Shown here one piece after another: positions 1 through 64,000 of a DNA stretch of 64,000 bases. This DNA is from Paenibacillus sp. OV219. Lineage in GTDB: Bacteria; Bacillota; Bacilli; Paenibacillales; Paenibacillaceae. The DNA lies in contig NZ_FOCJ01000007.1 of assembly GCF_900110075.1 (NCBI RefSeq), positions 186,001 to 250,000 on the forward strand, written 5' to 3'. Numbering within the stretch: the first letter of the stretch is position 1; every line of letters starts with the position of its first letter. A model generated the notes under the pieces. The model saw only the letters and a list, made by a program, of their open reading frames with translations, was not told the origin of the DNA and did not search any database. The position numbers were made by a program, and so were the translations under genes.

Positions 1-1407
1 GCGTTTCTCGCCAAGGTGGATGCCTATTACGATGAGCTGATTCCACGGCTTACGCCACTCTTGTGTACGAACGGCGGACCGATTATTGCGGTGCAGATCG
101 AGAATGAATATGGGAGCTACGGCAACGATGCGAAGTACTTGGAGCATCTGAAGGATGGTCTCATTAAGCGAGGCATCGATGTACCTCTGTTCACTTCAGA
201 CGGACCAACCGACGCGCTGCTGCAAGGCGGGTCTGTACCTGGCGTGCTGTCGACCGTCAATTTCGGTTCGGATGCTGCATCGGCATTCGCCAAGCTGAAG
301 AAATATCAGTCAGACGGTCCGCTCATGTGTATGGAATTCTGGAACGGCTGGTTCGACCATTGGGGCAAAGCGCATCATACGCGAGGCGCGCTTGATGCGG
401 CTGGAGTGCTCGATGTCATGCTGAAGGCCGGAGCTTCCATCAACTTCTATATGTTCCACGGCGGCACGAACTTTTGCTTCTATAACGGGGCGAACTGCCA
501 GGAGCCGGATCGTTATGAGCCGACCGTTACGAGCTACGATTATGATGCGATGCTTAATGAAGCAGGCGATCCGACGGACAAATATTATGCAGCGCGGGAA
601 GTGATTGCCCGTTACATGCCCGTTGGCGAATTGGAGCTCCCGCCAGCAATACCGAAGCAAGCTTACGGCCGAGTCGAGCTGACAGAGCAAGCAGCCTTGT
701 TCGAGCAATTGCCTGCCTTATCCGCGCCTATGCAATCTGTTACGCCGCTTCCGATGGAGCGGCTGGGCCAGCAACACGGCTTTATTCTCTATTCTACGCG
801 GATCTCTGGACCGCGTCCGGCTGAGCAGCTGTATCTGCATGATGTCCGGGACAGGGCGTTGATCTTCCTGAACGGCGAATATCAAGGCAGCATAGAACGC
901 GATCCAGCGCCGCAATCCGTGAGAATTAGCGTGCCTGAAGGCGGTGCGAAGCTTGACATTCTCGTCGAGAATATGGGCAGAATCAACTATGGCCCTTACT
1001 TGAAGGATCATAAAGGGATTACTGAAGGGGTAAGGCTCGGCTTCCAATTCCTATTCGATTGGACGATTCGGCCGCTTCCACTGGAGGACTTGTCGCAATT
1101 GTCCTTTAATAGTGGCGGCGATTCCGCAGATGCTTCAGGGCCGAAATTCTACAAAGGGAGGCTGCATGTAGAGGGCTCCCCGGCTGACACCTTCCTCGAC
1201 ATGCAAGGTTGGACGAAGGGCGTCGTCTTCCTGAACGGATTCAACCTCGGCCGTTACTGGAACAAAGGGCCGCAGCGGACTTTATATGTGCCTGCGCCGC
1301 TGCTTCGCGAGGGCGACAATGAACTCGTTATTTTTGAACTACATGGGACAGAGCAAGGTGTGGTCTCGTTTATGGACTCGCCGATTCTTGATCAGCCGCC
1401 TTGCTAG
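1..1407 (+). CDS. Beta-galactosidase, GH35 (5' truncated by window edge)
   Basis: The reading frame is open from base 1, so the N-terminus lies outside the window; the GTG at 16 is internal. GH35 enzymes remove non-reducing terminal beta-linked galactose. Counting from that GTG, the motif QIENEYG supplies the expected acid/base Glu (E31), and CMEFWNGWFDHWG supplies the nucleophile Glu (E107). The C-terminal part carries the jelly-roll signature GVVFLNGFNLGRYWNKGPQ usual at the end of GH35 proteins. No signal peptide can be judged. The GH125 gene follows after 30-40 bp on the same strand. This suggests an intracellular glycan-trimming operon, where the galactosidase would expose inner sugars. 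The family is clear; the linkage specificity (beta-1,3 or beta-1,4) is not readable from sequence. Confidence 0.93.
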   Translation, partial: AFLAKVDAYYDELIPRLTPLLCTNGGPIIAVQIENEYGSYGNDAKYLEHLKDGLIKRGIDVPLFTSDGPTDALLQGGSVPGVLSTVNFGSDAASAFAKLKKYQSDGPLMCMEFWNGWFDHWGKAHHTRGALDAAGVLDVMLKAGASINFYMFHGGTNFCFYNGANCQEPDRYEPTVTSYDYDAMLNEAGDPTDKYYAAREVIARYMPVGELELPPAIPKQAYGRVELTEQAALFEQLPALSAPMQSVTPLPMERLGQQHGFILYSTRISGPRPAEQLYLHDVRDRALIFLNGEYQGSIERDPAPQSVRISVPEGGAKLDILVENMGRINYGPYLKDHKGITEGVRLGFQFLFDWTIRPLPLEDLSQLSFNSGGDSADASGPKFYKGRLHVEGSPADTFLDMQGWTKGVVFLNGFNLGRYWNKGPQRTLYVPAPLLREGDNELVIFELHGTEQGVVSFMDSPILDQPPC

Positions 1408-1446
1408 CTCTAGCTTCAACTAATCCAATAGAAGAAGGTGTTTACA

Positions 1447-2748
1447 TTGCAATTGACTCCATCCATTCAAGAGGTTCTCGCTAAAGCAGAGAAGGAGCTT
1501 GCTCCGTATCCGAAGCTTGCGCATATGTTCAAACAATGCTTCCCGAATACACTCGAGACGACGACACGGCTTCAGGAGGACGGTTCGACTTTCGTTATTA
1601 CCGGCGACATTCCGGCGATGTGGCTGCGGGACTCGAGTGCTCAGGTTCGTCCTTATATTCAGCTGGCAAGCGAAGATGAAGATCTCGGCAACATCATAGA
1701 GGGGCTGCTCAAGCGTCAGTTCACCAGCATTCTGATGGACCCTTACGCCAATGCGTTCAATGAGGAAGCCAATAATAACCGCTGGGAAGACGATATTACT
1801 GAGCTGATGGAGCCGAATCCGTGGGTGTGGGAACGTAAATACGAGATCGATTCGCTCTGCTATCCGATCCAGATTGCGTATCTGTTCTGGAAGCAGACGG
1901 GGCGGAGGGCCGCGTTCGATGCCAAGTTCCGGGAGGCGGCGCAGCGCATCGTGCAGCTGTGGCGCGTCGAGCAGCATCATATGGACCAGTCACCGTACCG
2001 GTTCACCCGTACGTCGGGTCCGGCGAGCGACACGATTCACAATAACGGCCTTGGCGCTCCGGTCGCCTATACAGGTATGACTTGGTCAGGCTTCCGGCCA
2101 AGCGACGATGCGTGCGCATACGGCTATTTGGTACCGGCGAATATGTTCGCAAGCGTTACGCTCGGCTACCTGGCGGAGATCGCAGCTGATGTGCTGTCCG
2201 ATGATAAGCTGAAGAGCGATGCATTGGCGCTGAAAGCTGATATCGACGAAGGGATCGCGACTTATGGCATTTATAAGCATCCGATCTACGGCGATATCTA
2301 CGCGTACGAGACGGATGGGCTTGGCAATTACACGCTTATGGATGATGCGAATGTGCCAAGCCTGCTGTCCATTCCGTACCTTGGCTACACGGCGAAGGAA
2401 GATCCGATCTACCAGAACACGCGCCGGTTCATCCTCAGCCCGGACAACCCGTACTATTACGAAGGCCGTATTGCCCGGGGAATTGGAAGCCCGCATACGC
2501 CGCCGCGCTATATTTGGCATATCAGCCTTGTTATGCAGGCGCTCACTGCGACGGATGAAGAGGAAGTTGCCGAGCTGGTACGGCTGCTTATTGCTACCGA
2601 CGGCGACACTGGCTTCATGCATGAAGGGTTCAATGTGGATGATCCAACCCAGTTCACAAGATCGTGGTTCGCATGGGCGAATACGCTGTTCGGCGAGCTG
2701 ATCTTGAAGCTGATGCAAGAGAATAAGCTGCACAAAATACTGGCCTAA
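1447..2748 (+). CDS. GH125 exo-alpha-1,6-mannosidase (DUF1237 family)
   Basis: This is a metal-independent exo-alpha-mannosidase family known to remove alpha-1,6-linked mannose from N-glycan cores. Family hallmarks visible are GDIPAMWLRDSSAQVRPY near the N-terminus, RKYEIDSLCYPIQIAY, GMTWSGFRPSDDAC and MHEGFNVDDP. By analogy with the characterised streptococcal enzyme, the Asp in PSDD and the Glu in MHEGF are the likely acid and base (inferred). There is no signal peptide, so it is cytoplasmic. The frame also has a GTG at 1438, but GAAGGTG at 1434-1440 is correctly spaced for the TTG at 1447, which I prefer. It sits between GH35 and GH29 genes, consistent with one N-glycan operon. Length (about 430 residues) is normal. 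Confidence 0.9.
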   Translation: MQLTPSIQEVLAKAEKELAPYPKLAHMFKQCFPNTLETTTRLQEDGSTFVITGDIPAMWLRDSSAQVRPYIQLASEDEDLGNIIEGLLKRQFTSILMDPYANAFNEEANNNRWEDDITELMEPNPWVWERKYEIDSLCYPIQIAYLFWKQTGRRAAFDAKFREAAQRIVQLWRVEQHHMDQSPYRFTRTSGPASDTIHNNGLGAPVAYTGMTWSGFRPSDDACAYGYLVPANMFASVTLGYLAEIAADVLSDDKLKSDALALKADIDEGIATYGIYKHPIYGDIYAYETDGLGNYTLMDDANVPSLLSIPYLGYTAKEDPIYQNTRRFILSPDNPYYYEGRIARGIGSPHTPPRYIWHISLVMQALTATDEEEVAELVRLLIATDGDTGFMHEGFNVDDPTQFTRSWFAWANTLFGELILKLMQENKLHKILA

Positions 2749-2781
2749 TACTTTGCCTAACTTATTAAGGAGGTTAAATAG

Positions 2782-4197
2782 ATGAGTGAGAACGTAAATG
2801 GAGTCGTAGATGAAGTCTTAGATGAAGTCGAGCATGAGGTCGAAAATGGCGTGCATAATTACAGTAGCGAAGCGGAGTGGGTGAAACCGAATAATCCGGT
2901 TACGCTGGAGCGTCTGGAATGGTTCCAAGACCAGAAGCTTGCCTTGATGATGCACTGGGGTCCTTATTCCCAGATTGGCATGGTGGAATCGTGGATTCTT
3001 AGTGACGACGATGGCGACTGGTCGCGAGATGATGTCGACTGGACGACAGATTACGAACAGATGAAACGGGAATATTTTGACCTGAACAAGACGTTTAACC
3101 CGTTCCGCTTCGAGCCGGAGAAATGGGCGGAGGCGGCTGCGGAGGGCGGCTTCAAATATTTGATCTTCACAACGAAGCATCATGATGGCTTCTGCATGTG
3201 GGATACGCATACGACCGAATACCGTATTACGGGCAAGGAGACGCCTTTCCACGCGCACAAACATGCCGATATCGCAAAGAACGTCTTCGACGCGTTCCGT
3301 AACAAAGACATTGCAATCGCGGCATACTTCTCGAAAGCAGACTGGCATACGCCGCTTTACTGGTCACCGGGCATGGAGCGCGGTAACCACACTTGGCGGG
3401 GACCTTCCTATAACCCGCAGGAGAAGCCGGAGCTATGGGAGAAGTTCGTCGATTTCACGCATGAGCAAATTATGGAGCTGATGACGCGTTACGGCCGCAT
3501 TGATATTCTATGGCTTGATGCTGGCTGGGTTCGTGAAGGCGGCCGAGTTAGCCAGGACATTCGCCTAGGCGAGCTTGTCGAGCGCGCAAGAGAGACGCAG
3601 CCTTGGCTGTTGTCGGCGGACCGCACGGTAGGCGGCGCTTACGAGAACTATGTGACACCAGAGCAGACGATTCCGACGCGTCCGCTGAATGTGCCATGGG
3701 AGAGCTGCATCACGATCGGTACCTCGTTCTCCTTCAAATTCGAGGACAAGTACAAGACGGCTCGCCAGCTTGTGAATATCTTGATGGAAGTCGTCGCGAA
3801 GGGCGGCAACCTTGCGCTTAATGTTGGGCCACAACCAGACGGACGCTTACCGGCAGGGGCACTTAAGAGTATGAAAGACCTTGGCGCTTGGATGAAAGTT
3901 TACGGTGAAGCGGTATACGGCACGCGGATTTGCGCGCCATATTATACGGGTCAATGTGCGTTCACGCGCAAAGACGACACGGTATATTGCACATATCTAT
4001 ACGCGAGCGAAGATGCGGAGCTGACAGCAGAGATCCGTATCCCTTACAGCGAGCCGATTACAGGCATTGAGCTGCTTGCATCGGATGAGCCGATTAGCTA
4101 TACGCAGGACAGTGAAGGCGTGACTATTCAGCTTCCGGCAAGCGAGTTACAGGGCAAGGCGCCGATTGCGCATGTGTTCCGAATTTCGACGAAATAA
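2782..4197 (+). CDS. Alpha-L-fucosidase, GH29
   Basis: GH29 enzymes are retaining alpha-L-fucosidases. Visible family features are LALMMHWGPYSQ near the N-terminus, FTTKHHDGFCMWDTHTTEY, and ILWLDAGW, whose Asp (about D246) matches the family nucleophile. The C-terminal 80 residues look like the small beta-sandwich that closes GH29 proteins. There is no signal peptide; the first 30 residues are unusually acidic and valine-rich, and I cannot assign a role to them. An AAGGAGG box lies 7-8 bases before the ATG. The gene directly follows GH125 and would release core or antenna fucose from imported glycans. It is 471 residues, within the family range. The subfamily (broad or alpha-1,3/4-specific) cannot be decided here. 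Confidence 0.92.
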   Translation: MSENVNGVVDEVLDEVEHEVENGVHNYSSEAEWVKPNNPVTLERLEWFQDQKLALMMHWGPYSQIGMVESWILSDDDGDWSRDDVDWTTDYEQMKREYFDLNKTFNPFRFEPEKWAEAAAEGGFKYLIFTTKHHDGFCMWDTHTTEYRITGKETPFHAHKHADIAKNVFDAFRNKDIAIAAYFSKADWHTPLYWSPGMERGNHTWRGPSYNPQEKPELWEKFVDFTHEQIMELMTRYGRIDILWLDAGWVREGGRVSQDIRLGELVERARETQPWLLSADRTVGGAYENYVTPEQTIPTRPLNVPWESCITIGTSFSFKFEDKYKTARQLVNILMEVVAKGGNLALNVGPQPDGRLPAGALKSMKDLGAWMKVYGEAVYGTRICAPYYTGQCAFTRKDDTVYCTYLYASEDAELTAEIRIPYSEPITGIELLASDEPISYTQDSEGVTIQLPASELQGKAPIAHVFRISTK

Positions 4198-4294
4198 ACA
4201 ACAGAACTGGATTTGGATGGCATTTATTCGACAAATCATGTAAAATAATTGTCTCGGACGACTATACACGGGAAAAGATAAAGGAGGAGTCAAC

Positions 4295-6505
4295 ATGAAC
4301 AGCAGCTGGTTCCGTAAATTGCTTTTATCTTATCTTCCCGTGTTTTTTGTCGTGGTTACGATTCTGTTCTTTGTCTTCTTCCAATCCTTGAATGAACAGA
4401 ACCGTAAAGAAGCGATTAAAGCCAACGAGTTTCTAACTCAGCAGATCGTCCTGTTTACAGATAATTCGCTGAAGACCTTGAACTATCAGGTGCTGCGCGA
4501 CACGCTTACAGCCGATGAGCTTCGGTTCTTCTTCGGTTCGGATAATGACGATGTGTATCGCAATATACAAGCAACGGAGCTAATGGATGATTGGAAAATG
4601 AACAATCCAATCATTGACTCGGTTTATATCATCCGCTTAAAGGATAACTTCGTCCTCGGCGATGGCTCGGGACAAGCAGCTGACTTCGTGGATCAGCCAT
4701 TCATTCAGACCTATATCAATCAGAAGGTGACAGCCGGCAAATGGACGGGCAAGCGAAGCTTCCGTCCGTATGCGGTGGAGAAGCCGACGGATGTGATTAC
4801 ACTCGTGCAAGGCTTTCCGCATTTCTCGACTGACAAGTCAGGGTATATCGTCGTCAATGTCAGCTTATCCAAGCTGAAGAAGTCGATTTCGCCGATGTAT
4901 AATCCTAAGCTTACCTACGTGCGAGTTACCGATGAACAAGGTGCCACGCTGATGTCTGACTCTGGGGCAGATGGCGAGAATAGCGTATTGTCTCACTATA
5001 TTTCCCCTTATACCGGCTGGGCTGTTGATAGCGGACCTACCGGATGGGGACTTGCCCACGTCGCACTCCATTTCTACAACATTTGGGTCATTATTGCCCT
5101 CGTTGCGGTATTGCTGGGCGTATTCTGGGTTGTGCATGTAACCCGCCGCAATTATAAACCGATCAGCCAGCTTGTCTCGCTCATTCGGACCAGCGCATTA
5201 ATCAATCCGTATAAAGGGCAGTCCGGCAACAATGAGTTCGGCTTTATACAAGGTGCTCTGGAGCAGCTACTGGAAGAGACATCAAAGTCGATGCAGCAGA
5301 ACCAGGAAGCCATAATTCTCCGCAAGAAGCATCGCTTTCAAGAAGCGGTGGAGGGCATTGTCTCCATCCGCGAATCGGAGTGGATGGCAGATCTGCTAGC
5401 ACTGCAGGTGAATCCGGTTGGTGCGCATGCGTTCGTGCTTGCGATCGAGATCGATCGCTATCACCAGTTTATCGAAACCTATCATCGTCAAGACCAGTCG
5501 ATTCTGAAATTCGTCGTATCCAGTGTGACGGGAGAGATGTCTGGTCTTCGGGACGCGACGACTTGGGCGGAATGGATAACGGACCGCAGGTTGTCGGCCA
5601 TTATTTGGGTGCCGGATGACGCTGACGGCGAAGTGCTGAGCGGGCAGATCGGGGAACAAATTGTACAGTGGGTACAGAGCAATTTAAGCTTTACGGTCAC
5701 CATCGGGGTTCACGGAATCGCTTCGAATCTGGAGGAAATCCGTCGCTCCCACGAGATCGCCGGCAACCTGCTACAGTACAAGGCAGTGCTTGGCACGGGG
5801 CGGCTCCTTCGTCCCGCACAGCTGGAAGGCTCCGAGCAACGCGTACATGACTATTTCGGTACAATCCATGGGTTATCGCAGTCAATTCGGATCGCAGACG
5901 GAGCTTGGCAGAAGCACATCGAGGATCTGTTCAGCCAAATGCAAGATTCGATCTCATCTCGCAAGGAGATCGAGAGCTTCCTGCAATTTCTCCACCAACA
6001 GCTGAACCGGGTATTCTTGGAGCTGTCCAAAGATTATCGCAGTGTATGGAAAGACAGCGGAGCGGAGCTGCTCGAACTCGGACGCAGCTGGGAGACACTG
6101 GATGAATTGAAGCAAGGCTGTTTGCGCGTCTTCGAGGAGATGGCGAGCAAGCTGCAGGCATTGAAGGATTCACAGCGGACACGTGCCGTTATTAGCGATA
6201 TTCGGACATTTATCGAAGAGAACTATCATAATCCAGAGCTGTCGCTCGATTATTTAAGCGATCAGTTCATGATCCATGCCAAGAACATCAGCAAGCTGTT
6301 CAAGGAAGCGTACGGATACAACTTCGTCGATTTTCTGATCGGACTGCGGATGGATAAAGCGAAGCAGCAGCTGCTCACAACAGAGCGATCGCTTCAGGAA
6401 ATAAGCACAGAGGTCGGCTACTTCAATTACAATTCCTTTAATCGCGCGTTCAAGAATGTCGCAGGCGTCTCGCCAAGCGATTATCGCAAACAGCAGACAA
6501 GTTAG
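4295..6505 (+). CDS. Membrane AraC-family regulator with extracellular sensor domain (YesS-like)
   Basis: This 736-residue protein has a transmembrane helix at about residues 11-31 and an extracytoplasmic Cache-like region. A second helix lies near 255-277 (WVIIALVAVLLGVFWVVHV). A long cytoplasmic linker follows, and an AraC-type double helix-turn-helix covers about 635-736 (LSLDYLSDQFMIHAKNISKLF and EISTEVGYFNYNSFNRAFK). Such one-component regulators in Bacillus and Paenibacillus sense extracellular carbohydrate and activate adjacent glycan and ABC-transporter genes. It lies between the GH operon and the importer genes, so both are its likely targets (inference). AAAGGAGGAG precedes the ATG. 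It differs from YesN-type regulators in lacking a receiver domain. Confidence 0.88.
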   Translation: MNSSWFRKLLLSYLPVFFVVVTILFFVFFQSLNEQNRKEAIKANEFLTQQIVLFTDNSLKTLNYQVLRDTLTADELRFFFGSDNDDVYRNIQATELMDDWKMNNPIIDSVYIIRLKDNFVLGDGSGQAADFVDQPFIQTYINQKVTAGKWTGKRSFRPYAVEKPTDVITLVQGFPHFSTDKSGYIVVNVSLSKLKKSISPMYNPKLTYVRVTDEQGATLMSDSGADGENSVLSHYISPYTGWAVDSGPTGWGLAHVALHFYNIWVIIALVAVLLGVFWVVHVTRRNYKPISQLVSLIRTSALINPYKGQSGNNEFGFIQGALEQLLEETSKSMQQNQEAIILRKKHRFQEAVEGIVSIRESEWMADLLALQVNPVGAHAFVLAIEIDRYHQFIETYHRQDQSILKFVVSSVTGEMSGLRDATTWAEWITDRRLSAIIWVPDDADGEVLSGQIGEQIVQWVQSNLSFTVTIGVHGIASNLEEIRRSHEIAGNLLQYKAVLGTGRLLRPAQLEGSEQRVHDYFGTIHGLSQSIRIADGAWQKHIEDLFSQMQDSISSRKEIESFLQFLHQQLNRVFLELSKDYRSVWKDSGAELLELGRSWETLDELKQGCLRVFEEMASKLQALKDSQRTRAVISDIRTFIEENYHNPELSLDYLSDQFMIHAKNISKLFKEAYGYNFVDFLIGLRMDKAKQQLLTTERSLQEISTEVGYFNYNSFNRAFKNVAGVSPSDYRKQQTS

Positions 6506-6540
6506 CCAACCGCTCACTACAAACCATATTTCTACTTCGA

Positions 6541-6585
6541 ACCTTGGGGTTATGCCTGCAACAGCAGGCAGCTCCAAGGTTTTTT
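6541..6585 (+). terminator. Intrinsic terminator after the AraC regulator
   Basis: ACCTTGG at 6541-6547 pairs with CCAAGGT at 6574-6580. An inner stem TGCCTGC/GCAGGCA closes an AACA loop, and a run of T follows. It separates the regulator from the importer genes, which therefore need their own promoter in 6586-6780; I could not identify that promoter with confidence. Confidence 0.85.
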
Positions 6586-6785
6586 GCTGCTCTGGCATGT
6601 CCGGAGAAAAACATGTTCTGTAGAAAAAAGAGGAGTACACATCTTTCTCAGCGCTAGAAAGCTTGATTTGACGGGTTTTGCGAAAATCGTGGATTTACGG
6701 AATCTTACGAATTGCTGCCACTGCGCTAGACGGGCTATCATCGAGCTACACAAGAAGAACGATACTGACTAAAGGGGTTATGCCG

Positions 6786-7691
6786 ATGGTTCAGACATGG
6801 ACTAGAGTAAAGCGAAGCTGGGAGCTATATCTCCTCGTACTGCTTCCAGTGCTTTATCTTATTATTTTCAAATATATCCCGATGTTCGGGGTAATCATCG
6901 CGTTCAAGGATTTTAACATCATTAAAGGCATCATGGGCAGCCCGTGGGTGGGGTTCAAGCACTTCCACAATTTGTTCAGCTCGCCGAACTTCCCGCTGCT
7001 CATTAAGAACACGCTGCTCATCAGCTTCTATTCCTTAATAGCAGGCTTCCCGGTTCCGATTCTACTGGCGCTCGCACTGAATGAAGTGCGGACAGGCCTT
7101 TTCAAGAGATCGGTTCAAATGATTACCTACGCACCTCACTTTATTTCGACGGTCGTTATGGTATCCATCATCATCTTAATGCTCTCGCCGCATGTCGGCG
7201 TCGTGGATCATATCTTCAGTTTCCTAGGCTACTCGAATATCAACTTCTTGGGTGAGCCTGGGCTGTTCAAGTCGATTTATGTCTGGTCCGGCGTATGGCA
7301 AGAGATGGGGTATGCCTCCATTATCTATATCGCGGCACTCTCAAGCGTCGATCCTTCGCTCTATGAAGCAGCACGTATGGACGGTGCATCCAGGTTCAAG
7401 AAGATCATTCATATCGACTTGCCGACACTTATCCCGATTACCGTGACAATGCTCATTCTAAGTCTTGGTAACGTAATGGCGGTCGGATTCGAGAAAATCT
7501 ATTTGATGCAAAATCCGCTTAACATGAGTACATCCGAGGTTATTTCCACTTATGTGTACAAGGTGGGTCTGCTCGGGGCGAACTTCAGCTTCTCCTCCGC
7601 GGTTGGATTGTTTAACTCGATTATCAACTTGATTTTGCTCATCGTCGTCAATGCAATTGCCCGTAAAGTTTCGGAAAACAGTTTGTGGTAG
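6786..7691 (+). CDS. Sugar ABC transporter permease, LplB-like (CUT1)
   Basis: This is an integral membrane permease with about six helices, starting with YLLVLLPVLYLIIFKYIPMFGVIIAFKDF, the typical opening of LplB/YtePQ-type permeases. The EAA loop reads YEAARMDGASRFKKIIHIDLP, the contact site for the ATPase. The frame is open upstream to 6678, but AAAGGGG at 6771-6777 supports the ATG at 6786 (or 6780). It is the first gene of a permease-permease-binding protein set that probably imports an oligosaccharide. No ATPase gene is present; such importers commonly share an MsmX-type ATPase encoded elsewhere (known for the family). The C-terminal KVSENSLW is a frequent ending of this permease type. 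Confidence 0.92.
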   Translation: MVQTWTRVKRSWELYLLVLLPVLYLIIFKYIPMFGVIIAFKDFNIIKGIMGSPWVGFKHFHNLFSSPNFPLLIKNTLLISFYSLIAGFPVPILLALALNEVRTGLFKRSVQMITYAPHFISTVVMVSIIILMLSPHVGVVDHIFSFLGYSNINFLGEPGLFKSIYVWSGVWQEMGYASIIYIAALSSVDPSLYEAARMDGASRFKKIIHIDLPTLIPITVTMLILSLGNVMAVGFEKIYLMQNPLNMSTSEVISTYVYKVGLLGANFSFSSAVGLFNSIINLILLIVVNAIARKVSENSLW

Positions 7692-7705
7692 AAAGGCGGA
7701 CGAAC

Positions 7706-8605
7706 ATGCTAATTCAACAGAAAATCAGAGAGCCGTTCGGCGATCGCGTTCTACTTGGCATCATCTATACACTGCTTGGCCTGTTGACACTGACGGTCCT
7801 TTACCCGTTGTTGTACATTTTAAGCTCGTCGTTGAGCTCGCCTGATGCGGTCGTGTCTGGCAAGGTCTGGCTGTACCCTGTTGAGTTCTCGGCACGGGCT
7901 TACAAGTCGATCTTCCAAAGTACGCAGCTGATGAGAGGCTTCTACAACAGCCTTGTCTACACGGCAGTCGGTACGTTCATTAACGTTGCATTCACCGTAT
8001 TAATGGCTTTCCCGCTCTCGCAGCGGACGATGCCAGGCCGCAAGTACATCATGCTTTTGATGATGATTACGATGTTTTTTAGCGGCGGACTCATACCAAC
8101 TTACCTTTTGGTGAAAAATTTACACATGCTAGATACGCGCTGGGCGCTGTGGCTTCCAGGAGCGTTCTCGATCTTCCAGGTTATCATTGCAAGAACATTC
8201 TTCATGTCTTCCATTCCGGCGGAGCTGCAGGAAGCTTCCCAAATGGATGGCTGCCGAGATATGCGTTACTTGTGGAGCGTCGCGCTGCCACTTTCCAAGC
8301 CGATTATTGCGGTTATGACGCTGATGTATGCAGTTGGACATTGGAATGCATACTTCGATGCGCTGATCTATCTAAGGTCAGAGAATCTGTTTCCGCTGCA
8401 GTATGTGCTGCGTAACCTGCTCATTCTGAATGCGGCCGATCCGGAAATGCTGGCGAATACGGCCCAAAGTCTGCGGGACAAAGGCTTTGAAGAAGTGTTG
8501 AAATATGCACTCATCGTCGTCGCCTGTGTGCCGGTGCTCATTATGTACCCGTTCGTGCAGAAGCATTTTGTTAAAGGGGTTATGATCGGCTCCCTGAAGG
8601 GCTGA
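7706..8605 (+). CDS. Sugar ABC transporter permease, LplC/YtcP-like (CUT1)
   Basis: This is the second permease of the importer. It has about six hydrophobic helices, the EAA-type motif LQEASQMDGCRDMRYLWSVALPLSKP, and the usual MalG-family ending KHFVKGVMIGSLKG. An in-frame GTG at 7685 overlaps the end of the preceding gene, but AAAGGCGG before the ATG at 7706 favours that start. It is 14 bp downstream of the LplB-like permease and about 166 bp upstream of the binding protein. By its partners, it forms the membrane pore with the previous gene product and takes substrate from the lipoprotein at 8772. Confidence 0.92.
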   Translation: MLIQQKIREPFGDRVLLGIIYTLLGLLTLTVLYPLLYILSSSLSSPDAVVSGKVWLYPVEFSARAYKSIFQSTQLMRGFYNSLVYTAVGTFINVAFTVLMAFPLSQRTMPGRKYIMLLMMITMFFSGGLIPTYLLVKNLHMLDTRWALWLPGAFSIFQVIIARTFFMSSIPAELQEASQMDGCRDMRYLWSVALPLSKPIIAVMTLMYAVGHWNAYFDALIYLRSENLFPLQYVLRNLLILNAADPEMLANTAQSLRDKGFEEVLKYALIVVACVPVLIMYPFVQKHFVKGVMIGSLKG

Positions 8606-8771
8606 TTATCATAGCAGCTAATGTGAACTCTGGCTGGAGGTGAGGCTGGCAGCGCGGAAGCGCCTGTATCATCAATCAAAGTTGATTGTTACAAGAAGCA
8701 GGGGGAACTGTCTGAGGGAGACTTCAAGGCAGATGCAGCAAACTTTAGACCAATCACAAGGGGGAACCGCT

Positions 8772-10430
8772 TTGAAAAAGTCAATCTTGGTATCGTTAAT
8801 GCTTATACTAATTAGCAGCATCGTACTGTCCGCATGTGGCAGCAGCAATGACAACACATCATCAAATACAGATAAGAGCAGCAATGCCGGAGCATCGAAT
8901 GAGACGTCTACTGAGCCAGTAGATCTTGGCTTCTTCGCTCCACAAGGCAAAGCACCGCTTGAAGATAACGAATATACGAAGCTGATCGAACAGAAGTTTG
9001 GCGTCAAAATTAAGTGGGACCTTGCGCCAACAGACGCGCTTGTTGACCGCAGACAGTTACTGCTTGCGAGCGGCGACTACCCGGAAGTATTCCTTGAGGG
9101 TAAATTCACGACTTCGGATTTGACGACTTACGGCAAACAAGGCGTGCTCATTCCGCTTAACGATCTGATTGACAAGTATGCGCCGAACATTAAGGCTATG
9201 ATGGAGAAAAAGCCTTACATGAAAGAAGCGATGACAGCGCCAGACGGCAATATCTACGGCCTCCCGCGTCTTAACGAGTGCTACCACTGTACGTTCTCGC
9301 AGAAGTACTGGATGAACAAAGATTGGCTGGATAAGCTTGGTCTGAAAGTGCCTACAACGACAGATGAACTGTATAACGTGCTGAAAGCATTCAAGACGCA
9401 AGACCCTAACGGTAACGGTAAAGCAGACGAAATTCCGCTTACTGGCGCACCAAACAAATCGGTTTGGAACGGCAACATCGATTCGTACATCATGAACTCC
9501 TTTATTTATAACGACAACGACAAGTACTTGACTGTAACAGACGGCAAAGTTGATTTTGCTGCGAACAAGCCGGAGTGGAAGGAAGGTCTCGCTTACATGC
9601 ACAAGCTGTACAGCGAAGGCTTGATCGACAAAGCGGCATTCACACAGAACGACCAAGCGGTTGGCCAACTTGGCCAGCGCGAAGGCGACGAAATTGTCGG
9701 CTCCATCACAACAGCGCTTATCAGCTACCTTGTAAAAGCGTATGAAGATAAAGACGAGCGTCAGAAGCACTGGGTTATCGTACCTCCGGTCAAAGGACCA
9801 AACGGCGTACAGCTAGCAGGTATGTCGCAAGGCATCAGTGAGTTCCCGATGGCAATCACGAATAAAGCGAGCGAAGAGCAACAAATTGCTGCAATTAAAA
9901 TCGCAGATTATGCCTACAGCGAAGAAGGCTCCCTGTTCAGCGAATACGGCCAAAAAGAAGGCATTGGCTGGAAGAAAGCGGACGCTGGTGAACTGAATAT
10001 TACAGGACAGCCAGCTAAATACAGCTTCTCCAACCTGCAGCCAGTAGACGAGAATGTTGTTCGTAATGACAGCTGGTCTCTGCTTGGACCAAAAGATCTG
10101 TCGAAAGAATTCCGTGATCTGTTCGCAACGGCTCAAGACCCGCTGACAGGCGCAGGCTACGAGAAGCGTCTTGCTGACGCAACAGCAGCTTATGCACCGT
10201 ATGCACCGAAGGAAACGTATCCTTCTGGCGCATATGTGAAACCGGAAGACACAGATACAATTGCGCAGCTGGCGACATCCATCAAGGATTATGTCAACTC
10301 CAACATGGCACAATTCATTATTGGCGATAAGGACGTTGAGAAAGACTGGGATGGTTATGTGAAAGGGTTCGACGGTCTGAACCTTGATCAATATATCCAG
10401 ATTTATCAAAACGCTATCGCGAAGAAGTAA
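8772..10430 (+). CDS. Extracellular substrate-binding lipoprotein of the sugar importer (LplA-like)
   Basis: The preferred start is the TTG at 8772, because AAGGGGG ends seven bases before it; it gives MKKSILVSLMLILISSIVLSAC with the lipobox LSAC and lipid-anchored Cys22. The frame is open back to 8640, but that would bury the signal peptide. A Ser/Asn-rich linker follows, then an SBP fold of about 500 residues. WMNKDWLDKLGLKVPTTTDE and DPNGNGKADEIPL are typical of the large LplA-type family-1 sugar-binding proteins; the latter resembles a Ca-binding loop. It binds the oligosaccharide at the cell surface and passes it to the two upstream permeases. The binding protein comes after the permeases, as is usual for this subfamily in Paenibacillus. 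Confidence 0.92.
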   Translation: MKKSILVSLMLILISSIVLSACGSSNDNTSSNTDKSSNAGASNETSTEPVDLGFFAPQGKAPLEDNEYTKLIEQKFGVKIKWDLAPTDALVDRRQLLLASGDYPEVFLEGKFTTSDLTTYGKQGVLIPLNDLIDKYAPNIKAMMEKKPYMKEAMTAPDGNIYGLPRLNECYHCTFSQKYWMNKDWLDKLGLKVPTTTDELYNVLKAFKTQDPNGNGKADEIPLTGAPNKSVWNGNIDSYIMNSFIYNDNDKYLTVTDGKVDFAANKPEWKEGLAYMHKLYSEGLIDKAAFTQNDQAVGQLGQREGDEIVGSITTALISYLVKAYEDKDERQKHWVIVPPVKGPNGVQLAGMSQGISEFPMAITNKASEEQQIAAIKIADYAYSEEGSLFSEYGQKEGIGWKKADAGELNITGQPAKYSFSNLQPVDENVVRNDSWSLLGPKDLSKEFRDLFATAQDPLTGAGYEKRLADATAAYAPYAPKETYPSGAYVKPEDTDTIAQLATSIKDYVNSNMAQFIIGDKDVEKDWDGYVKGFDGLNLDQYIQIYQNAIAKK

Positions 10431-10449
10431 CAATAGTTAGGGCAGATCG

Positions 10450-10475
10450 GGAAGTATGCCATCAGGCATACTTCC
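10450..10475 (+). terminator. Strong 11-bp hairpin between binding protein and GH3 gene
   Basis: The arms at 10450-10460 and 10465-10475 are perfectly complementary around an ATCA loop. The following bases, TTCTGTCATT, are only weakly T-rich. It may act as a partial terminator or as a 3' stabiliser that keeps binding-protein mRNA more abundant than the downstream glycosidase mRNA. Confidence 0.6.
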
Positions 10476-10513
10476 TTCTGTCATTATCTTGGGGAGAAAT
10501 GGGGAGAACGATT

Positions 10514-12826
10514 ATGCGATACAAGGATGCGGCGCAGCCACCTGCGGTGCGGGTGAAGGATCTGCTGTCGAGGATGACGACGGAGGAGAAGATCGGTCAG
10601 CTGACGCAGCCTTTCGGTTGGAAAATGTACGAGAAGCAGCAAGGCGGCACCATTGCGCTCAGTGCTGAGTTTCAAGAGCAGGTTCGCAAGGGCGGCATCG
10701 GCTCGCTCTATGGTACGCTTCGTGCGGATCCATGGACGGAAGTGACGCTTGAGAATGGGCTGTCTCCGGCGGAAGGCGCACGTGCGGTCAATGAAATCCA
10801 ACGTTTTGCAGTGGAGGAGTCTCGGCTCGGTATTCCGATCCTGTTCGGGGAAGAATGCTCGCACGGCCATATGGCGATTGGCGCGACGGTATTCCCGGTT
10901 CCGCTGTTGATTGGCAGCACGTGGAATGTGCCGCTCTATGAGGAGATGTGCCGCGCGGTTGCGCATGAGACGCGCAGCCAAGGTGGTGCTGCGACCTATT
11001 CGCCCGTACTCGATGTCGTTCGCGATCCACGTTGGGGTCGTACGGAGGAGTGCTTCGGCGAGGACCCTTATTTAATTGGCGAGCTGGCGATGGCTTCCGT
11101 GCAAGGACTGCAAGGAGATCGGCTTGACGGGGAAGGTAGCTTGATCGCGACGTTGAAGCATTTTGTTGCGTATGGCGCTTCGGAGGGCGGACGCAACGCC
11201 GGTCCTGCACATATCGGCAAGCGAGAGCTGCATGAGGTCGACTTGTACCCGTTCCGCAAAGGCGTTGAAGCGGGCGCGATGTCGATTATGCCAGCGTATA
11301 ACGAGATCGACGGCGTGCCATGCACCTCGAACGACGAGCTTCTGAACGGCTTGCTGCGCGAGGAATGGGGCTTCGATGGGTTCATCATTACGGACTGCGG
11401 CGCCATCAATATGCTGGCGTGGGGCCATGATGTTGCGAAGGATGGGGCTGAGGCATCGGCGATGTCGCTGAAGGCGGGCATTGATATGGAGATGTCCGGA
11501 GCGATGTTCGGCGTTCATCTGCAGGAGGCGCTTCTCCAGGGCTTAATTACAGAAGCGGACTTGGACCGCGCGGCAGGCCGAGTGCTTGCGGCGAAGTTCA
11601 AGCTCGGCTTGTTCGATCGCCCTTATGTAGATCCAGCGCTAGCTGCGCGGATTATCGGCAGCAAGGAGCATCGCGAATTGGCGCGGGAGATTGCGCGTCA
11701 AGGTATTGTGCTGCTGAAGAACGAGGCAAGCACGCTTCCGCTCTCGAAAGCGGGAACTGGCAAGATTGCGGTCATCGGTCCGAATGCGGACAATACCTAC
11801 AATCAGCTCGGAGATTACACGTCACCGCAGCCGCGGGAAAACATCGTTACGCTGCTTGGAGGAATTAGAGAGACGCTCGGCGAGGGTGGAGCGGATCGTG
11901 TGCTGTATGCGCCGGGCTGCCGCATTCAAGGCGACTCCCGTGAGGGCTTCGCTTCCGCGCTCGCAGCGGCGGAGCAGGCGGATGTGGTCGTGCTAGCGCT
12001 TGGCGGGTCCAGCGCGCGCGACTTTGGCGAAGGTACGATCGACTTGCGCACAGGCGCTTCGGTTGTGTCTGGCCTTGCGCAGAGCGAGATGGAGTGCGGG
12101 GAAGGCATTGACCGCACCGGCTTACACCTAATGGGCGTACAGCTGGAGCTGGCACAGGCCATTCATCAGCTCGGCAAGCGGCTCATCGTGGTCTACATTA
12201 ACGGCCGCCCGATTGTGGAGCCGTGGATTGATGAGCATGCCGATGCCATTGTAGAAGCATGGTATCCGGGTCAAGAAGGTGGCGCAGCGCTTGCTGATAT
12301 TCTGTTCGGGGATGTGAATCCATCCGGCAGACTGACGATCTCTGTACCGAAGCACGTTGGTCAGCTTCCGGTGTACTACTACGGCAAGCGCAGCCGGGGC
12401 AAGCGTTACCTGGAGATGGATGTGATGCCGCGGTATCCGTTCGGCTATGGACTGAGCTACACAACATTCGAGTACAGTGGCTTGACGCTGTCTTCGGAGC
12501 AGATCTCAGCGGACGGTGAGACTGTCGCGACGGTGAGTGTGACGAATACGGGCACGGTAGCAGGTACTGAGGTTGTTCAGTTGTATATTGGCGATAAAGT
12601 CAGCTCGATCACGCGTCCGGCGAAGGAGCTGAAGGGCTTCGCACGTGTGGAGCTTGAGCCGGGAGAAGCTCGTGAGGTCAGCTTCACGATTGGCAGAGAA
12701 CAGCTGCAAATGTTGGATCGGCAGCTGAAGCCGGTTGTAGAACCGGGGGAATTCGAAATTATGGTTGGACAGCATGTTGAAGACGTAATAGGTGCGACGC
12801 TTGTCGTCCGCGCAGAAGAGGTGTAA
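10514..12826 (+). CDS. Glycoside hydrolase family 3 (beta-glucosidase/beta-xylosidase type)
   Basis: The protein has the full GH3 architecture: an N-terminal TIM-barrel domain, an alpha/beta sandwich domain, and a C-terminal fibronectin III-like domain (VSVTNTGTVAGTEVVQLYIGD). TLKHFVAYG and GFIITDCGA are seen; the Asp of the latter (about D294) is the expected nucleophile. There is no signal peptide, so it acts in the cytoplasm. The ATG at 10514 is favoured by GGGGAG at 10501-10506; an in-frame ATG at 10499 is possible. Family members cleave beta-glucosides, beta-xylosides or arabinosides, and sequence alone does not settle which. In this locus, removal of the core xylose of plant N-glycans is an attractive but unproven role. 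Confidence 0.9.
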   Translation: MRYKDAAQPPAVRVKDLLSRMTTEEKIGQLTQPFGWKMYEKQQGGTIALSAEFQEQVRKGGIGSLYGTLRADPWTEVTLENGLSPAEGARAVNEIQRFAVEESRLGIPILFGEECSHGHMAIGATVFPVPLLIGSTWNVPLYEEMCRAVAHETRSQGGAATYSPVLDVVRDPRWGRTEECFGEDPYLIGELAMASVQGLQGDRLDGEGSLIATLKHFVAYGASEGGRNAGPAHIGKRELHEVDLYPFRKGVEAGAMSIMPAYNEIDGVPCTSNDELLNGLLREEWGFDGFIITDCGAINMLAWGHDVAKDGAEASAMSLKAGIDMEMSGAMFGVHLQEALLQGLITEADLDRAAGRVLAAKFKLGLFDRPYVDPALAARIIGSKEHRELAREIARQGIVLLKNEASTLPLSKAGTGKIAVIGPNADNTYNQLGDYTSPQPRENIVTLLGGIRETLGEGGADRVLYAPGCRIQGDSREGFASALAAAEQADVVVLALGGSSARDFGEGTIDLRTGASVVSGLAQSEMECGEGIDRTGLHLMGVQLELAQAIHQLGKRLIVVYINGRPIVEPWIDEHADAIVEAWYPGQEGGAALADILFGDVNPSGRLTISVPKHVGQLPVYYYGKRSRGKRYLEMDVMPRYPFGYGLSYTTFEYSGLTLSSEQISADGETVATVSVTNTGTVAGTEVVQLYIGDKVSSITRPAKELKGFARVELEPGEAREVSFTIGREQLQMLDRQLKPVVEPGEFEIMVGQHVEDVIGATLVVRAEEV

Positions 12827-12829
12827 GGA

Positions 12830-15800
12830 ATGTATCGTATTCATCGTTTTATTCGCAATTTATCGGAACGTCAGTGGGCGGAGCGAGTACCGCTTCGGGA
12901 TTGGAACATGCGGAAGGTTAACTATATTCTGCCGGGGCAGTATGAGCCGCTTGAGGGCAGTGAAGAGACAAGCTTGTTGTGCGATATGAAGCTCGACGGA
13001 AAGCATGGCATTACTTATTTTCTAACGAAGAAAATTACGATTCCTGCCGAGTGGGAGCACGGAACGGCTGGTTTAACGGTTAGCGGCGGTGGGGAAGGTC
13101 TGCTGCGCGTGAACGGTGATTCCTATCAGGGGCTGGATCGCAACCATAACTTTGTACCGCTATATTTGGAAGGAGTAGGCCATACGCCGCTGCTTGAGAT
13201 TGAGCTGTACGATCCGATTCCTGAGCCGTTCGATCCGCTGAACAATCAAGAGACAAAGGCTCAGCCGATTACGCAGTATGACATTACGCTTGTTCGCGTG
13301 AACAAGCTGGTGCAGAGCTTGCTGCGAAGTGTGCAGGCTGTATATGAAACGATGCGGCTGCTGCCGGAATCGGACACAGCTCCTGCCCGTCAGCAGATGC
13401 TGGATCTGCTGCACCGCACAATGCGAGAAACAGAGTGCTTATCAGAGGCACAGTGGCAAGGCGGCGAGGGGATTGCGGAGATCGAGCAGTCGTTAGCTGA
13501 ACGTGTGTGTGAACAATTCCCTGCCAGCCCATTGCAAGGAAAGATGCATATGGTCGGTCAATCGCATATTGATATTGCGTGGCTGTGGCCTGTCCGCGAG
13601 ACGGTCCGCAAGGCAAGCCGTACGTTCTCGACGATGACGTCGTTGATAGAAGAATATCCGGACTTCGTTTATTCGCAGAGCCAGCCGCTGCTGTATGATT
13701 TTGTGAAGGAGCAGGATCCTGCACTCTATGCGAAGATCAAACGGGCGATTGCAGAGGATCGTTGGGAGCTCGTCGGGGGTATGTGGATTGAGCCGGATCT
13801 CAACATCCCGAGCGGGGAGTCGCTTGTCCGTCAGCTGCTGCACGGTCAGCTCTTCTATGACGAGGAGTTTGGCAAACGCGCGACGATTGAATGGCTGCCG
13901 GATACGTTCGGCTATAGCGCATCGCTGCCGCAGCTGCTGAAGCTGGCGGGGATCGACTATTTCATGACGACGAAGCTCAATTGGAACGATACGAACAAGT
14001 TCCCGCATGAGCTGTTCCGCTGGGTCGGCATCGACGGGACTCCGATCATCTCCTACTTGAATCACGGCGTTAACGAGCATACGCGTCCCAAAGACGTGAA
14101 GGAACACTGGGAAGCTTACCGCCAGAAGGATAAGCTGGACGAGTTGATGCTTCTTTACGGTCACGGTGACGGTGGCGGCGGCGTTACTCGCGAAATGGTG
14201 GAATTCGTGCATCGCACCGAGCTTATGCCGGGCCTTCCGGTAAGTCGCTTCAGTACGGCGGGCGCGTTCTTCGAGTCCGTCTCGAAAGCCCAGGATACAC
14301 TGCCGGAGTGGCATGGCGACCTCTACTTGGAGCTGCACCGTGGTACGCTCACGACGCACGGACGGAACAAGCGGTATAACCGCAAAGCTGAAGTGCTCTA
14401 CCGTAATGCTGAGATCTGGGGTACATTCGCAAGGTTATATGCTGGAGTATCCGGGGATGCTGCTCTGAAGGCGCTGAACAAGGGTTGGAAACTGATGATG
14501 CTGAACCAGTTCCACGACATCATTCCGGGAACGGCGATTACGGAATCGTATGTGACCTCTGCTGCTGAATACGAAGAAGTCTTCGCGCTTGGTAATCAGG
14601 AGCTGGATAAGGCGCTTCGTGCTATTGCAGGCCAGGTTTCGGCGTCTTCTTCGGCTGCAACTGGCGAAGGCACGCCGTATGTCGTGTTCAACAGCCTCGG
14701 TTGGGAGCGGGACGAGACGGTTCTGATTGAGGGCGGTCTGGAGCTGGCAGGCATGAGCGCGTTCGATGAAGCGGGCGACCTGTTGAAGTCGGATTGGATC
14801 GCAGGGGCAGATGGCATGAAGCCGGCCTTGGCGGTTGCTGTGACGGGAATCCCTGCTTTTGGCTATAAGACGATCTGGCTGAAGGAAGCGGTAGGTGCTG
14901 GTACTGGCGCTGGCGGTCAGGAACTAACGGATATGTCTGTGTGGGAAACGCGTCATTATAAGCTGGAGTTCAACGAGCGTGGTGAGATCACTCGTTTGTT
15001 CGATAAAGCGGCGGAGCGTGAGGTTCTGCCAGAAGGCGCGAAGGCGAACGAGCTTCAATTCTTCCATGACAGACCGCTGTACTGGGATGCATGGGATATT
15101 GATGCGAAGTACGAGCAGCAGCGTGCGGGAGAAGCTGAGCTTCTGGAACGGAAGGTAGTTGTCTCTGGCGAGGCGCTTGATATTCTTCGTTTCGAATGGC
15201 GCTTGAACGATTCGCGGATTACGCAGGATTTGGTGCTCTATCACAATGAGAAGCGGATTGATTTCAAGACGCGCGTACAGTGGCACGAAAGCCATAAGTT
15301 ATTGAAAGTTGCGTTCCCCGTCGATGTTCTGGCGACGAAAGCGACCTATGAAATTCCGTTCGGCGCCTTGGAGCGTCCGACGCATCGCAATACGAGCTGG
15401 GAACAGGCGCAGTATGAAGTATGCAGCCATCGCTGGGCCGATGTTTCAGAAGGCGGCTATGGCGTCAGCTTGCTCAATGATTGCAAGTACGGCTATGACG
15501 TGAAGGACAGTGTGCTGCGCTTGTCGCTGCTGCGTGCGCCGAAATGGCCGGATGCGACCGCTGATCAAGGCGAGCACGAGTTCACATACTCGCTCCTGCC
15601 GCATGCTGGAGACTGGCGCTCGGCAGATGTCGTTCGGAGGGCAGCTGAGCTTAACAGCCCGACAGTTACCGTTGTAGGCGAGGGTGCGGATATCGCTAGC
15701 GGTACGAGCGGAAAGTCGTTGCCTTCGGAACAAGCGATGCTGGAGCTGGACAGTCGCTCTGTCATTCTCGATACCGTGAAGCAGGAGGAGCGCGGGGCGG

Positions 15801-15991
15801 GTACGGTTATTCGCTTCTACGAGTCGACGGGCAGCCGCGACCGGATCACGCTGCGCTTGCCAGCATCAATAAAGCAGGCGAGCATCGTCAACCTGCTCGA
15901 AGAAGAGCTCGAGCCGTGCAGCATCAGCGCGGATGGAACGATCATGTTGACGTTCAAGCCGTATGAGATCAAGTCGATTAAGGTGGAATAG
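12830..15991 (+). CDS. Alpha-mannosidase, GH38
   Basis: This 1053-residue retaining alpha-mannosidase is zinc-dependent by family. MVGQSHIDIAWLWPVRET gives zinc ligands at about H246 and D248. EWLPDTFGYSASLPQ gives the nucleophile at about D358. The lyase-like helical domain follows (NQFHDIIPGTAITESY), and a long beta-rich C-terminal half completes the family length. The ATG lies only 3 bp after the GH3 stop, indicating translational coupling. It would remove alpha-1,2, 1,3 or 1,6 mannose from imported N-glycans, complementing the GH125 enzyme upstream. It has no signal peptide and is intracellular. Confidence 0.94.
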   Translation: MYRIHRFIRNLSERQWAERVPLRDWNMRKVNYILPGQYEPLEGSEETSLLCDMKLDGKHGITYFLTKKITIPAEWEHGTAGLTVSGGGEGLLRVNGDSYQGLDRNHNFVPLYLEGVGHTPLLEIELYDPIPEPFDPLNNQETKAQPITQYDITLVRVNKLVQSLLRSVQAVYETMRLLPESDTAPARQQMLDLLHRTMRETECLSEAQWQGGEGIAEIEQSLAERVCEQFPASPLQGKMHMVGQSHIDIAWLWPVRETVRKASRTFSTMTSLIEEYPDFVYSQSQPLLYDFVKEQDPALYAKIKRAIAEDRWELVGGMWIEPDLNIPSGESLVRQLLHGQLFYDEEFGKRATIEWLPDTFGYSASLPQLLKLAGIDYFMTTKLNWNDTNKFPHELFRWVGIDGTPIISYLNHGVNEHTRPKDVKEHWEAYRQKDKLDELMLLYGHGDGGGGVTREMVEFVHRTELMPGLPVSRFSTAGAFFESVSKAQDTLPEWHGDLYLELHRGTLTTHGRNKRYNRKAEVLYRNAEIWGTFARLYAGVSGDAALKALNKGWKLMMLNQFHDIIPGTAITESYVTSAAEYEEVFALGNQELDKALRAIAGQVSASSSAATGEGTPYVVFNSLGWERDETVLIEGGLELAGMSAFDEAGDLLKSDWIAGADGMKPALAVAVTGIPAFGYKTIWLKEAVGAGTGAGGQELTDMSVWETRHYKLEFNERGEITRLFDKAAEREVLPEGAKANELQFFHDRPLYWDAWDIDAKYEQQRAGEAELLERKVVVSGEALDILRFEWRLNDSRITQDLVLYHNEKRIDFKTRVQWHESHKLLKVAFPVDVLATKATYEIPFGALERPTHRNTSWEQAQYEVCSHRWADVSEGGYGVSLLNDCKYGYDVKDSVLRLSLLRAPKWPDATADQGEHEFTYSLLPHAGDWRSADVVRRAAELNSPTVTVVGEGADIASGTSGKSLPSEQAMLELDSRSVILDTVKQEERGAGTVIRFYESTGSRDRITLRLPASIKQASIVNLLEEELEPCSISADGTIMLTFKPYEIKSIKVE

Positions 15992-16008
15992 CTATAGAGT
16001 TAATAAAG

Positions 16009-16039
16009 AAAGGGTGCTGCCTAGTAGGCAGCATCCTTT
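16009..16039 (+). terminator. Hairpin after GH38 gene
   Basis: A 13-bp stem (16009-16021 with 16027-16039, one G-T pair) closes a TAGTA loop. It lacks a T tract but stands just before a complete terminator, so it may stabilise the 3' end. Confidence 0.55.
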
Positions 16040-16045
16040 CGTGTA

Positions 16046-16086
16046 GAGAAACCCGCGTTATTTCGAAACAGCGGGTTTCTCTTTTT
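16046..16086 (+). terminator. Intrinsic terminator closing the glycan locus
   Basis: GAGAAACCCGC at 16046-16056 pairs perfectly with GCGGGTTTCTC at 16071-16081, followed by TTTTT. It ends the importer/GH3/GH38 transcript. The bases from 16088 to 16292 hold no gene that I can see, only a weak hairpin near 16169-16186 followed by a T-rich stretch. Confidence 0.9.
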
Positions 16087-16292
16087 AGTTTAAGCTTCAA
16101 CATAAGGGATATAAGAAAATCGTTGTGTCCGGTTCATCGCATACGCTTACGGTTGTCACGAACGCTATTTAGCCTCCAATGGCTAATTTAATTTTCTAAC
16201 GGTTGCTGTGCAGCTATTAGGTGATATAGCGCCAGTTACAGCGCCAAACAGCTCGAAATGATTAGAAATATCCAATATAGGGACCCACGCCG

Positions 16293-16508
16293 CTATCGAC
16301 GCCGAATCTCAAAAAACTCGCAGGCCGAGCGGTCGTGATACGCCACGTCGCTGACGCTGGATTGGCTGACGACGGTGGTGTCGTCGAAGCGGATAATGAC
16401 GCCGCCTGAATCGACGATATGATCGTCTTTGTAGACACGAAGCCGGAACTGGCGCTCCATCGCCTCGGTGAAATCTTCATCCGTCACTAAACGGTGGTAC
16501 AAGGCCAT
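16293..16508 (-). CDS. Small conserved-looking hypothetical protein, about 71 residues
   Basis: This is a soluble, acidic small protein beginning MALYHRLVTDEDFTEAMERQ. I do not recognise a family. The start at 16508 is preferred over the in-frame ATG at 16517 because GGAAGG lies only one base before the latter but 10 bases before the former. It is the downstream partner of the 196-residue protein at 16535, with an intergenic gap of only about 26 bp, so the two are probably co-transcribed. Predicted content is mixed alpha/beta with no membrane segment or cysteine pair. Confidence 0.6.
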   Translation of the reverse strand: MALYHRLVTDEDFTEAMERQFRLRVYKDDHIVDSGGVIIRFDDTTVVSQSSVSDVAYHDRSACEFFEIRRR

Positions 16509-16534
16509 AATCGCCATTCCTTCCTTATCAGTAG

Positions 16535-17125
16535 TTATAGATTACGTTCGAAATGGTACTCCATCTCGCCGGCCATCGCTGCTGGCGTATCGCCAGTCAC
16601 GCGAAAATCATGCGAATACAGCTGTTCGAAATCACCGAAATCGACCTGTTTATAAAACTCGAAGCAAGGAAAGCCGTCATGGCTGCCTCGCACCTCAACC
16701 TTGCCGTCTTCACCATGCACAGTAATGTGCAGCTCATAATCCACCGTCGGCGCATCCGGACGAAGCGGGTTGGCTGCGCTTGCTTTCATGACGAATGAGC
16801 AAGACATCGCTCCCCAAGCTTCACCTTCTACCGTGACACCGTCAGTCGGCGCTTTGCCTTGTTTCATCTCCGATACGCCGCCAGGCATCGTCTGTCGCAA
16901 AGTCGTATAACCTGTACTCGCGAAAGTGAACAGTTTGCGCTTCACAAAGTCAATGACGACCTCCTGCTCGACACGGGAACGTCCCGTATTGACCGTCGCT
17001 GGCGAAAATTCACGTGCATCACCTGCATATTCATATATGATGCCAGTTGCCGAATCTGTGATGGCCGGAAGCCACTGCAGCCCTCCAATAAATACGCTGC
17101 CGCGGATTTTTACAATCGTAGCCAT
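16535..17125 (-). CDS. Hypothetical protein of 196 residues, beta-rich
   Basis: The protein begins MATIVKIRGSVFIGG and ends with AAMAGEMEYHFERNL. It is rich in beta-strand-like alternation, has no signal peptide, and carries several Phe/Tyr-rich strands (CFEFYKQVDFGDFEQLYSHDF). It faintly recalls DUF3238-type Firmicute proteins, but I am not sure. GAGAGGCGG precedes the ATG on the minus strand. It is probably the first gene of a two-gene unit with the 71-residue protein. Its function is not assignable from sequence. Confidence 0.7.
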   Translation of the reverse strand: MATIVKIRGSVFIGGLQWLPAITDSATGIIYEYAGDAREFSPATVNTGRSRVEQEVVIDFVKRKLFTFASTGYTTLRQTMPGGVSEMKQGKAPTDGVTVEGEAWGAMSCSFVMKASAANPLRPDAPTVDYELHITVHGEDGKVEVRGSHDGFPCFEFYKQVDFGDFEQLYSHDFRVTGDTPAAMAGEMEYHFERNL

Positions 17126-17254
17126 TGTTTAACGCCGCCTCTCTCCACTACATTTGCTCCGCCTATTCTAACATAGAACAGCAGCTCACATAAATTCCCG
17201 AGCATGGTGAAATCCTACTTATACAGGCAAAGCCAAGCATGAAAGTGGGAATTG

Positions 17255-18067
17255 ATGATAATGAATATGCGAAATCGACGTGCCTTGCTCGGCGTAACCA
17301 TAGTAGCGGTGCTTGCGGTGCTGCTGCTAGCGAGTGAAGCCGCAAGTGCGATTGCTGGGCCGCATGGCGGACCGTATCATTTTGGATTTAAGAAAAGCGT
17401 TGGAGGTGCTCTGCCTTCGATTAAGGAGGAAGGGTTCCAGCCGATCCTTGAGCAGCATGGGGCGATATTTCTAGGCGATACGAAGCAAAAGGAGCTGTAC
17501 TTGACCTTCGACAACGGCTACGAGAACGGCTATACGAGTCGGATTCTGGATGTGCTCAAGGAGAAAGGCGTCCCGGCAATCTTCTTCGTGACCGGTCACT
17601 ATGTGAAGGATAAGCCGGAGCTCGTGAAGCGAATGGCGGCGGAAGGGCATCTGATTGGCAACCATTCCTGGAGCCATCCGGACATGAGCGTCATCTCGAG
17701 CAGCCAAATCCATACGGAGCTTGCGAAAGTGAAGACGGCGGTTGCTGAGCTGACTGGACAGCAGGACATGACGTATCTGCGCCCGCCGAGAGGGATCTTC
17801 AACAGCCATGTGCTAGCTGTAAGCAAGGAGCAGGGGTATACGAGCGTGTTCTGGTCGGTCGCTTACCGGGACTGGGAGCCGAATGCGCAGAAGGGCTGGC
17901 GTTATGCGTATGACAATGTGATGAAGCAGCTGCATCCCGGCGCGGTCATTCTGCTGCATTCTGTTTCGAAGGACAACACGGAAGCGCTCAGCCAGATTAT
18001 TGATGCAGCAAGGCAGCAAGGCTATACGTTTAAGCCGCTGAATGAGCTGGCGACGAAGAGTTATTAA
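17255..18067 (+). CDS. pdaA: PdaA-type polysaccharide deacetylase (muramic delta-lactam, spore cortex)
   Basis: PdaA removes the N-acetyl group from muramic acid so that muramic delta-lactam can form in the spore cortex. The NodB-homology motifs are those of PdaA: LTFDNGYENGYTSRILDVL, NHSWSHPDMS (zinc-binding histidines) and LRPPRGIFN. The closing strand is PGAVILLHSVSKDNTEAL. Residues of about 8-28 form a hydrophobic signal or anchor segment, so the enzyme acts outside the membrane. The start is uncertain among TTG 17252, ATG 17255 and ATG 17261, since only a weak GTGGG box is nearby. It supports an endospore-forming host. It appears monocistronic. Confidence 0.88.
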   Translation: MIMNMRNRRALLGVTIVAVLAVLLLASEAASAIAGPHGGPYHFGFKKSVGGALPSIKEEGFQPILEQHGAIFLGDTKQKELYLTFDNGYENGYTSRILDVLKEKGVPAIFFVTGHYVKDKPELVKRMAAEGHLIGNHSWSHPDMSVISSSQIHTELAKVKTAVAELTGQQDMTYLRPPRGIFNSHVLAVSKEQGYTSVFWSVAYRDWEPNAQKGWRYAYDNVMKQLHPGAVILLHSVSKDNTEALSQIIDAARQQGYTFKPLNELATKSY

Positions 18068-18087
18068 TTCTTTATGGCAAAATAATA

Positions 18088-18130
18088 AGCCCGGTACTCC
18101 TACTGTCTTCGGAGGACCGGGCTATTTATA
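18088..18130. terminator. Bidirectional terminator between pdaA and the convergent gene
   Basis: AGCCCGGT (18088-18095) pairs with ACCGGGCT (18116-18123), with an inner CTCC/GGAG stem and A/T-rich flanks on both sides. It can serve both convergent genes. Confidence 0.7.
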
Positions 18131-18133
18131 CGG

Positions 18134-18676
18134 TTAAGCTTGTTCGTCAAACATAACAAACACATGTTGGATACCGTCTTTGCCACCATAGATGCTATCG
18201 ATATAAGTAATGCCAAGGAACCCCAACTTCTGTGCCCATTTCTGTTCTTCGGAGTCCGCTTCATACTTTCCATATCGGTCAAAGATTTGATTCAGGTACA
18301 TCACGTTTACATAGTTTGTTCCGTCCTTGAATACGAACCACTCGTGCGGCCAAACCACTTGCTTCTTAGAGGGGTTAAACGACTTCGTAGCTAGAATAAG
18401 CTGCTTGCCATTACGTAGAACGGAAGCAGTCTTCGTATGATTGTTCCAATTAATCTGATCTGTAGATCTGCCGAATAAGAAACGAATCGGGATAAATTGA
18501 TCCTTAAACGTAACCGCTGTATTGGCATGATGATAACGGACAGTCACTTCTGTCTTGCGATTGGCTTCAAACTTCTGATCTGCTCGCTGCTCGAGGCTAT
18601 CGGCGGCACTTGCTAAAGCGACATGAACCAGCAGGACTTGTAATGCTATCGCGAGCGCTGCAATTCGAACCTTCAA
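18134..18676 (-). CDS. Secreted protein with copper-amine-oxidase N-terminal-like domain
   Basis: With the TTG at 18676, the product opens MKVRIAALAIALQVLLVHVALASA, a clear signal peptide. GGAGGG lies correctly before that TTG, while the upstream ATG at 18694 would overlap the ribosome site. The mature part has FKDQFIPIRFLFGRSTDQINWNNHTKTASV. This resembles the small beta domain called the copper amine oxidase N-terminal domain, common in Paenibacillus exported proteins. The tail (VFKDGTNYVNVMYLNQIF) continues that pattern. It has no catalytic residues and is probably an extracellular binding or structural protein. Confidence 0.75.
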   Translation of the reverse strand: MKVRIAALAIALQVLLVHVALASAADSLEQRADQKFEANRKTEVTVRYHHANTAVTFKDQFIPIRFLFGRSTDQINWNNHTKTASVLRNGKQLILATKSFNPSKKQVVWPHEWFVFKDGTNYVNVMYLNQIFDRYGKYEADSEEQKWAQKLGFLGITYIDSIYGGKDGIQHVFVMFDEQA

Positions 18677-18767
18677 AGCGATTCCCTCCGTCATGTGAAT
18701 TCGATACTATTCAGACGGAAGAGACATTGTGAATGTTACGTTTATAGCGGAAAAGAGTTCTCTAGTT

Positions 18768-19340
18768 CTAGAACCAGACGAATAACGATCGGAACAAGCC
18801 GCGCTTGCGCGAAGGCAGTCCGGTTGAGGCGGCTGCTGTTTCAGCTGCTGAGGCGCTGAGCTCCGCCATCGGCGATGCTGGCTTGCGGGCCGTCTCGAGC
18901 GACGCGGCAAGCTGCTCGACCATGCGGCGCAGCTCGTCAAGCTCCTCGCGGTGCTGCAGCACTTGGGCGGCGACGACCTCGTCGGCCTTCTGCTCCAGCT
19001 TGCGCTCGACAGAGCGGATACGTGCCAGCAGATCAGTCTCCTCGGGAGCCGCGACCGAGGCTGCGACCTCTAGCATAGCTTGATTCATGGGCTGCTGTGC
19101 CGCCTGCGCTTGCGCCTGCTCTGGTTCCGGTTCTGGCAATACGATCTGATCCATCGTCTCACCATTCTCGAGCGCTGCCTTAATGATTCCGAGCATGGCG
19201 AGATCCTGCTGCGTGAAAATATAGTGTCCGAAGCGGTCCTTTTGGAAGTAGTGCGGGAAGTGGGAGGCCCAGCGTTTGACCGTTGTTTGGCTCACGTTCA
19301 GCGACTCAGCTGCGTCCTTGCTTTTGACAAGTTCCATCAT
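18768..19340 (-). CDS. RacA-like chromosome-anchoring protein (MerR-type HTH plus coiled coil)
   Basis: Residues 1-70 form a MerR/excisionase-type helix-turn-helix (ELVKSKDAAESLNVSQTTVKRW, GHYIFTQQDLAMLGII). A Gln/Ala/Pro-rich linker follows, then a coiled coil at about 105-150 (LARIRSVERKLEQKADEVV). The tail is basic and aromatic (RKRGLFRSLFVWF), suited to membrane contact. This order matches RacA, which binds the chromosome and anchors it at the pole during sporulation. MerR regulators normally lack such a tail. The start at 19340 is chosen because GGAGTG precedes it; the frame continues to 19415 without a ribosome site. The RacA assignment is inferred from architecture. Confidence 0.68.
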   Translation of the reverse strand: MMELVKSKDAAESLNVSQTTVKRWASHFPHYFQKDRFGHYIFTQQDLAMLGIIKAALENGETMDQIVLPEPEPEQAQAQAAQQPMNQAMLEVAASVAAPEETDLLARIRSVERKLEQKADEVVAAQVLQHREELDELRRMVEQLAASLETARKPASPMAELSASAAETAAASTGLPSRKRGLFRSLFVWF

Positions 19341-19715
19341 TCCAATCACTCCGTTCAGATGTGGGATGTATCGAAGTATTCGAGCTATAGAAGCGGGTCC
19401 CTGCATGGGTGACAAAGGAAGTGCTCATTCGCTAAACAAAGTGGTTTTGCGATAGTTATTGCGTGAGATACGGAGTGTAAGCAGGAGATCATGCGGAGGT
19501 GGCGAATGAGAATAATGGAAATAGTAGGTAAAAATTCCGATTTGTTTGAATGAGAGGAGGGTATGCGTATATGTCACGATTGACTGGAAGCTCTATGCAA
19601 GGTCTACACTATAAACAACGGCGGTTGTTTGTATGGAGCTTCGCAAGATCTACCGCCTAGTTTGTAGGATAGACTTTGCTACCTTAAAGAATTTATTTTA
19701 AGGAGCAGAGCGAAT
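19341..19715. other. Intergenic region with structured leader and possible 29-residue ORF
   Basis: The first 200 bases show nothing clear. From 19587 a long stem (19587-19598 with 19631-19642, two G-T pairs) encloses a second hairpin AAACAAC-GGCG-GTTGTTT (19613-19630). A small frame with a GAGGAGGG box runs 19571-19660 (29 codons, starting MSRLTGSSMQG), but it overlaps the stems and may not be translated. At 19682-19703 the arms CCTTAAA and TTTAAGG fold the ribosome site of the next gene into a weak hairpin. This suggests a structured 5' leader. Confidence 0.4.
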
Positions 19716-20006
19716 ATGAAATATATTAATGCAGATGTTATTTTTCCTGCAGAGTTGTTGAAGGAAATACAGAAGTATGTGAGCGGCGGAATGGTTTACG
19801 TTCCAACGCCTGTAGGCTCAAAGAAGCAATGGGGAGAAAATTCCGGCAGCAAGCAGATGCTAAGGCACAGAAACGATGAAATACGTCAACAATTCTCCGC
19901 TGGCATCACAATAGACGAGCTTTCGTCGCGCTATTGTCTCTCTTGCGATAGCATCAAAAAAATTGTCTATAACCGGAGCAAACCGGCAAAAGTCGCATCG
20001 GACTAA
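19716..20006 (+). CDS. CD3324-family small protein with C-terminal helix-turn-helix
   Basis: This is a 96-residue protein opening MKYINADVIFPAELLKEIQKYVSGGMVYVP, the hallmark of the CD3324 family of clostridia and bacilli. Residues 55-85 (EIRQQFSAGITIDELSSRYCLSCDSIKKIVY) look like a helix-turn-helix of the resolvase/terminase small-subunit kind, so DNA binding is plausible. AAGGAG lies 10 bases before the ATG but can be hidden in a hairpin. The stop codon is inside the terminator loop. The role in the cell is not known to me. Confidence 0.75.
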   Translation: MKYINADVIFPAELLKEIQKYVSGGMVYVPTPVGSKKQWGENSGSKQMLRHRNDEIRQQFSAGITIDELSSRYCLSCDSIKKIVYNRSKPAKVASD

Positions 20007-20021
20007 TGGATGCGCCTTTTT
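19994..20021 (+). terminator. Terminator overlapping the stop of the CD3324-family gene
   Basis: CGCATC (19994-19999) pairs with GATGCG (20009-20014), followed by CC and seven T. The gene's TAA at 20004-20006 sits in the loop. Confidence 0.82.
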
Positions 20022-20126
20022 TTATACCATAAATAGCTCTAACCGTTTGTTATATATATCCGGGTGGAGCCATCCCCTATAATGACCTTATTCATATGAA
20101 TAAATGATTGATGAGGGGGCAACATC

Positions 20127-20315
20127 ATGCCGAAATCTACACGCGGAAAATCGCTCTGGAACACCCCGTCTCACGGGCGCGGAACATGCCCTGCATGCGG
20201 GACGACTAGAATCAAGCTGCTATACTCCCGGTCCAGAACAGACGGGAAGATTATAAAAGTATGCAAGCTCTGCCGTAGTGCGTCCCAAGCGAAGCTGGAC
20301 GGTACTCAGTCGTAA
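20127..20315 (+). CDS. Small zinc-ribbon-like hypothetical protein, 62 residues
   Basis: The product is very basic and contains CPACG and CKLC about 27 residues apart, a likely four-cysteine zinc ribbon, within MPKSTRGKSLWNTPSHGRG...LYSRSRTDGKIIKVC. A strong GAGGGGG box lies 8 bases before the ATG. Such small ribbons in Paenibacillus may bind RNA or the ribosome, but that is only inference. A TATAAT hexamer at 20078-20083 is a possible -10, although no good -35 is seen. Confidence 0.7.
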   Translation: MPKSTRGKSLWNTPSHGRGTCPACGTTRIKLLYSRSRTDGKIIKVCKLCRSASQAKLDGTQS

Positions 20316-20340
20316 GGTGAGCATCTGAGAGATTTAGAGC

Positions 20341-20378
20341 AAAAAAGAAGCGGCACAGGATCAAACTCCTGCGCCGCT
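20341..20378 (-). terminator. Terminator of the prohibitin-like gene
   Basis: AGCGGC (20349-20354) and CAGGA (20356-20360) pair with TCCTG (20367-20371) and GCCGCT (20373-20378). On the minus strand the hairpin is followed by TTCTTTTTT. It may also stop plus-strand reading from the zinc-ribbon gene. Confidence 0.82.
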
Positions 20379-20403
20379 CTTTGGTACGTGCGGATTGTCT
20401 TCC

Positions 20404-21348
20404 TTAAGGCTGTTTGCTCTCGTTCGCGTTCGCGCTTGTGCTATCCAAAGCAGCTGTATCATCCGCTGCTTTATCCGCGCCGCTCGCATTCGGCACACTC
20501 GCGGAACTGCTACTGATGCTGCCTGCCAGCGAATTCACATCAATGAAAGGCATCGCGCCGCCTGTTACGGTCGGCAGATGACCATCCCACTTATCGACCG
20601 CCATCTCCTGCACCTCGATCTGCTTCAGCTGAACGAGCTCCGGCGTCACTTCCTGTTTCTTCAGCTTAAGCGACTCCGCTTCCGCCTGCGCCTGCGCGAC
20701 CTTCTGCTTCGCTTCAATCTGTACGCGTTTGAGATCGTTCTCCGCCTTCAATGCCTGCTGCTGCGCTACTTGCTTCGCCTCAATCGACTGATTGAACGCA
20801 TCAGAGAACTTGAAATTCACGATGTTAATATCGGCGACGATAAGGTTGTATTTGGCGAGCCGCGTCGTTAGATGCTCCCGCACTTCGGCTGCAACGATGT
20901 CGCGCTTGGCAATCAGATCCTCCGCCGGATACCGTGCCGTCACTTCCTTCACAATCTCCTGAATCGCCGGATTGACGATGACGTTATCGAAGGAGCCTCC
21001 GACGTTGTTCATCAGCTTATAGGCAGCCGCTTTATCAACAGCATAGTTGACGGCGACATGCGTGGATACCGGCTGCAGGTCTTTGGAGGAAGCCGACGTA
21101 TCGGTCTCGGCCTTGGTCACCTGCACATTCACTTGGATGATGCTCTGTACGAATGGGATTTTCATATGAATGCCTGGCGCCAGTATGTTATCATTCAGTT
21201 TGCCGAACGTTTTGTATAAGCCGACGTTGCCGTATTGGACGGTGGCAAAGCCGTTAAAAGCGACAATGAGGCCGACGACGACAAGAGCCGAAAGCCAGAT
21301 ATAAGGCTTAAAGTTCACTTTCTTCGTATTCGGTTCGATGACATGCAT
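20404..21348 (-). CDS. SPFH/prohibitin-family membrane protein
   Basis: The 314-residue protein has one N-terminal membrane helix at about residues 17-38 (YIWLSALVVVGLIVAFNGF), then an SPFH domain (VGLYKTFGKLNDNILAPGIHMKIPF). A long coiled coil with SIEAKQVAQQQALKAENDL and AQAEAESLKLKKQEVTPEL follows, and the tail is Ser/Ala-rich and disordered. Prohibitins form large ring assemblies that organise membrane domains and influence FtsH-type proteolysis. GGAGGGG lies 7 bases before the ATG at 21348; the upstream extension to 21366 is unlikely. It is transcribed alone. The exact subtype (prohibitin rather than HflC) is inferred from motif order. Confidence 0.88.
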   Translation of the reverse strand: MHVIEPNTKKVNFKPYIWLSALVVVGLIVAFNGFATVQYGNVGLYKTFGKLNDNILAPGIHMKIPFVQSIIQVNVQVTKAETDTSASSKDLQPVSTHVAVNYAVDKAAAYKLMNNVGGSFDNVIVNPAIQEIVKEVTARYPAEDLIAKRDIVAAEVREHLTTRLAKYNLIVADINIVNFKFSDAFNQSIEAKQVAQQQALKAENDLKRVQIEAKQKVAQAQAEAESLKLKKQEVTPELVQLKQIEVQEMAVDKWDGHLPTVTGGAMPFIDVNSLAGSISSSSASVPNASGADKAADDTAALDSTSANANESKQP

Positions 21349-21423
21349 GCATGAACCCCTCCACAATCGTTTTTTTAAAATATAAGAAAGTATGAGTTTG
21401 CTCGATACTTTACTTATATTTTT

Positions 21424-21468
21424 CCGCGAAACGCAGCTTTTGCCACTAGAGGACGGCGACAGCCGTTT
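21424..21468 (+). repeat. Dispersed structured element, copy A
   Basis: This copy begins CCGCGAAACG, continues with AGC-TTTTGCC (left arm) and ends GACGGCGACAGCCGTTT (right arm). The arms fold into an imperfect hairpin. The same layout appears at 32331, 41100 and 54786. The element lies 110 nt ahead of the small gene at 21578, which is on the same strand, and about 75 nt behind the start of the divergent SPFH gene. Confidence 0.7.
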
Positions 21469-21577
21469 ACGCTTTAATACGGGCTGCTACTCATAGGTAT
21501 GCGGTTGTTAAGGATACATACGGTTTTTAGGGGCAATGGTAACAATAGATTTAGCACGAAAGGAAGGGGACAGGGCA

Positions 21578-21814
21578 ATGGAGCATACAGCACAGGAAGT
21601 GGCGGAATGGATGATTAAGGAGCTGCAAGCGGTGGGTATTCTGCGTCAGGAGCAAGTAGTGGCGCATATTAAAGCTCATTACGGCGAGCACTTCATCTAC
21701 GTGAATGAGAACGGCAATGAGTCGATCGACAAAGAAGTGAAGAAGGCATTTAAAAAGCTGCACGGCGGGCGCGCAGCTTGGGAGCGGGACGGATTTTTCT
21801 GGGCATGGACATAA
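21578..21814 (+). CDS. Small protein of DUF6953-like family, 78 residues
   Basis: The protein reads MEHTAQEVAEWMIKELQAVG and continues with an EHFIYVNENGNESIDKEVKKAFKKL core and a C-terminal WERDGFFWAW. This resembles a short winged-helix-like protein family (DUF6953), though I only recall it loosely. AGGAAGGGG precedes the ATG at 21578 by about 8 bases; the frame is open to 21536 without a ribosome site. The dispersed structured element copy A lies in its leader. Function is unknown; a winged-helix fold would fit nucleic-acid binding. Confidence 0.65.
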   Translation: MEHTAQEVAEWMIKELQAVGILRQEQVVAHIKAHYGEHFIYVNENGNESIDKEVKKAFKKLHGGRAAWERDGFFWAWT

Positions 21815-21849
21815 GACGGAGTTAGAGCTATTAGGAGCAGCTCCGAGTC

Positions 21850-22560
21850 CTATTCCGAGTTAATCGGATGTTTAAGCTGATCATGGTACAGATCGAAGTA
21901 CACGGAACCGTCGGTTCCACGCACGGCATAACACACATCATCAAGCGTCAGTCCACGGCGCCGCATCTGCTTGTTTAGCCAATCCATATCAAGCCCGCTG
22001 TTCTCCATATTGGTAATGGCGGGCTTGCCGTCCATAATGAGCTCGATGGGGAATTGGCTCTCAGCAGGCGTCTTCACGCCGAGATCCTTCTTCGTCACTT
22101 GTCGGAACTGGGGCTTCTTTAGCACGGATAACTTGCCGTTCAGCTCCAGCACCGCATACTCGACTTCATTGATGTCGAAAATATCTTTTTCCCGCAGCTC
22201 CTGATTGAGTGTATCGAGCGTGAAGCGCAGCTTGCGCAGGTTATGCTCGAGGATTTTGCCATTTTCCATCATGATTGTCGGCTTGCCGGACACCCACTTA
22301 CGCAGATGCCGGCTTCGCAGGGACACGACGGAAATGAGGAGCGCGATCCCGCTGAAAGTCAGCAAAGCGGTAATTTGGTTCCACGATTTCAGGTCGGTGT
22401 TGAACGCCAAATTTGCTGTAATGGCGCCGAGCGTAATGGTGGATACGAAGTCGTGATAGGTTAACTGGGTTAACGTTTGTTTCCCGATTATGCGCGCAAT
22501 GATCATGATGAGAACGAATGCGGCGATAGAGCGGATGATCGTCTCTATTGTAGTATTCAT
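21850..22560 (-). CDS. DUF421 (YetF/YrbG-like) membrane protein
   Basis: The 236-residue protein has three N-terminal membrane helices (about residues 7-25, 38-55 and 61-80) and the family signature GKQTLTQLTYHDFVSTITLGAI. A cytoplasmic DUF421 domain follows (KPTIMMENGKILEHNLRKLRFT, DEVEYAVLE-type core, then LIMDGKPAITNMENSGLD). Members occur widely in bacilli and spores, with no firmly known activity. GAGGAG lies about 12 bases before the ATG. It appears monocistronic, convergent with the gene at 21578. Confidence 0.9.
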   Translation of the reverse strand: MNTTIETIIRSIAAFVLIMIIARIIGKQTLTQLTYHDFVSTITLGAITANLAFNTDLKSWNQITALLTFSGIALLISVVSLRSRHLRKWVSGKPTIMMENGKILEHNLRKLRFTLDTLNQELREKDIFDINEVEYAVLELNGKLSVLKKPQFRQVTKKDLGVKTPAESQFPIELIMDGKPAITNMENSGLDMDWLNKQMRRRGLTLDDVCYAVRGTDGSVYFDLYHDQLKHPINSE

Positions 22561-22631
22561 GGGATTTGGTTCTCCTCGCAGCTAGCAGAATGTTCCACTA
22601 GTGTAACCGCGAGAGCGCAGTGTCATCCGGT

Positions 22632-22940
22632 TTAAACGTTGTAGTCCATTTTGCCATCAGCGTGAATGGTCAATTTCGCATCGGTGTTGTTATAATCGAC
22701 GATTCCGTGTGTAGAATAATACCATGTCTTCTTGTCGACAGCGCCGCTCTCAATCACGAAGATATTCAGCTCATCGTTGTGACGACAGATATCCTCAGCA
22801 ATTGCGGTATCTGCCAGGTCGATGGTCAGCCTCCAGCCTTCGCGGTCGCTCGCAGGCGTAATGGCAAAGCTCACTTCATGTTTCTTCGAATCGAGAAATA
22901 AGCGGCCGCCAACGGTGTGGCGAATGTACAAATGATCCAT
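22632..22940 (-). CDS. Hypothetical protein, 102 residues
   Basis: The start is supported by a near-perfect AAGGAGGG box 5-6 bases before the ATG. The product, MDHLYIRHTVGGRLFLDSKKHEVSF to the C-terminal KLTIHADGKMDYNV, is beta-rich, soluble and without cysteine. I do not recognise the family. Its ribosome site overlaps the -35 box of the divergent pirin promoter, so expression of the two genes may be linked. Confidence 0.7.
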   Translation of the reverse strand: MDHLYIRHTVGGRLFLDSKKHEVSFAITPASDREGWRLTIDLADTAIAEDICRHNDELNIFVIESGAVDKKTWYYSTHGIVDYNNTDAKLTIHADGKMDYNV

Positions 22941-22952
22941 AGCGATCCCTCC

Positions 22953-22998
22953 TTGACAAGCTTACTATAGCACACTATTATACTTACATAAAGTAAGT
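22953..22998 (+). promoter_or_regulatory. Pirin promoter with overlapping inverted-repeat operator
   Basis: TTGACA at 22953-22958 and TATTAT at 22976-22981 are separated by 17 bp, a near-consensus vegetative promoter. Directly after the -10 lies ACTTAC-ATAAA-GTAAGT (22982-22998), an inverted repeat at the predicted start point. Its form resembles operators of the HxlR/MarR quinone- and thiol-stress repressors such as YodB and CatR (comparison from memory). Confidence 0.7.
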
Positions 22999-23039
22999 TG
23001 GTATACAAAATTTCAACGATACAAAGGAGTGTTTTAACG

Positions 23040-23744
23040 ATGATTACGACGTATCCGGCCTCATCGCGATATTCGGGCGATACCGGCTGGCTCCAATTTA
23101 ATTTTAGTTTCTCTTTTGCTGATTATTACGATCCGAACAACATGAATTTTGGCCCACTGCGGGTATTTAACGAGGATTATATTCAACCTGGCAAAGGATT
23201 CGGCACACATCCGCACCGTGATATGGAGATCGTCACGGTAGTCATCAGCGGCGAGCTGGCGCATGAGGACAATACGGGCGGCAAAGAAGTTCTGCGCGTG
23301 GGCGAAGTGCAGCGGATGACGGCTGGAACGGGCATCCTGCATTCCGAAGTCAATTCATCGAGCACGGAAGTCGCGAACATTATGCAGCTATGGTTCCTCC
23401 CAGAGGAGAAGGGGCTTACGCCATCTTATGAGCAGAAGGCATTCGATCAGAACGCTATGGTTAATGCGTTGCTTCCTATCGTATCGAAGAGCATCCTTGG
23501 CGAGTCGATCACGACCATCCATCAGGATCTAACGATCTACCTGTCGAAGCCGGAAGCAGGCAAGACAGTCACCTTCAACCAAGCACCTGACCGCAAAATC
23601 TATCTGTTCGTTATTGACGGCGACGTTACGCTGAACGGCTCTAATCGCCTTAACCGCAGCGATGCAGCGCGCATTACGGATGTGACAGAGCTTACGATCA
23701 CGTCGGAGAACGGCGGGCGGTTCATGCTGATTGACTTGCCTTAA
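23040..23744 (+). CDS. Pirin family protein (YhaK-like, bicupin)
   Basis: The protein shows the pirin cupin motif FGTHPHRDMEIVTVVISGELAHED with metal-binding histidines. It also has RMTAGTGILHSEVN and the C-terminal half-cupin (KIYLFVIDGDVTLNG). Pirins bind iron, and some have quercetinase activity; others act as redox sensors. AAAGGAG precedes the ATG at 23040, which I prefer to the upstream frame start at 22998 because that would overlap the operator. Length (234 residues) is normal. The operator-like inverted repeat suggests induction by electrophile or quinone stress. Confidence 0.88.
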   Translation: MITTYPASSRYSGDTGWLQFNFSFSFADYYDPNNMNFGPLRVFNEDYIQPGKGFGTHPHRDMEIVTVVISGELAHEDNTGGKEVLRVGEVQRMTAGTGILHSEVNSSSTEVANIMQLWFLPEEKGLTPSYEQKAFDQNAMVNALLPIVSKSILGESITTIHQDLTIYLSKPEAGKTVTFNQAPDRKIYLFVIDGDVTLNGSNRLNRSDAARITDVTELTITSENGGRFMLIDLP

Positions 23745-23831
23745 CAATTGGCTGGCGCAAGCTGCATAAGTTGCTCCGCTGCCGTCAACAATAGAGAGTA
23801 TCTATCACTCTAGTAAATGGAGGGGATTCTC

Positions 23832-23984
23832 TTGAATTACAGACCGGCACAGTTGGACGGACAAGCGCTAGCGCGTCTGCAGCAGCTTGAAACAGAGCTG
23901 AGGCAGCTGACATCGGACAACAACATCGTTATTGTCGCGTATCAGACTTCCGCGGAGCGGTTCGAATCGCAGGGCGAGCAGTAG
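23832..23984 (+). CDS. Small ORF, 50 residues, unknown function
   Basis: A TTG start at 23832 is preceded by GGAGGGG six bases upstream. The product begins MNYRPAQLDGQALARLQQLE and continues through ELRQLTSDNNIVIVAYQTS to GEQ. It is amphipathic helix followed by a hydrophobic strand, and it resembles short Paenibacillus proteins seen elsewhere. A good terminator follows at 24046. It is probably real, but too short for function assignment. Confidence 0.6.
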   Translation: MNYRPAQLDGQALARLQQLETELRQLTSDNNIVIVAYQTSAERFESQGEQ

Positions 23985-24045
23985 AGAGCAATAGTGAGCA
24001 ATGGAATAGGACGGGATTTTAGGATTTTAGGGCATGGCCTTTAGG

Positions 24046-24081
24046 GCACGGACTCCGCATGAGGCGGGGACCGTGCTTTTT
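24046..24081 (+). terminator. Terminator after the 50-residue ORF
   Basis: GCACGG (24046-24051) pairs with CCGTGC (24071-24076), extended by CTCCGC/GCGGGG inside, and is followed by TTTTT. Confidence 0.85.
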
Positions 24082-24084
24082 GTT

Positions 24085-24266
24085 GGTCGGTTTAATCTGG
24101 TAGACGCTGGTAGGACCTTTCGGCCTCAGGGAGAAGTTGCTCGGAACGAATACCTAATACCTTCGGCAAGCTCGGAAGCTGACGGATGTTAGCCTCACTA
24201 CCTACTAACGCTTCCCGAGAAAATCTCGGGCAACCTGGGCCTTATCCTTAACTGGGTAAGGCTTTT
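24085..24266 (+). ncRNA. Structured small RNA candidate (possibly raiA-motif RNA)
   Basis: This stretch lies between two terminators and holds no credible ORF. Its own 3' end is a terminator: a 9-bp stem (24239-24247 with 24254-24262) and TTTT. Inside are a perfect CCCGAGA-AAA-TCTCGGG hairpin (24214-24230), GTTAG/CTAAC arms around CACTACCTA, and two GGTAG boxes that can meet CTACC near 24200. The segments TAGACGCTGGTAGGACC and GAATACCTAATACC recall the raiA-motif RNA of Firmicutes. I rely on memory for that, so the class is unproven. No convincing promoter was found. Confidence 0.5.
24239..24266 (+). terminator. Terminator of the small RNA candidate
   Basis: GCCTTATCC pairs with GGGTAAGGC around TTAACT (one T-G pair), followed by TTTT. 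Confidence 0.85.
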
Positions 24267-24276
24267 CGGATTGAAC

Positions 24277-24410
24277 GAAAGAAGCTGGTTTGGTGGACTA
24301 CATTGACGGAAAACTGGTGAATTATGCGAAAGAAGCTGGTCTGGTGGACTACATTAGCGGAAAACTGGTGAATTATGCAAAAGAAGCTGGTCTGGTGGAC
24401 TACATTGGCC
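24277..24410 (+). repeat. 51-bp tandem repeat, 2.6 copies
   Basis: Units start at 24277, 24328 and 24379. They are nearly identical; the third is cut short after 32 bases. Because 51 is a multiple of three, one frame reads KEAGLVDYI(D/S/G)GKLVNYA repeatedly, but it has no good start codon or ribosome site. It is probably non-coding. The following 24411-24621 shows no gene; it has a possible -10 (TATAAA at 24577-24582) before the transporter gene, with no clear -35. Confidence 0.85.
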
Positions 24411-24621
24411 ATAGAGAGTCCTCAGGGTCACCACATTAGGAGGAAATCTGCGAGTTTGAGCCAAAGAGGGGTACCACGAAACCCACATCAGTGAGAAATC
24501 CACGAGATTCAGGAACTGCACCTCTCCAACCAGTTCTTTTTCTATTTTATCTAGTTCCCTAGAACCAGAATTTTGGTATAAAATAGAGAAATATGTAGGA
24601 GAAGGTTAAGGAGCTGCGAGG

Positions 24622-27600
24622 ATGAAAATCAAATCGGGGATGATTGCCCAAACGTTTCAGAGGTTCGGTGAGGACAAGGAAGAATACTCGAAGGTGCTGT
24701 TCCTTGTCCTCTATTTATTTGCCATTACTTCGGCTTCAACGATTGGGCGAACGGCGGCGGATGCGCTGTTTTTGTCCCATTTTGGCGCCTCGCAGCTGTC
24801 GTTCATGTATGTGCCTCAATCGGCCGCGCTTATACTGGTCGGATTCCTGTTTCAACGGATCAGCCCTCGATTCCGGATGGACCAGCTGCTCTATGTGCTG
24901 ATTCCGATTCTCTCATCGCTTGTGCTTCTTTCCAGGCTCGGTGTTGGATTGGATTTCAAATGGGTGTATCCGGTCATCTATGTCGGCTATGACGTGTTCA
25001 ACTTCCTCATGGTCGTCTGCTTCTGGCAGTTTGCGACCTCCGTGCTCGATCAGCGGAAAGTCAAACGAACGATCGGCCTAGTCGGCAGTGGCGGCTTGAT
25101 CGGCAGCATTGTCAGCGGCTTCGGACTGAAGGCGGTCGCTCCGCTTGTGGGCACCCCGAATCTCATTTTCTTCTACGCGGGGATGCAGTTAATCGCGCTG
25201 GTAGCGGTTGTCCAGCTGACTCGCCGCTCGGATGTGAGCGTATTCGCAGTCCGCAAACAACAACCGAATACCGGGGCGAAGAAGAAGCAGCCGGCAAAAG
25301 AAAGCAAAGGCGGCATGTTCCACCACGTACCGCATCTAAAATACGTCGCAATCATGTCGGCGGCGCTCGTCATTACGCTGACACTTATTGATTATCAGTT
25401 CAAAGTCATCTTGAAGAGTACGCTGGAAAATGATGAGCTCGCCGGCTTCATGGGAAGCTTTTACGGCTATTCGGGCCTCCTTGCCCTGTTCGTTCAGCTG
25501 TTCATCGCGGGCAAGCTTCTGACGCGCTTCGGCGTTATGGCGGCGATACTGGTGTTCCCGATTGCCTTGTTCACAGGCAGCCTCGGCGTTCTGCTCATGC
25601 CTGTGCTCGCGATGGTCGTCATTGTGAAGGGCAGCGACAAGGTGCTCGGCGATACGATCAACTCCTCGGTCAATCAGCTCATTATGTTTCCGGTTCCTCC
25701 AGAATGGCGCAATCAGGCAAAAAGCTTCCTCGACGGTATTGTCCGCAACGGTGCCAAAGGAGTGGCGGCGATCGGCCTTATCGCTCTGTCTCAGCTGCTC
25801 ACGACACCGCAGTTCAGCTATGTCATTCTAGCACTTCTGACCGTATGCATCTTTGCGGCGGTAAAGGTGAAAGGGGCTTATTTGCAGGCGCTCTTGTCGA
25901 CACTAAAGACAAGGGGGCATGATCTGCAGGAGGGTCAGCTCGACCTGATGGACCCTGCCAGTCTCGCTGTACTGACAGGTACGCTGACGAATCCCGAGAA
26001 GGGGCAGGTGCTGTATGCGCTGAAGATTTTGCAAGAGGTAGACGGGTTTGACCTGATGCCGCATATGGAAGGACTGCTTCAGCATCCGGCGCAAGAGGTG
26101 CGCGTGGAGGCGCTTCGGTACATGGAGCGGGTCCGTCCGGCAGGACAGGAAGAGACGCTGCTTGCACAGATGCAGCAAGAGGGCCATAGTCTCGTGCAAG
26201 CTGGAGCGGTGCTGGCGTTGTCCGCTTATGCGAAGGAAGAGTATCTTGACGAGATCACAGCACGGCTAACCGTGGAAGATATGGATGTGAAATCCGCCGC
26301 GATTGCCGGCCACATTAAGTATTACGGCATTGAGGGGATGTTCCGTGCCGTCGGCACGTTGAAGCAGCTCATGGAGAGCTCGCATGAGGACGAGCGGACG
26401 AGGATGGCGATTTTGTTCGGTCAGATCGGTATCCGCGGGTTCTACAAGCCGCTTATTCCGCTGCTGAGGGACGATTCGCCGCAGGTGCGTAAGTATGCGG
26501 TGCAATCGGCTGCGCTGCTTGGCGTGACGGAGCTTGTGCCGCACATCGTACCGCTCTTGACGCATAATGAGACGAGGGAGCCTGCGGTGGAGGCGCTTGC
26601 GGCATATGAGGAGAAAGTGATTTTGCCGCTGCTTGCGCCGTATTTTGAGATGGACGCGGCCCTGCTTTATTTGCCAAAAGTATTCGAGCGAATCGGCGGA
26701 CAAGCGGCCTTCGACGTATTGATGGAGCGATATCCGGCATCGGGCTTCGAGCTGCGGGATAAGCTGCTTGAGGCGATGTCGCGCATGCGTAAGGGCATCT
26801 CTTATATCGATGCGAAGCGGATTGAGATGCATATCTATCTAGAACTTGATCTGTACTGGAAGTTTACCGCCTATCAGCGGGATATGGGCGGGGCTGAAGG
26901 CTACAGCGAGGTTGCCGAAGCGATTGAGCAGTCGCGGCTTGAGATGATCAAGCGAATCTTCCAGCTGCTTGGCTTTATGTATGATGCAAGCACGATTAGT
27001 GCGGTATACGTGAACTGGTCGGAAGGGCAGGCGCGACAGCAGGCGAATGCAGCGGAAGTGATCGATCAGCTCGTTCAGGGCAACCTGCGGATGGAGCTGG
27101 CGAAGCTAATGGCTGCGCCGCGGATTATAGCACCAAGTGCAGCAGGGACTGGCGCTGGTACGGCAGCTTCGCGCGAGCAGTCGCTGCCGAATTTGGACTG
27201 GCTGTACGATCAGGGCGAAGAGTGGCTGTGCCAGGTCATTCAATTCGCTGCGGCAAGGCGCGGCGAGCGGATTGCCCTCGGAAAGGCGACCGGAGCTGAA
27301 GCTGGAGACTCAGGCGATGCGGCATTGACGGCGCAGGTGGATGAGGCGTGGCTCGGCGATCAGATGGATCGCATCGAGATGCTGAAGAAGGTTTCGCTGT
27401 TTGAAGGACTGACGGGCAGAGAGCTGGCAGCTTTTGCGCTGCGTATGGAGCAGCTTGTCTATCCGCAGGGCAGCACGGTGTTCCGTCAGGGTGACCCTGG
27501 CGATGCGCTCTATATTATTCGCAGCGGTAGAACCGCCGTTTACCAAGGCAGCGAGAAGGTGAACGAGCGAATCGCTGGCGAGACGTTCGGGCAGACGGCG

Positions 27601-28272
27601 ATTCTGACGCACCGATTGCGCACAGCGACGGTTGTCGCAGAAGAAGAGCTTGTGCTCTTGCGACTCGATTCGGCTGCGTTCTATGATGTCATGTTCGACC
27701 GCACGGGCATCGCGCTTGAGATGATGCGGCTGCTCTCGCGGCGGCTGCGCTCGAAGCTGGCGCGCACAGCGGCTGCTCCTGCATCCCAAGCGGAGCAGGA
27801 GGTGGCGGCATCGATGGAATCGGTGGAGACGGAGGCGTCGAATGCGCATTTGATGCAAAGTGAAACGATTTTGCGGCGGGTTCTGATTCTGCAGAAGATC
27901 GAGCTGTTCGCGCGCTTATCGCAGGAGGATGTCATAAAGCTCGCTCAAGCTGTGGAAGAAGTGGAATATGCACCAGGTGAGTCGGTTTGCAAAGTGGATG
28001 ATTACGGCGATACGTTGTACGGTATCATCGAAGGAAACATTCGTATTCATAAAGGAAGCGAGACGTTCGCGACACTTGGCGAAGGCGAATATTTCGGCGA
28101 GATGGCGGTTATCGACAGCGGTCTTCGCTCAGCAGACTGTACAGCGGTAGGTCGGACGGTCGTGCTGCAGCTGCACCGCGACCAAGTCTTTGCGCTATGC
28201 TTCCAAAATATCGACGTATTGAGAAGCATGATGCAAGTGCTTGCGGACCGTCTGCGGGGTATGCTGTTATAA
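24622..28272 (+). CDS. Nucleotide-transporter-like membrane protein fused to HEAT repeats and two cNMP-binding domains
   Basis: The 1216-residue protein has about 12 membrane helices in residues 20-430. ASTIGRTAADALFLSHFG and VKGSDKVLGDTINSSVNQL resemble the Npt1/Npt2 (ATP/ADP translocase-like) family. Residues 440-760 are a solenoid of HEAT-like repeats (HPAQEVRVEALRYMER, DDSPQVRKYAVQSAALLGV). Two cyclic-nucleotide-binding-type domains follow: about 920-1050 (VSLFEGLTGRELAAFALRM, FRQGDPGDALYIIRSG) and 1088-1216 (IELFARLSQEDVIKLAQAV, LGEGEYFGEMAVIDSGLRS). The second keeps the phosphate-cassette pattern GEMAVIDSGLRSA better than the first (GQTAILTHRLRTA). AAGGAG precedes the ATG. It is probably a gated membrane protein; substrate and ligand are unknown. 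Confidence 0.82.
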   Translation: MKIKSGMIAQTFQRFGEDKEEYSKVLFLVLYLFAITSASTIGRTAADALFLSHFGASQLSFMYVPQSAALILVGFLFQRISPRFRMDQLLYVLIPILSSLVLLSRLGVGLDFKWVYPVIYVGYDVFNFLMVVCFWQFATSVLDQRKVKRTIGLVGSGGLIGSIVSGFGLKAVAPLVGTPNLIFFYAGMQLIALVAVVQLTRRSDVSVFAVRKQQPNTGAKKKQPAKESKGGMFHHVPHLKYVAIMSAALVITLTLIDYQFKVILKSTLENDELAGFMGSFYGYSGLLALFVQLFIAGKLLTRFGVMAAILVFPIALFTGSLGVLLMPVLAMVVIVKGSDKVLGDTINSSVNQLIMFPVPPEWRNQAKSFLDGIVRNGAKGVAAIGLIALSQLLTTPQFSYVILALLTVCIFAAVKVKGAYLQALLSTLKTRGHDLQEGQLDLMDPASLAVLTGTLTNPEKGQVLYALKILQEVDGFDLMPHMEGLLQHPAQEVRVEALRYMERVRPAGQEETLLAQMQQEGHSLVQAGAVLALSAYAKEEYLDEITARLTVEDMDVKSAAIAGHIKYYGIEGMFRAVGTLKQLMESSHEDERTRMAILFGQIGIRGFYKPLIPLLRDDSPQVRKYAVQSAALLGVTELVPHIVPLLTHNETREPAVEALAAYEEKVILPLLAPYFEMDAALLYLPKVFERIGGQAAFDVLMERYPASGFELRDKLLEAMSRMRKGISYIDAKRIEMHIYLELDLYWKFTAYQRDMGGAEGYSEVAEAIEQSRLEMIKRIFQLLGFMYDASTISAVYVNWSEGQARQQANAAEVIDQLVQGNLRMELAKLMAAPRIIAPSAAGTGAGTAASREQSLPNLDWLYDQGEEWLCQVIQFAAARRGERIALGKATGAEAGDSGDAALTAQVDEAWLGDQMDRIEMLKKVSLFEGLTGRELAAFALRMEQLVYPQGSTVFRQGDPGDALYIIRSGRTAVYQGSEKVNERIAGETFGQTAILTHRLRTATVVAEEELVLLRLDSAAFYDVMFDRTGIALEMMRLLSRRLRSKLARTAAAPASQAEQEVAASMESVETEASNAHLMQSETILRRVLILQKIELFARLSQEDVIKLAQAVEEVEYAPGESVCKVDDYGDTLYGIIEGNIRIHKGSETFATLGEGEYFGEMAVIDSGLRSADCTAVGRTVVLQLHRDQVFALCFQNIDVLRSMMQVLADRLRGMLL

Positions 28273-28342
28273 GCTGGTAGATTTTAGAAAAATCTGTTGA
28301 AGGAATCGGACAAACCGATCAATAACATGATGAACGACTGAG

Positions 28343-28382
28343 AGAGAAGAAGCAGTGTAAGCGAGCTCTTCTCTTTCTTTTT
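28343..28382 (+). terminator. Terminator after the transporter-HEAT-cNMP gene
   Basis: AGAGAAG (28343-28349) pairs with CTTCTCT (28368-28374), followed by TTCTTTTT. Confidence 0.75.
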
Positions 28383-28461
28383 ATGTCGAAACGTTGTACG
28401 GTATCCATAGAAGGAAGTATTCGAGATGGCGATTATCGTCTTGAAGGAGTGGGGTTTTACG

Positions 28462-28947
28462 GTGAAAGGGTTTATGAAGTTGGTTGTCCTGTTATGCGGT
28501 CTGGTGGTGCTGCTTGCCGCATGCGGAGGGAAGACGGAGACACCGCTGTCGGTGAGCGACAAGGTGAGCACGACCGATCTAAGTGCGGAGAAGGGCGGCG
28601 CGGCGGAGCTCGGCATGACCGAGAAGGAGCTTGTGGACAAGCTGGGCAAGCCGGAGAGGGCGCTGAACGAAGGTAGAACATTCCTTCTCATGTACGAGAG
28701 CTATCAGTATACGACGCTTGACAGTAAGGTGCTCGGTTACTCGATCGGGCCGGAAGCGGCAACAGCACGAGGCGTGAAGCTTGGCGACTCAAAGGAGCAA
28801 GTGCTGAAACAGTACGGCGATGCGTACTACACGCTCGGCGAGTCGATCGGGTATATCGACAAGACGAAGCAGCTGTCGCTGGATTTCAAGCTGAAGGATG
28901 ATAAAGTGGTCGCCATCAACTTGGCGTCGTTGGAGCTATACGAATAG
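28462..28947 (+). CDS. Lipoprotein with repeated SmpA/BamE-like fold motifs
   Basis: From the GTG at 28462 the product reads MKGFMKLVVLLCGLVVLLAAC, a lipoprotein signal with lipobox LAAC. AAGGAG lies 12 bases before that GTG; an ATG at 28474 is an alternative. The mature part has two similar segments, LGMTEKELVDKLGKPER and VKLGDSKEQVLKQYGDAYY, like the repeated alpha-beta units of SmpA/OmlA-type proteins. It is anchored outside the membrane. Function is unknown. A terminator follows directly, so it is monocistronic. Confidence 0.75.
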   Translation: MKGFMKLVVLLCGLVVLLAACGGKTETPLSVSDKVSTTDLSAEKGGAAELGMTEKELVDKLGKPERALNEGRTFLLMYESYQYTTLDSKVLGYSIGPEAATARGVKLGDSKEQVLKQYGDAYYTLGESIGYIDKTKQLSLDFKLKDDKVVAINLASLELYE

Positions 28948-28954
28948 AGCAAAG

Positions 28955-28987
28955 CCCACCTCGGGAGTGATCCTGTGGTGGGTTTTT
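28955..28987 (+). terminator. Terminator after the lipoprotein gene
   Basis: CCCACC (28955-28960) pairs with GGTGGG (28977-28982), with GGA/TCC inside and TTTTT after. Confidence 0.78.
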
Positions 28988-29000
28988 ACTTTTGTTATTG

Positions 29001-29624
29001 TTATTGAACGGTATGTCCCTGCGCTCGAAGATCCAACAAATACGGCCGAGGTGGGTGAGGATTATCCATGGGAGGACGCAGCCCTGTATTATAAGCGGCG
29101 GGTTCAACGTGCAGATGCTGAACAATCTCGCTCCACTTCTGTTTTTCATTTGCAGCGGTTAATCGAGGCCGGAACCCAGCGTTCAGATAGCTTTTGATTG
29201 CAGGTAAGTTGCTGCTGTCGACGTCGAGTAGTGCGGTTTGCTGGCCTCTAAGCGCGATAACATCGCAGAGTTGCAGCACCATTGAAGTGCCAAGACCTTT
29301 ACCCCGGTGTGTTGGGATGACGCCTACGAAAATAATAAAGCCTTCGTTCTCGCCCCACCGCCAAGGCTGGCTCCAAGCGGTCGCTGTTCCGCAAGGTGTG
29401 CCTGCTTCGTCAAACAGCACATGCACACGCTCGGGTAGATACGAGTAGTTATCGACCATAACGTGTTCGAAAGCGCCCGCCTGATAGTCTCCGAACGCGG
29501 CGTCCATCACCTTTTCCCACAGATAGCCTTCTTCACGCGCTATAGATCTGAACGTATAGCCAGCCGGGAGGGCTTTTGCTGTTTGCTCACCCTGGGTCAC
29601 ATTTTTCTCCATCGTTACATCCAT
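29001..29624 (-). CDS. GNAT-family N-acetyltransferase
   Basis: The core EGFIIFVGVIPTHRGKGLGTSMVLQLCD is a clear acetyl-CoA-binding motif A (RGKGLG), followed by ALLDVDSSNLPAIKSYLNAGF (motif B). Substrate cannot be predicted. The start at 29624 (MDVTMEKN) or 29612 is likely; the frame begins at 29642 with little ribosome-site support. The C-terminal PPRPYLLDLRAQGHTVQ is unusual and proline-rich. It is divergent to the HD-domain gene. Confidence 0.85.
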   Translation of the reverse strand: MDVTMEKNVTQGEQTAKALPAGYTFRSIAREEGYLWEKVMDAAFGDYQAGAFEHVMVDNYSYLPERVHVLFDEAGTPCGTATAWSQPWRWGENEGFIIFVGVIPTHRGKGLGTSMVLQLCDVIALRGQQTALLDVDSSNLPAIKSYLNAGFRPRLTAANEKQKWSEIVQHLHVEPAAYNTGLRPPMDNPHPPRPYLLDLRAQGHTVQ

Positions 29625-29676
29625 TCGTCTGTCGCCCCGCAATCATGTATACTATTACTAAATTCTACCAAGCTTG

Positions 29677-29753
29677 TGATCTGGTAGATAGGGAATGGCC
29701 TTTTTATAACTAAAATGTACCCAACACTGATTTGGCAGATAGGGAGTGGCGTT
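29677..29753 (+). repeat. 26-bp imperfect direct repeat in the leader of the HD gene
   Basis: Two 26-base copies at 29677-29702 and 29728-29753 differ at four positions and lie 51 bp apart. Each contains AGATAGGGA followed by TGG. The second copy carries the ribosome site of the HD gene; the first precedes a five-codon ATG frame (MAFL then stop). Confidence 0.6.
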
Positions 29754-30344
29754 GTGGAAGAGATGCTGAGCAAGCAGATGGAGTTTCTTGTCGAGATTGA
29801 CAAGCTAAAGCAAGTGGAGCGCAGGACAAAAATTATGAGTGGCGATCGACTTGAAAATGACGCGGAGCATACGTGGCATCTCGCTATGATGGCGCTAATT
29901 CTGCAAGGTCACGCCAATGCGGAAGTGGATCTGCTCAAGGTGATTCGGATGCTGCTCGTGCACGATTTGGTTGAGATCGATGCTGGCGATACGTTTGCGT
30001 ACGACACCAAGGGCAATGAGGATAAACATGAGCGAGAGCTGAATGCGGCGAAGCGGATTTTCGGATTGCTGCCAGAGGAGCAGGCGGCTGAGCTCATGGA
30101 ACTGTGGTTGGAGTTTGAACGTAAAGAGAGTCAAGAAGCGAAGTTTGCCAGTGCGCTCGATCGGTTGCAGCCGCTCATTAACAATTTCAATAACGATGGC
30201 GATACGTGGCTAAAGTACGGCATAACGAGCGGTCAGGTGCTTAATCGCAATCGGGAGATCGCTGATGCCTCGGATAAGCTGTGGGATTATGCGCAGCAGC
30301 TGGTGCGCAAGTCAGTGGACCAGGGAATTCTGAAGGAATCGTAA
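29754..30344 (+). CDS. HD-domain phosphohydrolase (YfbR/YfdR-like nucleotidase type)
   Basis: The protein contains ENDAEHTWHLAMMALIL, VIRMLLVHDLVEIDAGDTFAYD and ASALDRLQPLINN. These hold the histidines and aspartates of the HD metal site (H...HD...D) typical of 5'-deoxynucleotidase-like enzymes. It is soluble, 196 residues. AGGGAG lies seven bases before the GTG at 29754, which I take as the start; the frame opens at 29715. The next gene, a membrane protein, follows after 18 bp. The specific nucleotide substrate is unknown. Confidence 0.85.
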   Translation: MEEMLSKQMEFLVEIDKLKQVERRTKIMSGDRLENDAEHTWHLAMMALILQGHANAEVDLLKVIRMLLVHDLVEIDAGDTFAYDTKGNEDKHERELNAAKRIFGLLPEEQAAELMELWLEFERKESQEAKFASALDRLQPLINNFNNDGDTWLKYGITSGQVLNRNREIADASDKLWDYAQQLVRKSVDQGILKES

Positions 30345-30362
30345 CGGACAGGAGTGGTGGGG

Positions 30363-30773
30363 ATGCTTTTGAAGCCTTACAAAACGTTGCTTGTCGCTAT
30401 CGTGCTTTGCGTCCTGCAATTGTCGCTTGCGGTCTTTCGGTTATTTACGACGAATCAGGAGTGGATGCCAGCCTTTATTGGCTTCACTTATTTTCTTGTA
30501 AGTCTGGTCCTCTTCGGGGTTCTTGTTGTGCTGCTAATCGATCTGTTGACGGAAGCGCGGAGAACGATCCAGGGCCGAATTATTAACAAGGAAGGCAAGA
30601 TCATACACGTGCTACGAGACGATGGGAAGCTGGGGCGGTATCGAATTATCGTGCCCGAGGTTCTGGAGACGCTGCATGCTGAACATAGAGTCGAAATTGT
30701 GAGCACGAATCTGGCGAACATCCCCAGTCGCATCACGGTGGTTGAGTATCAAGCCGCGCGAAAATGGAGCTAA
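30363..30773 (+). CDS. Small membrane protein, unknown function; end lies in the repeat array
   Basis: The 136-residue product has two membrane helices (about residues 7-27 and 38-63) and a soluble C-terminal beta-rich domain (GRIINKEGKIIHVLRDDGKLGRYRIIV). GGAG lies eight bases before the ATG. Its last six codons (AARKWS) and the stop are supplied by the first unit of the hairpin repeat array starting at 30754. The original C-terminus may therefore have been replaced when the repeat was inserted. It is probably co-transcribed with the HD gene. Confidence 0.68.
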   Translation: MLLKPYKTLLVAIVLCVLQLSLAVFRLFTTNQEWMPAFIGFTYFLVSLVLFGVLVVLLIDLLTEARRTIQGRIINKEGKIIHVLRDDGKLGRYRIIVPEVLETLHAEHRVEIVSTNLANIPSRITVVEYQAARKWS

Positions 30774-31490
30774 GAGAGCAAATGTGCTCTCTCAGCACCA
30801 AAACTAACCCGAAAAGCCGCCGAGAGATCATATATGATCTCTCAGAGCAGAGCGAACTCGCTCGCCGCGCGAAAATGGAGCTGAGAGAGCAAATGTGCCC
30901 TCTCAGCTCCACAACTAACCAGAAAAATCACCGAGAGATCATATATGATCTCTCAGAGCAGAGCGAACCCACTCGCCGCGCGAAAATGGAGCTGAGAGAG
31001 CAAATATGCTCTCTCAGCATCAAAACTAACCCGAAAAGCCGCCGAGAGATCATATACGCTCTCTCAGAGCAGAGCGAACCCGCTCGCCGCGCGAAAATGG
31101 AGCTGAGAGAGCAAATATGCTCTCTCAGCATCAAAACTAACCCCAAAAGCCGCCGAGAGATCATATACGCTCTCTCAGAGCAGAGCGAACCCGCTCGCCG
31201 CGCGAAAATGGAGCTGAGAGAGCAAATATGCTCTCTCAGCTTTAAAACTAACCCGAAAAGCGACCGAGAGATCATATACGCTCTCTCAGAGTAAAGCGAA
31301 CCCGCTCGCCGCGCGAAATGGAGCTGAGAGAGCAAATGTGCTCTCTCAGCACCAAAACTAACCAAAAAAACCGCCGAGAGATCATATATGATCTCTCAGA
31401 GCAGAGCGAACTCGCTCGCCGCGCGTGGGTCGTATGCTGAGAGAGGGAAAACCCGCTCTCAGCCCCCGAATTCACAGCGACCACGCCGCT
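30754..31490 (+). repeat. Tandem 111-bp hairpin repeat array (six units plus a decayed seventh)
   Basis: Units begin CCGCGCG at 30754, 30865, 30976, 31087, 31198, 31309 and 31419; the last step is 110 bp and the seventh unit decays quickly. Each unit holds two hairpins. The first is GCTGAGAGAGCA paired with TGCTCTCTCAGC around AATA. The second is GAGAGATCATATATGATCTC-type, which is palindromic in some units and degenerate in others. Frames stay open on both strands because 111 is a multiple of three. The array fills the gap between two convergent genes. Confidence 0.92.
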
Positions 31491-31502
31491 GTGATCACAT
31501 AA

Positions 31503-31547
31503 ACCAAAAAGAAGCCGAGAGATCAAATCCTGATCTCTCGGCTTCTT
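31503..31547 (-). terminator. 17-bp hairpin terminator with GAGAGATCA core
   Basis: The arms 31509-31525 and 31531-31547 are perfectly complementary (core GCCGAGAGATCA) around AATCC. On the minus strand TTCTTTTTGG follows, so it ends the FAH-family gene. The core equals that of the adjoining repeat family. Confidence 0.85.
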
Positions 31548-31571
31548 CACGCACTCGCGCCTCCGGCGCTC

Positions 31572-32216
31572 CTACCCCATGTCCACATAAAGTGGACCAT
31601 AGGTCACTTCATTGCCGCCAGCGGCAAGGCGCAGCTCCAGCGTGTCGCCGTCCGCGAGCGGGCCGACGCCTGCCGGCGTGCCGGTGTAGATGACGTCACC
31701 GGTGCCGAGGCCCATGTTCGAGCCGATGAAGTCGACCAGCTGCTGCAGCGGGAAGATCATATCCTTCGGGCAGCCTTGCTGCACGATCTCATCATTCTTA
31801 ATGAGGCTGAAATTTAACGCCTCGAATTCCGCTTCTCCGGCGAAAGGCGTGAACTCTGTCAGCACGGCGGAGCCGACGAATCCTTTGGCAAGCAGCCAAG
31901 GGTGGCGCTTCTCCTTCAGCTTGGACTGCACATCGCGCGCCGTCAGGTCGATGCCGAGGGCGATACCGTCGATGAGCTCGTCCACCTTCATGCCAGGACG
32001 ATAGCTCGCACCTACACGCACAACGACCTCCAGCTCATAATGAATCTCGCCGATCGAGCCCGACAGCGCAAGCTTCCCAGTTGCCGGATGCAGCGCGTGC
32101 GTAGGCTTCGAGAAGATCATCGGCTCCTCCGGTACATCGTTGCCAAGCTCCTTGGCATGAAGGGCATAGTTACGTCCTACACAGTAAATGTTGCGAATCG
32201 AATCCATCGATGACAT
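31572..32216 (-). CDS. Fumarylacetoacetate hydrolase (FAH) family protein
   Basis: The sequence runs [32 protein letters not shown], with the metal-site acidic residues ([17 protein letters not shown]) and the closing [15 protein letters not shown]. These are typical of FAH/HpcE family enzymes, which act as hydrolases, decarboxylases or isomerases on beta-keto or oxaloacetate-like acids. It is 214 residues, cytoplasmic. GGAGGAAATAGAAC precedes the ATG. It is monocistronic between the repeat array and the sugar importer. The exact substrate is not determinable. Confidence 0.9.
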
Positions 32217-32330
32217 GTTCTATTTCCTCCAAATTGGTTGGTAATTTATATATTTTTATAATAACACGACAGCCGGTTTCACATTATATCATTCTATATC
32301 CTTCGCTTTATATGAATTTCTATAATGTCT

Positions 32331-32374
32331 CCGCGAAACGTTAGCTTTTGCCGAATAGACGGCGCCAGCCGTTT
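32331..32374 (+). repeat. Dispersed structured element, copy B
   Basis: It begins CCGCGAAACG, continues TTAGCTTTTGCC and closes GACGGCGCCAGCCGTTT. It lies 115 nt ahead of the binding-protein start at 32490, on the same strand. The tail GCACTTGTTC resembles the tails of the other copies. Confidence 0.7.
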
Positions 32375-32489
32375 GCACTTGTTCATATCGATCTTGAAAA
32401 CGCAAACCTTAATCCCTAATTTCACGCATTGTTGGTAAAGGCCTAGTGCATGATAATAAGCGTATACCAACCCGAGGGGGAATAGAGAA

Positions 32490-33842
32490 ATGGCTAACAA
32501 AGCATTAAAAACAACTGCAGTCGCAGTCACAGCGGCAGCATTGCTTCTTGGCGCAACAGCTTGCGGAAGCAAAAACGACAACAATACAAACAATACAACG
32601 AATACAGGCAGCACGAACGCTGGCACGAACGAACCAGCTGCTGAGAACGTAACAATCACGTTCCAGAACATCTACCCAGATCCAGAAACGCCTTCGTACA
32701 AAATGCTTCACACGATTGTTGATCAATATCAGAAGGACCACCCGAACGTGAAGGTCGAGCTAGACTCCCTGAACACGGACCAACAAAAACTGAAGCTGAA
32801 GACACAAGCAGCTTCCAAAGAAGTTCCGGACATCACAATCGTGAACCCGTCCGCACAAATGAAGCCATATGTTGATGCAGGCCTGCTCGCACCACTGAAC
32901 GACATGCTCGATCAGAACGGTTTGAAAGACACTTTCCAAAAAGGCCTTCTTGACTCCTACAGCTTCGACAACAACGTATACGCGTTGCCAGACGGCAACA
33001 ACATCGAGGTTGTTTACTACAATAAAGACCTGTTCACGCAAGCAGGCATTACAGCTCCACCAACAACGTTCGAAGATCTCGTAGCTGACGTTAAAGCGCT
33101 CAAAGCGAAGAACATCACGCCAATCGCGATCGGTGAGAAAGACTCCTGGACAGGTTCGTTCTTGTTCATGAACGTTCTTCTTCGCACAAACGGCGGCCCA
33201 GGCTTCCTGTCCGAAGTACTGGATGGCAAGAAAACATTTAACGATCCAGCATTCACTGACGCAGTATCGAGCTTCCAAGACCTGATTCAAGCAAAAGCAT
33301 TCCCAGATGGCGCAACTTCCGTCGATTACAACACTGGCGGTAACCTCTTCAAAACAGGTAAAGCGGCAATGTACATCATGGGTACATGGGAAACTGGCGC
33401 AATCGACGCTTCGTCCGTAGCTGGTAAAGTAGGCGTGTTCAAATTCCCTACTGTTAAAGGCAAAGGCGATCCAGACCAATACATGCTTGCTCCAGGTTCC
33501 GCATTCGCGGTTTCCGCGAACAGCAAGCACCTGAAAGAAACAAAAGACTTCCTGAACTACTTCATGACAGAAATGCCTAAGAAGCAGTTCGAACTGAAAA
33601 ATGCAGTAGGTAGCGGTCAAATCATGAGCGGTGACTTCAAAGCAGCTGGTTACTCGGATCTTGCAATCGCAGTACTTGACCTGTTCAAGAACGTTAAAGG
33701 CGGCGACCTTGCTTTCGATAACACAATGAAACCAGCAATTGCACAAGCTCACCTGAGCAGCATCCAAAACATGTTCGTGCAAAAAGTTGACCCAGCGAAC
33801 GTTGCGAAAGAGCACCAATCGGCATACGACTCGAACAAGTAA
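32490..33842 (+). CDS. Extracellular sugar-binding lipoprotein (CUT1 family)
   Basis: The signal peptide KTTAVAVTAAALLLGATAC ends in a lipobox (ATAC, Cys25). An Asn/Thr-rich linker follows, then a family-1 solute-binding fold: TIVDQYQKDHPNVKVELDS, VYALPDGNNIEVVYYNKDLF, GKAAMYIMGTWETGA. It captures a sugar outside the membrane for the permeases at 33946 and 34855. GAGGGGG precedes the ATG. Codon use is strongly biased toward AAC, GTT/GTA and CCA, unlike neighbours, suggesting high expression. The structured element copy B lies in its leader. The substrate is unknown. Confidence 0.93.
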   Translation: MANKALKTTAVAVTAAALLLGATACGSKNDNNTNNTTNTGSTNAGTNEPAAENVTITFQNIYPDPETPSYKMLHTIVDQYQKDHPNVKVELDSLNTDQQKLKLKTQAASKEVPDITIVNPSAQMKPYVDAGLLAPLNDMLDQNGLKDTFQKGLLDSYSFDNNVYALPDGNNIEVVYYNKDLFTQAGITAPPTTFEDLVADVKALKAKNITPIAIGEKDSWTGSFLFMNVLLRTNGGPGFLSEVLDGKKTFNDPAFTDAVSSFQDLIQAKAFPDGATSVDYNTGGNLFKTGKAAMYIMGTWETGAIDASSVAGKVGVFKFPTVKGKGDPDQYMLAPGSAFAVSANSKHLKETKDFLNYFMTEMPKKQFELKNAVGSGQIMSGDFKAAGYSDLAIAVLDLFKNVKGGDLAFDNTMKPAIAQAHLSSIQNMFVQKVDPANVAKEHQSAYDSNK

Positions 33843-33945
33843 GCTTTTAAATAACAAATAGTCGTTTGCGGGTGGAGGTACTTTGCTGATCTCCATCCGC
33901 ATTCGGCTTTCTTTACAATTTATAATGACTCAGGAGGCAACCTAC

Positions 33946-34836
33946 GTGAATGTTTTAAAAGTCCCGGCCCGTACAATTGCAGTTTTCGTCCTGCCGTGTC
34001 TGATTCTCTACATCGGCCTCGTGTTCGTGCCAATCCTTGTAGCTGTGTATGACAGCTTGCTGGACTGGGATAGCATCAATAAGGCGAAATTTATCGGGCT
34101 CGATAATTTTAAAACGATGCTATTCCACGACACGAATTTCTGGCCTTCCGTGCGTCACACGCTTGGTTACGCGGTATTTTCCATGTTGGAAATTCCGATT
34201 TGTCTGTTTGTTGCAGCACTTATGAACCGCTATGTGCGTAAAGCGAATACTCTCGTTTCCCTTTACTTTGTACCTGTTATTTTGTCGGTCGTTATTATCG
34301 GCCAACTTTGGAAGACCATCTACAACCCGACTGATATGGGCGGCATGCTTAATGGAATTCTGACATCGCTAGGGCTGAGTAGCTGGACACATAACTGGCT
34401 GACGGAGCCTAAAATTGCAATGTATTGCTTGTATTTTGTATCGCTATGGCAATATTTCGGCTATCACTTGCTCATTCAATACACAGGCGTACAGAACATT
34501 CCGACGGAAGTGTATGAAGCGGCGAAGATCGATGGCGCAGAAGGCTTTAAAGCAGATTGGTATATTACTTACCCAATGGTTATCCCGATCTTCAAAATCT
34601 CGATCATCCTCTCGTTCATCGGTTCCCTGCAGGCGTTTGACCTGGTATGGGTTATGACAGGCGGCGGCCCGGCGCACGCGACGGATACGATCTCCACACA
34701 TATGTACAACATGTCGTTCCTATCCTTCAAGTACGGATACGGTAGCGCCCTTGCGACATTCCTTGTGTTTGTTTGCTTGGTATTCACAGTCTTCATTAAT
34801 TTCGTCTTCAAAAAAGTCGAAGCAAGATACACCTAG
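33946..34836 (+). CDS. Sugar ABC transporter permease (MalF/UgpA type)
   Basis: Six predicted helices begin ARTIAVFVLPCLILYIGLVFVPILVAVYDSLLDW, typical of MalF-class permeases. The EAA motif is YEAAKIDGAEGFKADWYITYPM. AGGAGG lies eight bases before the GTG at 33946, the likely start; the frame opens further upstream at 33883 without support. It follows the binding protein after about 100 bp and precedes the second permease by 18 bp. No ATPase is encoded here, so a shared MsmX-like ATPase is expected (family knowledge). Confidence 0.92.
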   Translation: MNVLKVPARTIAVFVLPCLILYIGLVFVPILVAVYDSLLDWDSINKAKFIGLDNFKTMLFHDTNFWPSVRHTLGYAVFSMLEIPICLFVAALMNRYVRKANTLVSLYFVPVILSVVIIGQLWKTIYNPTDMGGMLNGILTSLGLSSWTHNWLTEPKIAMYCLYFVSLWQYFGYHLLIQYTGVQNIPTEVYEAAKIDGAEGFKADWYITYPMVIPIFKISIILSFIGSLQAFDLVWVMTGGGPAHATDTISTHMYNMSFLSFKYGYGSALATFLVFVCLVFTVFINFVFKKVEARYT

Positions 34837-34854
34837 AAGGGAGAACAATAGATC

Positions 34855-35679
34855 ATGGCAAGTGTTAAAAAAGGGCTCGTGTATCTGCTTCTCTCGATCC
34901 TTGTCGTTACGCAAATTTACCCATTGTTTTGGCTGGTCATGTACTCGCTCAAAACGAACGAAGAAATTCTCGGCTCAAGCTTCTTCGCACTGCCGAGCTC
35001 GCCGCAATGGGGTAACTATAAAGCCGCGTATAAAGGCGGACATTACTTGCAGTACCTTGGCAACAGCATCCTCGTAACGTCGGTTACTCTGCTGTGCGTT
35101 ATCATCCTGAGCGCGATGGTTGCTTACGCCATTTCCCGGTTCAAATGGAAGCTTGGCCCGGTTGTAACGCTCGTGTTCTTGCTCGGGATGATGATTCCGA
35201 TGCAGGCTACGCTGCTGCCGCTCATGGTTATTTTTAAACACATGCACATCTTGAACACGCGCTGGGCGCTGATTCTGCCTTACATTACGTTCTCCACGCC
35301 AATTGCTGTCTTTATCCTGAGCGGATTTATGCGCGGCATTCCAGCGGAGATCGAAGAATCGGCATTCATGGATGGCGCAAGCGTGTATCGGATCTTCCGC
35401 AGCATCATCCTGCCGATCTCTGTACCGCCGATTATGACGGTATGTATTCTGACGTTCATTACGATCTGGAACGAATACATTATGGCGGCTACATTTATTT
35501 CCAAAGAAGCATTGAAAACTCTTCCTTTCGGCGTATATACTTTTGTCAGCCAATACAATGTTAACTATGGCGCAATTGGTGCTTTCCTTATCCTCGGCGC
35601 GCTGCCGGTGCTGCTCGTATACTTCATCCTTTCGGAGCGTATTACAAAAGGTATGGTTGCAGGTGCGGTTAAAGGATAA
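34855..35679 (+). CDS. Sugar ABC transporter permease (MalG type)
   Basis: This 274-residue permease has six helices, the EAA motif IEESAFMDGASVYRIFRSIILPIS and the MalG-family ending ERITKGMVAGAVKG. GGGAGAA lies upstream of the ATG. It completes the importer with the genes at 32490 and 33946, and the histidine kinase gene follows within 35 bp. The four or five genes probably form one operon, so sensor and importer are expressed together. Confidence 0.93.
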   Translation: MASVKKGLVYLLLSILVVTQIYPLFWLVMYSLKTNEEILGSSFFALPSSPQWGNYKAAYKGGHYLQYLGNSILVTSVTLLCVIILSAMVAYAISRFKWKLGPVVTLVFLLGMMIPMQATLLPLMVIFKHMHILNTRWALILPYITFSTPIAVFILSGFMRGIPAEIEESAFMDGASVYRIFRSIILPISVPPIMTVCILTFITIWNEYIMAATFISKEALKTLPFGVYTFVSQYNVNYGAIGAFLILGALPVLLVYFILSERITKGMVAGAVKG

Positions 35680-35713
35680 GCGTAAAGCCCGGAGGAAAGG
35701 GCGAAGAGCGAAC

Positions 35714-37495
35714 ATGTCACGGGGATTTCATTCCATTCAATATCGGCTATTCGTGCTGTTTCTGATCAGCATGTCAGCTATCGTACTGATTGTCAGCATC
35801 CTGTATTACAACCGGACAACGGTGCAATTTCAAGAGAAGGTAAGCGGCCTGTCCAAGCAGAACGTCTCGCAGACGGCAGGTCTCTTCGATCTTCTTCTGA
35901 AAGGCTATGACAGCATGTCCAAGTCTGTCATCGGCAACAATGATTTTTCCCGAATTATGAGCACGCCTACAGTCGACAGCCCTGCTGTCGATTATTTTAA
36001 TGAGCGGGCCATTACGAATATTCTCGGTGCCGTCTTCCTCTCGCAGGAAGATCTGATCGGCATTCATGTCCTGACGGATAAAGGGAAAGTATATAATTAC
36101 GGCAATTTTGCCAATGTGATCGACCCCGAGTACACCAAATCGCACTGGTATCAAGAAATTCAAGGGTCCAGCGGCAGTATGGTTTGGCTCGGGGTTTATA
36201 AGCGTTCCATTATTGATCAGGTCGAGAGCCGCTCTGTGTTTGCGTTCGGACGCCGGATTTATGACCTTAACAATCACCGCCAAGTCGGCGTTGTCCTCTT
36301 CGAGACGAGCTCGCAGGCGATCGTGAATGCGATGGAAAACTTGAAGCTTGGCGTACATAGCGAGGTTTACTTGATGTCGAGCAACGGAGAAGTGATCTCG
36401 TCGACGTCCCAGACCTGGGATGATCAAAGGATGTCGACCCTGCCTCGGCCCAAAGGGGGCGTGCCTGTCGTAGTTGAGAATGATGGAAATCTCATTGTGG
36501 CGTCGCAGCTGCCTTTTGCAGATTGGACGGTGCTCAGCGTGACTCCGGAACGAGACTTGAATGTCGAGCTGGCAGAGACGAAGCGATTCCTCATTTATGT
36601 AGGTGCTGCGCTCGTGCTTGTTGCGATTCTCATTGCTACGATTTTCTCACGGACGATCTCTTCACCGCTGAAGCGCCTCATTTCGGAGATGAAGCAGGTC
36701 GAGATCGGGAACTTCCGCGGGTCGCTCAAAGTAACGTCATATCAGGAAATTAATATACTCGTCGCATCGTTTAATCAGATGGTAAATCAGATATCAGAGC
36801 TGATCGAGCGGGTGAAAATCTCGTCCGTTAGTGAGAAGAATGCAGAGCTGCAAGCGCTGCAATCACAGGTGAATCCGCATTTTCTATACAATACGCTTGA
36901 TATGATTTATTGGATGCTCGACGAGAAGGGACATGATCGGCTCGGGGAAGTCGTGCTGTCGCTGTCCCGGCTGTTCCGTTACAGCAGCCACTGGGATCAA
37001 GGCGTGGCAGTCAGCCTGCGTGAGGAGATTGAGCAGACGCAGCATTATTTGACCATTATTGTGACTCGCCTTGAAGGTAGGCTCACGGTCGATGTTGACG
37101 TCGACGAGACGTGGATGAATGTTCCATTACCGAAGATGACGCTGCAGCCTGTTATTGAGAATGCCGTGAAGTACGGCCTGGAGCCGCTTCTCGACTGGGA
37201 AGGGAAGCTGCGGGTTTATATTGAAGCGGATGATCGCAAGCTGCACATTATGGTGCAGGATAATGGGATAGGCATGGATGCCGCCAAATTAAAGCGGATT
37301 AATACATTACTAGATAAGCCTGAGGAAGCAGCGAAGGATGAGGAAGGACTAGAAGGGATTAGGCAGGAAGGCGGCATTGGACTTGTCAATTTGCAGCGGC
37401 GTATCCGCCATATGTATGGCGAAGCGTACGGACTTGAGCTGCGAAGCGAGCCGAATGAAGGCACCACGGTCATTATTACCGTTCCTTATCAGTAG
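35714..37495 (+). CDS. Sensor histidine kinase, YesM family
   Basis: The 593-residue protein has an N-terminal helix (RLFVLFLISMSAIVLIVSILYY), an extracytoplasmic dCache-like region, a second helix (FLIYVGAALVLVAILIATIF) and a HAMP linker (ISSPLKRLISEMKQVE). The His-kinase motif LQSQVNPHFLYNTLDMIYWM carries phospho-acceptor H389, and HATPase boxes follow (PVIENAVKYGL, DNGIGMD, GGIGLVNL). The long upstream frame is not the gene: GGAGGAAAGGG before the ATG at 35714 sets the start. It senses a carbohydrate-related signal and phosphorylates the neighbouring YesN-type regulator. Confidence 0.92.
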   Translation: MSRGFHSIQYRLFVLFLISMSAIVLIVSILYYNRTTVQFQEKVSGLSKQNVSQTAGLFDLLLKGYDSMSKSVIGNNDFSRIMSTPTVDSPAVDYFNERAITNILGAVFLSQEDLIGIHVLTDKGKVYNYGNFANVIDPEYTKSHWYQEIQGSSGSMVWLGVYKRSIIDQVESRSVFAFGRRIYDLNNHRQVGVVLFETSSQAIVNAMENLKLGVHSEVYLMSSNGEVISSTSQTWDDQRMSTLPRPKGGVPVVVENDGNLIVASQLPFADWTVLSVTPERDLNVELAETKRFLIYVGAALVLVAILIATIFSRTISSPLKRLISEMKQVEIGNFRGSLKVTSYQEINILVASFNQMVNQISELIERVKISSVSEKNAELQALQSQVNPHFLYNTLDMIYWMLDEKGHDRLGEVVLSLSRLFRYSSHWDQGVAVSLREEIEQTQHYLTIIVTRLEGRLTVDVDVDETWMNVPLPKMTLQPVIENAVKYGLEPLLDWEGKLRVYIEADDRKLHIMVQDNGIGMDAAKLKRINTLLDKPEEAAKDEEGLEGIRQEGGIGLVNLQRRIRHMYGEAYGLELRSEPNEGTTVIITVPYQ

Positions 37496-37531
37496 ATGTA
37501 AGGCGTTAGAGGCAGGAAGGAGGAGCTGCAG

Positions 37532-38713
37532 ATGGCAGTGAATATCCTCATTACGGATGACGAGGGCGTCATTCGTGAAGGTGTGAAACGGACTATTAAG
37601 CGGGCATTCCCCGATTACGATGTGCATTTGGCAGCCTCTGCGGAGGATGCGGTGCAAATTCTGGAGAGTCAACCGATCGATATCGTGCTTACTGATATAT
37701 TAATGCCAGGGATCGACGGTCTTGAGTTTATGAAGATGTCCCGGCGGAAGTACCCGCACGTGAAGTGGGTCGTCATATCGGCACATTCGGAGTTCTCCTA
37801 TGCGCAGAAAGCGGTGCGGCTTGGCGCTCGGGATTATTTGCTGAAGCCGATCGGTAAGCAGCGCTTGGAGGAATTAATTGAACAGCTTGCTGAAGAGGCG
37901 AAGGAAGAGTCCACTTCTACCAAGGAAGGCGAGCTGCTGAAGACGAACCTGAAGTACTTGCGTGAAGCCGTGTTCCAGCGTTTGGCGACTGGTCTAGCGC
38001 TTGGTAATCTCGACATTGCCCCGCTCATTGAGCGCTATCCAGAGTTTCGCCTTGTTATGGTGCGAATCGAAGAAGCAGTGAAGAACGTTCAGCTGGAGCA
38101 TTTTATTATCGAGAATGTGCTTTCTGAACTGATTGATCTGCATGGGCAGGGCTTCGTCGTCAGCTTTGACCGACAGAGCTTGCTTGGCCTGGTACAGCTG
38201 AAGAACGACAAGACGGTGGAAGGGCTGGCGCAGGATCTGAAGAAGCATCTAAGCCATTATTTGAAATTGCCCTTCCACATTACATTCTCAGAAGCCATCA
38301 GGGAGTTCAGCCGCATACCCGAAGAAGTACGTCGTCTGCGCCAAGCGCTAGCTCCTGCATCGAGCGACCGGCCAGAGGGCAGCGGCGACAAAGCGATTGA
38401 GGTTGCCCTGCAATACTTGAAGGCGCACTATAACGAGGAGCTGTCGCTCGAGAAGGTTGCAGCTGTCGTGTTCCTAAATCCGATCTACTTCAGCCAGCTG
38501 TTCAAGCAGAAGACGGGCCAAGGCTATAAGGATTATGTCATCAGCTTGCGCATTGAACAGGCGAAGGAGCTGCTGCAGCAGTCGGGTATGAAGCTCGTAG
38601 AAATTGCCGAGCGAATCGGTTATACCGATGTGCGCCACTTCACGCAAGTATTCCGTCGCAAAATGAATGTAACACCAACTGAATACCGTCAGCAGATTAC
38701 GGCTGAACGCTAA
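37532..38713 (+). CDS. Response regulator, YesN family (receiver plus AraC HTH)
   Basis: The receiver domain (residues 1-120) shows ITDDEG, phosphorylation site D55 in VLTDILMPG, and KPIGKQRLEELI. A linker follows, and residues 290-393 form an AraC-type DNA-binding domain (LSLEKVAAVVFLNPIYFSQLFKQ, LVEIAERIGYTDVRHFTQVFR). AGGAGGAG lies shortly before the ATG. It is the partner of the kinase at 35714, and likely activates the importer operon upstream. Length, 393 residues, is shorter than many YesN proteins but complete. Confidence 0.93.
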   Translation: MAVNILITDDEGVIREGVKRTIKRAFPDYDVHLAASAEDAVQILESQPIDIVLTDILMPGIDGLEFMKMSRRKYPHVKWVVISAHSEFSYAQKAVRLGARDYLLKPIGKQRLEELIEQLAEEAKEESTSTKEGELLKTNLKYLREAVFQRLATGLALGNLDIAPLIERYPEFRLVMVRIEEAVKNVQLEHFIIENVLSELIDLHGQGFVVSFDRQSLLGLVQLKNDKTVEGLAQDLKKHLSHYLKLPFHITFSEAIREFSRIPEEVRRLRQALAPASSDRPEGSGDKAIEVALQYLKAHYNEELSLEKVAAVVFLNPIYFSQLFKQKTGQGYKDYVISLRIEQAKELLQQSGMKLVEIAERIGYTDVRHFTQVFRRKMNVTPTEYRQQITAER

Positions 38714-38716
38714 TCG

Positions 38717-38761
38717 AAGAGTGATAGGAGGGGGAACTTAGTCCCCCCTCCTATCACTCTT
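38717..38761. terminator. 17-bp hairpin shared by convergent genes
   Basis: Arms 38717-38733 and 38745-38761 are complementary. The stop codon of the ferredoxin reductase gene (minus strand) lies within the right arm. T tracts are weak on both sides, so it may work as a roadblock or stabiliser as well as a terminator. Confidence 0.6.
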
Positions 38762-39812
38762 CTTCGTCTACCGCGACGCCGAGCTGGCGGTTCTTCTCCT
38801 TGAATCTCGAGTTGTGAGAGGAGACATAGGCGGTTTTGTCCGCCTTCGGATCGAGATACACATTCACGCTGTTCGTAGCGTTCACAGCATCGGTGAACGT
38901 GCCTGCGATTAGATGCACCTTGCTGTCATGCATAACGAAGTCGCCTGCGGCGAAGACACCTGGCAGATTCGTCTCCATTTTGGAGCTGACAGGTATATGC
39001 CACTCGTCCATCGCAAGGCTCCAATCCCGTATTGGGCCGAAGTTATAGCGCAGCCCGTGGTTTACGATTACGGCATCGACAGGGACTTGCTCCGTCTCCC
39101 CAGTCTCTATATGTGAGAGGGTAACTCGGTCAATCGCCGTCCCGTTGCTGCTATGCAGCGCTTGAACGGCATAAGGCGTCCGAACATTCGCGGACGATTC
39201 CTTCATCCGCGTCACATTTCGCTCATGGCCGCCGAACTGGTCACGTCTGTGAACGACGGTCAGGCTGGCTGCAATCGGCTCGATCATGTTCGCCCAGTCA
39301 ACCGCAGAATCGCCCCCTCCGGATATAAGCACATGCTTGCCTTTGAACTCCTCAAGCGCCTGTACGGTATAGTGCAGGTTCGTCACTTCGAACCGGTCCA
39401 CACCTTCAATATCCAACTTCGCAAGCTCCAAGATCCCGTAGCCGATGGCGAGTACGACGGAACGCGTCCAGTGCTTCTCGCCAGCTGAAGAAGTGAGCAG
39501 CAGCGTATCATCCGCTTGCCGCTCCATTCCGATAATTTGCTGACCGAGCACAACAGTTGGCTCGAACGTCATTGCCTGGGTAATGAGCTGTTCGATGAGC
39601 TTCTCACCTAGTGTAGGAGTCAGCCCGCCAACGTCCCAAATCATTTTCTCCGGGTAAATCAGAATCCGTCCTCCAAGCTCTTCGCGCGCCTCGATGATCT
39701 TCGTCTTCAGCTCCCGCATGCCGCTATAGAAAGTCGTGTAGAGCCCGGCCGGGCCGCCTCCAATAATGGTGACATCAAATAATTCTAGTTGCTCGCTCAC
39801 ATTCGTATTCAT
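38754..39812 (-). CDS. Ferredoxin--NADP reductase type 2 (YumC/YcgT-like)
   Basis: This 352-residue thioredoxin-reductase-like flavoprotein lacks the CxxC redox pair. It has FAD-binding [24 protein letters not shown]-binding [19 protein letters not shown] and the FAD-closing [36 protein letters not shown]. Such enzymes reduce ferredoxin or flavodoxin with NADPH. A Fur-like box (39868-39882) and a perfect Fur box (39937-39951) lie in the divergent intergenic region, so iron control is probable; iron release from siderophores would suit it. The start uses an ATG with only a weak AG-rich box. The symbol is withheld, since two paralogues exist in B. subtilis. Confidence 0.9.
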
Positions 39813-39867
39813 GTTCTTGTAACCTGCTTCCCCTATTGGTTTTATCTGATATCCGCGTTATGTTAAC

Positions 39868-39882
39868 TGAGATTCATTCTCA
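39868..39882 (+). promoter_or_regulatory. Fur-box-like site
   Basis: TGAGATTCATTCTCA is a 7-1-7 near-palindrome matching the Fur consensus at most positions. It is on the side of the ferredoxin reductase gene. Confidence 0.65.
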
Positions 39883-39890
39883 CAAAGTTG

Positions 39891-39919
39891 TTGACAAAGG
39901 TTGCATCGCGGGTTAAAGT
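39891..39919 (+). promoter_or_regulatory. Promoter of the siderophore importer
   Basis: TTGACA (39891-39896) and TAAAGT (39914-39919) are 17 bp apart. The perfect Fur box follows 18 bp downstream of the -10. Confidence 0.6.
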
Positions 39920-39936
39920 TTGAAATGTCCTGATAC

Positions 39937-39951
39937 TGATAATCATTATCA
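39937..39951 (+). promoter_or_regulatory. Perfect 7-1-7 Fur box
   Basis: TGATAATCATTATCA is an exact palindrome of the classical Bacillus Fur site and lies 38 bp before the siderophore-binding-protein start. Confidence 0.88.
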
Positions 39952-39988
39952 ATAATAACATCATACAACGAAAGTGAGAGATTTAGAA

Positions 39989-41005
39989 ATGAACAAATTG
40001 TTAATTCCGATCGTTATCCTGTTTGTCCTGGCGCTTAGCGCTTGTGGCAGCAACGGTGATAAGAATAATGCGAGCAATGCGAATACGAATGCAGCGGCGA
40101 ATACGACTGCGAATGCTAGTGGCAATGAGAAGGCGAATAATTCAGCGAATACAACGAATGATGCTGTAGCAGCCAATACGCCAGCGGAATCCGGTACGAT
40201 TACTTATCAATCCGAAGCAGGTCCGGTGGAAGTGCCTGCGAACCCGCAGCGCGTTGTTGTACTGGCAGGTTATGCCGGTGATTTGATCCAGCTTGGAGTA
40301 CCGATTGTTGGTGTAGACTCTTGGTCGAAGGCGAACCCGAACTTCCAAGATAAACTGAAGGATGCGGCGGAAATTTCGGATGAAAGCGTGGAGAAGATCC
40401 TTGAGCTGAAGCCGGATCTGATTATCGGTATGGACAGCGTGAAGAACCTCGACAAGCTGAAGCAGATCGCTCCGACCGTTGTGTACACGTACAACAAAGT
40501 CGACTATCTTACGCAGCACCTTGAGATCGGCAAGCTGGTGAACAAGGAGAAGGAAGCGCAGGCGTGGATTGACGATTTCAAAGCGCGTGCTACCAAAGCG
40601 GGCGAAGAGATTAAAGCGAAGATTGGCTCAGATACGACGGTTTCCGTTATCGAATCATACGAGAAGCAGCTGTATGTTTATGGCGATGCATGGGGCCGCG
40701 GAACAGAAATTATATACCAAGCGATGGGACTCACGATGCCGAAGAAGGTTAAAGAGATGACGTCCAAGGAGGGCTACTACGCACTGTCCACGGAAGTGCT
40801 GCCTGACTTTATGGGTGACTATGTCATATTCAGCAAAGACTCCAATGCGGATAACTCGTTCCAGCAGACCGATACGTACAAGAACACAACTGCAGCGAAG
40901 AACAATCATGTTATTGAGGTAGATTCCAAGGGCTTCTACTTCAACGATGCATTTACGCTGGACTACCAACTCGATATTCTGACTAAAGGCTTGCTAGGTC
41001 AATAA
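39989..41005 (+). CDS. Iron-siderophore-binding lipoprotein (FecB/FhuD family)
   Basis: The product begins MNKLLIPIVILFVLALSAC (lipobox LSAC, Cys19). A long Asn/Ala/Thr-rich tether follows, then a periplasmic-binding domain for siderophores: NPQRVVVLAGYAGDLIQLG, PVVYTYNKVDYLTQH-like core, VIESYEKQLYVYGDAWGRG. The preferred start is the ATG at 39989; a GTG at 39974 is in frame. It delivers ferric siderophore to the permeases at 41168 and 42211. Fur control is indicated by the box at 39937. The siderophore class (hydroxamate or other) cannot be read. Confidence 0.92.
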   Translation: MNKLLIPIVILFVLALSACGSNGDKNNASNANTNAAANTTANASGNEKANNSANTTNDAVAANTPAESGTITYQSEAGPVEVPANPQRVVVLAGYAGDLIQLGVPIVGVDSWSKANPNFQDKLKDAAEISDESVEKILELKPDLIIGMDSVKNLDKLKQIAPTVVYTYNKVDYLTQHLEIGKLVNKEKEAQAWIDDFKARATKAGEEIKAKIGSDTTVSVIESYEKQLYVYGDAWGRGTEIIYQAMGLTMPKKVKEMTSKEGYYALSTEVLPDFMGDYVIFSKDSNADNSFQQTDTYKNTTAAKNNHVIEVDSKGFYFNDAFTLDYQLDILTKGLLGQ

Positions 41006-41015
41006 TAGGAGGGAA

Positions 41016-41044
41016 GAGGAATTCTCTTTCGAGAGTAATTCCTC
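41016..41044 (+). terminator. Hairpin between binding protein and permease
   Basis: GAGGAATT (41016-41023) pairs with AATTCCTC (41037-41044), with CTCT/AGAG inside. No T tract follows, so mRNA stabilisation or partial attenuation is more likely than full termination. Confidence 0.5.
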
Positions 41045-41099
41045 ATCCTCGAAAGATAAGGATTATAGGTTTTCTGCTTATAAATGGGCTTATATTTCT

Positions 41100-41145
41100 C
41101 CGGATTGAAACGGCTGTCGCCGTTAAAAGACGGCGACAGCCGTTT
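41100..41145 (+). repeat. Dispersed structured element, copy C (perfect hairpin)
   Basis: AAACGGCTGTCGCCGT (41108-41123) pairs perfectly with ACGGCGACAGCCGTTT (41130-41145) around TAAAAG. The right arm equals those of copies A and D. The left arm lacks the AGCTTTTGCC form, which suggests a repaired or gene-converted hairpin. It lies 22-31 nt ahead of the siderophore permease start. Confidence 0.75.
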
Positions 41146-41167
41146 TACCTTGTTTGAAAAGGAATGT

Positions 41168-42214
41168 GTGAGACTAATGATGAATGTGGATGTGGGTGTG
41201 GATGCGGAAATCAAACGTCCAGGTCTGGCGAATACAACCGCTAAGCTAATTCTTGGCGTTGCCGCGCTAGTCGTCATGTTTGCAGCGGCCATGCTGTTCG
41301 GCGCTGCGGATACAACGCTGCGCGATTTGTGGCATGTGTTCTTCTCGCAGGAGCAGGGCGATACGGTTACGATGCTGCGCGAAATCCGATTGCCGCGCGA
41401 GGTGGCGGGCATTCTCGTTGGCTCGGCGCTTGCTGTATCAGGCACGCTGATGCAGGGGCTGACCCGCAATCCGCTAGCCGATCCCGGCTTGCTCGGATTA
41501 ACGGCTGGCGCGAACTGCGCGCTTGCGCTAACGATTACGATGCTGCCGGGAACGGGGTATTTTGGCATCATGGTGGCTTGCTTCATCGGTGCGGCGGCAG
41601 GGACGGTTATCGTGCTAGGGATTGGTGCAGTTAAGAAGGGCGGCCTGTCTCCACTTCGGCTCGTGCTCGCAGGCTCGGCGATTTCGGCTTTTCTGTATGC
41701 GGTGTCGGACGGCGCGGGGCTGATTTTCAAAGTATCCAAAGATGTTACGATGTGGACTGCTGGGGGATTAATTGGGACGACATGGGGGCAGGTACAAGCG
41801 ATCTCGCCTTTCATTATTGTCGGTATTGTAATCGCGGTGCTGCTGTCGAGAAAAGTGACGATCTTAAGTTTGAATGAAGAGGTTGCGGTCGGACTGGGAC
41901 TTCGAACGGTGTATGTAAAGCTTGTTTTGTACACGGTTATTACATTGCTAGCAGGCGCGGCGGTTGCTCTCGTCGGGAATATGGCGTTCATCGGGCTGAT
42001 GATTCCGCATATCGTACGCGCGATGTTCGGTATCGACTATCGCACGGTTATTCCGATGTCCGCAATCTGGGGCGCGGTGTTTATGCTGCTGGCGGATACG
42101 CTGGCACGTACGATGAATGCGCCGTATGAGACGCCGGTGGTGGCGATTATTGCGACGATTGGCTTGCCATTCTTCCTGTTCATCGTACGTAAAGGAGTGA
42201 AGCTCACATCATGA
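41168..42214 (+). CDS. Iron-siderophore ABC permease (FecCD family), first subunit
   Basis: This is an integral membrane permease with about nine helices. It carries the FecCD motifs REIRLPREVAGILVGSALAVSGTLMQGLTRNPLADPGLLGLTAGA and FIGLMIPHIVRAMFGIDYRTVIP. The start is ambiguous: GTG 41168 (AAGGA five bases upstream) or ATG 41177; the long frame from 41084 runs through the structured element and is unlikely. The stop overlaps the next ATG by four bases (ATGA), so the two permeases are translationally coupled. The operon has no ATPase gene, so a shared siderophore ATPase elsewhere is expected. Confidence 0.92.
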   Translation: MRLMMNVDVGVDAEIKRPGLANTTAKLILGVAALVVMFAAAMLFGAADTTLRDLWHVFFSQEQGDTVTMLREIRLPREVAGILVGSALAVSGTLMQGLTRNPLADPGLLGLTAGANCALALTITMLPGTGYFGIMVACFIGAAAGTVIVLGIGAVKKGGLSPLRLVLAGSAISAFLYAVSDGAGLIFKVSKDVTMWTAGGLIGTTWGQVQAISPFIIVGIVIAVLLSRKVTILSLNEEVAVGLGLRTVYVKLVLYTVITLLAGAAVALVGNMAFIGLMIPHIVRAMFGIDYRTVIPMSAIWGAVFMLLADTLARTMNAPYETPVVAIIATIGLPFFLFIVRKGVKLTS

Positions 42215-43227
42215 TGTCTGGTTCGATCTCGATTCTTGCTCGCAAACAGCGCGTGGTTGTGACGGCATTGCTGCTGTTCATTCTACTCACGATTGTAATC
42301 AGCTTAGGGCTAGGTGCCTCTTCGCTGTCGTATAACCGGCTGCTCCCGACGTTGTTTGGGAATGGCGATTTCAAAGAAGAATTTGTGCTGTACTCGCTGC
42401 GGTTGCCGCGTATTCTGGTAACGCTGCTCTCCGGCATGGCACTTACGTTGTCCGGTGCTGTTCTGCAAGGAATTACGCGCAATGATTTGGCCGATCCTGG
42501 TGTCGTAGGCATCAATTCAGGCGCGGGCTTTGCTATTTCGGTGTTCTTCTTATACGTGCCGATTGATACGGGAGCGTTCGCATATATGCTGCCTTTGGTT
42601 GGCTTTGCTGGAGCGTTCCTGACAGCGGGCGTCATCTATCTGTTCTCGTACAGCCGGCGGGAAGGGCTGCATCCGGTCAAGCTGGTGCTCGTCGGCGTTG
42701 GCTTCTCGCTGGCGCTATCCGGCGCGATGGTTGTTATCATCTCGTCGGCTGACCGGATGAAGGTGGACTTCATTGCGAAGTGGCTTGCGGGCAATATTTG
42801 GGGCACCGACTGGCCATTCTTCTGGGCACTGCTTCCGTGGCTCGCGGTGCTGATCCCTTACGCGATGTACAAGGCGAGCGCCATGAATTTGCTGGCGCTG
42901 AACGAATCCTCTGCGATTGGCTCGGGGCTCGCGGTCAATCGGGAGCGAATCGTGCTCTTGCTTGTAGCCGTCGCTCTCGCTGCAGCGGCCGTCTCGGTGA
43001 CAGGCGGCATCGCCTTCGTCGGCCTGATGGCGCCGCATATCGCGAGGGCGCTCGTGGGCACGCGGCACCAGATGTTTGTGCCGGTGTCCATCCTGATGGG
43101 CGGCTGGCTCCTGCTGCTCGCCGACACGATCGGCCGCAACATCGCTGATCCTTCCGGCATCCCCGCCGGGATCATGATCGCGTTCATTGGCGGGCCTTAT
43201 TTCTTGTATTTGCTGCTTCGGAAGTGA
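42211..43227 (+). CDS. Iron-siderophore ABC permease (FecCD family), second subunit
   Basis: The 338-residue paralogue of the previous gene shows YSLRLPRILVTLLSGMALTLSGAVLQGITRNDLADPGVVGINSGA and FVGLMAPHIARALVGTRHQMFVP. AAGGAG lies before the ATG and the first four bases overlap the previous stop. Together the two form the membrane channel for ferric siderophore. The product ends in the usual short basic tail. The gene is followed by a hairpin-repeat region and a convergent GH4 gene. Confidence 0.93.
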   Translation: MMSGSISILARKQRVVVTALLLFILLTIVISLGLGASSLSYNRLLPTLFGNGDFKEEFVLYSLRLPRILVTLLSGMALTLSGAVLQGITRNDLADPGVVGINSGAGFAISVFFLYVPIDTGAFAYMLPLVGFAGAFLTAGVIYLFSYSRREGLHPVKLVLVGVGFSLALSGAMVVIISSADRMKVDFIAKWLAGNIWGTDWPFFWALLPWLAVLIPYAMYKASAMNLLALNESSAIGSGLAVNRERIVLLLVAVALAAAAVSVTGGIAFVGLMAPHIARALVGTRHQMFVPVSILMGGWLLLLADTIGRNIADPSGIPAGIMIAFIGGPYFLYLLLRK

Positions 43228-43584
43228 GATGCGAGGCAGGGGGCATGCCAAATAGCCTGCCCATCAAGCAAATAGGGTGCCGAGAGATCAAATACGTTCT
43301 CTCAGCAGGAGAAATGATGCAAAATAAAGCCGAGAGATCATATTTGATCTCTCGGCTTTATTTTGGTAGTACTGACAGCGCTGAGAGCAGGACTATCCGA
43401 CTCTCGCGATCAAAAATCAGGGCGACGCAGCCCTTCCTTAACCAACACAGTTACTCAACAACGCCCGAGCACCACGCTAGCAGATGGAACAGCCTGTCAA
43501 CGTCGCACCCACAACAGAGCCAACGCACTTAACTAATTTCACGTTAGCCCATGTCCCCCACGGGCAGCAACATTTCTAACTAAC
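43228..43584. repeat. Intergenic region with three GAGAG/CTCTC hairpins
   Basis: Hairpins lie at about 43282-43307 (GCCGAGAGA paired with TCTCTCAGC-type), 43321-43364 and 43380-43410 (GCTGAGAG with CTCTC). The middle one has a perfect 20-bp stem (43321-43340 with 43345-43364) and can terminate both convergent transcripts. The rest, 43411-43584, shows no gene. Confidence 0.8.
43321..43368. terminator. Perfect 20-bp bidirectional hairpin terminator
   Basis: The arms are perfectly complementary around TATT, with A-rich left and T-rich right ends, the layout of a bidirectional intrinsic terminator. Its core GCCGAGAGATCA is shared with the terminator at 31503. Confidence 0.85.
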
Positions 43585-44898
43585 TTATACCACCGGGAAG
43601 AACTGCGGCAAGTAGTCGCGGTTTGCCTCGAGCATCTCATCAAGCAGCTTGATGGCGGTGTCGACGTTCGGTACTAATGGGTGGTGGACCATCGCTTGCA
43701 GTGCAACGCCGCGATCGCCGGTGACGGCAGCTTCGATTGTCAGCTGCTCATATGTCTTCACCGCGTGAATGAGCCCTTTCACATGCGGAGGTACGTTCGT
43801 AAGAGGCAGCGGCAATGGGCCGGTTTTCGTGACGACGCAATTCACTTCGATGGATGCGTCCTTCGGCAGGAAGTCGAGCATGCCGTTATTAGCGACATTA
43901 AGCGTCTGAATGTCGTTCGTGCCGTTGTGCAGCGAGCGCATCAGGTTCACCGCAGCCTCTGAGTAGAACGCGCCGCCGCGCTGCTCGAGCTGCTTCGGTT
44001 TCTCGCTCAGCTCAGGGTCGCGGTACAGCTGGAACAGCTCGTCTTCGACGCGTTTCACGACCGCCGCACGGTTGCCGTCACGTGCGAAGGATGCCTGCTG
44101 CTCTGCCAGCATTTCGTCCGTCATATAGAAATATTTCAAATAATACGAAGGCAGCCCGCCAAGCGAGAGAAGGAAGTTCGGGTCCCAGCCTTGCTGTGGT
44201 ACGTTCTTTCCGCTGAAGCCTTCCGTATTGCCGAGCAGCTCCGGCAGCTTCGACACTCCATCAACATCGACTCGCGTCACCCAGTGTAAATGGTTGAGTC
44301 CAACGAACTCGGTATAAATCTTCTCTGGAGCCACGTTATACGTAGACGTCAGCCATTTCCGAAGTCCAATCGGTGAATTGCACAGTCCTACGCTGCGCAC
44401 GTTCGAGTGCTTATGAATCGCTTCTGTCACAATGCCCGCCGGATTCGTGAAGTTCAGCAGCCACGCATTCGGAGCCAGTTCCTCAATATCACGGCAAATG
44501 TTGAGCAGCACTGGAATCGTCCGCAGCGCCTTCATCATGCCGCCAGGACCAGTCGTCTCCTGTCCGATGACGCCGTATTTCAGCGGTATCGACTCATCCC
44601 GACCGCGTGCTTCCAGCATGCCGACACGCATCTGCGTGCTCACGAAATCGGCACCGCGAATCGCCAAGCGGCGGTCCGTCGTCAGATGTACCTCTATCGG
44701 AAGCCCAGAACGCTCGACCATTCTTCGCGCCAGATTACCGACAATCTCCAGCTTATGAAGTCCTGCATCAATGTCCACAAGCCACAGCTCGCGAACGGGC
44801 AATTCATGATGATACTGAATAAAACCTTCCACCAGCTCCGGCGTGTACGAGGAGCCTCCACCAATTACGACCATTTTCAATCCGTCTGCCACAAACAC
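43585..44898 (-). CDS. GH4 6-phospho-beta-glucosidase-like enzyme (LicH/CelF type)
   Basis: GH4 enzymes cleave (phospho)glycosides by an NAD- and Mn-dependent redox mechanism. The NAD-binding opening is MVVIGGGSSYTPELVEGF. The motifs LLNFTNPAGIVTEAIHKH, LCNSPIG (metal-binding Cys) and FVGLNHLHW (Asn and His) follow. GTG at 44898 is the likely start, with AAAGGG seven bases before; a second GTG at 44892 is possible. It is the last gene of a LacI-kinase-GH4 operon with no PTS genes nearby. The phosphorylated substrate might therefore come from the neighbouring kinase rather than a PTS (inference). Confidence 0.9.
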   Translation of the reverse strand: MFVADGLKMVVIGGGSSYTPELVEGFIQYHHELPVRELWLVDIDAGLHKLEIVGNLARRMVERSGLPIEVHLTTDRRLAIRGADFVSTQMRVGMLEARGRDESIPLKYGVIGQETTGPGGMMKALRTIPVLLNICRDIEELAPNAWLLNFTNPAGIVTEAIHKHSNVRSVGLCNSPIGLRKWLTSTYNVAPEKIYTEFVGLNHLHWVTRVDVDGVSKLPELLGNTEGFSGKNVPQQGWDPNFLLSLGGLPSYYLKYFYMTDEMLAEQQASFARDGNRAAVVKRVEDELFQLYRDPELSEKPKQLEQRGGAFYSEAAVNLMRSLHNGTNDIQTLNVANNGMLDFLPKDASIEVNCVVTKTGPLPLPLTNVPPHVKGLIHAVKTYEQLTIEAAVTGDRGVALQAMVHHPLVPNVDTAIKLLDEMLEANRDYLPQFFPVV

Positions 44899-44911
44899 TC
44901 ACATCCCTTTC

Positions 44912-45895
44912 TTACACCGTTATATGATCAAAATCCCCTAAAGCCCGCATACGCACATACACGTCCTCGGTAATCGTCACTCCGTCCTCTTCCATCGCTG
45001 CCCATACGGCTCCGAAGACCGGATCCACTGTCAGTGTTACGATGCGAGCGCTCGGCGCAACCTCATGGACAACCTGCTTCAGTGCACCGCGAATCCAACC
45101 GCCGCGGTCACCGCGTGTTACAAGGCTGCCAGTTAATACGACGTCGAACTCGTCGCCGCCCATCCCAAGCCGCCGTGCAACAGCGGCTGCGGATTTCCCA
45201 AGCTCCTCACCTTGGCGCTGCAAAATCGCAATCGCAACTGCATCGCCTGCCGCCGCCGCTTCGAACAGCAGCTTCGCCACATCTACAGGTACGTTCTTAT
45301 CGTGATCGAGATAATCATTGTACATGTTCTCCACGCTTGAATAATCGAGACTAGCCAGCAGTAGCTCCGTCAGCAGCGTCGGCTGCTCACGCTCGTCCCA
45401 GGCGCGGATGACCGAGCGGAACACTTCCACATTCAAAGCGCCGCCTCCGCCAAAATCGCCATACATATAGCTGAAGCCGCCGACCTGCAGCTGCTCGCCA
45501 GCCTTGTTCCGGCCGGCACAGTTCGTGCCTGTGCCGCATATAACCGAGATGCCGTAAGCGCGATCCGTTCCGGCGCGCAGGCCAATGATCGTATCGCACG
45601 CGATCGAGAAGCGCGGGAATCCGAGCGCGCTCACAATCGGGCGCAGAATGCGGAAGTCCGTCTCGCGGTCAGCGCCAGCAAGGCCGAAGTAAGCATGCGC
45701 CACATCCGCACGCTGTATGCCCGCTTGCTGCAGTGCAGCAGCAGCTGCTTCCTCCAAGTGACGTGCCGCCTGGCCAGCATCAATCTGATGATTGCCGTTG
45801 CCGCTGGCTCCTTTGCCGAGCACATAGCCGTGCTCGTCCGTAACTAGCGCATGCGTCTTGCTGCCGCCGGCGTCAATGCCAACATAGTAAGCCAT
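44912..45895 (-). CDS. BadF/BadG-type sugar kinase (GlcNAc-kinase-like)
   Basis: This ASKHA-fold ATPase is of the N-acetylglucosamine kinase branch: MAYYVGIDAGGSKTHALVTD (phosphate loop 1), VICGTGTNCAGRNKAGEQLQVGGFSYMYGDFGGGGALNVE, and DVVLTGSLVTRG. It phosphorylates a sugar or sugar-like substrate with ATP in the cytoplasm. It lies eight bases after the LacI gene and 13 bp before GH4. This suggests that it phosphorylates the GH4 substrate or its product. Which sugar is not evident. Confidence 0.88.
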   Translation of the reverse strand: MAYYVGIDAGGSKTHALVTDEHGYVLGKGASGNGNHQIDAGQAARHLEEAAAAALQQAGIQRADVAHAYFGLAGADRETDFRILRPIVSALGFPRFSIACDTIIGLRAGTDRAYGISVICGTGTNCAGRNKAGEQLQVGGFSYMYGDFGGGGALNVEVFRSVIRAWDEREQPTLLTELLLASLDYSSVENMYNDYLDHDKNVPVDVAKLLFEAAAAGDAVAIAILQRQGEELGKSAAAVARRLGMGGDEFDVVLTGSLVTRGDRGGWIRGALKQVVHEVAPSARIVTLTVDPVFGAVWAAMEEDGVTITEDVYVRMRALGDFDHITV

Positions 45896-45902
45896 CGTAA
45901 GC

Positions 45903-46928
45903 TCACTCCTTTTCTTTATGCTCTAGCAGCGCAGCTGCAATAGTTTTTGTAGATTGCCTTACTATGAGTTCAGGTTCGATTCGGACACTGGAAGCGCGTT
46001 CCATTGCACCGTCAATTCGCTTGAGCAGCATATCAGCAGCTGCAACAGCGATAAGATCGGCAGGCTGGCGTACCGTCGTCAGAAACGGACGCAGCCGTGA
46101 AGCGATAACCTGGTCGTCGTAGCCAACAACCGCCACTTCATCCGGCACGCGAATGCCCGCCTCAAGAAAAGCATTGGTCACGCCGACGGCAATCGTATCG
46201 TCCCCAGCAAACACGGCGTCAGGCAGATGCTTCGTTTCAATCCAGCGCCGGGCAGTCTGATAGCCGAACTCCGTCTCGTAATCGCCGCTAGCGATCTCGA
46301 ACGGCGCAAGCCCGGCTTCATCTAGCGCTTGCAGGAAGCCGCTGCGTCGTTCCTTCGTGCTGCGGAACAGCTCGCTTCCGCTCAGGTGGGCAATCGAACG
46401 TGCGCCGAGCTGCGCAAGCAACTGGCCAGCGATATATCCGCCCTTAACATTGTCGATCGTCACGGAGTAAGTGTCATTCTCCGCATTCTGGTTATCAATA
46501 AGCACATACGGAATGTTGCGCCGCTTGAGCTCGACGATATAACGGTCTTCCTCCACAGGAGAGAGCAGTATGAGTCCGTCGACGCGGTCCTCCTGAATGA
46601 GATAATGGCTTTCATCCTCCGCGAGCCGTCCTTTCGTGACCGCGACAGCAAGGAAATAACCATGCTGGGCAAGGATTTCATTCAACTCGCTAACGATCGC
46701 ATCAAAGAACGAGTCCTGCAGCGTCGTCATCACGAGGCCGATAATGCCGGTTTTGCCGCGGGCGAGGCTACGTGCAGCCGCGCTTGGATGGTAATCAAGC
46801 TCCTTCATCGCATGAAGCACCCGCTGCCGGTTCTTCTCGCGTACCGATCCTGAACCGTTCAAGACACGGGATACGGTAACGACGGAGAGACCGGATCTTT
46901 TAGCGACATCAAATATGCTAACTTTCAT
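45903..46928 (-). CDS. LacI-family transcriptional repressor
   Basis: The helix-turn-helix is typical: VSIFDVAKRSGLSVVTVSRVLNG, then hinge YHPSAAARSLARGKT, then a periplasmic-binding-like effector domain (IIGLVMTTLQDSFFDAIVSELN, FAGDDTIAVGVTNAFLEAG). The ATG at 46928 gives the standard LacI opening MKVSIFDVA; a TTG at 46934 is closer to AGGAG. It heads the kinase/GH4 operon and probably controls it through the 24-bp palindrome at 47019. The effector is unknown but may be the operon's sugar. Confidence 0.9.
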   Translation of the reverse strand: MKVSIFDVAKRSGLSVVTVSRVLNGSGSVREKNRQRVLHAMKELDYHPSAAARSLARGKTGIIGLVMTTLQDSFFDAIVSELNEILAQHGYFLAVAVTKGRLAEDESHYLIQEDRVDGLILLSPVEEDRYIVELKRRNIPYVLIDNQNAENDTYSVTIDNVKGGYIAGQLLAQLGARSIAHLSGSELFRSTKERRSGFLQALDEAGLAPFEIASGDYETEFGYQTARRWIETKHLPDAVFAGDDTIAVGVTNAFLEAGIRVPDEVAVVGYDDQVIASRLRPFLTTVRQPADLIAVAAADMLLKRIDGAMERASSVRIEPELIVRQSTKTIAAALLEHKEKE

Positions 46929-46934
46929 ATCCAA

Positions 46935-47286
46935 TCATGCTCCTATGCCATTAATTAAAGTGGCTAAACGTTAGCTCTATAAACAGTCGATCAATTCATC
47001 TCATAAACCTTTCATTCCAAAAGTTAAAGCGCTTTAACTTTTGTGTATCTAACAACTATTGTAGATGACCGATGCCAATTCCGCAATCGCTTTCTTTCCC
47101 TGATCTTTAACTTATACTACTGTGGAAAGTCACTCATATGTGGAAAAGTCGTCATATTTTGTCGAAAAATTGCTATCATCGCATAAATTAATCTTGTAAA
47201 ATATGAGAGATTGACTATAATAGTTATAAATCCGACTAAAACGATTGGATTTTAGTCAAGAACTAGGAATATGGGGGAGATAGAAT
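46935..47286. promoter_or_regulatory. Divergent control region (LacI operator, importer promoter, hairpin)
   Basis: The region holds a perfect 24-bp palindrome at 47019-47042 (AAAAGTTAAAGC and its complement), an ideal LacI-family operator. A weaker GCTAAACGTTAGC lies at 46963-46975. For the plus-strand importer, TTGTAA (47194-47199) and TATAAT (47216-47221) are 16 bp apart. The arms GACTAAAA (47234-47241) and TTTTAGTC (47250-47257) then form a hairpin or operator in the leader. Confidence 0.75.
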
Positions 47287-48111
47287 ATGAGAACAACGAA
47301 AACAGTAGCGGGATTTGGCATTACTTTAACACTGATGGCAGGCATTTTTAGCGGTTGCGGATCGAGTGACAACAGCAATTCCGGCGGTTCTTCCGATGAC
47401 AAAACATTGATCGTCGGTACGCAGAACGACTATCCGCCATTCGCATATGTAGACGACAAGAACGTCCTGACAGGCTATGACGTGGAAGTGATCAAGGAAA
47501 TCGACAAGCGCCTCGACGGCTACAAATTCGATTTCTCGCCTACGACTTGGGACAGTATCTTCTTATCGCTTGAATCGAACAAAATCCAGCTTATTGCGGA
47601 TGAAGTAGCGAAGAGCGAGGAGCGCGAGGCGAAGTATCTGTTCTCGGACACGTCGTATTTTGCAGCGCAGACCGTTATTATCGTAAAGAAGGGTAGAACG
47701 GATATCCAATCACTGAAGGACCTTGAGGGCAAGAATGTCGGTGCGGTTGCAGGCGATTCCTACACGGTGCTGCTTGAGGATTACAACAAGAAGAACGGCG
47801 ACAAGATTAAACTCAAATATAGCGAGAGCACAAGCCCAGCTGATATTTTGCAGGATGTGCAGACAGGCCGCCTCGACGCTTATGTGAACGATCCGGTTAT
47901 GACAGGCGCCATTATTAAGAAGCAAAGCTTCGATCTCGATATCGTAGGCGAGCCGATCACATCCGACAACATCGGCATCGTGTTCGCGAAGGACAAGCAA
48001 GGCGAAGAGCTTAAGGCGAAGATTGATCCGATTCTGAAAGCGATGAAGGAAGACGGTACGCTTGCGAAGCTGTCGAAGCAGTGGACTGAAGGCGAGTACA
48101 TCCCTGAATAA
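47287..48111 (+). CDS. Amino-acid ABC transporter binding lipoprotein (cystine/SMM-type cluster)
   Basis: The signal peptide of about 22 residues ends in FSGC. The mature part is a family-3 solute-binding protein: LIVGTQNDYPPFAYVDDKNVLTGYDVEVIKEIDKRL, TPTTWDSIFLSLESNKIQLIAD-type core, DVQTGRLDAYVNDPVMTGA. These bind polar amino acids, and the nearest types are cystine-binding proteins of the TcyA kind. The permease and ATPase follow directly. Because a homocysteine methyltransferase is in the same cluster, S-methylmethionine or methionine is also plausible. GGGGGAGAT precedes the ATG. Confidence 0.9.
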   Translation: MRTTKTVAGFGITLTLMAGIFSGCGSSDNSNSGGSSDDKTLIVGTQNDYPPFAYVDDKNVLTGYDVEVIKEIDKRLDGYKFDFSPTTWDSIFLSLESNKIQLIADEVAKSEEREAKYLFSDTSYFAAQTVIIVKKGRTDIQSLKDLEGKNVGAVAGDSYTVLLEDYNKKNGDKIKLKYSESTSPADILQDVQTGRLDAYVNDPVMTGAIIKKQSFDLDIVGEPITSDNIGIVFAKDKQGEELKAKIDPILKAMKEDGTLAKLSKQWTEGEYIPE

Positions 48112-48132
48112 AAGCGAAGAAGGTAACGTACG

Positions 48133-48855
48133 ATGGAAAAGCTCCTTGATATCGACTATTTGATCAAATCATTCCCGCATATTCTCAAATATTTGCCGGT
48201 CACCATCTGGATCTCCATTGCATCCATGGTACTCGGCGTTACGATCGGACTCGCGACTGCGCTGATCCGGCTTTATAAGGTGCCCGTTCTCGGGCCCCTT
48301 TCTGCGTTATATGTCTCTTTTGTGCGGGGCACGCCGCTGCTCGTTCAGATTTATCTCGTATTCTATGGCATTCCGAAGTTTATCTACTACTTCCAAACAG
48401 AGCATGGCTGGCTGACAGGGCTGGACGTCAACTACGTCTCGCCAGAGTTCTATGCGCTGCTGTCGTTCTCGCTCAATCTAGGCGCGTACTTGTCTGAAAC
48501 GATTCGCTCGGCGATTGAATCCGTCGATCGCGGGCAGTTTGAAGCGGCTGATGCGATTGGTCTTACGCGTGCGCAGACGATGCTGAAGATTATTTTGCCG
48601 CAGGCGCTCACGGTAGCCTTGCCGAATCTCGGGAATACGTTCATTAGCACAGTGAAGGATACCTCGCTCGTCTTCGTCATCGGTGTCATCGATATTATGG
48701 GTGAAGCGAAGATCATCGGTGCGCGCGGGCTCGCTTACTTCGAGGTGTTCATCGCGGTATCACTCATCTATTGGCCGGTATGCATCATCATTGAACGCGT
48801 TCTCGCCATTGTTGAGAAACGTATCCGTAAATACGAAAGAAGTGCGATCTCATGA
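48133..48855 (+). CDS. Amino-acid ABC transporter permease (HisM/TcyB type)
   Basis: Five-helix permease of 240 residues with [18 protein letters not shown] and the EAA loop [33 protein letters not shown]. It starts about 20 bp after the binding-protein stop. The stop codon overlaps the following ATG by four bases. It forms the translocation path for the substrate bound by the lipoprotein at 47287. Confidence 0.93.
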
Positions 48856-49589
48856 TTCAGCTGCAGCAAATTCATAAATATTACGGCTCTCAGCATGTGC
48901 TGAAGGGCATCGATCTTACGGTCGGCAAAGGCGAGGTTGTCGCGATTCTCGGGCCAAGCGGCTCCGGCAAATCAACACTGCTGCGCAGCATCAACTTTCT
49001 GGAGCGCGCCACAAGCGGCACCATTACGATTAACGGTCTCACTGTGGACGCCGCATCCGCTAGCAAAACGGATGTTTTGGCGCTTCGCTTGTCTACAGGA
49101 ATGGTGTTTCAGCAGTACCATCTGTTCAAGAACCTCAAGGTGCTGCAAAATGTGATGCTCGGCTTAACTAACGTCAAGAAGCTATCGCCTGCGAAGGCGA
49201 AGGAGCTCAGTAGTGCGCTGCTCGAGAAGGTTGGGCTGAAGGATCGGATGAATCACTACCCATCGCAGCTATCGGGGGGCCAGCAGCAGCGCGTCGGCAT
49301 TGCGCGGGCACTGGCACTGAATCCGGAAGTGCTGCTGTTCGACGAGCCAACATCTTCGCTTGACCCTGAGCTTGTCGACGAAGTGCTATCGGTTATCAAG
49401 CAAGTCGCAAGCGAAGGGAACACGATGATCGTCGTGACGCATGAGCTTGGTTTTGCCCGTGAGGTTGCAGACCGTATTGTGTTCATGGAGGATGGCGTTA
49501 TCGTTGAAGAAGGAACTGCCGAGCAGATGTTCTCGAATCCAGTGAAAGAGCGGACGCGACAGTTTCTTGGCAAAGCGCTAAGAGTGTAA
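48852..49589 (+). CDS. Amino-acid ABC transporter ATPase (GlnQ/TcyC type)
   Basis: Walker A is [19 protein letters not shown], the Q-loop is [17 protein letters not shown], the signature is [16 protein letters not shown], and Walker B is [13 protein letters not shown]. The H-loop is [14 protein letters not shown]. It energises uptake through the permease at 48133. Its first four bases overlap the permease stop. It is 245 residues, complete. Confidence 0.95.
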
Positions 49590-49614
49590 CGGCGTGCAGA
49601 GAGGAGCTAGAGTT

Positions 49615-50727
49615 ATGAGCTATGCAACAGGACTAACCGTGATTGAGCGGTTCGAGCAGCTTGCTCCGAAACATATCGCAATGCCGAATGATCGTATCGG
49701 GCTTCAACTGGGCTCTTTGAAGAAAGACATTCGTAAGGTAGTAGTCGCGCTGGATGTGACGGAGGAGGTGGCAGATGAAGCGATTCGCGTGGGAGCTGAT
49801 CTCATCATCGCCCATCATGCCATTATTTATCGGCCGCTCGAGCATTTGCAGACTGACAGCCCTGCAGGGCAGCTGTATGCGAAGCTTATTAAGCATGACA
49901 TCGCGGTCTATATCGCACATACGAATTTGGATGCAGCCGAAGGCGGCGTGAATGATCTTTTGGCGGAGGCGCTGGGATTGAGCGAGTTGGGTCTGCTTAC
50001 GGTCGTACATACGGAGAAGCTGAAAAAGCTTGCGGTCTTCGTGCCCCAGACGCATCATCAGCAGGTGCTGGAAGCGATGTTTGCAGCAGGCGTCGGTCGA
50101 ATTGGCGATTACAGCAACTGTTCGTTCAACCTGTCGGGAGAAGCAACGTTCATGCCGTCGGACAGCGCGCAGCCGTTCATCGGTGAGGCAGGCGTGCTGG
50201 AGCGAGTGGCGGAAGTTCGGATTGAGTCGGTTGTGCCCGAAAGTCTTGTGCAGCAAGCGATTCAGGCTGTCATAAAGGCGCATCCTTATGAAGAGGTCGC
50301 CTACGACATCTACCCGATTGAGCATGAGGCAAAAAGATATGGTATCGGTCGCGTCGGCGTGCTGCCTTCGGAGATGCAGCTTGGCGAGTTGGCGGAGCAT
50401 GTGAAAAGTGCTTTTGGACTGGATGCGGTGCGCGTTGTCGGCGACTTAGGTGTGACGGTCCGCAAGGCGGCGCTGCTTGGCGGATCGGGCGGTAAGTTTA
50501 TTAGCGATGCGATAAGGGCTGGAGCCGATGTGCTGATTACCGGCGATATTGACTACCATACCGCACAGGATGCGAAAGCGGCAGGCTTTGCGCTCATTGA
50601 TGCGGGTCATTATATCGAGCAAATCATGAAGCAGGGCGTGGCGGCTTATTTGATCGGGGCACTTACGGGAACGGCGACAGAAGTCGTAGTTTCTGAGGCA
50701 TCGACAGATCCATTCCGCTCAGTGTAA
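49615..50727 (+). CDS. Nif3-like dinuclear metal hexameric protein (YqfO type)
   Basis: The 370-residue protein belongs to the Nif3/YqfO family: ADLIIAHHAIIYRPLEHL (metal-binding histidines), IAHTNLDAAEGGVNDLLAEALGL, and GSGGKFISDAIRAGADVLITGDIDYHTAQDAKAAGFALIDAGHY. It carries the inserted YqfO-type ferredoxin-like domain (HPYEEVAYDIYPIE). GAGGAG lies eight bases before the ATG at 49615; the frame from 49594 is unneeded. Related proteins are annotated as GTP cyclohydrolase I type 2, an activity not firmly established. It sits inside a transporter/methyltransferase operon rather than next to rpoD-dnaG. Confidence 0.9.
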   Translation: MSYATGLTVIERFEQLAPKHIAMPNDRIGLQLGSLKKDIRKVVVALDVTEEVADEAIRVGADLIIAHHAIIYRPLEHLQTDSPAGQLYAKLIKHDIAVYIAHTNLDAAEGGVNDLLAEALGLSELGLLTVVHTEKLKKLAVFVPQTHHQQVLEAMFAAGVGRIGDYSNCSFNLSGEATFMPSDSAQPFIGEAGVLERVAEVRIESVVPESLVQQAIQAVIKAHPYEEVAYDIYPIEHEAKRYGIGRVGVLPSEMQLGELAEHVKSAFGLDAVRVVGDLGVTVRKAALLGGSGGKFISDAIRAGADVLITGDIDYHTAQDAKAAGFALIDAGHYIEQIMKQGVAAYLIGALTGTATEVVVSEASTDPFRSV

Positions 50728-50757
50728 AGCGTTAGAAGAAGGGAGATATCTGGGCAG

Positions 50758-51696
50758 ATGAATCCGATTGAAGCGATATTACAGCAGTACCAGGTGCTCA
50801 TCCTTGACGGCGCGATGGCGACCGAGCTGGAAAGCCACGGGTGCGACTTGAATGACAGCCTCTGGTCGGCGAAGGTGCTGATGGACAATCCGCAGTTGAT
50901 TGGCCAGGTGCATCGCGATTATTTTGCCGCTGGGGCGGATGTTGCGATAACGGCAAGCTACCAGGCAACCGTGGAGGGCTTTCGCAGCCGCGGGTTGAGT
51001 CAGGTAGAAGCGGACGCGCTCATTCGGCGCTCCGTGAGAGTGGCGGTCGAGGCAAGGGACGCTTTCTGGTCCAAGCCGGCGAATCGCGAGGGGCGGCCGA
51101 AGCCGCTTGTCGCCGCTTCGGTAGGGCCGTATGGAGCGTTCCTTGCAGACGGCTCGGAGTATCGGGGCGACTATCAGCTGACGGAAGCAGAGCTAATGGA
51201 CTTTCATCGGGAGCGGATGCGCACGTTAATTGAAGCGGGAGCGGAGCTGCTCGCTTGCGAGACGATTCCGTGCCTGCTGGAAGCGCAGGCCATCGTGAAG
51301 CTTCTCGAGACGGAGTTTCCCGGCGTGTACGCATGGATCAGCTTCAGCGCGAAGGATGGGCTGCATATCAGCAGCGGCGAGACGATTGCCGCATGCGCGC
51401 GGTGGCTCGATGCGCATGAGCAGGTCGCCGCGATCGGCGTCAACTGCACGCCGCCGCAGCATATCCGCTCGCTCGTTAGCGAGCTCGGCAAGCATACGGC
51501 GAAGCCGGTGCTGGTCTACCCGAATTCGGGCGAAAGCTATGATCCGTCCGATAAGACTTGGCATGCCAGCGGCACGATTGAGAGCTACGGCTGCAGCGCC
51601 AAGGGTTGGCATGAAGCAGGCGCCCGCTTGATCGGCGGCTGCTGCCGGACGACACCGGCGGACATCCAGGCGATTGCCGCTTGGGCACGTGCGTAA
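50758..51696 (+). CDS. mmuM: Homocysteine S-methyltransferase (MmuM-like)
   Basis: The sequence contains VLILDGAMATELE, ITASYQATVEGF and VGVNCTPPQHI-type core, and closes with ARLIGGCCRTTPADIQAIA. The last contains the CC zinc ligands expected along with Cys of GVNC. The enzyme transfers a methyl group, usually from S-methylmethionine, to homocysteine to form methionine. It follows the Nif3-like gene by 30 bp and the amino-acid importer further upstream, suggesting uptake and use of S-methylmethionine (inference). GAAGGGAG precedes the ATG. Confidence 0.9.
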   Translation: MNPIEAILQQYQVLILDGAMATELESHGCDLNDSLWSAKVLMDNPQLIGQVHRDYFAAGADVAITASYQATVEGFRSRGLSQVEADALIRRSVRVAVEARDAFWSKPANREGRPKPLVAASVGPYGAFLADGSEYRGDYQLTEAELMDFHRERMRTLIEAGAELLACETIPCLLEAQAIVKLLETEFPGVYAWISFSAKDGLHISSGETIAACARWLDAHEQVAAIGVNCTPPQHIRSLVSELGKHTAKPVLVYPNSGESYDPSDKTWHASGTIESYGCSAKGWHEAGARLIGGCCRTTPADIQAIAAWARA

Positions 51697-51711
51697 TGGA
51701 GCAGGCTGAGG

Positions 51712-51754
51712 CCGTTCTGTAAGTCACATCTGGTGACTTGCAGAACGGTTTTTT
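51712..51754 (+). terminator. Strong terminator of the amino-acid/MmuM operon
   Basis: A 16-bp stem (51712-51727 with 51733-51748, one T-G pair) is followed by TTTTTTG. Confidence 0.92.
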
Positions 51755-51776
51755 GTTGTTCATGTCGTGTGGGGGG

Positions 51777-52475
51777 AGCGCTCTCGGGAAGCAGTGGCGC
51801 CGGGAATCAGCGGCTCGAAGAGGTGAGAGAACACATAGAGTGTGTCGATTCAATCGGCGACTCTCATTACGCTCTCTCAGCTCCGCCAAGTTGCCGATTT
51901 CGGTTGTTTCCTTATCTGAGAGTGCTGAATCTGTACTCTCAGAGCTTCAATCGGCCGATTATTGTGCTGAGAGTACGTATTAAGCTCTCTCAGCTCCGCC
52001 AAGTTGCCGATTTCGGCTGTTTCCTTATCTGAGAGTGCTGAATCTGCACTCTCAGAGCTTTAATCGGCCGATTTTCGCGCTGATAGCTCGTATATTGATC
52101 TATCAGCGGCATGAAACGGCGAGGCGGCGCGCGAGGTTGCTGCCTAGTGATTCGACACTCTCCATACGTTCACTCTGCGCGAAAAAGCGCTGAAACAGTC
52201 GCCGAGAGCAAGTATAGGTTCTCTCGCGAAGCAGAGGCGCTGGCAGTGTAATGAAGGGAAAAGCCGCTCTCGGGAGGCGGGTGAAGTGTAATCGCGTGAT
52301 GAGAGAGGAAATATCCTCTCTCAGAGTGCGAAAGCGGTCGTGTAGGCCGTATTCGTGTATTGAGCCGGAAAAGCGGTAATCGCGTGATGAGAGAGGGGAT
52401 ATCCTCTCTCTCTCAGTGTGCGAAAGCGGTCCTTCATCTGCTGTGAGCATATATAGGTTCTCTCAAGCAGCGAAG
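51777..52475. repeat. GAGAG/CTCTC hairpin repeat region with 113-bp duplication
   Basis: A 113-bp unit beginning GCTCTCTCAGCTCCGCCAAG is present at 51871 and again at 51984. Hairpins include CTGAGAGT/ACTCTCAG (51916-51942), CTGAGAGTG/CACTCTCAG (52029-52055), GCTGATAG/CTATCAGC (52079-52107), CGAGAG/CTCTCG (52203-52226) and TGAGAGAGGA/TCCTCTCTCA (52300-52323). Both arms vary together, showing that the fold is kept. No gene is convincing here; the minus-strand frame 52103-52450 is made of repeat sequence. Confidence 0.88.
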
Positions 52476-52571
52476 CGCCGGTTACCAGCGGCTCGAGGAG
52501 CGCCCATGTACATGCTCCGCATTATTGCATATAATTAACCCATCATTATCCAGAAGGAGCGTGCGTGAGCA

Positions 52572-52835
52572 GTGAGCGTAAGCTACAAGAACTGCCAGAG
52601 CTGCGGCATGCCGATCGCGAAGGGCGATAAGAACGGGACAGAAGCAAGCGGTGCGAAGAGCCTCAAGTATTGCATCCATTGCTACGTGGACGGCCGGTTC
52701 ACGATGCCTGACATGACGGCAGCGCAAATGCAGGAATTCGTTAAAGGGAAGATGGTCAGTATGGGCTTTCCGAAGTTTCTGACAGGCTTCTTCACCCGCG
52801 GAATTCCGAAGCTGGAGCGTTGGAAGAGCAATTGA
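52572..52835 (+). CDS. Putative zinc-ribbon domain protein, 87 residues
   Basis: The product has CQSCGMPI near the N-terminus and YCIHCYVDGRFTMPDMTAAQM, the pattern of the putative zinc ribbon family PF12674. A C-terminal FxTRGIPKLERWK follows. Four cysteines probably hold zinc. The GTG at 52572 is taken as start (AAGGAG 13 bases upstream). It lies alone after the repeat region and is followed by a terminator. Function is unknown. Confidence 0.82.
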   Translation: MSVSYKNCQSCGMPIAKGDKNGTEASGAKSLKYCIHCYVDGRFTMPDMTAAQMQEFVKGKMVSMGFPKFLTGFFTRGIPKLERWKSN

Positions 52836-52855
52836 TGCAATCGGCGGCAAAAGGA

Positions 52856-52887
52856 AGGGACAGGCTCGCACGGCCTGTCTCTCTTTT
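52856..52887 (+). terminator. Terminator after the zinc-ribbon gene
   Basis: A 10-bp stem (52856-52865 with 52873-52882, one G-T pair) with loop TCGCACG is followed by CTTTT. Confidence 0.82.
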
Positions 52888-52906
52888 CGCTTGAATAGCT
52901 GTTATT

Positions 52907-52935
52907 TTGAACTGATTCACATGTAGTGGTATGGT
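52907..52935 (+). promoter_or_regulatory. Likely promoter of the DUF445 gene
   Basis: TTGAAC (52907-52912) and TATGGT (52930-52935) are 17 bp apart and lie 35 bp before the ATG at 52970. Confidence 0.5.
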
Positions 52936-52969
52936 GTAAGTAGCATTCATAGAAGGAGCCTTAACGATT

Positions 52970-54229
52970 ATGGCCAACGAATCGAGAAAAAATAAACAAC
53001 TTGCGAATATATCGCTCGGCATCATGGCGGCTGGCTTCGCTGCGACGATTCCGTTCAAGGACGGCGCGCTCGGGCTGCTTCATGTCGGCTTCGAAGCGGG
53101 CGTCATCGGCGGTTTAGCGGACTGGTTCGCCGTAACGGCGCTGTTCCGCCATCCGCTCGGCATTCCAATCCCGCACACGGCGCTGCTGCCGCGCAACCGG
53201 AAGAAGATGTCGGATGGCATCGTCCGCGTCCTGGAAGATCGGCTGCTCGCCAAAGAGAGCATGATCGAGAAGCTGAACCAGCTCGATCTCGCCGAGCAGC
53301 TGCTCCCGCCGCTGCGCCATGCGCTGCAATCGGCGGTGTACAGCGAGCGGCTGCCGCAGCTGCTCGAGAGCGCGCTGTGCAGCATCCCGGCAGACAAGGT
53401 CGTGCCGCTGCTCTCGGGCGAGATCCGCGCCGCTGCTGCGCGCATCGACCTTGAAGCGCTGCTGCGCGGCTTCCTGCACCGTGCCGTCGAGAACGGCACC
53501 GACGAGCGGCTGCTCGATCTGCTGCTCGAACGCGCCGAAGAGTGGGCCGGCACGGAGGGCATGCGCCGCGAGCTGGGCAATTCCGCGATGCAGCTGGTGA
53601 AAGGGCTGAATCTCGGCGGCCTCATGCAGTTTGCCGTCAACGCCTTTATCGGCTACCTAGATGAAGACCGGCTCGGCACGATGCTGCAGTCGTTCATCCT
53701 GAATAAGATTAACGAGCTGAAGGTGCCGGATACGCAGCGTCGTGCCACAATTATGCAGCATCTGCACAGCGGCCTCGAGATGATTATCACTCGCTTGTCC
53801 GAGACTGGTCAGCTGGATCAGCTGCGCGATGAGCTGTTGAATGCTTTTGACTTGGAAGGCGAACTGGCGCGTCTGTTCGAAACGCTTCGTGAGAAAGGCA
53901 TTGCGTTCGTGCACGATGATTCGTTCGCAGAACGCGTATGGCCGCTGCTCTCGCAGCTGGCGGACCGTTTCGAAGCGAACCGCGAGCTTGTGGCAGATGC
54001 CGAGAACTGGTTAAAAGGCCAGATCGTGCAGCTTATTGAACGCAACCACACGAGGATCGGGTCTTTCGTGCAAGAGAATCTCGACCGCCTCGACAACGAC
54101 CAGCTTGTTGAATTAATTGAAGATAAAGTCGGCCAGGATTTGCAATGGATTCGTGTCAATGGCGCGGTTTGCGGTTTCCTGATCGGCCTTGTGCTGAAGT
54201 CGATTGAGCTGATAGTCGGCGCATATTGA
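52970..54229 (+). CDS. DUF445 family membrane-associated protein
   Basis: The 419-residue protein begins with a hydrophobic region and the family signature ADWFAVTALFRHPLGIPIPHTALLPRNRKKMSDGIVRVLEDRLL. A long alpha-helical, Arg/Leu-rich body follows, and it ends in a hydrophobic helix (GAVCGFLIGLVLKSIELIVG). Related Bacillus proteins (YheB-like) are of unknown function, possibly membrane organisation. GAAGGAG precedes the ATG. It is monocistronic. GC-rich codon use is stronger in the middle third than in neighbours. Confidence 0.88.
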   Translation: MANESRKNKQLANISLGIMAAGFAATIPFKDGALGLLHVGFEAGVIGGLADWFAVTALFRHPLGIPIPHTALLPRNRKKMSDGIVRVLEDRLLAKESMIEKLNQLDLAEQLLPPLRHALQSAVYSERLPQLLESALCSIPADKVVPLLSGEIRAAAARIDLEALLRGFLHRAVENGTDERLLDLLLERAEEWAGTEGMRRELGNSAMQLVKGLNLGGLMQFAVNAFIGYLDEDRLGTMLQSFILNKINELKVPDTQRRATIMQHLHSGLEMIITRLSETGQLDQLRDELLNAFDLEGELARLFETLREKGIAFVHDDSFAERVWPLLSQLADRFEANRELVADAENWLKGQIVQLIERNHTRIGSFVQENLDRLDNDQLVELIEDKVGQDLQWIRVNGAVCGFLIGLVLKSIELIVGAY

Positions 54230-54423
54230 CCTAACATGCTCTGGACCTCTGTCAAATGCCAGCTATTTGCGAGAAACCGCGATATAGTGAGGTAGGCAGA
54301 GGATACTGGAGCAGTTCTTTGTTGTAAGCGTTATATCCACCTAACTTGGCAGGAAACGAGAGTGCACCCTCTGCGGCATTCCTTTACAAAGAGAGGTTGG
54401 GAGCGTAACATGAAGCAAGCTAA

Positions 54424-54627
54424 ATGAAACGCTGAATTTCTTTAATTAAGAAATCGGGGGAACCACTAGTAATGGCAAGCGCACGGTGAAGCATTTTTCG
54501 CCAGTTGCAGCCATTGGGGTGAATCTTGAAGGAAGCCCGGCCGCTTCGGCCTTGCAGCTCTTCAGGTAGGGCGACTCTCACGCCCGAATCCGGCAGCTAA
54601 CCTCGTAAGCGTAACCGAGAGGCGACG
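54424..54627 (+). ncRNA. ydaO-yuaA c-di-AMP riboswitch
   Basis: The conserved blocks of the ydaO class appear in order: AATCGGGGGAACCAC, then GGGGTGAATC, GGTAGGGCGACTC, CGCCCGAATCCGGCAGC, and TAACCTCGTAAGCG followed by CCGAGAGG. The variable stem between them carries a GGCCG-TTC-type hairpin. The ydaO class binds c-di-AMP and usually turns expression off. Downstream is a terminator (54671-54733) and then the KdpD-like gene, matching the known link between c-di-AMP and potassium or osmotic systems. Outer boundaries are approximate. Confidence 0.93.
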
Positions 54628-54670
54628 AATTATCGTGCATATAGACACTTTTTATAATAAATTTGTGCCT

Positions 54671-54733
54671 AGAAGCCGCGAGAGGCGTTCCTCTTCTTTA
54701 AGAGGCAGTCCCCCCCGTACAGGCTTCTTTTTT
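54671..54733 (+). terminator. Riboswitch expression-platform terminator
   Basis: AGAAGCC (54671-54677) pairs with GGCTTCT (54722-54728), with an internal CCTCTT-CTTT-AAGAGG hairpin (54690-54705), followed by TTTTT. It is the presumed switch that stops transcription before the KdpD-like gene when c-di-AMP is bound. Confidence 0.75.
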
Positions 54734-54785
54734 GTGCGCATTATAGAATTTATTAGTTCCACTTGTACAAATTTCGATAATGTTC

Positions 54786-54829
54786 CCGTGAAACGTAAGC
54801 TTTTGCCGTAAGGACGGCGACAGCCGTTT
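54786..54829 (+). repeat. Dispersed structured element, copy D
   Basis: It begins CCGTGAAACG, continues TAAGCTTTTGCC and ends GACGGCGACAGCCGTTT. It lies between the riboswitch terminator and the start of the KdpD-like gene, 79 nt before the ATG. The right arm is identical to copies A and C. Confidence 0.72.
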
Positions 54830-54908
54830 ACATTTGGTTCAAGGCAATAGTTTTACAAAGTTTGGGAAAGTTTAGTTTATAGGTGTAGGAAGGAAGGCGA
54901 AGTTTGTT

Positions 54909-57248
54909 ATGGCTGGTTACCGCCGTAAAACCCCTGAGGAATTGCTATTATCCATCTCCAAAATCCATCGCGGACGTCTGAAAGTGTACATTGGTGCTGT
55001 TAGCGGTTCTGGCAAAACCTATCACATGCTGCGCGAGGGCCAATCGCTGAAGCAGCAGGGGATTGAGGTTGCCGTCTGTGCGGTGTCGACGATGCGCCGC
55101 CCGGAAACGGTAGAGCAGCTCGCAGATTTGGAACGGATTCCAAGCATTCACTGGTATAAAGGCGAAGAAGAGAAGAAGGATCTTAATCTTGATGCGATAC
55201 TGGAACGTAATCCGGAGGTGCTGCTTGTTGACGGGCTGGCGCATAAGAATCGTCCGGATGCTAAGTTCCCGACTCGTCTTGAGGATATTACTTTTCTGCT
55301 CAGCCATGGCATCAGCATCATAACGACTGTCAATGTGTACGAACTGGACGGCGTCACGGAGCTTGCTCAGAAGCTGACCGGCATTGAGGCGGAATGTACC
55401 GTCACGGCCGATGCGCTTGAGCTTGCGGACGAAGTGCGGCTCATTGACGTTTCGCCGGAGACCATATTAAATCGGCTGAATGAGGGGCGTCTATGTAATA
55501 TTAAAGACCCAGGTCTGCTGAAACGCGGCAATCTCGGCAAGCTAAGAGAGCTGTCTCTGCGGCTGATGGCGGAAGGGGTCAACGAATCGCTGGAGAAGTA
55601 TCGCGAGGAGCAGGGCTTCATCGGCCCATCCGGCGCGGCAGAGCGGATTCTTGTCGCCGCGCAGTATCACTGGAACGGCTCGATTTATATCCGCCGTGGC
55701 CAGCAAATTGCGAAGCGGCTTGGCGGTGACTTGCAGGTCGTCGTCTTCACCGATTCGAGCCAAGAGCCTACGAAGGAACGTGAAGCGTTCAAGCGCTCTA
55801 TTTTGAAGCTGACAGAGAAATTGGATGCGGGCTTCCGCGAAATATCGGTCGGCAATCGCAGGCAAGTTCCGCCTGCGCTCATTAAATATGCGATGCTCAT
55901 CAACGCGACGCGCATCGTTATGGGGCATTCGAAGCAGACGAGATCGCAGGAGTTCTGGCAAGGCTCGATTGCAGGCTCCGTACTGAAGCAGGTGCGCAAC
56001 ATTGACCTGTTCTTTATGGCGGACCGCGCTGAGCACGAAGGCGAGCGCGTATTACCGGCGAAGCGCTCGGTGTCGAAGCAGGCTTCGCATTCGGAGCCTT
56101 ACCGCAGACTTAGCGCGCAAGAGGTCGAGAAGAAGATCGAGCGCATTCGCCGCGGTACGTTCAAGGTATACATCGGCGCAGCGCCTGGCGCGGGCAAGTC
56201 CTATATGATGCTGCGCGAAGGCAATGATCTGTTGCGCAAAGATATCGACGTTGTCATTGGCCTCATGGAGGCGCATGACCGCGCAGAGACGCTGCAGCAA
56301 GCAGGCAAGCTGGAGATCCTGCCGCGCAAAGTGATTGATGCGGAGAAGGGCATTACGGAGATGGATGTCGACGCCATTATTGCGCGCAATCCGGAAGTTG
56401 TGCTGATCGACGAGCTGCCGCATACGAATGCGCCCGGCAGCCACAATGCGAAGCGTTATGAAGATGTGCAGCAAATTCTCGAAGCGGGCATTTCCGTTAT
56501 CGCAACGTTTAATGTGCAGCATCTCGAAAGCTTGAAGGATGCCGTAGAGCAAATTACCGGAACGAGGATCGCGGAGACGGTACCGGACAGCATCCTGCGG
56601 CTTGCCGATGAGGTCGAGCTAATCGACGTCACGCCGATTACGCTGCAGCAGAGAATGCGGGATGGCCTTATTTATAAGAAAGATGACGTGGAGCAGGCGA
56701 TGACTGGTTTGTTCAAGACAGGCAATCTAATCGCATTGCGTGAGCTTGCATTGCGAGAACTTGCCGATGACGTAGATGAGCGGCTGGAATCGTGGGAACG
56801 CGGCGGCTCGATGCGCGGACCTTGGCGTCGCCAAGAATCGATCTTTATTGCGGTGACTGTAGGTGAAACAGCAGAACGGCTGATCCGCCGCGGCTTCCGG
56901 ATAGCGCATCGCCTGAAAGCAGCATGGCATGTCCACTACGTGCAGACGAGCGGCGAGCGAGGTCCTGCAGTTGATAAGCGGATCGAGGCGCTGCAGGAGC
57001 TGACAGCAAGACTCGGCGGTACGTTCGAGGTTGAGCAAGCGGCTTCCAAGAACGCCGTACCTAATGCGCTGCTGGCAAAAGCGAATGGACTGAAGAGCAC
57101 CCAGATCGTTCTTGGCCAGTCGCGAAGAAGCATTTGGAGCAAGCTTTCGAACCGCCCTGTTGTGGAAACGGTGCTGCGTGAAGGGCGTCATATGGATGTC
57201 CTCGTCGTGGCGGACTTTAATCCGAATATCGCGCTTGGTGAGGAATAG
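54909..57248 (+). CDS. Tandem KdpD-sensor/USP protein without histidine kinase
   Basis: The 779-residue protein is built from two similar halves. Each has a KdpD N-terminal domain: Walker A GAVSGSGKT at 29-37 and GAAPGAGKS at 423-431, with VLLVDGLAHKN and VVLIDELPHTN as the Walker-B-like part. A universal-stress-protein-like domain follows in each (about 245-385 and 640-770, with MGHSKQTRSQEFWQGS and LGQSRRSIWSKL). The first half has lost the Asp-Glu pair (LVDG versus LIDE). Membrane helices, GAF, HisKA and HATPase parts of KdpD are absent. It sits under a c-di-AMP riboswitch, so it probably senses c-di-AMP or potassium state (inference). The ribosome site, GGAAGG, is about 13 bases upstream. 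Confidence 0.88.
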   Translation: MAGYRRKTPEELLLSISKIHRGRLKVYIGAVSGSGKTYHMLREGQSLKQQGIEVAVCAVSTMRRPETVEQLADLERIPSIHWYKGEEEKKDLNLDAILERNPEVLLVDGLAHKNRPDAKFPTRLEDITFLLSHGISIITTVNVYELDGVTELAQKLTGIEAECTVTADALELADEVRLIDVSPETILNRLNEGRLCNIKDPGLLKRGNLGKLRELSLRLMAEGVNESLEKYREEQGFIGPSGAAERILVAAQYHWNGSIYIRRGQQIAKRLGGDLQVVVFTDSSQEPTKEREAFKRSILKLTEKLDAGFREISVGNRRQVPPALIKYAMLINATRIVMGHSKQTRSQEFWQGSIAGSVLKQVRNIDLFFMADRAEHEGERVLPAKRSVSKQASHSEPYRRLSAQEVEKKIERIRRGTFKVYIGAAPGAGKSYMMLREGNDLLRKDIDVVIGLMEAHDRAETLQQAGKLEILPRKVIDAEKGITEMDVDAIIARNPEVVLIDELPHTNAPGSHNAKRYEDVQQILEAGISVIATFNVQHLESLKDAVEQITGTRIAETVPDSILRLADEVELIDVTPITLQQRMRDGLIYKKDDVEQAMTGLFKTGNLIALRELALRELADDVDERLESWERGGSMRGPWRRQESIFIAVTVGETAERLIRRGFRIAHRLKAAWHVHYVQTSGERGPAVDKRIEALQELTARLGGTFEVEQAASKNAVPNALLAKANGLKSTQIVLGQSRRSIWSKLSNRPVVETVLREGRHMDVLVVADFNPNIALGEE

Positions 57249-57255
57249 AAACATC

Positions 57256-57276
57256 GTGAAATGGTAATCATTTCAC
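57256..57276 (+). terminator. Hairpin after the KdpD-like gene
   Basis: GTGAAATG (57256-57263) pairs with CATTTCAC (57269-57276) around GTAAT. There is no T tract, so termination is uncertain. Confidence 0.45.
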
Positions 57277-57348
57277 CAAGCGCGTTTCATGATATTGGCA
57301 TGCGCGATGGCAGAATGTGAGAATACTTCACTTGTTTAAAAAATTAAA

Positions 57349-57377
57349 TTGAAACAGTGTGTATTTCTTGATAAAAT
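57349..57377 (+). promoter_or_regulatory. Promoter of the second amino-acid importer
   Basis: TTGAAA (57349-57354) and TAAAAT (57372-57377) are 17 bp apart, with TG one base before the -10 (extended type). It lies 38 bp before the ATG. Confidence 0.72.
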
Positions 57378-57414
57378 CTTCATTAGTTAGCAAACAGCAT
57401 AGGGGGACATCTAT

Positions 57415-58254
57415 ATGAAGAAGTGGTTAGCGTCAGCAATTATCACATTAATGGCTGTAGTAATCGTAACAGGCTGCGGTGCAAAGAATAATGAAAACAC
57501 AGGCAGTGAAGCAAGCGGCAATAACGCAAGCAACGCAGGGGATACAAAAACATACAAGTTTGCAACTGATGCAAGCTATGCACCGATGGAGTTTATGGAC
57601 AAAGACGAGTTGAAAGGCTTCGACATCGAGTTCCTGGATGCCGTTATGAAACAAGCTGGTCTAAAGTACGAAGTTGCAAACACAGGCTGGGATGCAATGC
57701 TTGAGAGCGTTAAGCAAGGTACAGAGTACCAAGGCGGCGTTTCCAGCGTATCCATTACAGACGACCGCAAACAAACATACGACTATTCCATGCCGTATTT
57801 TGAGTCGCGCAACGTAATCATGGTTAAAGAAGGCAGCGAAATCAAGAGTGCAACGGACTTGAAGGACAAGAAGGTTGCCGTTCAAACGGGTACGACAGCT
57901 GATATTCTCATGACGAAGATTATGGGTAACGGCAACACGGATTTGAAGAAGTTCGATAGCAACGCTGTAGCGCTGATGGAGCTTGATCAAGGCGGCGCGG
58001 ACGCTGTTGTTGCGGATATCGCAATTGTAAATTACTATATTCAGACTAACCCGAAGAAAAAGTATATCAGCATTGAAGACAACACGAACTTCTCTCCTGA
58101 GTACTATGGTCTTCTGTTCCCGAAAGGCAGCGATTTAGCGGCAAAGGTGGACCCTGCAATTAAAGCCATCATTGATAATGGCACATATACAGAACTTTAT
58201 AAGAAATGGTTCGGTGAAGAGCCGAATACAGCTAACTTGTTAAACGCGAAGTAA
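57415..58254 (+). CDS. Amino-acid-binding lipoprotein (GlnH/ArtP-like)
   Basis: The signal peptide MKKWLASAIITLMAVVIVTGC ends in lipobox VTGC (Cys21). An Asn/Ser-rich tether follows, then a family-3 fold: YKFATDASYAPMEFMDKDELKGFDIEFLDAVMK, DDRKQTYDYSMPYFESRNVIMV, AVQTGTTADILM. These bind polar amino acids such as glutamine or arginine; the ligand is not certain. GGGGGAC precedes the ATG. Codon use is again biased, suggesting high expression. An attenuating hairpin separates it from the permease. Confidence 0.92.
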   Translation: MKKWLASAIITLMAVVIVTGCGAKNNENTGSEASGNNASNAGDTKTYKFATDASYAPMEFMDKDELKGFDIEFLDAVMKQAGLKYEVANTGWDAMLESVKQGTEYQGGVSSVSITDDRKQTYDYSMPYFESRNVIMVKEGSEIKSATDLKDKKVAVQTGTTADILMTKIMGNGNTDLKKFDSNAVALMELDQGGADAVVADIAIVNYYIQTNPKKKYISIEDNTNFSPEYYGLLFPKGSDLAAKVDPAIKAIIDNGTYTELYKKWFGEEPNTANLLNAK

Positions 58255-58265
58255 TGGATTTGCTG

Positions 58266-58295
58266 AAGGCATGCGTTCTGACGCATGCCTTTTTG
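58266..58295 (+). terminator. Attenuating hairpin between binding protein and permease
   Basis: AAGGCATGCGT (58266-58276) pairs with ACGCATGCCTT (58281-58291) around TCTG, followed by TTT then GG. It is likely a partial terminator that lowers permease and ATPase expression relative to the binding protein. Confidence 0.75.
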
Positions 58296-58331
58296 GTTGA
58301 CCATTCGATATGGATTGAAAGGATGGGCAGG

Positions 58332-58988
58332 ATGGATTTTAAGTTTGATATTATTTGGGATTATGCTCCTCTTTTCTGGAAAGGGACGCTGTACACGATC
58401 CTCATTTCCATTTCAGGCGTCGTGCTAGGCTCGATATTGGGTCTGTTCGTCGGCTTTGGCAAAATGTCGCGCCGCTGGTATCTACGCTGGCCGATGCAGT
58501 CGTATATTAATTTCTTCCGCGGAACGCCGCTGCTTGTGCAAATCTACATTGTGCACTTCGGACTGATGCCGCTCCTTATCGGGAAGACGAATTCGATCGC
58601 TGCGGCGATTACCGCGCTGACCTTGAATGCGGCGGCTTACACGGCAGAGATCTATCGCGCCGGTATTCAGTCGATTGACAAGGGTCAGACTGAAGCTGCT
58701 CACTCGCTTGGGATGACGCACTTCCAAACGATGCGTTTTATCATCCTGCCGCAAGCCATTAGACGGATGATTCCGGCATTCGGCAACGAATTTATTGTGC
58801 TCGTGAAGGACTCGTCCTTGACCGCGCTTATTACAGCACCTGAAATTATGTACTGGGCCGGCGTTATGAAAGGCCAGTATATTCGGATTTGGGAGCCGTA
58901 CTTGACGGCTGCGTTCATCTATTTCATCCTTACTTATTCCTTGAGCAAGCTGCTTAATTGGATAGAAAGGAAGGCGCAACCCCTATGA
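58332..58988 (+). CDS. Amino-acid ABC transporter permease
   Basis: This 218-residue permease opens [38 protein letters not shown]. It has [22 protein letters not shown] and the EAA loop [36 protein letters not shown]. The ATG at 58332 is preferred (AAAGG nine bases upstream); the long frame from 58254 crosses the hairpin. The stop overlaps the ATPase start (ATGA). It is part of the importer with the genes at 57415 and 58985. Confidence 0.92.
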
Positions 58989-59716
58989 GTTCGATTATTG
59001 AAATTAAAGACTTGTCGAAAGCGTATGGCAGTAATGTCGTATTGAAAAATATCGACGTGACTGTTAACAGCCAAGAGGTTGTCGTCGTCATCGGTCCGTC
59101 CGGATCGGGTAAATCGACGTTCTTGCGCTGCATTAACCTGCTCGAAACGCCAACTGGCGGTGAGATTATTATTGAAGGCCAGTCGCTGATGGATAAGAAA
59201 ACGAGCATTACGAGCGTCCGCGCCGACGTCGGCATGGTGTTCCAACAGTTCAATCTGTTCCCTCACCTGACGGTGCTCGACAACATTACGCTTGCGCCGA
59301 TTCAAATCCGCAAATTGCCGGTAGCGAAGGCACGCGAGAAAGCTACGGAGCTGCTGAAGAAAGTCGGCCTGTCCGAAAAGGCAAGCATGTATCCGCCGTC
59401 GCTCTCCGGCGGCCAGCAGCAGCGTGTCGCGATTGCCAGGGCGCTTGCAATGGAGCCGAAGATTATGCTGTTTGACGAACCGACATCGGCGCTTGACCCG
59501 GAGATGGTCGGCGAGGTGCTTGCCGTTATGAAGCAGCTGGCGAAGGAAGGCATGACGATGGTTGTCGTCACGCACGAAATGGGCTTTGCCCGCGAGGTTG
59601 GCGACCGTGTGATCTTCATGGAGCAGGGCAACATCGTGGAGCAAGGGCCGCCGGAGCAAATCTTCGAGCGTCCACAGCAGGAGCGCACGAAGTCGTTCTT
59701 GTCGAAGGTGTTGTAA
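58985..59716 (+). CDS. Amino-acid ABC transporter ATPase (GlnQ type)
   Basis: Walker [22 protein letters not shown]-loop [16 protein letters not shown], signature [17 protein letters not shown] and Walker [16 protein letters not shown] are all intact, with H-loop [14 protein letters not shown]. It powers the importer. GGAAGG lies 11 bases before the ATG. It is the last gene of the operon and is followed by a strong terminator. Length (243 residues) is normal. Confidence 0.95.
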
Positions 59717-59734
59717 GAGTTAAATAGCGTGTAA

Positions 59735-59772
59735 CAAAGCCCCAATCCGTGAGTGGATTGGGGCTTTGTTTT
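59735..59772 (+). terminator. Strong terminator of the second amino-acid importer
   Basis: A perfect 14-bp stem (59735-59748 with 59755-59768) with loop GTGAGT is followed by TTTTG. Confidence 0.93.
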
Positions 59773-59909
59773 GTCCTCTGCTTTAACGAACTCCACATTC
59801 GCTATTATGGGCGAAATGGCAGTCTCTGTGCTGTGCTAGAATCCGTTACAGGTTCGAAGGAGCTAATATCGCGTCAATTTTCGATCCGTTAGCATCCGCG
59901 GCAGCAAGT

Positions 59910-59962
59910 CATGCAAATAAATAAAAGGGACATGCGAGCAATCTAAGTTGCCCGATGTCCCT
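59910..59962 (-). terminator. Terminator of the M29 aminopeptidase gene
   Basis: AGGGACAT (59926-59933) pairs with ATGTCCCT (59955-59962), with an inner GCAA/TTGC stem. On the minus strand TTTTATTTATT follows. Confidence 0.82.
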
Positions 59963-59968
59963 CGTTTA

Positions 59969-61201
59969 TTAGAACGCCCAGTTGCCGTCACGGAAGACTG
60001 GTTCGTATGTACCGTCTTCACGCTCGCCGTCGATGTTCAGCTCAGCGGAGCCGATCATGAAGTCAACGTGAACGAGGCTGTTGTTCAGACCATTCGCCAT
60101 TTGCTCTTCTTCGTTCATCGCTTTGCCGCCTTCGATGCAGAACGCGTACGCTTTGCCGATTGCAAGGTGACACGAAGCGTTTTCGTCGAACAGCGTGTTG
60201 TAGAAGATGAGGTTCGTATCCGAGATCGGGGAACGGTGCGGCACGAGCGCAACCTCGCCCAAGTATGCTGCGCCTTCGTCCGTATCGACGAGGTTCTTCA
60301 ACACTTCAAGCCCTTCTTCCGCTTGAACGTCGATGACTTTGCCGTCTTTGAACGTGAGGGAGAAGTCCTTGATCAGATTGCCGCCGTAGCTGAGCGGCTT
60401 GGTGCTAGCAACTGTACCGTTCACGCCGCCTTTAAGCGGAGCGGTGAACACTTCTTCAGTCGGCATATTCGCCACGAAGATGTCGCCTTTCGCGTTCTCA
60501 CTGCCTGCGCTGATCCAGATATGGCCTGGTGCGAGCTCAATCGTAAGATCAGTGCCCGGACCTGTGTAGCGCAGCTTGCGGAATTTCTTCTCGTTCAGAT
60601 GAGAAGCTTTCGTATCCAACACCTCGATATGCTGCTTCCATGCTGCAACCGGGTCCTCTTCGTTCATGCGCGTAGCTGCGAAGATGGCATCCCATAGCGC
60701 GTCTTCACGCTTCTCAGGCGCAACATCGGGGAATACTTTCACGCCCCAATCCGGCGAAGGAACAGCAACGATCGACCAGCTTACTTTGTCGGACATCGTG
60801 TAGCTTCTCCATGTTTTCAGCGCGATGCCAGCTGCCTTGTTCGCATTCGCAATACGCCCTGGCTTAATGCCTTTGAGCAGATCTGGGTTAGGTGCAATGA
60901 TGCTGAGGAATGCCGCATTATCAGCAGCCATGTCTTCCCAGCCCTTAGCACGCCACAGCGGATATTCTGTAAAAGCTTCATCAGGTGCAAGCTCGTATTT
61001 CGTGCGAGTAACGGTATCGTCGTTCCACTCCACATGGACGTTCTTCGCTCCAGCTTCATAAGCTTTCTTCACGACAAGACGCACGAACGGCGCGCTCGTA
61101 AGCGAAGTGGAGATAACAAGCGTTTGACCAGGCTGTACGTTAACGCCAACCTGTACGGCGAGAGCGGCATAGCGCTCGAGTTTTTCTTCAAAAGTTGCCA
61201 A
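59969..61201 (-). CDS. Aminopeptidase, M29 family (PepS/AmpS-like)
   Basis: The 410-residue metallo-aminopeptidase shows the M29 order: LVKKAYEAGAKNVHVEWND, APGHIWISAGSENAKGDIFVANMPTEEVFTAP (metal-binding Glu), YLGEVALVPHRSPIS, LFDENASCHLAIGKAY (metal-binding Glu and His) and NSLVHVDFMIGSAELNIDG. It removes N-terminal residues from peptides in the cytoplasm. The start is a TTG at 61201, supported by TAGGAGTG on the minus strand. It is transcribed alone. Confidence 0.93.
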   Translation of the reverse strand: MATFEEKLERYAALAVQVGVNVQPGQTLVISTSLTSAPFVRLVVKKAYEAGAKNVHVEWNDDTVTRTKYELAPDEAFTEYPLWRAKGWEDMAADNAAFLSIIAPNPDLLKGIKPGRIANANKAAGIALKTWRSYTMSDKVSWSIVAVPSPDWGVKVFPDVAPEKREDALWDAIFAATRMNEEDPVAAWKQHIEVLDTKASHLNEKKFRKLRYTGPGTDLTIELAPGHIWISAGSENAKGDIFVANMPTEEVFTAPLKGGVNGTVASTKPLSYGGNLIKDFSLTFKDGKVIDVQAEEGLEVLKNLVDTDEGAAYLGEVALVPHRSPISDTNLIFYNTLFDENASCHLAIGKAYAFCIEGGKAMNEEEQMANGLNNSLVHVDFMIGSAELNIDGEREDGTYEPVFRDGNWAF

Positions 61202-61324
61202 ATTGTTTCACTCCTATAGGGCAGAATAGATTTATTTTAACATACAATCGGTGCAATTCCCTAAAGGGGGAATTAAGGTGTATAATTGATGCTCAGCGAA
61301 AAATGATGAAGAGGTGACACAATT

Positions 61325-61639
61325 TTGACAGCGCTTCAACCGTTTACCGAGCGAGTCATTGCTGTCATCCGAAGCATCCCAGCTGGCAGTGTTATGACGT
61401 ATGGCCAAATTGCCGAACAAGCAGGCAGTCCAAGAGCCGCAAGGCAGGTCGTTCGCATTCTGCATTCGCTCAGTGAGAAGCATAATCTACCCTGGCACCG
61501 AGTTATTAACGCCAAAGGCGAGATCGCAATCGGGAGTGACGAAGGCCGGTTCATGCAGCGTTATTTGCTCGAAGAGGAGGGCGTGTACGTCAACCCTGCA
61601 GGCTTCATTGATTTGGGGCAATTCCGGCATGGGCCATAG
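61325..61639 (+). CDS. Alkyltransferase-like (ATL) protein, MGMT domain without active Cys
   Basis: The 104-residue protein has the MGMT DNA-binding fold: VMTYGQIAEQAGSPRAARQVVRIL and LPWHRVINAKGEIAI. In methylguanine methyltransferases the motif is PCHR; here Trp57 replaces the cysteine. ATL proteins bind O6-alkylguanine lesions without repairing them and direct them to nucleotide-excision repair. The start is TTG at 61325 with GAGGTG eight bases upstream. The EamA transporter follows after 41 bp. Confidence 0.9.
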   Translation: MTALQPFTERVIAVIRSIPAGSVMTYGQIAEQAGSPRAARQVVRILHSLSEKHNLPWHRVINAKGEIAIGSDEGRFMQRYLLEEEGVYVNPAGFIDLGQFRHGP

Positions 61640-61680
61640 GAATGTCCAAATGATTAAGGATTCAAGAAAGAAGGATTAGC

Positions 61681-62595
61681 TTGCCTAGACTCATCTATGC
61701 CGCGCTTCTGGGACTCAGTCTCATTTGGGGCGGTTCGTTTTATTTTATCAAAATGCTGCTGCATGACTTCGGTCCGTGGTCTATCGCATTCCTGCGTTCG
61801 GGCTTCGGTCTTCTCGTTGTCGTGGTCATCATGACTGTGTTCAAGAAGCCTTTCGGATTTCGCACGATCCCGTGGATAGCGATGTTCATCATGGCGCTTA
61901 TTAATACCGCTGTGCCGTGGACGTTAATTGGCTTCAGTGAGCAGCGGCTGACGAGCAGCCTAGCTTCCATCCTGAATGCAACGACGCCGGTATGGACAAT
62001 TGTGGTCGGCATTGCGTTCTTCGGCAACAAGTCGAATCGCATGCAGTGGATCGGCCTTGCGATAGCTACAATTGGCGTGATCATCCTGCTCGGCATTCGC
62101 CCAGGTACGCTCCTCTCATTCGATGGAATGGGTCTGATTGGTATGCTCAGTGCGACTCTCGCCTACGCGGTTGGCTCGCAGCTGTCCAAACGATTGTCGC
62201 TCCGCGGACTGACCATGTACCAAATTACATACGGCACGCTGCTGAGCAGTACAGCGGTAAGCGGGATTTTTGCATTTTCTACCGAATCTATAACATGGGT
62301 GCATCTGACTTCGGCGGATAATGTCCCAATGATCCTTAGCCTAGGTATGCTCGGCTCGGGCTTCGCTTATATCCTTTTCTACTATATGGTGGAGAAAGGA
62401 AGCGCCGAGTTTGCTTCGATGGTAACTTACTTGGTGCCATGTACCGCATTAATCTGGGGCTCTACGCTGCTTGGTGAGCCGATCAAATGGAATATGCTCA
62501 TTGGGCTCGTCATCATACTAGGAGGCGTCTTTATCGCAAGTCGCAAACCGAGAGCAGGCGATGTGTTTAAGCCAGGGGAAGCACGGTCAAGCTAA
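61681..62595 (+). CDS. EamA/DMT-family transporter
   Basis: Ten hydrophobic helices occur in two repeated halves, with LLGLSLIWGGSFYFIKMLL and GLIGMLSATLAYAVGSQLSKR as the typical EamA openings. EamA proteins export amino acids or small metabolites; this one's substrate is unknown. TTG at 61681 is preceded by AAGAAGGA. It ends with a charged tail (SRKPRAGDVFKPGE). It is 304 residues, complete, and precedes the ABC exporter by about 55 bp. Confidence 0.92.
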   Translation: MPRLIYAALLGLSLIWGGSFYFIKMLLHDFGPWSIAFLRSGFGLLVVVVIMTVFKKPFGFRTIPWIAMFIMALINTAVPWTLIGFSEQRLTSSLASILNATTPVWTIVVGIAFFGNKSNRMQWIGLAIATIGVIILLGIRPGTLLSFDGMGLIGMLSATLAYAVGSQLSKRLSLRGLTMYQITYGTLLSSTAVSGIFAFSTESITWVHLTSADNVPMILSLGMLGSGFAYILFYYMVEKGSAEFASMVTYLVPCTALIWGSTLLGEPIKWNMLIGLVIILGGVFIASRKPRAGDVFKPGEARSS

Positions 62596-62649
62596 ATAAG
62601 ATTGTCGTCAAGATTTGAAAGCAAGACACAAGATCGAGGAGGGAATGTG

Positions 62650-64000
62650 TTGTCTTTCGTATCACGGCTTAAATGGTTTTTTAAAGAGAGATGGCTGTAC
62701 TATACGGTGGCGATAAGTCTAATGACAATCGTGAGCCTGCTGCAGACCGTCCCGCCTAAAATGATCGGGAACACCATTGACCGCATCCGGAGCGGGAATC
62801 TGACGGCATCGCAATTAAGCAGCACAGTGCTGCTGTTGCTAGGCTTATCCTTGTTATTATATGTACTCGTCTATATCTGGATAACCACGCTGTACGGTAA
62901 TTCCGTGCTCATCGAGAAGCTGCTTCGGGGGAGATTTCTGGCGCATCTCACACGGATGACGCCCTCGTTCTTCCAGCGCAACAATACCGGACAGCTGATG
63001 GCGCTTGCGACCAATGATATTCTCGCGATCGGCAACACCGCCGGTTACGGGGTCATGACACTTGTGAACACACTTGTCGGCGCTTCTGTCGTTATCATTA
63101 CGATGGTTTCCTTGATTGATTATAAGCTGATGCTTGCTGCACTCATTCCGCTGCCGCTCCTCGCCATTGTGATCAGCAAGCTTGGCAAGCGTGTTCGGAC
63201 GCGCTTTCTTGCAGCGCAGGATGCGTTCGGTACGATGAACAATCACGCGCTGGAGTCCATCTCCGGCATTCGCGTCATTCGCTCCTATGTGCAGGAGAGT
63301 CATGACTTATCCGCGTTCGATAGCGTGACGACCGATGTACTGGAGAGGAACAGGGAAGTGTCGAGTCTGAATGCTTTGTTCCAGCCGCTCATCTCTATTA
63401 TTGTCGGCGTCAGTTATACGATCGGTATTGGTTACGGCTCATACCTGGTGTTCCATGGAGAGATAACGCTCGGACAGTTAATCTCCTTTAATATTTATTT
63501 AGGGATGTTAATATGGCCGATGATATCCTTCGGTGAGTTCATTAACGTGCTTCAGCGTGGTAGCGCTTCCGCCGATCGTCTGCAAGTCGCGTTCGATGAG
63601 AAACCGGATCTTGCGGATTCAGCGAGGCCTGTTGCCGTGGCGCGGCCTGAACGGATTGAGATGAAAGAGCTGACGTTCACCTATCCGGCGGCTAACCAGC
63701 CGAGCCTCAGGGATGTTTCGTTCCAGCTCGAACGCGGGCAGACGCTTGGCATTGTTGGCCGTACGGGAAGCGGGAAGAGCACGCTGCTGAAGCAGCTGCT
63801 CAGGCAGTATCAGCTAGAGCCGAATCGGCTGTATATTTCGGGCGTACCTATTGAACAGATCGCGATTGATCTTGTGAAAAGCTGGATCGGTTACGTGCCG
63901 CAGGAGCATCTCCTGCTGTCGAAGTCGATCAGCGATAACATCGCGCTTGGCAAGCCGGATGCCTCGGACGAAGAGATCCGGAAGGCGGTTGAGATGGCCT
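62650..64000 (+). CDS. ABC exporter, fused permease-ATPase (3' truncated by window edge)
   Basis: The frame starts at TTG 62650 (GAGGAGGG six bases upstream; a GTG at 62647 is closer) and stays open to the window end. The product has six N-terminal helices (LYYTVAISLMTIVSLLQTVPPKMIG first) and then an ATPase with Walker A GIVGRTGSGKST near residue 370. The Q-loop GYVPQEHLLLSKSISDNIALGKP follows; signature and Walker B lie outside the window. The SISDNIALG pattern is that of YheI/YheH or MdlAB heterodimeric multidrug exporters, so a partner gene may follow. Confidence 0.92.
   Translation, partial: MSFVSRLKWFFKERWLYYTVAISLMTIVSLLQTVPPKMIGNTIDRIRSGNLTASQLSSTVLLLLGLSLLLYVLVYIWITTLYGNSVLIEKLLRGRFLAHLTRMTPSFFQRNNTGQLMALATNDILAIGNTAGYGVMTLVNTLVGASVVIITMVSLIDYKLMLAALIPLPLLAIVISKLGKRVRTRFLAAQDAFGTMNNHALESISGIRVIRSYVQESHDLSAFDSVTTDVLERNREVSSLNALFQPLISIIVGVSYTIGIGYGSYLVFHGEITLGQLISFNIYLGMLIWPMISFGEFINVLQRGSASADRLQVAFDEKPDLADSARPVAVARPERIEMKELTFTYPAANQPSLRDVSFQLERGQTLGIVGRTGSGKSTLLKQLLRQYQLEPNRLYISGVPIEQIAIDLVKSWIGYVPQEHLLLSKSISDNIALGKPDASDEEIRKAVEMA

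Follow-up and report, generated by a model that had tools for sequence, protein, structure and literature searches.

What might a KdpD-type protein do when its gene stands apart from kdpFABC, behind a c-di-AMP riboswitch of its own? Such a gene, called here the solitary gene, lies in the 64-kb window (the whole stretch of DNA that was analyzed, from a soil bacterium), and its features are collected in Table 1. In Pfam, the 779-amino-acid ORF contains two PF02702 KdpD stretches (488.4 bits together) and a Usp match (27.4 bits versus a cut-off of 24). Each half of the ORF matched positions 1 to 372 of NF038185, a KdpD-USP model of 373 positions. NF038185 (KdpD_non_kinase, a KdpD-like non-kinase potassium sensor) was also the best NCBIfam match of the whole protein (703 bits versus a cut-off of 550), a cut-off passed only by the two units summed, as the single units scored 411.5 and 297.1 bits, both below it. 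A fold search matched 2r8r, a KdpD N-domain (E, 9.1e-20), and 7ji4, a KdpD USP domain (E, 1.7e-7); the relative packing of the units in the structure model (pLDDT, 75.1; pTM, 0.37) is unreliable. No transmembrane, GAF, HisKA, or HATPase family was found among the Pfam matches of the ORF up to an E value of 0.01. Pfam, NF038185, and the fold search agree with an earlier note on this DNA, which described a soluble protein of two KdpD and two USP domains with no histidine-kinase part. The same note called the protein one without kinase. This stands for the histidine-kinase part but not for the KdpD N-domain, itself an atypical serine kinase acting on the pump subunit KdpB (PMC11018627); of the two units, unit 1 lacks the catalytic Glu, and unit 2 has the Walker A/B residues.

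Table 1. Positions of the solitary gene, its leader, its domains, and its neighbors in the window
Feature	Position	Strand	Remarks
DUF445 protein, conserved upstream neighbor	52970-54229	+	Beside the gene in 12/12 solitary relatives
Promoter-like site TTTACA-17-TAACAT, directly 5' of aptamer	54383-54411	+	Consensus scan, 9/12
c-di-AMP riboswitch aptamer RF00379	54420-54626	+	89.1 bits versus cut-off of 38; E, 1.6e-19; model 1-134 of 134
Intrinsic terminator, expected OFF-switch platform	54671-54733	+	AGAAGCC...GGCTTCT stem, inner CCTCTT/AAGAGG stem, then TTTTTT
Doubled short KdpD (KdpD-USP-KdpD-USP), solitary clade	54909-57248	+	ORF, 779 aa
Unit 1 KdpD domain, predicted pseudokinase, aa 20-235	54966-55613	+	Walker A intact, DG at Walker B
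Unit 1 Walker B Asp108-Gly109; Gly in place of E. coli KdpD E110	55230-55235	+	Glu absent from unit 1 in 100/108 doubled proteins
USP1, aa 245-372	55641-56024	+	Strongly conserved first loop, QYHWN type
Unit 2 KdpD domain, aa 413-630	56145-56798	+	Walker A GKS, Walker B DE, and Arg582 kept; faster evolution in solitary clade
Unit 2 Walker B Asp501-Glu502	56409-56414	+	Glu in 106/108 doubled proteins
USP2, aa 643-768	56835-57212	+	S. aureus A242 and Y271 equivalents kept; S244->T, S246->G, N249->A
Promoter-like site TTGAAA-17-TAAAAT ahead of ABC transporter	57349-57377		Consensus scan
GlnH/GlnP/GlnQ-like amino-acid ABC transporter, conserved downstream neighbor	57415-59716	+	11/12 solitary relatives, not L072

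The earlier note had also reported no kdpFABC nearby, and the only KdpA match in the genome indeed sits on a different contig (C30; the solitary gene is on C20), beside a second doubled KdpD. A search for kdpFABC elsewhere in the genome found this one cluster, which holds kdpFABC, its own doubled KdpD, a separate KdpD-type histidine kinase (an ORF with DUF4118, GAF, HisKA, and HATPase domains), and a KdpE-like regulator. The kdp-linked doubled KdpD (locus L066, 8972-11323) is placed after kdpC and before the DUF4118 histidine kinase and the KdpE-like regulator. It has the same four-domain layout, its unit 1 likewise lacks the catalytic Glu (DA), and no RF00379 was found on its contig. The TGES motif is present in KdpB of this genome, and in relatives, doubled short KdpDs belong to kdp clusters preceded by a c-di-AMP riboswitch.

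RF00379 (the ydaO/yuaA c-di-AMP riboswitch) was the sole RNA family in the window at Rfam gathering scores, and this match, with the hairpin and T run behind it, upheld the earlier claim of a c-di-AMP riboswitch with a terminator. Up to its T run, the terminator region has a folding energy of -20.7 kcal/mol; the hairpin was missing from the list of an automated terminator scan, which was restricted to loops of 3 to 8. A hairpin of like design with a run of 5 to 6 T's, 91 to 101 nt past the aptamer, was found at all 13 solitary loci examined. The promoter-like site ahead of the aptamer comes from a weak consensus scan (4 sites in the region versus 2.5 expected). RF00379 lies upstream of the gene on the same strand in 12/12 relatives (13/13 including the window locus), and this recurrence indicates that the pairing of riboswitch and gene did not arise by chance. 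By covariance score and terminator platform, the leader is a member of RF00379 with a predicted response to c-di-AMP. At the B. thuringiensis kdp riboswitch, termination is promoted by c-di-AMP (PMC6488665), and from that switch and the terminator we infer that the leader is likewise an OFF switch. The terminator would form when c-di-AMP is high (high K+), and the gene would be transcribed when c-di-AMP is low (K+ shortage).

The solitary gene forms one clade, present in 13 of the 22 genomes of the genus. A recent duplication of this genome's own kdp-linked gene was rejected: when 13 solitary and 13 linked proteins were forced into one clade (LG+G4, two trees compared), the cost was 208 log-likelihood units (p-AU, 3.8e-57). 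Of the five proteins nearest to the solitary protein in the tree, four are encoded at kdp loci that carry RF00379. With all sequences turned to one strand, the 13 solitary leaders scored highest on average against kdp leaders labeled as lacking KdpE (mean alignment score, 163), followed by a set of seven other leaders (156) and the kdp leaders that have KdpE (153), and lowest against this genome's four other leaders (101); as proof of a kdp-operon origin this kinship is weak, since 163, 156, and 153 lie close together. In two other lineages (L148/L157 and L165/L166), doubled copies stood in fetched stretches that contained neither a kdp gene nor RF00379 at gathering score, so that kdp-free doubled copies are not always riboswitch controlled. 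A DUF4118 histidine kinase above the cut-off was found in all 13 genomes with the solitary gene versus two of the eight kdp-bearing genomes without it (Fisher p, 0.0005, for a single clade whose genomes are not independent).

The genes on either side are conserved (Table 1), the GlnH/GlnP/GlnQ-like names of the transporter resting on best NCBIfam matches below their cut-offs. Cotranscription with the transporter is not favored, as the transporter has its own promoter-like site and L072 has no transporter at this position. No empty site that could date the arrival of the gene was found: transporter relatives occur in genomes without the solitary gene, and no DUF445 protein with more than 38% identity was near the transporter in the five stretches fetched from such genomes.

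Kinase-site residues were counted in 108 distinct doubled proteins, with K37, D109, E110, R190, and W39 numbered as in E. coli KdpD. The catalytic Walker B Glu is missing from unit 1 in 100 of the 108, while the ATP-site residues K37, D109, and R190 are retained there in every protein; in E. coli KdpD, E110A abolished KdpB phosphorylation (PMC11018627). Walker A (GK[TS]) is present in both units of all 108 proteins. At the adenine pair W39/R190, the Arg is retained in both units throughout, and the Trp position holds Tyr in every unit 1 and either Tyr (105 proteins) or Phe (3 proteins) in unit 2. Both exceptions to the unit 2 Glu belong to the solitary clade (N in L094 and D in L096), a loss in 2/13 solitary proteins versus 0/95 others.

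Rates were compared in the 13 genomes that hold both paralogues, with ranges taken from 30 column resamples. The solitary/linked dN ratio was 0.60 (0.47 to 0.78) for unit 1, 0.60 (0.40 to 0.83) for USP1, and 0.67 (0.54 to 0.85) for USP2, but 1.57 (1.24 to 1.94) for unit 2, the only domain that evolves faster than in the linked paralogue. The solitary set showed the lower identity in 74/78 pairs when unit 2 was compared, but in 0/78, 2/78, and 7/78 when unit 1, USP1, and USP2 were compared, respectively; unit 1 and USP1, not unit 2, are the parts best conserved within the solitary clade. Unit 2 is still under purifying selection there (dN/dS, 0.129). Together, these comparisons suggest that selection in the solitary clade has moved off unit 2 and onto unit 1 and the USP domains, a shift that points most to a trans-acting partner and not to a KdpB kinase. 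The gene could also be a functionless, drifting relic of a riboswitch-led kdp operon that has been lost, as its nearest relatives at RF00379 kdp loci and its loosened unit 2 might suggest; this is very improbable, given that unit 1, USP1, and USP2 are more constrained than in the linked gene and that the open frame, riboswitch, and neighbors are retained in 13 genomes.

Unit 2 has also lost residues that are otherwise conserved: 12 of 109 conserved columns in the solitary clade, versus 0 to 1 of 99 to 103 in four control clades. The window protein deviates at 8 of these 12, and several of the changes are mild (I/V, V/A, T/S, and L/M). For unit 1, the loss was 2 of 62 columns, versus 0 to 1 of 55 to 60 in controls. 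The solitary clade can be expected to show somewhat more fixed changes because the control stems are shorter (0.19, 0.14, and 0.05 versus 0.23). The lost unit 2 columns speak against phosphorylation of KdpB S162 by the window protein, and we consider it unlikely that the gene supplies a second ordinary KdpB kinase that is activated by c-di-AMP and inhibits KdpFABC, with a riboswitch that merely matches the amount of kinase to that of the pump. In favor of that role, c-di-AMP strengthens the phosphorylation of KdpB by the short KdpD/Usp protein DgKdpD (PMC11018627), unit 2 retains GKS, DE, and the Arg, KdpB here carries TGES, and relatives have riboswitch-led doubled KdpDs inside their kdp clusters. 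Against these stand the altered columns, the faster evolution of unit 2 alone, the catalytic Glu gone from two solitary proteins, and a kdp cluster that already has its own doubled KdpD; moreover, the gene for an inhibitor would be off exactly when inhibition is needed, a poor fit away from the operon.

New unit 2 residues are fixed in the solitary clade, with Lys543 in 13/13 and Asp593 in 11/13 proteins. Because Walker A, Asp501, Arg582, and in 11/13 proteins the Glu are kept under purifying selection, unit 2 may be an active kinase. It might have been retargeted to another protein, such as another K+ or osmolyte transporter or a regulator, and residues that are fixed rather than scattered beside a mostly intact catalytic site would fit this. 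Such a serine kinase is nonetheless doubtful, as it has no candidate substrate, two of the 13 proteins lack the Glu, and unit 1 and USP1 are better conserved than the unit that would carry the activity.

The published c-di-AMP motif of the KdpD USP subfamily, (A/G/C)XSXSX2N(Y/F) (PMC8214093), is found in neither USP of the window protein; counted by spacing from the first strand, 2/5 positions are kept in USP2 and 1/5 in USP1. In the USP1 loop, Q252, Y253, and N256 are present in all 100 proteins of two Paenibacillaceae-type groups, with H254 in 95 and W255 in 93; position 255 is Ile in 6 solitary proteins. The earlier note suggested a c-di-AMP or potassium signaling hub; a tie to K+/c-di-AMP signaling is supported, and a role as c-di-AMP receptor is not established. 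The short KdpD of D. radiodurans also fails the motif (1/5 positions kept), a hint only that the published motif may not cover short KdpDs. D. radiodurans is a congener of D. geothermalis, whose KdpD responds to c-di-AMP; the D. geothermalis protein was not among the 21 matched Deinococcus records of the plasmid collection, none of which is from that species. With two USP domains per chain, the protein could chiefly bind and buffer c-di-AMP and so sharpen the switch. In a c-di-AMP-accumulating B. anthracis strain, overproduced truncated KdpD lowered intracellular c-di-AMP and also raised kdp and ktr expression (PMC11302148). We regard such a sink as decidedly improbable because neither USP has the motif, a conserved ATP-binding unit 1 would be superfluous in it, and loss of B. 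anthracis kdpD likewise raised kdpB/C and ktrD expression (PMC11302148).

We tentatively favor, as a possibility somewhat short of an even chance, a c-di-AMP-repressed modulator that acts in trans on the kdp system, is no longer a KdpB kinase, and favors K+ uptake. Its ancestor would be a doubled short KdpD of the kdpFABC-cluster kind, in which unit 1 would be a pseudokinase and unit 2 a serine kinase that shuts the pump through KdpB phosphorylation. In the solitary protein, unit 1/USP1 would bind one of two partners, the kdp-linked doubled KdpD or else the KdpD-type histidine kinase encoded separately, and this binding would favor K+ uptake while c-di-AMP is low. The riboswitch in every relative, the shared terminator design, the termination promoted by c-di-AMP in B. 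thuringiensis, the unit 1 that has no catalytic Glu beside an intact ATP site, the exchange of rates between units, the lost unit 2 columns, the unit 2 Glu missing from two solitary proteins, and the co-occurring histidine kinase all support a modulator of this kind. In B. thuringiensis, deletion of the single truncated kdpD left kdp transcription unchanged (PMC6488665), which argues against an effect through transcription there. A more specific form of the modulator, and an unlikely one as it stands, is an anti-kinase: a pseudokinase joined to a disarmed or retargeted serine kinase that, as c-di-AMP falls, would join the kdp-linked KdpD via its dead unit and free KdpFABC from phosphorylation.

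As far as their sequences allow a function to be read, the gene and its riboswitch point to an undescribed layer of potassium control. In the riboswitch-headed version the apparently dead unit is held tighter while the active unit is released from its old constraint, and with two paralogues in one genome, both what the dead unit does and how c-di-AMP acts on synthesis and activity can be tested directly. If the anti-kinase is real, it would be, to our knowledge, the first case in the KdpD family of a regulatory pseudokinase, and control of the Kdp pump would gain a second layer gated by c-di-AMP. The serine-kinase role of KdpD was published in 2024, in an account that leaves the switching mechanism open (PMC11018627).

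Three described proteins and the paralogue offer comparisons. The USP domain of S. aureus KdpD with c-di-AMP (7ji4; PMC8214093) matches in fold, and USP2 shares two of its residues (A242 and Y271) and differs at three (S244, S246, and N249), whereas USP1 has a different conserved loop. The truncated KdpD of B. thuringiensis (365 aa; PMC6488665) is likewise short, associated with a c-di-AMP riboswitch, and free of a histidine-kinase part. The riboswitch described there heads kdpFABC with kdpD downstream and KdpE absent (PMC6488665), whereas the window riboswitch heads a doubled KdpD alone, in a genome that adds a KdpD-type histidine kinase and a KdpE-like regulator. DgKdpD of Deinococcus geothermalis, as described in PMC11018627, shares the KdpD N-domain and USP without a membrane or histidine-kinase part, and its Walker A/B and Arg recur in unit 2 of the window protein. 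DgKdpD accepted E. coli KdpFABC as a substrate. DgKdpD has one such unit and the window protein two, the first without the catalytic Glu and the second from a clade in which 12 family-conserved columns are lost. Unlike the short KdpD serine kinases of that account (PMC11018627), the window gene is not encoded with kdpFABC and has its own riboswitch, and unlike the solitary protein, the kdp-linked paralogue in the same genome has a strongly conserved unit 2.

The c-di-AMP riboswitch RF00379 is the sole Rfam match at gathering score within the 64-kb window, and it is followed by a hairpin with a T run and a single ORF of two KdpD-USP units (unit 1 with USP1 and unit 2 with USP2). The leader and the two pairs of domains described in the earlier note were thus recovered. 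Structure prediction of the window protein was fair for each domain (pLDDT 75), with unit packing not firm (pTM 0.37). Four further c-di-AMP riboswitches occur in this genome (L079, L080, L081, and L082), near genes for a 3D/G5-domain protein, a metallo-beta-lactamase-fold protein, an NlpC/P60 hydrolase, and a LysM-3D protein; of the genes closest downstream of all five riboswitches, the window KdpD alone is plainly a K+ gene. The single RF00379 given in the P. riograndensis transcriptome precedes a cell-wall hydrolase (PMC5670726).

Features of the window and of related loci
Feature	Locus	Position	Strand	Basis or remark
c-di-AMP riboswitch RF00379	window	54420-54626	+	89.1 bits, Rfam gathering score
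Terminator-like hairpin with TTTTTT	window	54671-54733	+	3' of aptamer
Doubled KdpD ORF, 779 aa, two KdpD-USP units	window	54909-57248	+	ORF, domain and fold searches
USP1	window	55641-56024		QYHWN-type loop
ORF with ...E[LC]F.FD... start	L101	1243-1695		
ORF with ...E[LC]F.FD... start	L093	2452-2847		
ORF with ...E[LC]F.FD... start	L103	1483-1935		
ORF with ...E[LC]F.FD... start	L089	9913-10338		
ORF with ...E[LC]F.FD... start	L097	11308-11781		
Two tandem c-di-AMP riboswitches	L078	1929-2387		kdp locus
Two tandem c-di-AMP riboswitches	L113	541-1008		kdp locus
Two tandem c-di-AMP riboswitches	L150	635-1126		kdp locus
Two tandem c-di-AMP riboswitches	L106	1597-2072		kdp locus
Doubled KdpD	L148	6501-8807		no kdp gene in fetched stretch
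Doubled KdpD	L157	6501-8783		no kdp gene in fetched stretch
Doubled KdpD	L165	6321-8828		no kdp gene in fetched stretch
Doubled KdpD	L166	6501-8828		no kdp gene in fetched stretch
KdpD units as separate overlapping genes	L178	6495-8800		Paenibacillus sp. N3.4
Series of short KdpD genes	L180	2938-7520		MAG contig
KdpA matches in two overlapping frames	L068	G001 C1:1777921-1779562		close relative

The earlier note saw no kdpFABC nearby and suggested a search of the whole genome, which located kdpA-kdpB-kdpC on contig C30 with a doubled KdpD of its own. In this genome, KdpD domains occur in just this protein and the window protein, both doubled. The C30 cluster continues past its KdpD with a histidine kinase on a separate ORF (566 aa; DUF4118, GAF, HisKA, and HATPase) and a KdpE-like response regulator (283 bits against the KdpE model, under the cut-off of 325); no c-di-AMP riboswitch was found on the contig. 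The close relative with KdpA matches in two overlapping frames (L068) has an intact solitary KdpD.

A second doubled KdpD, 78 to 100% identical to the window protein, was present in 13/22 genomes of the genus. These solitary genes, which lie away from kdpFABC, share their surroundings: RF00379 upstream on the gene's strand and a DUF445 gene upstream in 12/12 relatives, an amino-acid ABC transporter downstream in 11/12, and, 3' of the aptamer in 13/13 loci, a hairpin that encloses an inner stem (AGAAGCC...GGCTTCT or a close variant of it) and runs into 5 to 6 T. The 13 solitary proteins form one clade (support, 100/100), and the linked copies of the same genomes, all in clusters with a histidine kinase and a KdpE-like regulator, form another; a joint clade of the two sets was rejected by tree comparison. 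The nearest kin of the solitary clade are first L113 (Cohnella), next the Paenibacillus loci L078, L144, and L150, and last L116 (Siminovitchia), and RF00379 was found in the fetched kdp locus of all of these except L144. The simplest history would make the solitary gene the survivor of a riboswitch-led kdp operon, the pump genes having disappeared or given way to a KdpE-type operon. Separately, doubled KdpD genes of other Paenibacillus lineages (L148, L157, L165, and L166) had no RF00379 at gathering score in the fetched stretches, and four kdp loci carry tandem riboswitches.

The earlier note also described the protein as lacking a kinase. This misreads the architecture, since the KdpD N-domain is itself an atypical serine kinase; its phosphorylation of KdpB at S162 turns the pump off (PMC11018627). 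D109 and E110 are both required for this activity, and c-di-AMP stimulates the short KdpD of D. geothermalis (PMC11018627).

Doubled ORFs were gathered from the window and regions fetched by place (37) and from 80 loci of a genome-contig scan (77), giving 114, of which 108 were distinct; because the scan retained 80 loci, the best of at least 580 relatives, and its seed peptides favor an intact unit 2, the sample is biased toward close doubled relatives. L174, L178, and L182, with units on separate ORFs or fragments, were left out, and one-unit ORFs were uncounted. Among the 108, the unit-1 Walker-B Glu position is Gly in 80, Ser in 8, Asp in 5, Ala in 3, His in 3, Arg in 1, and Glu in 8, while the Walker-A Lys, Walker-B Asp, and Arg190 equivalent are retained in all. 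Unit 2 keeps the Glu in 106/108. Eight proteins carry Glu in both units and make up a single outer group (Alicyclobacillus, Sporolactobacillus, and MAGs). The other 100 were represented by 20 proteins in a tree whose bootstrap was not fully settled; there, their unit-1 sequences fall into one clade with a long stem (0.7 changes/column). Unit 1 is therefore predicted from sequence to be a conserved pseudokinase. In L178, the first of the separate genes reads DG and the second DE; L180 holds one doubled gene (762 aa) and two single ones (387 and 404 aa).

Across the same 13 genomes, dN was lower in solitary than in linked copies for unit 1 (0.066 versus 0.110), USP1 (0.100 versus 0.168), and USP2 (0.190 versus 0.281), and the direction was reversed for unit 2 (0.150 versus 0.096). 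The unit-2 dN/dS ratios were 0.129 and 0.072, respectively, dN being the safer figure because synonymous sites were near saturation and dS was non-finite in 0 to 25 of 78 pairs by domain and set. Conserved unit-2 columns were defined at ≥95% in 87 non-solitary, non-outgroup proteins (for 83, the fetched stretch includes a kdp gene; the four without are L148, L157, L165, and L166) and counted as lost when fewer than half of a clade kept the common residue. The solitary clade lost 12/109, compared to 1/101, 1/103, 0/99, and 0/101 in four other clades, an excess that may stem in part from its longer stem (0.23 changes/column; 0.19, 0.14, and 0.05 for three control clades, as measured on the tree). 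Its losses elsewhere were 2/62 (unit 1), 0/28 (USP1), and 0/20 (USP2), with control maxima of 1, 0, and 2. The window protein deviates at 8 of the 12 columns, four of them mildly; the marked changes are Tyr478 to Ala, Asn543 to Lys, Arg555 to Ala, and Lys593 to Asp. Lost columns whose common residue also occurs in E. coli KdpD include Val35, Thr38, Tyr85, Lys123, Asn151, and Arg163. A kinase retargeted to another substrate is a somewhat unlikely reading of the solitary protein.

An OFF riboswitch would permit synthesis at low c-di-AMP and hence low K+, and a protein produced only then would be expected to aid uptake rather than block it. A second kinase for KdpB, which in this genome has the TGES motif, is therefore unlikely, as the kinase unit is also loosened while the pseudokinase and USP parts are tightened. 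For these same reasons, we tentatively favor a trans-acting partner. A DUF4118 histidine kinase above cut-off was found in 13/13 genus genomes with the solitary gene versus 2/8 kdp-bearing genomes without it (P = 0.0005, which overstates the co-occurrence because the solitary genes are one clade); within the genus, the solitary gene was found only in genomes with such a kinase. In B. thuringiensis, kdp transcription stayed the same when the truncated kdpD was deleted (PMC6488665), which counts against a transcriptional effect.

In B. anthracis, a short KdpD with one unit binds c-di-AMP (PMC11302148). The window protein keeps 2/5 positions of the c-di-AMP motif given in PMC8214093 in USP2 and 1/5 in USP1; the D. 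radiodurans short KdpD likewise fails this motif, so the failure was not taken as absence of binding. A role as a c-di-AMP sink seems improbable. USP1 has a QYHWN-type loop instead (Q, Y, and N in 100/100; H in 95/100), possibly another ligand pocket.

The kdp riboswitch and KdpDE have been termed mutually exclusive (PMC6488665). Six Paenibacillus genomes run counter to that statement: in L089, L093, L095, L097, L101, and L103, kdpFABC is preceded on its own strand by the riboswitch, and the cluster includes a KdpD-type histidine kinase and a KdpE-like regulator. A simple scan found a T-run hairpin 3' of the aptamer in three (L095, L097, and L103). Five of the six have an ORF with a common start between riboswitch and kdpA, and a similar frame seems to lie ahead of kdp in L066, the kdp locus of the present genome.

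Among the matches listed from the open-access literature (titles and abstract openings), there was no account of a doubled KdpD-USP protein or of a lone KdpD headed by a c-di-AMP riboswitch, and "two KdpD" and "duplicat" are both absent from the main text of PMC11018627. That paper describes a split layout, with a short serine-kinase KdpD and a separate TM/GAF/histidine kinase; the C30 cluster has the same split, with the short KdpD doubled.
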